IMG/VR virus record: IMGVR_UViG_3300042923_001813
Coordinates: 1 to 25,612 of that record
Direction: 5' to 3' (one strand)
DNA: 25,612 nucleotides
Origin: a virus
Shown here: one piece after another, positions 1 to 25,612 of the stretch
How positions within the stretch are numbered: the first letter of the stretch is position 1
How the letters are laid out: each line of letters begins with the position of its first letter
Notes under the pieces: generated by a model
What the model was told of the DNA's origin: nothing
Seen by the model: the letters and a program-made list of their open reading frames with translations, nothing else
Database searches by the model: none
Translations under genes and position numbers: made by a program

Positions 1-1263
1 ATGGCGCTGACCGACCGAGCTTGCAAACAGGCGAAAGGCCAGGAGAAGGCCTACAAGCTGGCGGATGCCTTCGGCCTGCACCTCTATGTGACGCCGAACG
101 GATACCGCAGCTGGCGGTGGAAGTATCGATTCGCCGGCAAGGAGAAGCAACTGACCTTCGGGCCGTATCCGGACGTCAGCCTGGCCGAGGCTCGCGAGCA
201 GCGCGAGGCAGCCGCCCGGCAGCTGCGTTCGGGCTTGGATCCCGCGATCGAGAAGAAGCGCCAGACCGCGGTGCGCTCGCTACAAGCCGACGCCACCTTC
301 AAGACGATCGCCGAGGACTGGATCGCCAGCCAAACGGCGCTTTGGTCGAAACGGCATGCCGCGCTGGTGAAGGCCAGCATGGAACGGGACGTCTATCCCA
401 AGATCGGGAAGCTGCCGATCGACGTGATCACCACGCCGATCGTGATGTCGGTGCTTCGGCCGATCGAACAGCGCGGGGCGATAGAGACGGCGCACCGAAC
501 CAGGCAGCGGATCTCGGAGGTGTTTGCGCGAGCGATCGGCAGCGGCTTGGCGACGACGGATCCTTCCGCCGTTGCGCGCCGTGCCCTGGCGCCGGTGCGC
601 AAGGGCAAGTTCCCGGCGGTTCGGACGGTGAAGGCGGCGCAATCGGTGCTGGCGGACGTGGAGGCCAAGCCGGCGCATCCGATGACGAAGCTGGCGTCGC
701 GCCTGCTGGCTCTGACGGCTGTGCGCGCCGGCGTCCTGCGTTTGGCCGAGCCAGCGGAATTCGAGAGGCTGGATGGTCCGGAGCCGATCTGGCGGATCCC
801 TGCGGCCAAGATGAAGCTCGTTGTCGAGCGCAAGGAGGACGCGGCCTTCGAATTCATCGTGCCGCTTTCCAGGCAGGCGGTGGAAACGATCGAGGTGGCG
901 ATCGCGCTGTCCGGGGGCGCGCCCCTCATCTTCCGGAGTGTGCGGCACCCGCGTCGGCCGATCTCGGACAGCACGCTGAGCAAGGCTTATCGCGACGCCG
1001 GCTATTCCGGCATTCACGTGCCGCACGGCTGGCGGTCGACCTTCTCCACGGTGATGAACGAACTGGCCGGCGCCGAGAATCGCGTTGGCGATCGCGCGAT
1101 CATCGATCTCATGCTGGCACACGTGCCTGCCGGCGTGGAGGCGAGCTACAATCGCGCTGGATACATGCCGCGCCGGCGCGAGCTGGCGCAGGAGTGGGCG
1201 GATCTGCTCACCGCCACGCTGCCGCACCCCGGCACCTTGATCGAGGGGCCTCGGCGGGGCTGA
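1..1263 (+). CDS. int: P4-type tyrosine recombinase/integrase (first copy)
   Basis: This is a site-specific tyrosine recombinase of the P4-integrase type, 420 aa, close to family length. The N-terminal arm-binding domain (about residues 1-90, with GLHLYV and the GxYPxVSLAEAR-like block) is the DUF4102-type region. A SAM-like core-binding domain follows (about 100-185), then the catalytic domain. Candidate catalytic residues are R242 (TAVRAG), H342 and R345 in HGWR, H374 and Tyr383 in SYNRAG, so all visible key residues are present. The window opens exactly at its ATG, so its promoter and ribosome site cannot be seen. A winged-helix gene follows 25 bases downstream on the same strand. It is clearly related to the second integrase at 2769-3977 but diverged, so it probably serves a different element. 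Family assignment is firm; the cognate element and target are unknown. Confidence 0.93.
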   Translation: MALTDRACKQAKGQEKAYKLADAFGLHLYVTPNGYRSWRWKYRFAGKEKQLTFGPYPDVSLAEAREQREAAARQLRSGLDPAIEKKRQTAVRSLQADATFKTIAEDWIASQTALWSKRHAALVKASMERDVYPKIGKLPIDVITTPIVMSVLRPIEQRGAIETAHRTRQRISEVFARAIGSGLATTDPSAVARRALAPVRKGKFPAVRTVKAAQSVLADVEAKPAHPMTKLASRLLALTAVRAGVLRLAEPAEFERLDGPEPIWRIPAAKMKLVVERKEDAAFEFIVPLSRQAVETIEVAIALSGGAPLIFRSVRHPRRPISDSTLSKAYRDAGYSGIHVPHGWRSTFSTVMNELAGAENRVGDRAIIDLMLAHVPAGVEASYNRAGYMPRRRELAQEWADLLTATLPHPGTLIEGPRRG

Positions 1264-1288
1264 TCCTCGCGGGCGGGAGCGTCGCAGC

Positions 1289-2155
1289 ATGAGCGGCGGG
1301 ACGCTCGCGCGCGACGTCCAGCGGCTGATGAAGGGCGCCACGGCGCATCTTTCAGGCCGCGGCCGCCGGGGGCCGGATAGCGGGGAGGGTCGTCGCGTTC
1401 CTCGCCGCCATAGCTATGACGAGGCGGATCCCCGCGCGAAGCCTTGGGCGCGGATCCAGGACGGTTCCGTCGCGGCCGGCCTCGCTCACCGTGAAGCGAT
1501 GATCGCCACGGCCGAGCAGCTGTATGTGGAGCAGTGGCGCAAGTTTCCGCTCGCGGAGGTGCGCCAAGTGCGCGCCGAGCGCGAGGCGGCGGCGGCCGAG
1601 CTGGAAGAGCTGGCGGCGCGATCGCCGGCCGAGGTGCCGGTCGGTCGACCGGCCACGCTGCGCCAGCGGCTAAAGGATCTCGATCAGCACCTGGCAGAGG
1701 CCGATCGGCGCTTGCACCGCATCGACGTGACGGTCCTGAAGGCGCTGCTGTCTTTTCTCGACTTCAGCACCGGCAAACTGTTCCCGGCAATCGAGAGCAT
1801 CGCCGCGAAGGCGGGCTGCCACCGCAACAGCGCGATCGCCGCGCTGAAGCGGCTGAAGGCGAACGGATTCATCGATTGGGTGCGCCGCACGACGATGACG
1901 GGCAACGAGGGCGAGTTCGCACCGCAGCGCGAGCAGACCAGCAACGCCTACTATTTCGACAATCGCCGCCGCATGGCGAAGCGCACCTGGTTGCGCTTCA
2001 CGCAGATCCTGACGGCCAAGCTGCGCCGCCTAGGTCGCGTGCCGGCGGGGCAGGCGATGCCCCCTACGCCCGATCCTAGCGTGCCCCAAGCGCGCGGCAG
2101 CATGGCGGAGGCTCTCGCCAGCCTTGGCGCAGCTCTTTCACGCGCGAGCACATAG
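1289..2155 (+). CDS. winged-helix/HTH domain protein, replication-initiator-like
   Basis: The protein has 288 aa. Residues about 80-145 are rich in Arg, Glu and Ala and probably form a helical or coiled region. Residues about 148-200 form a winged-helix block (ALLSFLDFSTGKLFPAIESI followed by AAKAGCHRNSAIAALKRLKANGFIDWVRR), the pattern of helix-turn-helix domains in plasmid or phage replication and regulatory proteins where genes are read as 'tokens' of species-specific DNA binding. The C-terminus is basic, then Pro-rich. It follows the first integrase by 25 bases and probably shares its transcript. A role in replication or control of the first element is inference from the HTH and position; there is no catalytic motif. 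The ATG at 1289 was chosen because it is the first in frame and fits the gap after the integrase. Confidence 0.75.
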   Translation: MSGGTLARDVQRLMKGATAHLSGRGRRGPDSGEGRRVPRRHSYDEADPRAKPWARIQDGSVAAGLAHREAMIATAEQLYVEQWRKFPLAEVRQVRAEREAAAAELEELAARSPAEVPVGRPATLRQRLKDLDQHLAEADRRLHRIDVTVLKALLSFLDFSTGKLFPAIESIAAKAGCHRNSAIAALKRLKANGFIDWVRRTTMTGNEGEFAPQREQTSNAYYFDNRRRMAKRTWLRFTQILTAKLRRLGRVPAGQAMPPTPDPSVPQARGSMAEALASLGAALSRAST

Positions 2156-2169
2156 AATATGCTCTATGT
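2150..2169. repeat. 7-bp inverted repeat overlapping the stop of the HTH gene
   Basis: ACATAGA and TCTATGT are perfect 7-bp arms around a 6-base loop (ATATGC). The left arm contains the TAG stop of the upstream gene. No T-run follows, so it is a weak terminator at best and could equally be a protein-binding palindrome. Confidence 0.4.
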
Positions 2170-2266
2170 AGCCTTCAGACATGAAGAGGATAAGGCAGGT
2201 CATCCCTGAACGGGATGACGCGCTATTTGTGGTCCCGCCCCGATCAGCCGAAGTGGCAAAAGCAGA

Positions 2267-2312
2267 CCGACAGCCAAGATCCGGCTGTCGGGACGCGGCG
2301 GCTTGCGCCGCC
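2267..2312. repeat. two adjacent perfect hairpins in non-coding DNA
   Basis: The first hairpin has 9-bp arms CCGACAGCC and GGCTGTCGG around a 7-base loop (2267-2291). The second has 6-bp arms GGCGGC and GCCGCC around TTGC (2297-2312). There is no T-tract, so a simple intrinsic terminator is not indicated. A structured RNA or binding site is possible. Confidence 0.45.
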
Positions 2313-2437
2313 ACGATGCTGCCGAGGACGTCAGGGTTTGGGATAGGGCACCGTTAGAGCCGCCAGGCCCCGTTCGTCGCGATGTAGATGGGCCATGCCC
2401 TCGCGATCGCCGCGCCAGCGGCAATGTTACTTTCCAG

Positions 2438-2453
2438 CCCCTCAAATGAGGGG
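2438..2453. repeat. 16-bp palindrome near the left 21-bp repeat
   Basis: CCCCTCA-AA-TGAGGGG is a perfect 7-bp inverted repeat with a 2-base centre, too tight for a stable RNA loop, so a protein-binding site is more likely. It lies 66 bases left of the 21-bp direct repeat and about 330 bases from the 3' end of the second integrase. Confidence 0.45.
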
Positions 2454-2519
2454 TCGACAATTAACGTGCTGGTGGGCGGCCGATCTTTTTACCCCGAAGA
2501 CCGTCGCATTGCGCACGGT

Positions 2520-2540
2520 CCCACTGCGCGGTGTCCGGCC
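2520..2540. repeat. 21-bp direct repeat, left copy (candidate attL core)
   Basis: This 21-bp segment (starting CCCACTGCGC, ending TGTCCGGCC) is identical in the same orientation to 21349-21369. It lies in non-coding DNA 228 bases beyond the stop of the second integrase, a typical place for an attachment site. Flanking bases differ on both sides. No tRNA was found around it. It could instead be a dispersed genomic repeat, so the att call is inference. Confidence 0.5.
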
Positions 2541-2585
2541 AGCTTCGGCCCTGACTTTCGACCCCCGTCCCCCTATCTCTCCCCG

Positions 2586-2780
2586 ATGACTGATGCCCCC
2601 GCCTCGGAGGACAATGACCCGCCCGACTGCGATGGCATCGGGCATGCGTGGCGGATCCTGCCCGCCGAGGGGCATGTCCAGTACGCGGTGGCGCGCTGCT
2701 GCGGCATCCGCGCCGTCTCGCGGTTCGGCGGTCCCTGGACGCGGGTCGATGATGACGAACCGCCGGCGTCAGCCAGCTAG
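2586..2780 (+). CDS. small hypothetical protein with Cys/His residues
   Basis: A 64-aa frame begins at the ATG at 2586, MTDAPASEDN onward, and contains a CDGIGHAW...ARCCGIRAV region in which Cys, His and a Cys pair could bind a metal. The sequence reads like a real protein (acidic ends, balanced core). No Shine-Dalgarno sequence precedes the ATG, and its last 12 bases overlap the stop region of the convergent integrase gene. Function unknown; it may be a shadow frame, so confidence is moderate to low. Confidence 0.42.
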   Translation: MTDAPASEDNDPPDCDGIGHAWRILPAEGHVQYAVARCCGIRAVSRFGGPWTRVDDDEPPASAS

Positions 2781-3977
2781 CGCTGCGCCCCAGGCGTCGA
2801 AGATCCGGCGACGTCGATCGAGCTGCTGCGATCGGTTGTACGCGCCTTCGACCTTCGCCGCGGATCCGTCCTCGCTCTTCAGCGTGTGACCGAGCGCCTG
2901 GTCGATAGCGCCGCGCTCGAGCGGCATCGTCTCGTTCATGATCGTCGAGAAGGTGGCGCGCCAGCCGTGCGGCACATGGCGCCCCGCGAACGACGTGCGC
3001 GCATAGAGCGAGCCGATCGCCGCCTCGCCAAGTGGACCAGTTTGGCCGGTGCCACGGAAAACTAGTCCACCCTCCGCATGGGCATCGAAGCGCTGCAGCG
3101 CCCGCGCCTGGCGCAGCACCGACACGGCCGCCGGCGACAGCGGCACGAGGTGGTCGTGCGACGCATCGCCCTTCTTCGCCGCCGCCAGCTTCATCCGTGC
3201 CGCCGGCACGCGCCAGATCGGCGCCGCGCCGTCGAGATCCTCGATCTCGCTCCACTGCGCGCCGCGCACGGCCGCCCACCGCATCGCGGTCAGCGCCAGA
3301 AACGTCGACGCCAGCTTCGCGCCGCGCGATGCCTCGAGGCGCGCAACCTCGGCGAGCAGCTGGCGCGCATCGGCGATCGTCGTCACCGCGGCGTGGTGCC
3401 GCACGGCCGCAGGCTTCTTCAGGCCGCGGCCGACCTTCTCTGCCGGATCGGCCGAGCACCAGCCCTCGCCGATCGCGAGTTCGAATACGGCCGAGATCCG
3501 CTGGCGCAGCCGGCGGGCGGTCTCCCGGGCGCCTCGTCGCTCGACTGCGCGCAGCAGCTCGAGCACGTCGGCCGGCGCGATCGCGTCCAGCGGCTCGGCG
3601 CCGATCGCCGGGAAGACGTCGCGCTCGAGGCTGACCAGGACGTCGGCCGCGTGAACGGCCGTCCAGCTTTCCGCCTGGACGGCATGCCAGGCGCGCGCCG
3701 CCGCTTCGAACGTCTCAACGCGGGACGATCGCGCGCGGGGATCCTCGCCGCGCGCCAGCTGGGCGCGGGCGGCGTCGGCCCGGGCCCGGGCGGCGACCAG
3801 GTCAACCTCCGGATAGCTGCCGAGCGTCAGCAGCTGCTCCTTGCCGCCGTAGCGGAAGCGCCAGCGGAAGCTCTTCAGCCCGGTCGGCGCAACGTAGAGG
3901 TGCAGCCCGGCCCCGTCGGGGAGCTTATAGGCGGCCGCGCGCGGCCGTGCGGCTTTCACCGCGGCGTTGGTAAGCAT
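2769..3977 (-). CDS. int: P4-type tyrosine recombinase/integrase (second copy)
   Basis: This 402-aa tyrosine recombinase has the same architecture as the first integrase: DUF4102-type arm-binding region (about residues 1-85, GAGLHLYVAP), core-binding domain (about 90-175) and catalytic domain. Candidate active-site residues are R233 (TAMRWA), H337 and R340 in HGWR, H364 and Y380 in AYNRS; the set is complete. The frame stays open upstream to 4103, but the ATG at 3977 is preferred because GAGG lies about 7 bases upstream and the protein then begins with the usual MLTNxAVKAARP start. It is divergent from the small gene at 4042. Its 3' end faces the 21-bp repeat at 2520-2540, so it probably mobilises the minus-strand element to its right. 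No excisionase gene was recognised. Confidence 0.94.
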   Translation of the reverse strand: MLTNAAVKAARPRAAAYKLPDGAGLHLYVAPTGLKSFRWRFRYGGKEQLLTLGSYPEVDLVAARARADAARAQLARGEDPRARSSRVETFEAAARAWHAVQAESWTAVHAADVLVSLERDVFPAIGAEPLDAIAPADVLELLRAVERRGARETARRLRQRISAVFELAIGEGWCSADPAEKVGRGLKKPAAVRHHAAVTTIADARQLLAEVARLEASRGAKLASTFLALTAMRWAAVRGAQWSEIEDLDGAAPIWRVPAARMKLAAAKKGDASHDHLVPLSPAAVSVLRQARALQRFDAHAEGGLVFRGTGQTGPLGEAAIGSLYARTSFAGRHVPHGWRATFSTIMNETMPLERGAIDQALGHTLKSEDGSAAKVEGAYNRSQQLDRRRRIFDAWGAALAG

Positions 3978-4041
3978 GGAAGCCTCGTGTAAGTCGAGAG
4001 GATAGCCGAGCGTCTTCGACCGCTCAGCGGAGGGGGACCGA

Positions 4042-4290
4042 ATGACGTTTTTCAAAGAGGCAACCGCGGCGGCTGAGCGGTCGCCATTTCCTGTACACAG
4101 CACATGCTTGTGCTGCGGGGAGAAAGCTGACGGACCGACTGTCGCTTGGGATCTGCAACTACCTGAAACGGAGGTGCCGATGACGCGCGTGCTCTTTCAT
4201 CGCGATTGCGCGTTCAACATGGCTCAAGGGATGATCTGCGACGCGTGGCCAAATCGATACCCGCAACGAGCCAAAGAGCGAGAGGTCTGA
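4042..4290 (+). CDS. small CxxC/HxxC putative zinc-binding protein
   Basis: An 82-aa protein with an excellent ribosome site (GGAGGGGG ending five bases before the ATG at 4042). It contains CLCCGEKADGPTVAWD (CxCC, residues about 22-25) and RVLFHRDCA (HRDC, about 53-56), so two Cys-containing clusters could bind one metal ion. It is the only plus-strand gene between the second integrase and the Dam gene and is divergent from the integrase across 64 bases that must hold both promoters. A stem-loop follows the stop. Function is not known to me; small zinc-ribbon-like proteins of this kind are common in phage and island DNA. Existence as a gene is well supported by the ribosome site. Confidence 0.72.
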   Translation: MTFFKEATAAAERSPFPVHSTCLCCGEKADGPTVAWDLQLPETEVPMTRVLFHRDCAFNMAQGMICDAWPNRYPQRAKEREV

Positions 4291-4297
4291 AGGAAGC

Positions 4298-4320
4298 GCG
4301 GCGGAGATCACCTCCGCCGC
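4298..4320 (+). terminator. GC-rich stem-loop after the small zinc-binding gene
   Basis: Perfect 9-bp arms GCGGCGGAG and CTCCGCCGC enclose a 5-base loop 8 bases after the stop of the upstream gene. Only a weak T-rich stretch follows (GCATTT, about 10 bases on), so termination efficiency is uncertain. Confidence 0.5.
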
Positions 4321-4382
4321 TGTCACGCATTTCCGCCACTTTCAGCCGCCCTGTACCCGCAAAGATCGGGTGCGATACCCGA

Positions 4383-4403
4383 CCTTCGGAGCAGCTCCGA
4401 AGG
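4383..4403 (-). terminator. stem-loop after the Dam gene
   Basis: Perfect 9-bp arms CCTTCGGAG and CTCCGAAGG enclose a 3-base loop just beyond the Dam stop codon at 4413. The position suggests it ends the long minus-strand late operon. There is no T-run, so it may work as a Rho-assisted or bidirectional terminator between convergent genes. Confidence 0.5.
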
Positions 4404-4412
4404 CCCGAAGGT

Positions 4413-5252
4413 TCAGACCCGATTGCTGATGATCAGCTCGGTCACCTTCTTGGAGCGGCCGGCCGCCGCGCTCGACACCGTCCAGGTCGTGTCGATCTCC
4501 TCGATGGCGAAGGCCGCGAACGTCTCTCGGATGAACGCGGTGTCGTTGATCGACATCACGAACCTTCCGGCGATGCCGGCGAGCTGCGCGGCCATCGCAA
4601 CATAGTCGTCGCGGCCGAAGCCGGTGCCATAGCCTGCCGTCTCGTCATAGGGCGGGTCGAGGTAGAACAGCGCGCCCGGGCTGTCATAGCGCCGGATCAC
4701 GTCCTGGTACGGCAGCTGCTCGATCGTCACCGGCTGAAGCCGCTGATGGAGCTTGCGCAGCTCGGCTCGGAGGTGAGCGGTCTGGATCCGCGACGACTGA
4801 TCCTTGCGGACGCCGAAGGTGCGGCCGTCGACCTTCCCGCCGAACGCCAGGCGCTGCAGGTAGAGGAAGCGAACCGCGCGCTCGATGTCGGTCAGCGTCG
4901 ACGGATCCACGCGCTTCTGGCGCTCGAATTCGTCCCGGCCGGCGAGCAGCCAGGTGAACTCGTCGACGAACGGCTCGTAGTGCCGGCGCACCACGCGGAA
5001 GAGGTTGGCGACGTCGCCGGACAGGTCGTTGATCACTTCCACCGGCGGCGCCTTGCCGCGGCGCAGGAACACGCCGCCCATGCCGACGAAGGGCTCGATA
5101 TAGGCGCGATGCGGGATCTGCTCGATCAGCGCGCAAAGACGCTTCGCGAGGTTGCGCTTGCCGCCCAGGTAGGCCGCCGGCGGGTTGACGGCGGTCACCG
5201 CCGCGTGGACTTCGTGCTTTTGGGTAGGAATTGACCGTGCGGTCGGGTGCAT
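4413..5252 (-). CDS. dam: Dam-family N6-adenine DNA methyltransferase
   Basis: A 279-aa class D12/Dam-type adenine methylase that transfers a methyl group from S-adenosylmethionine to adenine in a short DNA motif. Visible motifs are YLGGKRNL (residues 28-35, the conserved GxK start of the family), the SAM-binding PFVGMGGVFLRR (54-65, motif I), and the catalytic DPPY (199-202). Order and length match the family. It is the last gene of the minus-strand late operon, 5 bases after the stop of a possible micro-ORF, and is followed by a stem-loop. No restriction endonuclease is adjacent, so it is probably an orphan methylase protecting phage DNA or altering host methylation. GATC as target is only the family default. 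Start codon is the first ATG in frame; the ribosome site is weak. Confidence 0.93.
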   Translation of the reverse strand: MHPTARSIPTQKHEVHAAVTAVNPPAAYLGGKRNLAKRLCALIEQIPHRAYIEPFVGMGGVFLRRGKAPPVEVINDLSGDVANLFRVVRRHYEPFVDEFTWLLAGRDEFERQKRVDPSTLTDIERAVRFLYLQRLAFGGKVDGRTFGVRKDQSSRIQTAHLRAELRKLHQRLQPVTIEQLPYQDVIRRYDSPGALFYLDPPYDETAGYGTGFGRDDYVAMAAQLAGIAGRFVMSINDTAFIRETFAAFAIEEIDTTWTVSSAAAGRSKKVTELIISNRV

Positions 5253-5257
5253 GCGGC

Positions 5258-5392
5258 TCAGCTTTCTTCGGAGAGAAGCACGTCGGCTACGCGCGCTGAG
5301 TTGCCGCCGATCGGGGCGATCGGCGTTCCTGGAATGTCGATGGTGGAGGTGGCTTCGGGGATACGTGGAGGAGACGCTTGGCTAGCGACCAC
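5258..5392 (-). CDS. possible micro-ORF upstream of Dam
   Basis: A 44-codon frame starting with GTG at 5392 encodes VVASQASPPRIPEATST then IDIPGTPIAPIGGNSARVADVLLSEES. Its composition (mixed hydrophobic, acidic C-terminus, few Arg) looks like a real peptide rather than a shadow, and its TGA ends 5 bases before the Dam ATG, as expected for coupled operon genes. No good ribosome site precedes the GTG. Function unknown. The remaining bases up to 5586 show no further gene. Confidence 0.35.
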   Translation of the reverse strand: MVASQASPPRIPEATSTIDIPGTPIAPIGGNSARVADVLLSEES

Positions 5393-5586
5393 CTGGTACC
5401 GGGTGGTTAGCCGCGCAGATCAGGCGACTGCGCCCCGCGTATTCCCCGAAGGTCTTTCATTCCGCAGGCCACCCGGCGAACCGGTGACCTGATTCCGCGC
5501 GCGCGGACCCTCCGTAACGGCTAGCTCCGAAGGGCAACCGCTCGATGGCACAGGCGCGCGGGCGCGTCTATCCAGACGCAGCGCGA

Positions 5587-5709
5587 TCAGCGCGCCGGCG
5601 CGTCCTTCTTCGCCTGCGGCGCCAGCTTCTTGGCGGCCAGGCCGGCAAGGCCGGTCAGCGCCCAGGGCAGGATCACGTCGCGCGCGATCGTCTTCAGCAG
5701 CTCCTTCAT
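5587..5709 (-). CDS. 40-aa micro-protein beside the endolysin
   Basis: A short gene with AAGGAG seven bases before the ATG at 5709. It encodes 40 aa: MKELLKTIARDVILPWALTG followed by LAGLAAKKLAPQAKKDAPAR. The central stretch (VILPWALTGLAGLAA) is hydrophobic enough to lie in or on a membrane and is flanked by basic residues, so an amphipathic or single-pass membrane peptide is likely. It sits 21 bases after the endolysin in the lysis cassette, so a lysis-related or accessory membrane role is a reasonable guess, not shown. Strong ribosome site and operon spacing support that it is real. Confidence 0.65.
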   Translation of the reverse strand: MKELLKTIARDVILPWALTGLAGLAAKKLAPQAKKDAPAR

Positions 5710-5730
5710 GGTCGTCTCCTTGGTGGTTGA

Positions 5731-6282
5731 TCAGAGGCCGGTGCGGCAGAGCTGGCGCTCGCGCTCCCGGCGCAGGACGAGGCCGCGCAGCACCTTTCCG
5801 CCGGCGTATTTCCACATCGGAAAGGCATCGCAGCCCGCGGTCCACTGGCCGGCGTTGAAGCGCCTGGCGGCCGTCGATTTGCAGAAGCTCGGCCAGCCGA
5901 TGTTGTAGGCCAGGCTGACCGAGGCGGCCGCCTGGTTCGGGCGGCCGTACAGCGCCGGCACGCACGCGACGACGCGACGGGCCATCTCGACCAGCTCGGC
6001 CTCGAGCAGCGCGGTGCATTGCGCCTCGGTGTAGGTCTGCCCCATCCGAACGCCGCGGGTGATGCCGTCGCAGGCAGTCGGCACCTTCACCGCGTCCAGG
6101 TAGGCGCGCAGATACTGCGGACCCGAGACGTGCCGGATCGTGGCCTGGCCGTTCGGCGCGATCGTCACTGCGACCTTGCGGCCGCTTTCTTCGGCCGGGA
6201 TCGAGGTGAACAGCGCGATCGCGGCGCCGATGCTGCCCAGGACGCCGGCGAGCGTCTTCGGCCCGGGCTTCAGATCAGCCAT
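5731..6282 (-). CDS. GH24-type phage lysozyme (SAR endolysin)
   Basis: A 183-aa peptidoglycan hydrolase of the phage lysozyme (GH24/R21-like) type. Residues about 11-30 (LAGVLGSIGAAIALFTSIPA) form a weakly hydrophobic Ala/Gly-rich segment typical of signal-anchor-release endolysins, so export would need no holin pore of full size. The active-site block follows: YLRAYLDAVKVPTACDGIT (57-75), with D63 and T69 at the spacing of the T4 lysozyme D20/T26 pair. The position nine residues before D63, normally the catalytic Glu, is G54. A block ASVSLAYNIGWPSFCKSTAA is the usual second half of the domain. Several Cys residues (C71, C89 and others) fit the disulphide control of SAR endolysins. GGAG lies seven bases before the ATG, and the start overlaps the end of the holin gene by 8 bases. 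Confidence 0.85.
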   Translation of the reverse strand: MADLKPGPKTLAGVLGSIGAAIALFTSIPAEESGRKVAVTIAPNGQATIRHVSGPQYLRAYLDAVKVPTACDGITRGVRMGQTYTEAQCTALLEAELVEMARRVVACVPALYGRPNQAAASVSLAYNIGWPSFCKSTAARRFNAGQWTAGCDAFPMWKYAGGKVLRGLVLRRERERQLCRTGL

Positions 6283-6478
6283 CGAGCTTCTCCCTCTTGC
6301 GGACGCGGCCGAGCAGCGCGCGGACGGTGTCGGTTTCGAAGATCCGGATCACCGTCCAGATGATGGTGAGCAGCGCCGCCAAGTGCGGCAGCAGCTGCGT
6401 GACAGTGCCGACGGCGACGCCGAACGACAGGATGTCGACCGACGCCTTCGCGGCGCCGGGCACATGGTCCAGCGTCAT
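6275..6478 (-). CDS. phage holin-like small membrane protein
   Basis: A 67-aa protein beginning at the ATG at 6478, chosen over the longer open frame because GGAG lies seven bases upstream. Residues about 15-50 (SVDILSFGVAVGTVTQLLP and HLAALLTIIWTVIRIFE) form one or two membrane segments, followed by a basic tail (RVRKREKLDG), the usual holin layout. The stop overlaps the endolysin start by 8 bases, so the two are translationally coupled. It is called a holin from topology and context; no family motif is visible. With a SAR endolysin it could act as a pinholin that depolarises the membrane. Confidence 0.72.
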   Translation of the reverse strand: MTLDHVPGAAKASVDILSFGVAVGTVTQLLPHLAALLTIIWTVIRIFETDTVRALLGRVRKREKLDG

Positions 6479-6496
6479 CGATATTCTCCGGGAAGG

Positions 6497-6517
6497 AAGC
6501 GCCCTAAGACGGCGCTT
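6497..6517. terminator. possible attenuating hairpin between tail fibre and holin genes
   Basis: AAGCGCC and GGCGCTT are perfect 7-bp arms around a 7-base loop, in the 190-base gap between the tail fibre gene and the holin gene. On the minus strand it is followed by CCTTCCC rather than T-run. It may lower read-through into the lysis cassette; evidence is only structural. Confidence 0.35.
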
Positions 6518-6668
6518 GAAAATGACCGGCAGCATCGGCGGTCTAGCGCGCGATCGTGACGTGATCAGCGGGGCCGGTCGGGGTCGAGCGTTAGTGTCAT
6601 CGACTGGTGTGAGCTCATTTGCCGTGCTGGAGAACGCCCACCCAGCAACCTGCTCACTTTGCTATTCG

Positions 6669-8924
6669 CTAGAACGGCAGGACGGCTTCGTACTCGATGC
6701 TCATCGACAAGGGCGGCTGCGCTTCCGTGTGGTAAGCACCATCGTTCCAAGCAACGATGTTGCTGCCCCCGATCAGCTTCACGCCCTCGATCGATCGCGA
6801 TCCAGGAAGAGGCACGTCGCCAACGAAGGCGCCATCGAGGCCCCGAAGGAAGCGGACCGTACCATCCGCGCCGTTCGGCCCGTAGCTGAAGTACAGCAGG
6901 TCACGTGCCTGGTCGTAACCGAGCTGGTCCGTCGCCGCTGCAAAGGAGGTGAAGGTCCGCAGGATCGCCTTGGTCGCGATATCGATCAAATAACCGCGCT
7001 GGATGCCACCGCAGTTGATGAACAGGCCCCCGGCGGTGCCGACGCCGGGGTGCAAGGCCACACCATTCAGGTTCCAACCGTCCGGTGCAGCCATGATGTC
7101 AGTGATCCGGATCCGTGCGTCGACGTTCTCCGATCCATCGAAGTTGTAGCTGCGGATCGACGAGTTCGCCGGCATCTTCGGGTCCTTGTCGACCACCCAG
7201 AACGTGCCCTCAACCATGCCGCGGCAGACGCCCTGTGCGCTCTTGTGCCCGGCCGGGAGCGCGCGCTCCCAGATGATCGTGCGCCGATCGGGCGCGATCA
7301 ACAGCACGGAAGGGGCGAACACATCGATAAGGGGGTTGGTGGAGGAATACACACGCTCTTGCCCGTGATTGGCGACCAGCCAGCATGTGCCCAACTTCCA
7401 GCTTGAGGGGAGCTGGTCGGCACCGGTGCAGGTGAAGCCGCCGCCGGGTGTCGGCGCGTTGGCGGCAGTGGGTGCCAACGCTGTCGATAACCGGCGTGCT
7501 GCACCGGGCCGAAGCGAACGGGCGACCGCGCCCTGAAACTTGGCCTCGCCCTCCATCTGAACCGACGTGACCAGCACATCGACATCTACAGCCCGGCTGT
7601 TGACGTACGCCTGGCCCAGCGGAACGCCCGTGTACCGCATCGCCAGCACGAGCTTGCCGCCGATGAACCAGCGCGCATAGGCGGTGCCGTCGCCGTTGTT
7701 ATCGAAGATGATACGGTCAGCGTCGCCGATCCCCCATGACCTCTGGGTTTCCGCGAAGACGACGGTGGCCTCTCCATTGATGGCGGTCTCGGCATCGTCA
7801 TAGACGATGATCGAGCCACCATCGGTCATGGCGTAGTGCCGTCGCGCGCCGGGAGCACCGAAAGACAATCCGAGGAAGAAGGCCGAACTGGTCGCGTCCC
7901 GGGTCTTCGACCAGTCGAGAGTAACCCGGAGCATGCGGTCGGCGCGCGCCACGACCTGCGGAAGCGCGATGTTGACCAGCCGGCCACCGCTCGACGTGCT
8001 GGCGATCGCCAACCCTCCGGCGGAAGGCGTGATTGCAAGCGAGTTGACCGGGACGCCGTTGGGAACGGTAAAGGCGCCCAGCGCCGGGTCGGCCAGATTG
8101 ATCGAGACACCGTTGAGCAGGCTCGCCGAGAAGGCATCGCCCGATTTCTGGATGGCGTTCTGAGTGACCGTCTTCTGCTGCTCGTAGAGGTCGGATGCCA
8201 GGCCGGGCAGTTCCTCGACGAGTAGTGGGCCCAGGTACTTGACCGTTCCGTTGGTAGTGAAGCTGAGCCAAACGTCGCCCAGCGGCACGTTGATCGGATA
8301 AGGGCCGGACTTGCCACTGGGGGCGGTGAACGTCAGGGAAACGCCGCCTTGCCCGTCATGCTCGAACGCGGCGGTCACGACCTGATTGGGCCCGAACACC
8401 GCCTGAGCGCGAGCGCTGACGATGTTGGGGCCGATCTGCGCAAACGAATCGTCGGTCAGGTAGATCGTGCCGTCACCGCGCAGGTTGACGTTGACCCGCG
8501 CGCCGGCAGGCCCAAACGCCAGGCCGGCGCGCACGAAGCCGCCCTGCAGTCGCGTCCCGACGAAGCTTTGCGTAATGCGGCTTCGCTTGCCCGGAACAAG
8601 CTTTACTGCATCTGTCGATGCCATGACGCTGATGTTCGTTGCGGTAGTTGCTGCCGTGGCGAAATCAGCCGTCAGACCGTCCGCCGCTGCCGTAAGCTTA
8701 TAGTTTCCAGACGTGGCCGCACCATCCGCCCGCAGGAATGATCGCCCGGCCGTGCTGTTCAGCGGGTCGCTGACGCCGAACGCCGAAAAGGAGGAGCGAA
8801 AACCTGCAAGCGCGGACTCCGCCTGCGCAGCGACGGTCGCCGCGTCGTCGAGGTACTGGCGGTCGGCCGGCGTCAGGCCCGGTCCTCGCAGGCCGCCAAT
8901 CTGCGCGCTGATGATTTCGGTCAT
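6669..8924 (-). CDS. large tail fibre / candidate receptor-binding protein
   Basis: A 751-aa protein downstream of the tail-tip gene, the standard place for the host-recognition fibre. The first about 50 residues (MTEIISAQIGGLRGPGLTPA, then AAQAESALAG) resemble the virion-anchoring helix-rich start of phage fibres. The middle (about 55-470) contains repeated beta-rich blocks such as GRSFLRADGAATSGN and LRVTLDWSKTRDATSSAFFLG, which look like carbohydrate-binding or lectin-like jelly-roll units. The C-terminal about 250 residues (VLLIAPDRRTIIWERAL..., NGVALHPG, GYDQARDLLYFSYGPNG, SIEGVKLIGGSNIVAWNDG) look like a repeated beta-propeller. No enzyme motif is evident. It overlaps the preceding gene by 4 bases (ATGA). 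Receptor binding is inferred from position and architecture. Confidence 0.72.
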   Translation of the reverse strand: MTEIISAQIGGLRGPGLTPADRQYLDDAATVAAQAESALAGFRSSFSAFGVSDPLNSTAGRSFLRADGAATSGNYKLTAAADGLTADFATAATTATNISVMASTDAVKLVPGKRSRITQSFVGTRLQGGFVRAGLAFGPAGARVNVNLRGDGTIYLTDDSFAQIGPNIVSARAQAVFGPNQVVTAAFEHDGQGGVSLTFTAPSGKSGPYPINVPLGDVWLSFTTNGTVKYLGPLLVEELPGLASDLYEQQKTVTQNAIQKSGDAFSASLLNGVSINLADPALGAFTVPNGVPVNSLAITPSAGGLAIASTSSGGRLVNIALPQVVARADRMLRVTLDWSKTRDATSSAFFLGLSFGAPGARRHYAMTDGGSIIVYDDAETAINGEATVVFAETQRSWGIGDADRIIFDNNGDGTAYARWFIGGKLVLAMRYTGVPLGQAYVNSRAVDVDVLVTSVQMEGEAKFQGAVARSLRPGAARRLSTALAPTAANAPTPGGGFTCTGADQLPSSWKLGTCWLVANHGQERVYSSTNPLIDVFAPSVLLIAPDRRTIIWERALPAGHKSAQGVCRGMVEGTFWVVDKDPKMPANSSIRSYNFDGSENVDARIRITDIMAAPDGWNLNGVALHPGVGTAGGLFINCGGIQRGYLIDIATKAILRTFTSFAAATDQLGYDQARDLLYFSYGPNGADGTVRFLRGLDGAFVGDVPLPGSRSIEGVKLIGGSNIVAWNDGAYHTEAQPPLSMSIEYEAVLPF

Positions 8925-9349
8925 GGGACGGTAACTCCGGGCGAGAGGACGAATTGGCCGCTCGACAGGATCTCTGAGACACCGTCGGCGTAGATGATCA
9001 GGATATCGAAGGCGAAGGTTTGGGAGCCGCCCGGCTCGGGCGAGTGCAGGCCCGGCAATGACCGCAACGTGTTCGGTTCCGAACCCGCGACTGCGCCAGG
9101 CTCGATCGAGGGCGTCAGCGTTAGCTCTCGCACCTCGTCGATTGCTCCCGCCGTGCCGCTTTTCAGTGCGTCCGCAAACGGAATATCGAGCAGGGTCAGC
9201 TTCGCGTCGAACGGTTGCCCAGGATAAAGCCGCAGCTGCATATCGATGCGGGCGCCAGCAAGCGGCAGCGCCGCGCCGCGATACTCGTAGGTAAGCGTTG
9301 GCGCCCAGGTCGCATTGCGCGACGCAGTAAACCTTTGGCTGACTGGCAT
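8921..9349 (-). CDS. small phage tail protein
   Basis: A 142-aa protein between the tail-tip protein and the fibre gene. It is rich in beta-strand-like segments (TLTYEYRGAALPLAGARIDMQ, AFDILIIYADG, SGQFVLSPGVTV) and lacks signal peptide and membrane segments. GAGGG lies six bases before the ATG at 9349 and the stop overlaps the fibre ATG. The family is often seen in alphaproteobacterial siphophage tail-tip operons. It may describe a baseplate or fibre-attachment component, but I do not recognise a named family. Confidence 0.65.
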   Translation of the reverse strand: MPVSQRFTASRNATWAPTLTYEYRGAALPLAGARIDMQLRLYPGQPFDAKLTLLDIPFADALKSGTAGAIDEVRELTLTPSIEPGAVAGSEPNTLRSLPGLHSPEPGGSQTFAFDILIIYADGVSEILSSGQFVLSPGVTVP

Positions 9350-9406
9350 TGGTTGCCCTCTTTGGGTGGTCAGGCCGCCACAGACGGCCTTGGTGGAATG
9401 ATCAGA

Positions 9407-11407
9407 TTACGGGATCGGGTTGCTTCCACCGCCACCAGGAGGAGTGCCGCCGCCGCCAGACGAGGTTCCGCCGCCCGCCGCTGGCGTCAGGATAGAGCCG
9501 ATATAATGCCGGGCAGGATGGACCGACGACGTGAAGGCATCGGCATAGGTGGTGGTCGTTTTGAACGTCAGCACGCCGCCGGCGCGGTCGACGTCGTCGG
9601 TGTAGATCCAGTAGGTTGTTGAGTGATCGAGAGCGTAGAGGGTGCCTGCATCGATAGGCACTGTTCGATCCTGATAGACCCGTTGATGGGCCGAGATGGA
9701 GATCGTGGCCGAGCCGCCGGCATCGGTTGCCGAGATGACTAGCCCGACGGGATAGCTGTTCGCGATCAGCAGCCGCGTCACGCTGCCGACGCTCTCGTCG
9801 ATTGCCTGCAGCAGCGGGTTCTTTGTCGGATCATACCCGACCGCGGCCGCGGCCTGAACCGGTGCTCTGTCATCACCGTCCCAGGCATAAATTTTGTCGC
9901 TCTCTTCGCGGAGCACCATGTTGCAGACGCCGCCCTGGCCGACTTCCTGCTCGACAACCCGGAACGGCCGCCGGACGAAGCCAAGCGGCGCGAAGGTGAA
10001 TGGCACAACCTTCCCGACCTGCCAGAGCCACGCGCGATCGTCGAACGGCGCGCTGAAAGTGCGCTGGTACTGTTTGCGCTGGAGGATCTGCTTCACGACA
10101 CGTTGCGCCTGACTGGCGCTCTCGGTCAGGCCGAGATCGAGCGGCATGATGCGATCAATACCGTCGGGGCTGGGAAAGCGGACCTCCGGATAGTCGACCA
10201 ACTGATAGAGCGAGTTTGGCGACGGATCCACGTAGCGGCCGCGGCCAACATTCGGTGTGTCTTCAAGCGCAGGGTCGGGGTCCCAGGTGAAGGGGCCGAC
10301 GACGTCCTCGGTTCGTAGGCCCTCGTCGGTCGCGATCTCGGCAAGATCATTGTGCGCGATTGCGAGCGACAATCTGCCAGCGGTGTCGAGGAAGCGTCCG
10401 CAGCAAGGCACGCATAGCGCATCGAGGGTGCTTTTGGGGTTGTCGCCCTCCGAGATGACGCCGGCGCCATAATAGCGCGGCTCGGTGCCGCCGGCGGAGC
10501 GGTTCACCCGCTCCTCAGCGATCCCCGCTGATATCATGAACGAAGGCAGGTTGATCCGCTTGGCCGGCAGTCCGATGCCCGTGGCTAGCCTCTTCTCGCC
10601 GGTGACCGGGTTGGTGATCCGCCAGCCGAGCAGGACGCGCAGGATCTGCAGAGGCAAATTTTCGCCGATGACGGCGCCGTCATCGGTGGTGTAGCGCCAG
10701 GTGGACTGATCGTTTGCTCGCATCGGCCCATCGCCGCCGACGCTGCTGTCCCGCCGCGGATCGTAGAGCTTCGCCCCGCGGCCGACGATCGTCATGCGGC
10801 TGGTCGGGCCGCCGGAGAACGGGCTCTCGCCTTTCTTGCCGTTCCCGGTCACCTTGAACCGCATCCGCAGATATGCGCAGCCGGTCAGCCGGTGCGCGCC
10901 GTTCCACGTGCCGCTGGCGAAGGTGAAGGCGTTCGCCGGCGAACCCTCCAGGATGACATTCGGGATCTCGAGATAGCCGATGAACTTGCCCTGGACGCCG
11001 CCGGCCAGCGTCCACGCCAGTTCGTTGTTGAGCCAGATCTGATCGACCCCGTCGATCGCGTGGCTCGCGAGGCAGACGATCCAGTCGCAAAAGTCCTGGT
11101 CGGCACCCGACCATTCCTCGTACCGGACATCGGTCGCCATCGCCGTCGACCCGAAAACCGTCTTGCGGAAGGCACGCGGATCCACTGATGCGGTGAGCCG
11201 CTGCGACTGCGACAACGGGATAGATGGCCCCTTCTGCAGCAGCCCAGCCGCAAGGCCGAGCCCGGTCGAGGCAAGGAACAGCGCACCGGTGGAAACGCCG
11301 GCGACGCTCAGCGCCGCGATGCTCCCGAAGGCGACCGCGCCGACACCGGTCGCGATCAGCGCCGCCGCGCCGACTATCATGCCGACGGTCTTGAGTGCCT
11401 TCGCCAT
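9407..11407 (-). CDS. tail-tip / host-specificity protein J-like
   Basis: A 666-aa tail-tip protein. The N-terminus has a long Ala/Gly/Val hydrophobic stretch (residues about 8-60, VGMIVGAAALIATGVGAVAF), common in J-like proteins of sphingomonad and rhizobial phages. The central part (about 60-520) carries the phage-tail protein fold, including QSQRLTASVDPRAFRKTVFG and DGVDQIWLNNELAW, which fit tail-assembly protein 3 domains. The C-terminal about 90 residues have a beta domain and a Gly/Ser/Pro-rich end (GGGTSSGGGGTPPGGGG), probably flexible. It lies 3 bases after the NlpC-like gene. J-like proteins form the tail tip and often select the receptor with the fibre. Family is firm in kind; exact Pfam membership was not tested. 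Confidence 0.83.
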   Translation of the reverse strand: MAKALKTVGMIVGAAALIATGVGAVAFGSIAALSVAGVSTGALFLASTGLGLAAGLLQKGPSIPLSQSQRLTASVDPRAFRKTVFGSTAMATDVRYEEWSGADQDFCDWIVCLASHAIDGVDQIWLNNELAWTLAGGVQGKFIGYLEIPNVILEGSPANAFTFASGTWNGAHRLTGCAYLRMRFKVTGNGKKGESPFSGGPTSRMTIVGRGAKLYDPRRDSSVGGDGPMRANDQSTWRYTTDDGAVIGENLPLQILRVLLGWRITNPVTGEKRLATGIGLPAKRINLPSFMISAGIAEERVNRSAGGTEPRYYGAGVISEGDNPKSTLDALCVPCCGRFLDTAGRLSLAIAHNDLAEIATDEGLRTEDVVGPFTWDPDPALEDTPNVGRGRYVDPSPNSLYQLVDYPEVRFPSPDGIDRIMPLDLGLTESASQAQRVVKQILQRKQYQRTFSAPFDDRAWLWQVGKVVPFTFAPLGFVRRPFRVVEQEVGQGGVCNMVLREESDKIYAWDGDDRAPVQAAAAVGYDPTKNPLLQAIDESVGSVTRLLIANSYPVGLVISATDAGGSATISISAHQRVYQDRTVPIDAGTLYALDHSTTYWIYTDDVDRAGGVLTFKTTTTYADAFTSSVHPARHYIGSILTPAAGGGTSSGGGGTPPGGGGSNPIP

Positions 11408-11410
11408 CGC

Positions 11411-11833
11411 TCAGTCGCCGTACGCCACGCGCCAGGCGATCGGATCGACCCAGCGAGCGCGCTCCATGCGGATGAGGCCTTCCCGATTGCCCTCACTGCC
11501 GACGGCGAACAGGAAAGAACCCCAGTTGATCCCCAGCAGCCCGCTCGACATCACGATATCGCCGCGATGCGCCAGCGCGGCCGAAATGCGCGTGAACTTG
11601 CCGTCCAGCGTTGCTGCAAGGTCGCCGGCACCGTAGCGGCGAAGCGCCCGTGCCGAGCCGATTGCGGTGCGGTACCGCCCGCGGAACTCTGGCATGGGAT
11701 CGACCCCCGTCATTGCTTCGACGGCCCCGGCGGCGAAGATGCAGCAGTCGTGCTCCCCCCAGACGAATGGACGCGCGCGGAGAGGCTCGAGATACGCGGC
11801 GAGCCGCGCATCCCAGTCGGGCTTGCGATGCAT
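11411..11833 (-). CDS. NlpC/P60-like tail assembly peptidase (DUF6950-like)
   Basis: A 140-aa protein with FVWGEHDCCIFAAGAVEAMTG (residues about 23-43), the conserved W-G-x-x-D-C active-site block of phage NlpC/P60-like tail-tip peptidases; C30 or C31 is the likely nucleophile. HRGDIVM (about 89-95) supplies the usual second active-site His. It matches lambda K and DUF6950-type proteins in length and gene order, directly before the J-like gene, where it is thought to trim peptidoglycan during DNA entry. It is the first recognisable structural gene of the minus-strand late operon; upstream lies a Gam-like gene rather than the expected tail genes. The ribosome site is weak. Confidence 0.82.
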   Translation of the reverse strand: MHRKPDWDARLAAYLEPLRARPFVWGEHDCCIFAAGAVEAMTGVDPMPEFRGRYRTAIGSARALRRYGAGDLAATLDGKFTRISAALAHRGDIVMSSGLLGINWGSFLFAVGSEGNREGLIRMERARWVDPIAWRVAYGD

Positions 11834-11869
11834 GACCGGCGCGGCCGCGTAGCCGCTTGGTCGGCTGCC

Positions 11870-11887
11870 GGGTCAAAGCTTAGACCC
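11870..11887. repeat. 18-bp near-palindrome between Gam-like and tail genes
   Basis: GGGTCAAAGCTTAGACCC reads almost the same on both strands, with two mismatched positions. It lies in the 63-base gap between the Gam-like gene and the NlpC-like gene, at the junction of regulatory and structural modules. It may be an operator or a recombination scar; there is no T-run. Confidence 0.4.
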
Positions 11888-11896
11888 CCCGCGCGA

Positions 11897-12448
11897 TCAG
11901 GCAACGGTCGCCGGGCCGACGCCGCCGCCGATCGGTTCGATGAAGAATTCCTCGCTCTGCTTCGGCGCGAAGCCGAGCAGTTCGAGCGGGAGCGCGTCCT
12001 CGTCGGTCGGGCCGCTGGCCAGCTCCGCAAGGATCGCCGCCTTGATCAGCGTTGGCGCCGGCGTCTTGAGCAGACCCTCGGTGCGCCGGAAATGCAGCAG
12101 CGCCTGGACGCCGTCCGCATCCTTGCCGAACTCGAACGCGAGCTTGGGAGGCGTGGTGCGGTGGCCGATGGTGCAGCCGCCCAGCTCGATCGACTTGCGC
12201 TTGCCGCCGGTCAGCTCGCCGGCGTTCGCCTCGTACCAAGGCTGCAGCCGCTTGAAGATATCGTCTCGCTCCGCTGCCAGCGGTACGATGCAGGCGTCGG
12301 CCGCCGCGTCGATCTGCTGCTTGGCTTCGTCGCGCTGCGCGTCGTGCGCTGCGATCGTGCGGGTGACCGTGGCGAGCTGGGCGAGCAGCTCGACGGCTTC
12401 CTCGGTGGTTTTGGGCGCACGGAGCGCCGCTGACTTGACCCGGCTCAT
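11897..12448 (-). CDS. gam: Mu Gam-like host-nuclease inhibitor
   Basis: A 183-aa protein matching the bacteriophage Mu Gam family, which binds double-stranded DNA ends and shields them from exonucleases such as RecBCD. Residues about 15-75 form a long coiled helix (LAQLATVTRTIAAHDAQRDE, then IDAAADACIVPLAAERDDIF), followed by ELTGGKRKSIELGGCTIGHRT (about 78-98), a hallmark block of the family, and a second helical half. AGGAGG lies seven bases before the ATG at 12448. The start overlaps the end of the upstream 60-aa gene. Gam genes belong to the early region of Mu-like phages, yet here the next gene downstream is a tail gene and no transposase or packaging gene is visible. Confidence 0.85.
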   Translation of the reverse strand: MSRVKSAALRAPKTTEEAVELLAQLATVTRTIAAHDAQRDEAKQQIDAAADACIVPLAAERDDIFKRLQPWYEANAGELTGGKRKSIELGGCTIGHRTTPPKLAFEFGKDADGVQALLHFRRTEGLLKTPAPTLIKAAILAELASGPTDEDALPLELLGFAPKQSEEFFIEPIGGGVGPATVA

Positions 12449-12627
12449 TGGCTTACCTCCTGGCAGATGCGGCCGACCGCTTCGGCCGCGCGCAGCTGAG
12501 CAGCTGCCGCCTCACCCTCGCGAAGCCGGACTGCGATCGTGCGGATCATGCTGACGGGGACGCCGACCAGATCGGTGTCAGCGTGGCCGGCGCTCGCCTG
12601 CGCCTCGAGCTGTTCGATCACGCTCAT
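12445..12627 (-). CDS. small helical hypothetical protein upstream of Gam
   Basis: A 60-aa protein starting at the ATG at 12627, MSVIEQLEAQASAGHADTDL onward. It is Ala/Glu/Arg-rich and probably helical in the second half (MIRTIAVRLREGEAAAAQLR). Its ATG overlaps the TGA of the upstream 81-aa gene and its stop overlaps the Gam start, so all three are translationally coupled. There is no separate ribosome site. The function is unknown; small proteins in this position of Mu-like early operons are often accessory factors. Confidence 0.68.
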   Translation of the reverse strand: MSVIEQLEAQASAGHADTDLVGVPVSMIRTIAVRLREGEAAAAQLRAAEAVGRICQEVSQ

Positions 12628-12872
12628 CAAAACAGGGCCGAAAGGCCATCGGCGCTGACAATCAGCGGCGCGGCGCTCGGCCGGCGCGCGTTGCGCCCGC
12701 GGAAGGCGGCAATCAGCTCGTCGGCGAATGCCTGGGCGTCCGCTTCGAGTTCGTGCGTCTCGCGCTCTGAGCGGCTGTCCAGCGTCGCGCGGCGAACGAT
12801 GTCGTCCCACCGAGGGGTGAGACTGTCCAGCTCGCTGAGTTGCGCCGGGCGGCGCTGGCCTAGCTGCGGCAT
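12627..12872 (-). CDS. small hypothetical protein in the Gam operon
   Basis: An 81-aa protein with no recognisable domain. It contains an acidic helix (ERETHELEADAQAFADELIAAF, residues about 36-57) and a hydrophobic C-terminal end (SAAPLIVSADGLSALF). It overlaps the following gene by one or two bases at TGATG and lies 5 bases after the upstream ORF. The operon setting supports it; the ribosome site is poor. Confidence 0.6.
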   Translation of the reverse strand: MPQLGQRRPAQLSELDSLTPRWDDIVRRATLDSRSERETHELEADAQAFADELIAAFRGRNARRPSAAPLIVSADGLSALF

Positions 12873-12877
12873 GGTGC

Positions 12878-13060
12878 TCAGAAGCTCCCGGCGCGGCCCA
12901 GCTCGTGCTTCCGGCGCAGGCGCCGGCCGAGCTTGGACGAACCGCGCGCATGCTGAGAGCCGCGGCCGGGGGAGCCATGCGGTGCCAGGGGCAGCGGCTG
13001 CGGCATCGCCGGCATCGCGAGCACCAGCGGGGCGAAGAGGCTGAATAACGAAAAGCGCAT
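12878..13060 (-). CDS. small secreted or membrane-targeted basic protein
   Basis: A 60-aa protein starting at the ATG at 13060 (GGGGA seven bases upstream), chosen over a longer frame. Residues 1-20 (MRFSLFSLFAPLVLAMPAMP) look like a signal peptide or membrane segment. The rest is rich in Pro, Gly and Arg (SKLGRRLRRKHELGRAG). It is the first gene of the short-gene run leading to Gam. No family recognised; an export-dependent role is inference only. Confidence 0.5.
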   Translation of the reverse strand: MRFSLFSLFAPLVLAMPAMPQPLPLAPHGSPGRGSQHARGSSKLGRRLRRKHELGRAGSF

Positions 13061-13169
13061 GTTCGGATCCCCGAAACGGCAGCGCCCGCGCACCCCTCAG
13101 TGGGGCGGCGGGCGCAAGTATGGCGGGGTCGGATTTGCCGTCTGCGTGACCGTTTTACGGCCTGCTCAC

Positions 13170-13184
13170 TCGCGCAGTGCGCGA
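13170..13184. repeat. 15-bp palindrome upstream of the Gam operon
   Basis: TCGCGCA-G-TGCGCGA has perfect 7-bp arms with a single central base. It lies in the 137-base gap between the 217-aa HTH gene and the small-gene run leading to Gam, so it may be an operator for that operon. No -10/-35 is unambiguous. Confidence 0.4.
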
Positions 13185-13197
13185 AAGCGCAGTCCCC

Positions 13198-13851
13198 TCA
13201 GCGCCGGCGCCAGCTGTCCAGGGCGGCCACCAGGATCGAGCGCGCACGCCGGTTGGACATACGCCAGCGCCTGGCCGCGACGGTGATGCTGAGATCGTCG
13301 ACGATGATCGCCAGCAGCATGTCGGCGTGTCGCGAAACGCCGGCGCGCCAGCGTGTATAGGCACGCTCGAGCAGGACGCGGCCGATGGGCGCCGCGGCCG
13401 CGGCGTTGGGACCGCCGCCGGTGCTGCGCTCGTATTTGGCGGTTCGAACCGCGACGTCGGCGATGATCAGGGCGTAGGCGCCGGCGATATCGTCAGCGGC
13501 TGCCTTCTGGTGCGCGTCGATCGCGCCGGTCTGTACCAGGCGCGCCAGCGCGCCCTCGCGCCGAGCGGCGCCGACGGCATGCTCCTTCGTTTCCGGCGTG
13601 CCGGCGATTCCGCGCCACGCCTCGCGAAGTGCCACGCGCTCCTCGATGCCGGGCGCGAGCTGCGCGCCTTCCTTTCGCAGCCGCTCCTTCGTGACCTTCC
13701 ACTCGAGCTTGGACAATCCCGGCGGTCTCTTCGGCAGGACCGCAGCAGGGCGAGGCTCGCCGAGTACCAGGTGCGCGACGCGCTGGCGCTCGCGCTCGGC
13801 CGGCGAGACGGTCGGCGCGCTGTCGCCGTCGCTAGTGCTGTTGTGGTGCAT
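13198..13851 (-). CDS. phage HTH-type regulator (late or antitermination-like)
   Basis: A 217-aa protein; the ATG at 13851 is preferred because GGGGA lies five bases upstream, although the frame is open further. The N-terminal part (RERQRVAHLVLGEPRPAAV, then KLEWKVTKERLRKEGAQL) is basic and helical. The middle carries GAIDAHQKAAADDIAGAYALI and AVRTAKYER. The C-terminal region (VDDLSITVAARRWRMSNRRARS, about residues 184-205) is a clear helix-turn-helix of the sigma-like/antiterminator kind. It overlaps the upstream winged-helix gene by 20 bases. Such proteins in alphaproteobacterial phages resemble late regulators, but the exact role is inferred from the HTH and the position before the Gam/late genes. 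Not a terminase by any motif I can see. Confidence 0.65.
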   Translation of the reverse strand: MHHNSTSDGDSAPTVSPAERERQRVAHLVLGEPRPAAVLPKRPPGLSKLEWKVTKERLRKEGAQLAPGIEERVALREAWRGIAGTPETKEHAVGAARREGALARLVQTGAIDAHQKAAADDIAGAYALIIADVAVRTAKYERSTGGGPNAAAAAPIGRVLLERAYTRWRAGVSRHADMLLAIIVDDLSITVAARRWRMSNRRARSILVAALDSWRRR

Positions 13852-14248
13852 GACGGTCCCCGTGATCATCCGGGATATGCTCCAGGACTGCGACGATCGG
13901 CAGCTGCGCTTGCGAGCAGTGGCCGAGCAGATCCCCCAAGGGCGCAGCGGCCAACCCGCCGATCCGCCGGAACGTCTCCACCACAATCTCGCGCGCCAAT
14001 GTCACGTCCCGAACCACGAGATTGCGCTGCAGGCCGGGCGTTCGCTCGATGACGCCGAGCCTGACGAGCTGGTCGACCAACTGCCGCGCTCGGGTCTCGC
14101 TCACGTCGACGGCGAAGCCGATTTCCTTGTACGTCGGGCAGCCCCGGCCGCGTGCCAGCTGCTCGATGATAAATGCCAAGACTTGCTCACGACGAAGTGG
14201 TGCTGCGGGCACGGCTAAGTGACCGGACACCGGGAAGTTCGCGCCCAT
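13832..14248 (-). CDS. LexA-type winged-helix transcriptional regulator
   Basis: A 138-aa protein. Residues about 18-80 (REQVLAFIIEQLARGRGCPT, YKEIGFAVDVSETRARQLVDQL, VRLGVIERTPGLQRNLVVRD) form a LexA-like winged helix; there is no protease domain. A run of G residues (GAGGGGGG) four bases before the ATG at 14248 supports the start over the longer open frame. The C-terminus is helical and carries His-rich ending HGDRHAPQQH. It precedes and overlaps the 217-aa HTH gene, so both form a regulatory pair. It probably controls the minus-strand early/late operon; target sites are unknown. Confidence 0.7.
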   Translation of the reverse strand: MGANFPVSGHLAVPAAPLRREQVLAFIIEQLARGRGCPTYKEIGFAVDVSETRARQLVDQLVRLGVIERTPGLQRNLVVRDVTLAREIVVETFRRIGGLAAAPLGDLLGHCSQAQLPIVAVLEHIPDDHGDRHAPQQH

Positions 14249-14373
14249 AATCCCCCCCTCGGAACCCCCGAAGCGAATATAGGAAACGGATGCAGCAATT
14301 GCTATCTGGTGCCCACCCGTCGTGACAACTGCGCCCGGCTTGGTAGCTCCGCGTGGCTTTGCCAGACTAACCC

Positions 14374-15006
14374 CTAGTCCTCTTGGAGATGCACAGTCCA
14401 CTTCGGAGCTGTGATGGGCTCATTAATCGGAGTGATGAGTTTGATGGATCCAGCGGGTAAAATGCGGACCCCGCTTCTTGTAATCATCACAATTGCGTTA
14501 TCATCTTGAGCGATTGGTAATCCGACAAACTGGCCTTGCTGAACGACGTAGCGGAAGCAGCGTTCGCAGCCACCCTTCGTTCCATAAAAAAGGCGGGCGG
14601 CATGCAGGTTTGCAGCGAACACTCCTGACACCCAACCGACTGTTAAAAGCACGAAGATCCCGTTGTAAAAATTAAAGTGAGCCATAATCGAAGCGGCTCG
14701 CTGAAAAAACTCCGACCGGGTAGCGGGGAGCCAAGACCGCTTGAAGACACTGAGAAGGAAAATTAGAACCAAGCTAACTGCTGATATGGTGCCGATGGTA
14801 GAAAGAAGGGCACCGTATCCGTCCACCATCGTTTCCTGTATGCTTTTGCTTATTGCCCCAGAAGGAACTCCGAACTTTCGGAAAACGAAATACTGGTAGG
14901 TCGATCCGGCAAAATAGAAGGCAGCAGCAGCGACTAAAATCGCTGGAGCGGCGAGGGCGGCTAGGTCAGCTATCGCTAGCTTTTGCCGATCGACGGGACC
15001 CGTCAT
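14374..15006 (-). CDS. three-TM membrane protein of the kinase-phosphatase cassette
   Basis: A 210-aa membrane protein. AGGAG lies seven bases before the ATG at 15006, which is preferred to the TTG two codons upstream. Membrane segments are near residues 11-34 (LAALAAPAILVAAAAFYFAG), 63-87 (LLSTIGTISAVSLVLIFLLS) and 112-136 (YNGIFVLLTVGWVSGVFAAN). The C-terminal about 70 residues contain CERC and a small beta-rich part (DDNAIVMITRSGVRILPAGSI), likely cytosolic. Local base composition is clearly lower in GC than neighbours (25 of 60 bases are G or C at 14641-14700). It follows the PP2C gene by 44 bases. No family is recognised. It could be the membrane effector or sensor of the kinase/phosphatase pair; this is inference. 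Confidence 0.75.
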   Translation of the reverse strand: MTGPVDRQKLAIADLAALAAPAILVAAAAFYFAGSTYQYFVFRKFGVPSGAISKSIQETMVDGYGALLSTIGTISAVSLVLIFLLSVFKRSWLPATRSEFFQRAASIMAHFNFYNGIFVLLTVGWVSGVFAANLHAARLFYGTKGGCERCFRYVVQQGQFVGLPIAQDDNAIVMITRSGVRILPAGSIKLITPINEPITAPKWTVHLQED

Positions 15007-15050
15007 GTGCAAGCTCCTGTGCTATCCGCCTTCGATCTCGCGAGATGGCC

Positions 15051-15764
15051 TCACGAGTCGGTTTTCTCAATTTCCAGCGCGACAGCGGAAAAGTTGTCTT
15101 TGGGGCCGGCGGATTCGACGCGCCGCTCGACATCAGCAAGAAATGAGGCGAGATCCACATTGGCCAGCGACGCGTTCAAAATCGCGCCCCTCTTCACGGT
15201 TTGGTGAACGCCGTCACTCATCAGTAAAAGCCGGTCACCAGGCTGAATAAAGGCCTCGGCTTCGTAGACTTCGAACTCGGAGCTAGGCGTGAGGGCCGAG
15301 AGGAGAACATTTCTCCGATGGTAGCGCCGCGCCTGCTTGTCGGTCAGAACGCCCTTGCGAACGAGTTCGGCTACTTCCGTTTGGTCTCGCGTGAGGTGGT
15401 TTAATCCGGCACCTCGAAGATGGTAGATCCTGGTATCGCCCACGTGTGCGACCCGCGCCACTTTGCCGGCGATTGCGACTACCGACAGCGTCGTTCCCAT
15501 CCTCGAGAATTCCGGATTATCTGCAGAGACCCGCTCCAGCTGCTCCGCGACGGTTCCGAAGATACTGCTCAGTAGCTCCGGCTCCCCCGAGAAGCGCGCG
15601 GCCACATCGACAGCGATCTGGGCCGCTTCGGCGCCACCCGGAGCGCCCCCGATCCCGTCAGCGATACCAGCTATGATCGTTCGGTCATTCGCTTTGGTAG
15701 GCAACAAAATGCGATCTTGATTGGTCTGTCTCGGACCAATCTGACAGAACGAGGCATGCTTCAC
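15051..15764 (-). CDS. PP2C-family Ser/Thr protein phosphatase
   Basis: A 237-aa metal-dependent phosphatase that would remove phosphate from Ser or Thr of target proteins. All PP2C blocks are visible: TNQD (residues 14-17), GIADGIGG with metal-binding D36 (33-40), MGTTLSV (about 88-94), VGDTRIYHLR (about 107-116), LLLMSDGVH with D184, and KDNFSAV with D223. Length matches the short bacterial PrpC/Stp type. There is no membrane segment. The start lies 5 bases after the kinase stop, so the two are a coupled pair; the phosphatase probably reverses the kinase. A membrane protein gene follows. This is a reliable family call; the substrate is unknown. Confidence 0.93.
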   Translation of the reverse strand: MKHASFCQIGPRQTNQDRILLPTKANDRTIIAGIADGIGGAPGGAEAAQIAVDVAARFSGEPELLSSIFGTVAEQLERVSADNPEFSRMGTTLSVVAIAGKVARVAHVGDTRIYHLRGAGLNHLTRDQTEVAELVRKGVLTDKQARRYHRRNVLLSALTPSSEFEVYEAEAFIQPGDRLLLMSDGVHQTVKRGAILNASLANVDLASFLADVERRVESAGPKDNFSAVALEIEKTDS

Positions 15765-15769
15765 GGTCG

Positions 15770-17080
15770 TTACGGCACCTGGGCTTGCAGGACTGGATGC
15801 AGCACATCTTTGCTGACGCTTATCGATCGCTGCATACGTCCGAACTCATATGGGAAGTCAATGCCCAAGACGCTCATCTCGACCAAGATACGTTCGGCGA
15901 GCTGACTACTGATTGGCCCCACCATCTGGACGAATTTGCGTTCGACGAACCAGCGATTGTGCGAGAGGCCAAGCCGCAACATCGCGACGGCGATATCCGC
16001 CTGCAGCCCGACCTCGCCTAAATCGTAAAAGAGCTGCGCCTTCGTCGCGAGAACATCGCAGTAATCGAAGTTGAACGACATGGTCCGGCAGTGGTCGGCG
16101 AACATCTTTCCAAGGGCAGCCAGAAGGTCTGGGTCCTCTTCCGAAAGCTGCTGTATGTGCTCCAGACGCAAAGTCCTAAAAACCGTGTAGGTGGGCTGGC
16201 TCGTGGATGAATTTGCATCGAGCAGGTCGAAGATATCGTCCCAGTTCTCCGGACTTGGGAGAACCGCCTCGTCTGCGAGCAGCAAAACCGCTTTCTCTTC
16301 CTCGCCAGACTCAAATGCGAAGGTGAAGCCGTTGAGGGCCTCGAAAAGTGCCTCACGTAGTTGAGCGACATCCTTATATCTGCGGTGTGCGTTGCGCTTT
16401 GTGCACTTCTCGATGACCGGGCCGATCGCTCCGGGTCCAGTGAGTTCCTCGTGAGGCAACCGCTTCGGATTGACGGCGAAGATGTCGTGCAGCAGTGCGC
16501 CGAAGGAGTAGATATCCGATCGAGCAGTCGCCCTTTTGAAGTTGATAGCGCACTCAGGCGCTTGGTACGCAGGCGTCCCCCCGCCCATTCCGCTCGGCGT
16601 AAGAGTAGAAGATGCTTCCTCTCCAACAGCCATGAGACCGAAGTCCGACAGCGCATAGAACGGCTGTCCGGTCCCATCACGAAATCGAAGCACGTTTCCC
16701 GGCTTTAGATCTCTGTGGCAGTACCCGCGGGTGTGTATTTCTTCGAGGCCCGCGAGTATATCGAACAACGCCTTCAAAGGCGCCCCTCCTAACGTTCGAT
16801 CGACGCTCATCTCGTCAAGCAAGCTGCACTCAGCCATTGGCATTATAAACCAGGGCGGATTTGCATTCAGGTCGTGATCGAAGATGTGCACGACGTTAGG
16901 ATGGGTAATTGCTCTTTGGTAGCGCACTTCGCGCTCAAACCGGGGTTTCATCGCGGCAACGTCGATGTGAGCCGGGACTTCAAGTGTCTTCCGAGCAAAA
17001 ACCTGTCCAGCGCCGTCGACAACTCGTTCGACCACACCGAAACCGCCGCGCCCAAGAATCTCGATCGCATCGTAAGCCAT
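15770..17080 (-). CDS. Hanks-type Ser/Thr protein kinase
   Basis: A 436-aa soluble eukaryotic-like kinase. The catalytic domain spans about residues 3-255: P-loop GRGGFGVVERV (10-20), ATP-binding K31, probable helix-C E51, HRDLKPGN with catalytic D124, DFG at 146-148, and GTPAYQAPE at the end of the activation segment (168-176). The remaining about 175 residues are helical and acidic (EEDPDLLAALGKMF, GLQADIAVAMLRLGLS) and may be a TPR-like or other sensor region; there is no transmembrane helix or PASTA repeat. The ATG at 17080 has a G-rich site just upstream and fits family length better than the ATG at 17101. It is first of a tight kinase-phosphatase pair followed by a membrane protein. Substrate unknown. 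An anti-phage or signalling role inside the prophage is inference. Confidence 0.94.
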   Translation of the reverse strand: MAYDAIEILGRGGFGVVERVVDGAGQVFARKTLEVPAHIDVAAMKPRFEREVRYQRAITHPNVVHIFDHDLNANPPWFIMPMAECSLLDEMSVDRTLGGAPLKALFDILAGLEEIHTRGYCHRDLKPGNVLRFRDGTGQPFYALSDFGLMAVGEEASSTLTPSGMGGGTPAYQAPECAINFKRATARSDIYSFGALLHDIFAVNPKRLPHEELTGPGAIGPVIEKCTKRNAHRRYKDVAQLREALFEALNGFTFAFESGEEEKAVLLLADEAVLPSPENWDDIFDLLDANSSTSQPTYTVFRTLRLEHIQQLSEEDPDLLAALGKMFADHCRTMSFNFDYCDVLATKAQLFYDLGEVGLQADIAVAMLRLGLSHNRWFVERKFVQMVGPISSQLAERILVEMSVLGIDFPYEFGRMQRSISVSKDVLHPVLQAQVP

Positions 17081-17209
17081 ACACCCCCCCGTGATATTCA
17101 TTTCGTTTTGATGGCGGAGGTACCCTCCGCCGTGCCGATCAGAGCGGCGCGGAAGGCCTTAGGGTAGAAGCAGCCGTCGCGGCGTCCGTACCCGCCCTAT
17201 ACCCGCACC

Positions 17210-17467
17210 TCAGCCCGCGTGAGGAATAAATCTGACGATCGCAACGATCAGAACGGCAAGCACAGTCACCATCAAAGCCAGCACCGATGTTACCCAAGCC
17301 TTTGAGGGGAGCTGATCGAGATCGTCGCGAAGGATTTTAAGCCTTGCGTCTACGGCTTCCATCGCGCTCGCGCGGCGATCCTCGACGATCATAGGACCGG
17401 ATGTAGCAGAATGGTCCTGGACCGAACGCCGGAGCGCTTCCAACCTATTAATGTCGGCGTCATCCAC
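17210..17467 (-). CDS. small tail-anchored membrane protein
   Basis: An 85-aa protein with a charged, coiled N-terminal part (DADINRLEALRRSVQDHSAT, then AMEAVDARLKILRDDLDQL) and a single C-terminal membrane segment (VTSVLALMVTVLAVLIVAIV, residues about 60-80). The start is a GTG at 17467 without a clear ribosome site, 31 bases after the AbiTii-domain gene stop, so it may be translated by coupling. It is the last gene of the lipoprotein-nuclease-AbiTii operon. Anchored coiled proteins of this kind can be partners of an abortive-infection effector, but no family is recognised. Confidence 0.65.
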   Translation of the reverse strand: MDDADINRLEALRRSVQDHSATSGPMIVEDRRASAMEAVDARLKILRDDLDQLPSKAWVTSVLALMVTVLAVLIVAIVRFIPHAG

Positions 17468-17498
17468 ATCGCGATGATGCGCGATGTGGCCCGTAGCA

Positions 17499-18365
17499 TC
17501 AACCTTTGAGCAAGGCGGTTAGCGCCGGCAGGAATGGTGTCAGGACCGTCATGTGATCGGCCGCGGCGGTGATCAAGCGCTGGTACGCTGACAACCGCTC
17601 TACCGCCGTCGTCGCAGCACGCATCGCTTCCGCTTCTCGAACAATCGCCTGTTGATCGTGTTCAGACGTTACTTGCGCCTTCACGGCTTGCGCGATTTGC
17701 CCGAAGACTGCGTGTTCACCACCTAGATTGGTCGACTGCACGATCGATGAGCCTGCGCCACTCGCGTCCCCCGCGTTGAAGCTGCCGTGGAACGTGCCGA
17801 TGTGAATCGATGCGCTTGCGGCCTTCTGCCGCTCGGCCGGCGAGAAAACGAGCCCTTCACCCGTGATTCCCGCTCGCTCAAGCTCGATCGCCCAGTCGAG
17901 AACCATATTCCGGACCCGATCAATTATCCCGGTCAAGCTGCCATGCGGGATGATTTGCCTGACCTGAACCAAGTCCCAGTCAAAGGCCTCGTTCATGCGC
18001 TGCACGACGCCGACGTCCATCATCATGGAAATCTGGCCTTCGCCTGTGGAGCGAGCAAGGATCGATTCGTAATTTCCGATCGGCTCACGAAGCTCAACCT
18101 CACGAAGCATCGCATCCATTTTTTCGTCACCGATGACGATCGGCATGGCGTTGCGGTACCGGTCCATACCTTCAAGCGTGGAGCCGATACGCCGGTATTT
18201 GGGGAGGTCATCTCCCCTGTAACCATTGAGCTCACCCTCCACCCACTCGAGTGCGTCGTTCAGGCCCAGCTTGACTGCAGCAAGCTTGGTCTTCCGCAAC
18301 AAGGTGCTCACCGGCACATCAGCGGAAAGTGCATCCGCCTGCAGCTGATCAACCAAACCGGACAT
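17499..18365 (-). CDS. AbiTii-domain abortive-infection-type protein
   Basis: A 288-aa protein. The N-terminal half has the AbiTii pattern: LVDQLQADALSADVPVSTLLRKTK (residues about 4-27), LGLNDALEWVEGELNGYRGDD (about 34-54, with the family's ELNGY) and PKYRRIGSTLEG. This domain was named from lactococcal AbiT, which aborts phage development. The C-terminal part (SIHIGTFHGSFNAGDASGAG) is a Gly-rich segment followed by a helical end, seen in other AbiTii proteins where it may be an oligomerisation or sensing region. The ATG at 18365 overlaps the TAA of the nuclease gene (TAATG) and has AAGGGG five bases upstream. The domain call is from pattern recognition, not a search; the mechanism of the family is poorly known. 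Confidence 0.8.
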   Translation of the reverse strand: MSGLVDQLQADALSADVPVSTLLRKTKLAAVKLGLNDALEWVEGELNGYRGDDLPKYRRIGSTLEGMDRYRNAMPIVIGDEKMDAMLREVELREPIGNYESILARSTGEGQISMMMDVGVVQRMNEAFDWDLVQVRQIIPHGSLTGIIDRVRNMVLDWAIELERAGITGEGLVFSPAERQKAASASIHIGTFHGSFNAGDASGAGSSIVQSTNLGGEHAVFGQIAQAVKAQVTSEHDQQAIVREAEAMRAATTAVERLSAYQRLITAAADHMTVLTPFLPALTALLKG

Positions 18366-18763
18366 TACCACCCCTTCGCTTCGCCGGCGCGCACCAGCGC
18401 CTCGCCCAGGTCACCGCCCTGCCTGGCGCAGATCGCCAGCGTGCGGCCGTAGCGATCGGGGCCGCGCGATCGGCAGCGCAGCTTGGGGCCGCGCACCAGG
18501 ACGTGCCCCGATCGCGCGCGGCCGCGCGGGCCGCCGAGCAGCTGGACCAGCGTGTCGCGCGCCTTGATGCCGCTCGCCTTGGGGCACAGGTGGCCGCGCC
18601 GGCAGGTGCCGTCGATCTCGCGCGCGGCGATCCCTGCCAGCCGGATCCGCCGCCGCTCCCCGTACCAGATCGGTCCGTCACCGCCCCACACCCGTACCGG
18701 CGTGCAGGCGAACGCCTTGCTAGCCGGCACGACCGCAGCGGCAGCGAGGGCGAGCGCGATCAT
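18365..18763 (-). CDS. secreted thermonuclease (SNase-family) protein
   Basis: A 132-aa protein with an N-terminal signal peptide (MIALALAAAAVVPASKAFAC, cleavage near residue 19). The rest fits a small staphylococcal-nuclease-like fold: RIRLAGIAAREIDGTCR (about 39-55, where R, D/E contribute to catalysis in the family), then DRYGRTLAICARQGGDLGEALVRAGEA (about 102-128), a conserved SNase block. A periplasmic or outer nuclease is inferred. Its ATG overlaps the lipoprotein stop and its stop overlaps the AbiTii start, so it is in the same operon. SNase-like proteins are common in sphingomonad prophages and may scavenge or degrade DNA during superinfection; that role is not shown. Confidence 0.82.
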   Translation of the reverse strand: MIALALAAAAVVPASKAFACTPVRVWGGDGPIWYGERRRIRLAGIAAREIDGTCRRGHLCPKASGIKARDTLVQLLGGPRGRARSGHVLVRGPKLRCRSRGPDRYGRTLAICARQGGDLGEALVRAGEAKGW

Positions 18764-19125
18764 GGGTGTGCCGCCGTGTCGGTTATCTCGTCGAGATTGT
18801 CCGGTTCGATCCGATCGAGCGCAACTCGGTCTTCATCCCTGTACGGCGCGTCCCCACCGTACCGGCTGCGATCGAGTTGAGCGTTCAAGCAGGTGACGTC
18901 GGCGAACAGCTTCGCGTCAGAATAGCCTTTGGCGTCTTTTGCTTCGAGGTAAGCATCCGCAACTTTGCGTTCAGCCGCGCAAACTTCTCGGCTGCTCACC
19001 CCGGGTTGAGCCTTGACGATCTCTAGCCGAGCCTTCGCGTCGCCGACTGGATCATCGCACCCGCTGACAAGAAGCAGAGGAATAATACCCCCGAACTGAG
19101 AAACTCTTGATTGCCGCTTGACCAT
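18760..19125 (-). CDS. small lipoprotein at the head of the nuclease-AbiTii operon
   Basis: A 121-aa protein starting at the ATG at 19125. It has a short signal sequence ending in the lipobox LLVSGC (Cys about residue 18), so it should be lipid-anchored. The mature part (DPVGDAKARLEIVKAQPGVS, then KVADAYLEAKDAKGYSDAKL, TCLNAQLDRSRYGG) is helical with two Cys residues that could form a disulphide. The ATGA overlap with the nuclease gene shows operon coupling. A GGGGG stretch lies seven bases before the ATG. I recognise the general type in sphingomonad mobile DNA, not a function. It may be an outer-membrane partner of the nuclease or a superinfection-exclusion protein; both are speculation. Confidence 0.72.
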   Translation of the reverse strand: MVKRQSRVSQFGGIIPLLLVSGCDDPVGDAKARLEIVKAQPGVSSREVCAAERKVADAYLEAKDAKGYSDAKLFADVTCLNAQLDRSRYGGDAPYRDEDRVALDRIEPDNLDEITDTAAHP

Positions 19126-19199
19126 AACTTGCCCCCACAAGTTGTTGAGAAAGGATCGCTTACCTGTCGCTCCGTCGTAGCCGGGGGACAGGAGGTAAG

Positions 19200-19373
19200 A
19201 TGAAAAAGTTCGTGTACCGGTCGACGCCGGGCTGCCGCGAAGCGTGCGAACCGTGCATCGCGAAGTGCGCCGTCATGATGACGGCGCAGCAACTGGAGTG
19301 GGCCGCCGGCGGCACGACCGGGGGCGGCAAGAGCGAGTGCCGCAATCAGCGGCGGCCTCCGTCACGCGAGTGA
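19200..19373 (+). CDS. 57-aa Cys-motif microprotein (first copy)
   Basis: A short gene with GGAGG four bases before the ATG at 19200. It encodes MKKFVYRSTPGCREACEPCI followed by AKCAVMMTAQQLEWAAG and a basic Gly-rich tail. Four cysteines have the pattern C-x3-C-x2-C-x3-C (C12, C16, C19, C23), fit for binding a metal or for disulphides. The first 34 residues align without gaps to the ORF beginning at 19901 (20 of 34 identical), so the two are duplicates. It is on the plus strand in a minus-strand region and divergent from the lipoprotein gene at 18760-19125. Family and function are not known to me. Confidence 0.68.
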   Translation: MKKFVYRSTPGCREACEPCIAKCAVMMTAQQLEWAAGGTTGGGKSECRNQRRPPSRE

Positions 19374-19398
19374 CGGGCCATTATAGCTTCCTCTTTCA

Positions 19399-19887
19399 TC
19401 AGTAATCGCCCTCGGCCATCTGGCGCCGCGCTTCGCGCATCCCGCGTCCGCCGATCATCAACTGAATATCAACTGGGATGCCCTGCTCGAGCTGGTCGCA
19501 GATGACAGTGTCCGGACCACCCTGCGGCGGATCGCACGGGCAATAATCCTTGAAGCACATCTCCACTGGGGATGACGACTTGCCTGCGAGCGGCTCAGTC
19601 AAAGCGCTAGGCTCGCTTTTTTGCACGTTGGATCTGAGCTCATCCCGCAGAACTGCTACCTCAGCCTTCTCTGCCGCGAGTTCGAGACTCAACCGCTTCG
19701 TGGTCGCCTGTTCGTCTCTCAGCGCTTTTTCGAGATCGGCATTTCGTTGCTGCAGAGCGACCGGTTCGCACGCCACAACGCCGAAGCTAAGAATGGCGGC
19801 GAAACAGGCCCACCTGATACGAGCGCTTGAGACGTTTGAGCCATAAGTTCTTGGTAAACGAAGCTTAGTCGCGTCCCGAAACAACAT
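19399..19887 (-). CDS. coiled-coil lipoprotein
   Basis: A 162-aa protein from the ATG at 19887. A hydrophobic stretch (RWACFAAILSFGVVACE, about residues 25-41) ends in a lipobox-like VVAC, giving a lipid-anchored protein. It is followed by a strong coiled coil (LQQRNADLEKALRDEQATTK, then LSLELAAEKAEVAVLRDEL) and a Cys-containing C-terminus (CFKDYCPCDPPQGG). Start is uncertain: no ribosome site precedes the ATG, and the divergent ORF starts only 13 bases away. The layout is spanin-like, but it is far from the lysis genes, so a spanin role is not supported. Between two copies of the Cys-motif microprotein. Confidence 0.6.
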   Translation of the reverse strand: MLFRDATKLRLPRTYGSNVSSARIRWACFAAILSFGVVACEPVALQQRNADLEKALRDEQATTKRLSLELAAEKAEVAVLRDELRSNVQKSEPSALTEPLAGKSSSPVEMCFKDYCPCDPPQGGPDTVICDQLEQGIPVDIQLMIGGRGMREARRQMAEGDY

Positions 19888-19900
19888 TGGGAGCGGGGGT

Positions 19901-20200
19901 ATGGATGAGGTAGTGTACCGGTCGACGGCGGGGTGCCGGGAGGGCTGCACGCCTTGCCTGGTGCGATGCGCGGTGCTCAACGCGATGCAGGAACTGGAGT
20001 GGGAGGCGATGGGCTTGGCTTGGGAGCAGCCGGCGTCGCCTGAACGGGCAGCAGATCTCGCAGCTGCGACAGGCCGGTGGGCAGCCGCCGCGCAAGATGC
20101 CGCGCTTGTTCGGCCCGCGTCATCCCGTCAAGGCCACTCAGCAGGCCCTCGAACATTTGTGCCAGCGCAGGTTCGGGAGGAAGCGCGATCTGCATCGTGA
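19901..20200 (+). CDS. Cys-motif microprotein, second copy, 3' part antisense to repressor
   Basis: The first 34 codons (MDEVVYRSTAGCREGCTPCL and VRCAVLNAMQELEW) duplicate the microprotein at 19200-19373, including the C-x3-C-x2-C-x3-C motif. Beyond codon about 40 the frame runs antisense through the 3' part of the repressor gene and has shadow-like composition (Ala/Arg-rich), so the true product may be shorter or the copy may be a truncated relic. A GGGGG site precedes the ATG at 19901. The frame overlaps the convergent repressor by 224 bases. Real as a homology; uncertain as a functional gene. Confidence 0.42.
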   Translation: MDEVVYRSTAGCREGCTPCLVRCAVLNAMQELEWEAMGLAWEQPASPERAADLAAATGRWAAAAQDAALVRPASSRQGHSAGPRTFVPAQVREEARSAS

Positions 20201-20447
20201 CGTATTGAATAGCCGGCACTGGCGGGGGCAGCGGGGCGCCCTCGTCGGGGTCGTCCGTCTCGCCAGTCAGATATGCTGGAGTGGTATGTAGCTCGCGAGC
20301 GATCTTGTGGAGATGTGTCGATGACCGTTGCCCGCCGTTCACCAGACCATTGATGGTGCTCTGATCGACGCCGACGCGTCTCGCCAGCCACGCCTGCGAG
20401 CGCTTTTGCTGAGCAAGAAGATCGCGGATCCGATCGCCGACCGTCAT
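19977..20447 (-). CDS. XRE-family CI-like repressor without protease domain
   Basis: A 156-aa lysogeny-repressor candidate. Residues about 1-60 are an XRE/HTH-3 domain (TVGDRIRDLLAQQKRSQAWL, ARRVGVDQSTINGLVNGGQR, then ARELHTTPAYLTGETDDPDE, a repressor-typical ending). The C-terminal half has no S24 peptidase motif; it is helical, then Pro/Ser-rich (APKPSPSPPTPVPASR), possibly low-complexity. The ATG at 20447 is preferred over a GTG six bases upstream. No clear ribosome site precedes it. It faces the Cro-like gene across an 86-base region with an 18-bp operator. Because it lacks a RecA-cleavable domain, induction is likely through another mechanism. Repressor role is inferred from HTH and divergent arrangement. 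Confidence 0.82.
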   Translation of the reverse strand: MTVGDRIRDLLAQQKRSQAWLARRVGVDQSTINGLVNGGQRSSTHLHKIARELHTTPAYLTGETDDPDEGAPLPPPVPAIQYVTMQIALPPEPALAQMFEGLLSGLDGMTRAEQARHLARRLPTGLSQLRDLLPVQATPAAPKPSPSPPTPVPASR

Positions 20448-20456
20448 TGGCACAAG

Positions 20457-20474
20457 CTACCGGTGTTCCGATAG
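20457..20474. promoter_or_regulatory. imperfect operator near the repressor start
   Basis: CTACCGGTGTTCCGATAG has partial dyad symmetry and matches 12 of 18 positions of the perfect operator at 20506-20523, with centres 49 bases apart. It overlaps the leader of the repressor gene, so it is a candidate autoregulatory second operator. Confidence 0.45.
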
Positions 20475-20497
20475 AGCAGGCATAGGCATTTTCCGCA

Positions 20498-20526
20498 TTG
20501 CATTGCTATGGGAACTCCCATAGTTA
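20498..20526 (+). promoter_or_regulatory. candidate promoter of the Cro-like gene
   Basis: TTGCAT (20498-20503), 17 bases, then TAGTTA (20521-20526) resembles a sigma-70 -35/-10 pair. The predicted start of transcription falls at or within a base or two of the ATG at 20533. The palindromic operator lies between the two elements, so repressor binding would block RNA polymerase directly. Confidence 0.45.
20506..20523. promoter_or_regulatory. 18-bp palindromic operator of the lysogeny switch
   Basis: CTATGGGA-AC-TCCCATAG has perfect 8-bp arms with a 2-base centre, in the 85-base intergenic region between the divergent repressor and Cro-like genes. The site and size are typical of an XRE repressor dimer operator. 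Confidence 0.75.
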
Positions 20527-20532
20527 ACACGA

Positions 20533-20793
20533 ATGGGCATCGAATCTCGTCTCGACTCGCCGTTAGCCGAAGCCGTCCGGAAGGTAGGTTCCCAGTCCGC
20601 GTTCGGCCGCCTCGTCGGCAAGAGCCAAACCTCGGTGTTTGAGGCGCTGCGCGACAATCGCCCACTCTGGCCTGAGGCTGTCTTGAAGGTGGAGAAGGTA
20701 ACCGGCATCAGCCGCCACCGCCTACGCCCCGACGTGTACGGCCCCGAGCCAGCCGCCAGCGCACATGCAACAGCTGCAGGCGCAGCAGCATGA
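20533..20793 (+). CDS. Cro/YdaS-like transcriptional regulator
   Basis: An 86-aa small DNA-binding protein of the YdaS/Cro type. Residues about 10-62 carry the HTH (EAVRKVGSQSAFGRLVGKSQ, TSVFEALRDNRPLWPEAVLK, VEKVTGISRHRLRPDVYG), where the RHRLRPDVYG end is characteristic. The C-terminal Ala-rich tail is variable. No Shine-Dalgarno sequence precedes the ATG at 20533, and no other start in frame is plausible, so the transcript may be leaderless. It is divergent from the repressor and its TGA overlaps the next ATG (ATGA). Expected role: early switch to lytic growth. Confidence 0.82.
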   Translation: MGIESRLDSPLAEAVRKVGSQSAFGRLVGKSQTSVFEALRDNRPLWPEAVLKVEKVTGISRHRLRPDVYGPEPAASAHATAAGAAA

Positions 20794-20990
20794 GCGGCGA
20801 AGGCGTCATCCCCGCCGCGCCTCGGATCACCGCAGAGCAGTCTCAGCGGGTGTATGCGTTGATCATTGGTCCGGCTCATCGCCTGGCGTTCGAGGCGGTT
20901 TGTCGCCACGCCTCTGATCCCAGCGCCTATAGCCGTATTCGGTTGGCGCATATGGGATGGGTCGGTCCGACTCCTCGAGTTGCTCGATGA
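20790..20990 (+). CDS. small hypothetical downstream of Cro-like gene
   Basis: A 66-aa frame overlapping the Cro-like stop by 4 bases, MSGEGVIPAAPRITAEQSQR onward. In YdaS/Cro operons a second small regulator often follows, but no HTH is evident here. The C-terminal half overlaps the convergent minus-strand gene at 20863-21231 for 128 bases, and one of the two may be a shadow in that segment. Function not recognised. Confidence 0.35.
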   Translation: MSGEGVIPAAPRITAEQSQRVYALIIGPAHRLAFEAVCRHASDPSAYSRIRLAHMGWVGPTPRVAR

Positions 20991-21231
20991 CCGCGTTCCA
21001 GAACGCGTCCATCGGCTCGATGATCGTCTGCTGGACGAATGCAGCTTCCCGGTCGCCCAGGCCGGATGCGGCCTCTTCCAGTTCTCTGCGAAGCACGTCA
21101 GCAAAGGCGTGCGCCTCTTCGACGGGCTCCGGCAGCTCGCCGAGCACGTGGGCGCATAACGCCTTCAGCACACGAGTTTGCATTATCGATTCGCCGAGCA
21201 GGCGCTCTTCCCGCGAGAAGCTGTGGGCCAC
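20863..21231 (-). CDS. helical hypothetical phage protein
   Basis: A 122-aa protein, soluble, mostly helical and acidic (VEEAHAFADVLRRELEEAAS, then AAFVQQTIIEPMDAFWNAVI) with a charged C-terminal tail. GTG at 21231 is chosen as start because AAGGA lies eight bases upstream, while the in-frame ATG at 21183 has no such site; the upstream longer frame is low-complexity. It is convergent with the short plus-strand ORF 20790-20990. It lies just inside the right 21-bp repeat. No family recognised. Confidence 0.62.
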   Translation of the reverse strand: MAHSFSREERLLGESIMQTRVLKALCAHVLGELPEPVEEAHAFADVLRRELEEAASGLGDREAAFVQQTIIEPMDAFWNAVIEQLEESDRPIPYAPTEYGYRRWDQRRGDKPPRTPGDEPDQ

Positions 21232-21348
21232 GGTTTTCGTCCTTCGTGGGGGGGTCGCAAGCCCCACGATAGCCGGAAGGGGTCGGGCGTCCAGCCTGGC
21301 CCCCGAAGGGCGACTTTTCTCCCTGAGTTTTGCCCGCGCGCGTCGAAA

Positions 21349-21369
21349 CCCACTGCGCGGTGTCCGGCC
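21349..21369. repeat. 21-bp direct repeat, right copy (candidate attR core)
   Basis: Identical in sequence and orientation to 2520-2540; flanks differ. It lies 117 bases to the right of the start of the last minus-strand gene and about 300 bases left of the plus-strand operon at 21670, i.e. exactly where gene orientation changes. Direct repeats at both ends of an integrase-bearing segment are the expected trace of integration. Confidence 0.5.
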
Positions 21370-21575
21370 GTCCTCCCGCCAAGCATTGACCCTCCCCCCC
21401 GGGGCCGGGCACCCGGCGACGGCCTTGCCGCGCCCCGCCGGCGCGCCATGCCTCCCGCGCACCTTCATCGCTCTTGGCCGCTTGCAGACCGGCCGAGACG
21501 CGGCCCCGACCGTACTGAACCCTTCGGTCAGCCGTGGCCCCAACAGTCTGCATTTTCGCGTACTCCCTAGTCGTG

Positions 21576-21608
21576 GTGGCGTCGGTGCCTTGTTGGCACC
21601 GACGCCAC
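21576..21608. promoter_or_regulatory. perfect 14-bp hairpin upstream of the plus-strand operon
   Basis: Arms GTGGCGTCGGTGCC and GGCACCGACGCCAC are perfectly complementary around a 5-base loop (TTGTT). No T-run follows, so it is not a standard intrinsic terminator. It is one of a pair with the hairpin at 21617-21649. Confidence 0.7.
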
Positions 21609-21616
21609 ATCCTGGT

Positions 21617-21649
21617 CGCCGATCGCGATCCTGTCCCCCGCGATCGGCG
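21617..21649. promoter_or_regulatory. perfect 11-bp hairpin, second of the pair
   Basis: Arms CGCCGATCGCG and CGCGATCGGCG are perfectly complementary around an 11-base loop, 8 bases after the first hairpin and 20 bases before the ATG at 21670. In RNA the two stem-loops would stand side by side in the leader. Confidence 0.7.
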
Positions 21650-21669
21650 GTACGTTTTGCGGGTGCCGC

Positions 21670-22134
21670 ATGACCAAGACGCGCGCCCCGCTAACCTATG
21701 ACAACGCACTGACCCGCATCGCGGGTCAGATCGGATGGGCGGCCATGGCCGAAGCGGTCGGCCAGAAAGAGCGCACCGTGCGCGACTGGAGCGATCCTGA
21801 CATCGAGCGCGGTTGCCCGATCGAGGCGGCCGAGCTGCTCGATCTCGCCTATCAGGCGGGCGGCGGCGAGGGGGCGCCGATGCACGAAACCTATTCGCTA
21901 CGGCTCGAGGCGGCACACAGAAGCCGCTTCGCCGATGGTCTCGCGATCGCCCAGGCGACTTGCCTGATGATCCGCGAGGGCGCCCAAGCCAACGAAGCCG
22001 CGCTCCTCGCCTCCATGCCCGGCGCCACCATGGCCGATCGCCAGAAGGCGCTGCGGGAGATCGAGGAAGCGATCGCCGCTCTGCGCGCGACGGTTCCGCT
22101 TTTGATGAACGATCAGCCGCCTCAGCCGCCGTAA
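21670..22134 (+). CDS. phage CII-like regulatory protein
   Basis: A 154-aa protein. The N-terminal about 70 residues (DNALTRIAGQIGWAAMAEAV, GQKERTVRDWSDPDIERGCP, IEAAELLDLAYQAGGG) look like the DNA-binding part of phage CII-type regulators, with a HTH in the KERTVRDWSDPD stretch. The second half is helical (MADRQKALREIEEAIAALRA). It begins the long plus-strand operon, 20 bases after a hairpin; the ribosome site is weak. A role as activator of early or lysogeny genes is inferred from the family and from its place. Confidence 0.65.
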   Translation: MTKTRAPLTYDNALTRIAGQIGWAAMAEAVGQKERTVRDWSDPDIERGCPIEAAELLDLAYQAGGGEGAPMHETYSLRLEAAHRSRFADGLAIAQATCLMIREGAQANEAALLASMPGATMADRQKALREIEEAIAALRATVPLLMNDQPPQPP

Positions 22135-22252
22135 GGCGCGCGGGGCCGCCCTCGGCCGCAGCGCCCACCAGCGCCGAGATCCTTCCTTTCCACACTGCCG
22201 CCCGCGTCGCCTGCGCTTCGCGGAGCGGCTTTGTGCTGCCCGGACACCGCCG

Positions 22253-22681
22253 ATGATCATGAACGTAATCGAGCGCCCCACCTGGACCCGCACCGTCGAC
22301 TTCACGCCGGGCCTGTACCTGAAGGTCCGCCGCCGCACGACGCGGCTTGAGCTGGCCGATGTGGCCGCGCGGATCGGCACGATCCCGCATGTGCCCGAAC
22401 AGGACCGCGTCGAGTGGCTCGAGCGCATCGAGGCGGATCTCGTCCCCGTTTCCACGAACACGATCGACCAGCTCGCCCGCGTTTTCCGGCTGGACCTGCA
22501 GGTACTTGCTCAATTGGCGGCAATCGCACGCGGGGAGCGCGACCCGGCGCTGACACCGCGGATCTGCCGCATCTGCGCCTGCAGCTGGCGCTTGCCGTGC
22601 GTGCGCGGGCACGAAGCCTGCGGGTGGGTTGACGGGCAGGATCTCTGCACCGCGTGCGACCACGCGGACGCAGCGGCATGA
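22253..22681 (+). CDS. HTH protein with C-terminal Cys-rich zinc-finger-like domain
   Basis: A 142-aa protein. The first about 95 residues carry an XRE-like fold (YLKVRRRTTRLELADVAARI, then VSTNTIDQLARVFRLDLQVL). The C-terminal block (CRICACSWRLPCVRGHEACG and WVDGQDLCTAC, residues 105-135) has seven Cys, C105, C108, C110, C116, C123, C132 and C135, probably binding one or two zinc ions; this tail is typical of phage proteins of Caulobacter- and sphingomonad-like hosts. It likely binds DNA or RNA as a regulator. A 118-base gap without a gene separates it from the upstream CII-like gene. Its stop overlaps the next ATG. Confidence 0.68.
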   Translation: MIMNVIERPTWTRTVDFTPGLYLKVRRRTTRLELADVAARIGTIPHVPEQDRVEWLERIEADLVPVSTNTIDQLARVFRLDLQVLAQLAAIARGERDPALTPRICRICACSWRLPCVRGHEACGWVDGQDLCTACDHADAAA

Positions 22682-22863
22682 CCCGCGCGAAGCAGATCCG
22701 CATCCGCGTCGCGCTCGCGGCCGCCGTGCTCGCCCTGAGCGTGGTGATCGCCGCCGCCAGCCGGCCGATCGACGTCGTTCCCGTCACCATCGTCCTGGTC
22801 GCACTGCTGCTCGCAGCATTCGCCGCCGACCACCTCATTGCCAACCGGGAGTGCCAACCATGA
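22678..22863 (+). CDS. small membrane protein, two TM segments
   Basis: A 61-aa protein starting at the ATG at 22678 (ATGA overlap with the upstream stop). Residues about 10-28 (VALAAAVLALSVVIAAAS) and 34-52 (VVPVTIVLVALLLAAFAAD) are membrane segments. Start was chosen over a longer frame because of the overlap. Function unknown; position within an early operon is typical of inner-membrane inhibitory peptides. Confidence 0.62.
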   Translation: MTRAKQIRIRVALAAAVLALSVVIAAASRPIDVVPVTIVLVALLLAAFAADHLIANRECQP

Positions 22864-23075
22864 GCTTCCAACGTCCGCTGGATCTTGCGCAGCCGCTCGA
22901 GATCCATCCGCTCCGCTGTGACTGCCAAGCCTGCGACGACGCGGCCGAGCACCCGAGCGTCGGCTACACCGTCGCGATCGCCACTGTCGTCATGATCGGC
23001 GGCGGCATCTTCGGCCAAGTCCTCGGCGTCGCGCTCTACCGCGCCGGCATTCTCGCGCTGCTGGGGATCGGATGA
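22860..23075 (+). CDS. small membrane protein with CxxC motif
   Basis: A 71-aa protein from the ATG at 22860, overlapping the previous stop by 4 bases. It has CDCQAC near residues 19-24 and a single or hairpin membrane stretch ([20 protein letters not shown], about 38-57). The longer open frame upstream is Arg-rich shadow. Operon overlaps on both ends support it. Family not recognised. Confidence 0.62.
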
Positions 23076-23341
23076 TGACCGACGAACGCGGGGAGGGGAT
23101 GGGCGGCGGCCAGGTTGCCGCCGACGAGCTGCGCCTCCTGATCGAGCGCGCCGAGCGCCTCGAGGAAGAGAAAAAGGGCATCGCTGACGACATCAAGGAC
23201 GTCTTCGCTGAGGCCAAGAGCCGCGGGTACGACCCGAAGGCGATCAAGAAGATCATGTCGATCCGCAAAAAGAAGCGGGAGGAGTACCAGGAAGAGGAAG
23301 CGATCCTCGAAACCTACATGCAAGCGCTGGGGATGCTGTGA
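23072..23341 (+). CDS. gapR: GapR-like (DUF2312) nucleoid-associated protein
   Basis: An 89-aa protein matching DUF2312/Gap[41 protein letters not shown], and [20 protein letters not shown] are the long coiled helices and conserved block of the family. Chromosomal GapR of Caulobacter binds AT-rich, overtwisted DNA ahead of replication forks and stimulates topoisomerases. Length is nearly the same as for the host protein. It sits inside a run of overlapping plus-strand genes (ATGATGA with the previous stop), so this copy is phage- or element-encoded. A role in phage DNA replication or in mimicking host chromatin is inference. It could start at the second ATG. Confidence 0.9.
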
Positions 23342-23736
23342 TGAGCGCGGAATTCACCCCGACGCGCGTCGCGGAGCTCACCGCGCTGTCCGCCTCGGCC
23401 CGCGCTGCTGGGCCCCTGCAGCCGATCAGCACGCCGATCGTCATCGATGGGCAAGGCTATGCCTGGCTGCCTGACCCGGATCCGCTACGGCTCGGCGACG
23501 CGGTCGGCTGCTATGTGCATGCCGGCATCCGGCTCGGCTGGGCACCCATGACCTTTCCACCGCCTGGCGGGGCGCTGCTCACTCTGTTTGGCGGGCAGCG
23601 GGCTGACGGCTTCGACAGCGACGGCGTTGCCGCATTCATCACGCGCGATGGACTGAACAGCCTGATCGCTGACCTGCAGGCGATCGCCGCCAGCATCGCT
23701 CCTCCTGCGACCGACGATCAGAAAGGGGAGGGCTGA
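23341..23736 (+). CDS. hypothetical protein of the plus-strand operon
   Basis: A 131-aa protein starting at the ATG at 23341 (TGATG overlap with the GapR-like stop). It has a beta-rich middle (PISTPIVIDGQGYAWLPDPD, then DAVGCYVHAGIRLGWAPM) and a helical C-terminus (NSLIADLQAIAASIAP). No signal peptide, membrane segment or catalytic motif is visible. Tight coupling to the next gene (TGATG) supports it. Not recognised. Confidence 0.7.
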   Translation: MSAEFTPTRVAELTALSASARAAGPLQPISTPIVIDGQGYAWLPDPDPLRLGDAVGCYVHAGIRLGWAPMTFPPPGGALLTLFGGQRADGFDSDGVAAFITRDGLNSLIADLQAIAASIAPPATDDQKGEG

Positions 23737-24986
23737 TGGCCGACACCACCAAGATCGAGTGGACCGACGCCACCTGGAACATCATCAACGGATGTTCCGT
23801 CCACACGCCCGGCTGCACGAACTGCTACGCGATGCTGCTCGCCGGCACGCGCCTAGCTCATCACCCAAGCCGAGCAGGCCTCACCGCTATGTCAAAGGCG
23901 GGGCCGGTCTGGACCGGCGAAGTTCGGCTTCACGAACCTTGGCTTACCCAGCCGCTGGAATGGACCAAGCCGCGCGACATCTTCGTCTGCGCGCACGGTG
24001 ACCTATTCCACGAGGCGGTGAGTGACGCGATGCTTGATCGCGTGTTCGCTGTGATAGCGCTCTGCGCTGTCGTCGGGCGCCGTCACCGCTTCCAGGTGCT
24101 CACGAAGCGCTCCGGCAGGATGAGGCACTACGTCAACAGCCTTGCTGCGCGCGCGCAGAATATCGCGGTTCACGCAGCCGACCTTACTGCTGACGCATAT
24201 CGCTCGATGCCCGCCATTGTGGAGATGCTCGAACGTGGCCCGCTGCCGAACGTCTGGCTGGGCGTCTCGACTGAGGATCAGCGCCGCGCCGACGAGCGGA
24301 TCCCGGATCTGCTGGCGACGCCGGCAGCCATGCGGTGGATCAGCGCCGAGCCATTGCTGGGGTCAATCAACCTGGAGCCTTGGTTAGCGCCCGAAAAGAC
24401 CTGCCAAGGCTGCGACGATGGCGAAGGCTACGGAAATCGTTGCTCGAGCGATCGGGTCTCGCGCGATGAGCAGTGCCCTTGGAAGCGTGCCGTGCAGATC
24501 GTCACTGAACACGGGCCGTTTGCAGCCGATGGGGAACCATCAGCCGTCACCTGCGCGGTGCGAACCCTGGATTGGGTAGTTGTGGGAGGCGAAAGCGGCC
24601 GAGGCGCGCGGCCGATGCACCCTGCCTGGGCGCGCGCCCTTCGCGATCAGTGCGCCGCCGCCGACGTTCCCTTCCTCTTCAAACAATGGGGTGAATGGGC
24701 GCCGGTTTGCGCAATCGGTCTCGATGACCTGGACGAGCAGCTCTACCATCCCGCTCCAGCTCGGGATCCTGAAGCTATCCGCCGCTGCAAGGTCGGTCAG
24801 CTGGTGATGCAGGCGTCCGGCCGCGTGTTTCCCGTGGATCAGCGTTCCGGGATCCGCGGCGAAGATCCCGCGAAGGGCGATTTTGCTTTTCTGGCGGGGA
24901 CGGGCGCGATGACGTTCCTCGCGGTCGGCAAGCGCCGCGCCGGCCGGCTGCTCGATGGCGTCCAGCACGACGGCGCGCCGGCATGA
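23736..24986 (+). CDS. phage Gp37/Gp68-type DUF5131 protein
   Basis: A 416-aa protein of the phage Gp37/Gp68 (DUF5131) family. The family start KIEWTDATWNIINGC and the cysteine trio C20, C27, C30 (GCSVHTPGCTNCYA) are visible, as are VLTKRSGRM (about 121-129), NVWLGVSTEDQRRADERIP (172-190) and the end block VVGGESGRGARPMHP and FLFKQWGEW. The trio suggests a metal or Fe-S centre like that of radical-SAM relatives, though spacing (x6, x2) is not the canonical CxxxCxxC. A Cys-rich insert (C223, C226, C236, C247) may be an added zinc finger. Biochemical role of the family is not established. GGGGAGGG lies just before the ATG, which overlaps the previous stop. Confidence 0.88.
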   Translation: MADTTKIEWTDATWNIINGCSVHTPGCTNCYAMLLAGTRLAHHPSRAGLTAMSKAGPVWTGEVRLHEPWLTQPLEWTKPRDIFVCAHGDLFHEAVSDAMLDRVFAVIALCAVVGRRHRFQVLTKRSGRMRHYVNSLAARAQNIAVHAADLTADAYRSMPAIVEMLERGPLPNVWLGVSTEDQRRADERIPDLLATPAAMRWISAEPLLGSINLEPWLAPEKTCQGCDDGEGYGNRCSSDRVSRDEQCPWKRAVQIVTEHGPFAADGEPSAVTCAVRTLDWVVVGGESGRGARPMHPAWARALRDQCAAADVPFLFKQWGEWAPVCAIGLDDLDEQLYHPAPARDPEAIRRCKVGQLVMQASGRVFPVDQRSGIRGEDPAKGDFAFLAGTGAMTFLAVGKRRAGRLLDGVQHDGAPA

Positions 24987-25612
24987 GCCTGAAGCCGCTC
25001 AGCGCGGCCGCCGGTGCTGCCTTGGTGCGCGGCCATGGGGTGGACGCGGTCAATCGCGAGACTCACGACTTCTACCCGACGTGGCCGGCCGCGACGCGCG
25101 CGCTACTCGGCGCCGAGCAGTTCGACGGCGCAATTTGGGAGCCAGCGTGCGGTGACGGCGCCATGTCGCGCGTGCTCGAAGGCGCCGGCTACCAGGTGAT
25201 CTCGACGGATCTGATCGATCGAGGCTTCGGCGAAGGCGGGCGCGACTTCCTGGGGGAGTGGGCGCCGCTCGCTCCGAATATTGTGACGAACCCGCCGTTC
25301 CGGTGGGCGGTGGAGTTCGTGAATCGCGCGCTGATGCTTACGGCGCCTGAGCGCCCCGGTAACATCGCCCGCGGCAAGGTCGCCCTATTCCTCCGCCTCG
25401 CGTTCCTCGAAGGCCAAGAGCGCGGCGCCTGGTTCCCGAACACGCCACTCGCTCGCGTCTGGGTCATGTCCCGGCGGGTGCCGATGGATCGCGGCAAGCT
25501 CGCATCCAACGACCGCAGCGGCGGCGGGGTGATAGCCTTCGCCTGGTTCGTTTGGGAGCACGGACACGAAGGGGCGCCCGCACTCGGCTGGCTTGACTGG
25601 AAAGCCGCATGA
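24983..25612 (+). CDS. class I SAM-dependent DNA methyltransferase-like protein
   Basis: A 209-aa protein. EPACGDG (residues 53-59) is SAM-binding motif I and NPPF (103-106) is the catalytic motif IV of N6-adenine or N4-cytosine amino-methylases; VISTDLIDRG is motif II. It is short and has no obvious target-recognition domain, as in many phage orphan methyltransferases. The DFYPTWPAATRALL start is typical of the type in alphaproteobacterial phages. Its ATG overlaps the DUF5131 stop by 4 bases. The stop is the last codon of the window. Methylation of DNA is likely but substrate and target are not shown. Confidence 0.82.
   Translation: MSLKPLSAAAGAALVRGHGVDAVNRETHDFYPTWPAATRALLGAEQFDGAIWEPACGDGAMSRVLEGAGYQVISTDLIDRGFGEGGRDFLGEWAPLAPNIVTNPPFRWAVEFVNRALMLTAPERPGNIARGKVALFLRLAFLEGQERGAWFPNTPLARVWVMSRRVPMDRGKLASNDRSGGGVIAFAWFVWEHGHEGAPALGWLDWKAA

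Follow-up and report, generated by a model that had tools for sequence, protein, structure and literature searches.

Genes and features of the locus

The window, meaning the whole stretch of DNA that was analysed, is an entire IMG/VR virus record of 25.6 kb. It carries integrases, a lysozyme gene and a tail-fibre gene, together with a cargo region of PP2C phosphatase, Ser/Thr kinase, AbiTii and SNase-like genes and two lipoprotein genes. The tyrosine integrases are two members of the same family in opposite orientation (1-1263, plus strand; 2769-4103, minus strand). Positions 15051-18763 of the minus strand encode the PP2C phosphatase, the Ser/Thr kinase, an AbiTii-domain protein (PADLOC AbiTii, 4e-45) and the SNase-like protein. 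This cargo is a defence-like island, with tail and lysis genes on one side and the immunity region on the other. Positions 22253-22681 (plus strand) encode an HTH protein whose C-terminal segment is rich in cysteines; it is kept in related phages.

The initial annotation described two copies of a small four-cysteine protein next to the immunity region, the second running antisense into the repressor gene. Both open reading frames are found where it placed them (Table 1). Their N-termini match without a gap over 37 residues with 21 identities, and C12, C16, C19 and C23 are all kept. This likeness is beyond chance: copy 1 as query against the 25.6-kb record recovers copy 2 with an E-value of 2e-13. 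The antisense arrangement also stands, and it is this conserved overlap with the repressor gene, given only passing mention at first, that is the main feature of the locus. The idea of a duplicated family of 57-residue microproteins had to be given up. The full gene encodes about 95-100 residues, and copy 1 is a truncated remnant.

Table 1. Features of the C4/repressor region and the adjoining cargo genes in the window
Feature	Coordinates	Strand	Length	Remarks
Lipoprotein 1 (cargo gene)	18760..19125	-		Divergent from truncated C4; unrelated to lipoprotein 2; lipobox LVSGC, from sequence
Leader between lipoprotein 1 and truncated C4	19120..19199			Common to locus L004, whose divergent cargo gene is unrelated
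Truncated C4 (copy 1)	19200..19373	+	57 aa	Start AGGAGGTAAG-ATG; good ribosome site; residues 1-37 homologous (to ~19313), remaining 20 residues unrelated
Probable recombination joint, truncated C4 / lipoprotein 2 3′ flank	19314..19398			End of homology; inferred
Lipoprotein 2 (coiled-coil, cargo gene)	19399..19888	-		Between both C4 copies; lipobox GVVAC, from sequence; start codon uncertain
Complete C4 (copy 2)	19901..20200	+	99 aa	Residues 1-26 (Cx3Cx2Cx3C cluster) outside overlap; 27-99 antisense to repressor gene
C4/repressor antisense overlap	19977..20200		224 nt	C4 position 1 = repressor position 1; C4 position 2 = repressor wobble
HTH (Cro/C1-type) repressor	19977..20453	-	158 aa	HTH 5-63; two-helix C-terminal domain 94-134; disordered tail 135-158
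YdaS/Cro-like gene	20533..20793	+		Divergent from repressor (immunity switch)

The C4 family

The complete gene belongs to an unnamed and unannotated family, here called C4, that combines a Cx3Cx2Cx3C cluster with a predicted helical hairpin. The four cysteines and the alanine that follows them are invariant in all 39 aligned members. The first relatives, from scans of IMG/VR and of genomes, were found in Sphingomonas phages and prophages; a second IMG/VR scan yielded 37 further contigs and a third yielded one, these later scans using subfamily alignments. According to the initial annotation, a lack of homologues and of expression would have pointed to chance conservation of a decayed repeat. 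Homologues were looked for and found at more than 60 loci, essentially all of them in phages, prophages and chromosomes of Sphingomonadaceae. They include L003, on a fragment of a phage found in human faeces, and L145, on a Sphingomonas plasmid. One candidate from a Simkaniaceae MAG (L014) was rejected as a chance match over few residues.

Of 398 genomes sampled from the family to which S. mucosissima belongs, at least 17 carry the gene, and at least 25 with a wider profile; these frequencies are lower bounds, about a dozen candidates having been scored per genome. S. mucosissima DSM 17494 is one carrier of the locus. Among 385 sampled genomes of the class, none beyond the query genome carried it.

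Searches of both copies and the 39 members against Pfam, PHROGs, NCBIfam and the PDB gave nothing above cut-off. The four-cysteine family next to the immunity region is real and, as first supposed, unassigned. Stray weak matches to phrog_2570 (three members), Molybdop_Fe4S4, DUF6510 and RIC were judged to be chance. None of the 39 members matched the antirepressor families Ant, Bro-N and P22_AR_N in Pfam, PHROGs or NCBIfam. A search mainly of the open-access literature found no publication describing the family. The sole annotated relative examined is plasmid NZ_CP155752.1, whose gene table, known to be incomplete, lists the HTH regulator WP_347092934.1 and no C4 gene.

Antisense overlap with regulator genes

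In 67 of the 73 loci examined (a few being the same prophage seen twice), C4 lies tail to tail and antisense with an HTH regulator gene, which in phage loci is the immunity repressor. The shared DNA covers the last three quarters of C4 and the 3′ end of the regulator gene; it spans 179-248 nt, the length of a long antisense overlapping pair, and codon position 1 always faces position 1. The six exceptions are two rearranged loci (L132, L133), three short, free-standing C4 genes (L101, L139, L141) and one doubtful case (L098).

Most of the paired regulators have a common C-terminal block, LPSEAALAxMFExLL...LARRLPxGL, and pairing persists with regulators that end differently (the divergent L099, L100 and L102-L106). 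The N-terminal domain behaves differently from this block. HTH identity falls below 30% in 29% of the pairs whose C4 identity is 60% or more, and between L003 and L145 the DNA of C4 and the repressor C-terminus is 98.7% identical while the HTHs are unrelated. These comparisons of sequence show the repressor HTH to be freely exchanged, C4 and the repressor C-terminal domain staying together. L003 and L145 look like a recent immunity swap with its breakpoint in the repressor linker.

Small 2.1-Mb genomes (L065-L068) carry a regulator with the conserved C-terminal block and no antisense C4. Their regulator stops just past that block and lacks the Pro/Arg-rich tail of most overlapped regulators, which suggests that the overlap produced the tail as a by-product. 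Regulator/C4 pairs at L036-L041 and L044 lie in chromosomes near Band_7, NfeD, PilZ, TauE and inositol monophosphatase genes. No obvious phage genes surround them, and they are possibly a domesticated immunity pair.

The free-standing genes encode 61-71 residues and have no antisense partner. In L141, C4 lies on the same strand between an S24-like gene, whose end it overlaps by 8 nt, and a P22_AR_N antirepressor gene, 30 nt before which it stops. In L101 it adjoins a divergent Bro-N antirepressor gene and in L139 it is near tail genes, so that Ant-type antirepressor genes stand beside two of the three. Together with the chromosomal pairs, these genes show that C4 does not depend on a single phage repressor as its partner.

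Predicted structures and their facing along the overlap

The AlphaFold2 model of C4 contains a helical hairpin (residues 20-41 and 47-70, pLDDT >90); its cysteine region is loose and of low confidence and its tail is disordered. A structure search returned generic helical matches only, none with E <0.001. The repressor is modelled as an HTH, a two-helix C-terminal domain (94-105, 113-134) and disorder from 135 onwards. In the window, C4 residue i lies opposite repressor residue 186-i. The repressor tail is thereby opposite C4 28-51, repressor helix 113-134 opposite the second C4 helix, and the C4 tail opposite repressor residues 94-112. The disordered tail of either protein is opposite a folded part of the other.

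Selection in both reading frames

The antisense phase used by C4 and the repressor is one of those that stay open more easily in GC-rich DNA, where an open antisense frame by itself would prove little. In C4 residues 1-26, differences per codon position amount to 0.15 at position 2 and 0.50 at the wobble position. Residues 27-51 keep this C4 pattern (0.29 and 0.48), the repressor tail being free; in residues 52-73 both frames change little (0.29 and 0.16), and residues 74-92 have the pattern of the repressor (0.45 and 0.21). Resampling of disjoint pairs reproduces this picture, and a column bootstrap agrees with it except that the interval for 52-73 just touches zero.

An overlap-aware estimate of dN/dS in the style of OLGenie (PMC7531306) gave 0.50 (0.37-0.64) for C4 (dNN/dNS) and 0.47 (0.36-0.59) for the repressor (dNN/dSN) over the entire overlap, that is, purifying selection on both frames of the long antisense pair. 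Within residues 27-51, C4 stands at 0.40 and the repressor tail is neutral at 0.94, and within 74-92 the repressor stands at 0.24 and C4 at 0.76 (0.47-1.32), an interval that includes 1. Constraint, as estimated from the alignments, is thus shown to pass from C4 to the repressor along the overlap.

Of 52 non-redundant members, 33 have a start codon with a Shine-Dalgarno-like site ahead of the cysteine cluster, compared with a background of 10% at random positions; 24 of these 33 have it at the same distance. This conserved start and ribosome site points indirectly to translation. On the codon-position and dN/dS tests, and on the conserved part outside the overlap, C4 is judged to be a real gene for a protein in temperate sphingomonad phages.

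How much of the protein is functional is a separate matter. It is rather probable that only the N-terminal 50-70 residues form a working microprotein and that the C-terminal part is a by-product of repressor coding, a reading compatible with the role in the immunity switch proposed below. Such a division would suit the free-standing genes, which are just 61-71 codons long, and residues 74-92, with their repressor-like codon pattern and a C4 ratio whose interval reaches past neutrality. The segment 52-73, helical in both predicted proteins and little changed at any position, argues against this division.

Origin of the truncated copy

The homology of copy 1 to C4 stops at about 19313-19316, in codon 38-39. 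It resembles the gene of a second phage, L004, more than it does copy 2, with 76% identity over 198 nt including the upstream leader, compared with 71% over 91 nt. The match to L004 begins at the start of the divergent cargo gene, continues across the leader and breaks off near codon 39. A simple, fresh tandem duplication is rejected as the origin, since L004 is closer than copy 2, and copy 1 is therefore read as a recombination remnant.

Cargo genes divergent from C4 vary among phages, and the two window lipoproteins have no relatives among the C4 loci collected. Recombination of two phages with different cargo would give the order lipoprotein 1, truncated C4, lipoprotein 2, complete C4/repressor, and is the simplest account that the sequences suggest. 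Exchange of a cargo (moron) gene at the C4 boundary would have left the copy at 19200 as its remnant. Copy 1 is probably non-functional as a complete protein, because the window has its complete pair on the right, and helix 2 is missing from the left-hand remnant.

Duplication took another form in the phages L132 and L133, where the overlap itself is duplicated with cargo genes in between. On the left, an intact C4 faces what remains of a broken repressor gene; on the right, an intact repressor faces a C4 without its cysteines. Reading frames at both loci show that an intact C4 was retained after duplication uncoupled it from the intact repressor.

Possible functions of C4

Four ligand-type residues at fixed spacing, as in Cys4 metal-binding proteins, make C4 a putative metal-binding protein; the cysteines would hold a single metal ion or Fe-S cluster where the helical hairpin has its tip. 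Of the roles first suggested, a metal-binding regulator or anti-repressor is still the leading reading. That of a toxin-like peptide lost ground, with no match to a toxin family, as known from toxin-antitoxin systems, in Pfam, PHROGs or NCBIfam.

C4 may be an antirepressor or a repressor accessory in the lysis-lysogeny switch, a tentative proposal whose chances come close to even. It is drawn from the near-constant pairing with phage repressors, from the block of C4 and repressor C-terminus that is kept despite HTH swaps, and from the free-standing genes that adjoin antirepressors. Its location in or next to the immunity region, both in the window and in phage loci generally, is that of an antirepressor. 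The protein would engage the conserved helical C-terminal domain of the repressor and not its operator-specific HTH, and transcription of C4 antisense through the repressor gene would add a second antagonism at the RNA level. Co-conservation of the two genes alone is not evidence of interaction, as shared DNA enforces their linkage. The upstream regions of C4 share operator-like sequence with the repressor/cro regions no more than mismatched pairs do (mean longest match 8.13 versus 8.10), and there is therefore no sign of direct control of C4 by the repressor.

The gene could instead be real and unrelated in function to the repressor, serving metal handling, superinfection exclusion or some other moron-like purpose while trapped by the overlap. 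This reading is somewhat improbable, with these points in its favour: the overlap by itself accounts for the linkage, C4 borders the variable cargo region, copies without an antisense partner exist, that of L139 near tail genes, and the chromosomal pairs sit among ordinary genes, those of the Band_7 to inositol monophosphatase set. Against mere trapping, two of the three free-standing copies adjoin antirepressor genes, and the association with HTH regulators holds even where the C-terminal domain of the regulator is unrelated.

An effect carried mainly by RNA, in which antisense transcription started at the C4 promoter reduces the mRNA of the repressor and the peptide matters less, appears unlikely. 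Such a transcript, running convergently, would be antisense to roughly half the length of the window's repressor gene, and lambda OOP with cII offers a possible precedent; selection at the amino-acid level is nevertheless strong on C4 residues 1-51, also outside the overlap, the cysteines are invariant, and L132 and L133 keep an intact C4 apart from the intact repressor. That both open reading frames are chance or decaying and functionless is highly improbable: the lack of database matches and the truncation of copy 1 fit such a reading, and for copy 1, taken as a whole working unit, it is likely, but family-wide conservation outside the overlap, codon periodicity and the conserved start and ribosome site oppose it, and for copy 2 the codon statistics have already refuted it.

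Comparison with known systems and implications

In phage lambda, OOP is a non-coding antisense RNA opposite cII. Like OOP, the C4 transcript would converge on a phage regulator gene and cover its 3′ end; the difference is that C4 codes for protein.

The functionality of long prokaryotic antisense overlapping genes is debated (PMC7457138). Small protein genes that lie antisense to another gene and were missed by annotation pipelines, as C4 was, include laoB of E. coli O157:H7 (PMC5810103), ano, and three more in EDL933 (PMC5960689, PMC9927249). The closest parallel is laoB, which also faces a regulator gene, in its case CadC-like. However, laoB is young and confined to Escherichia/Shigella, whereas C4 occurs in many phages and genomes of one bacterial family, is embedded only in part and is under purifying selection in each of the two frames.

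SOS-independent small-protein prophage antirepressors have been demonstrated to inactivate cI (Silpe et al. 2023, PMC10432266). C4 resembles these smORFs in its small size, lack of recognisable domains and place in a phage regulatory region, and the proposed likeness extends to action on the phage's own repressor. The smORFs differ in being divergent from the transcription factor that activates them and in having no homologues. The Ant-type antirepressors (Bro-N, P22_AR_N) share the immunity-region setting and adjoin free-standing C4 genes in L101 and L141, but they have no sequence relation to C4, which is much smaller.

Antisense overlaps described so far are mostly young and narrow; that of C4 is spread through a bacterial family, and selection on both frames can be measured. 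Nature has also provided experiments in which the genes are separated (L132, L133) or one stands alone, as in the regulator-only genomes and the free-standing C4 genes. Pairs with swapped HTHs mark the points of recombination between immunity cassettes. As the cysteine part lies outside the repressor gene, a clean inactivation of C4 is possible. C4 is a hidden gene within the lysis-lysogeny switch. The broader proposal, a family-wide class of phage immunity switch whose repressor gene shares its DNA, on opposite strands, with the gene for a protein antagonist of that repressor, the antagonist being invisible to standard annotation, is possible if on balance doubtful. If it is true, the antagonist and the repressor C-terminal domain would move as one block, and the operator-reading domain would be swapped at will.
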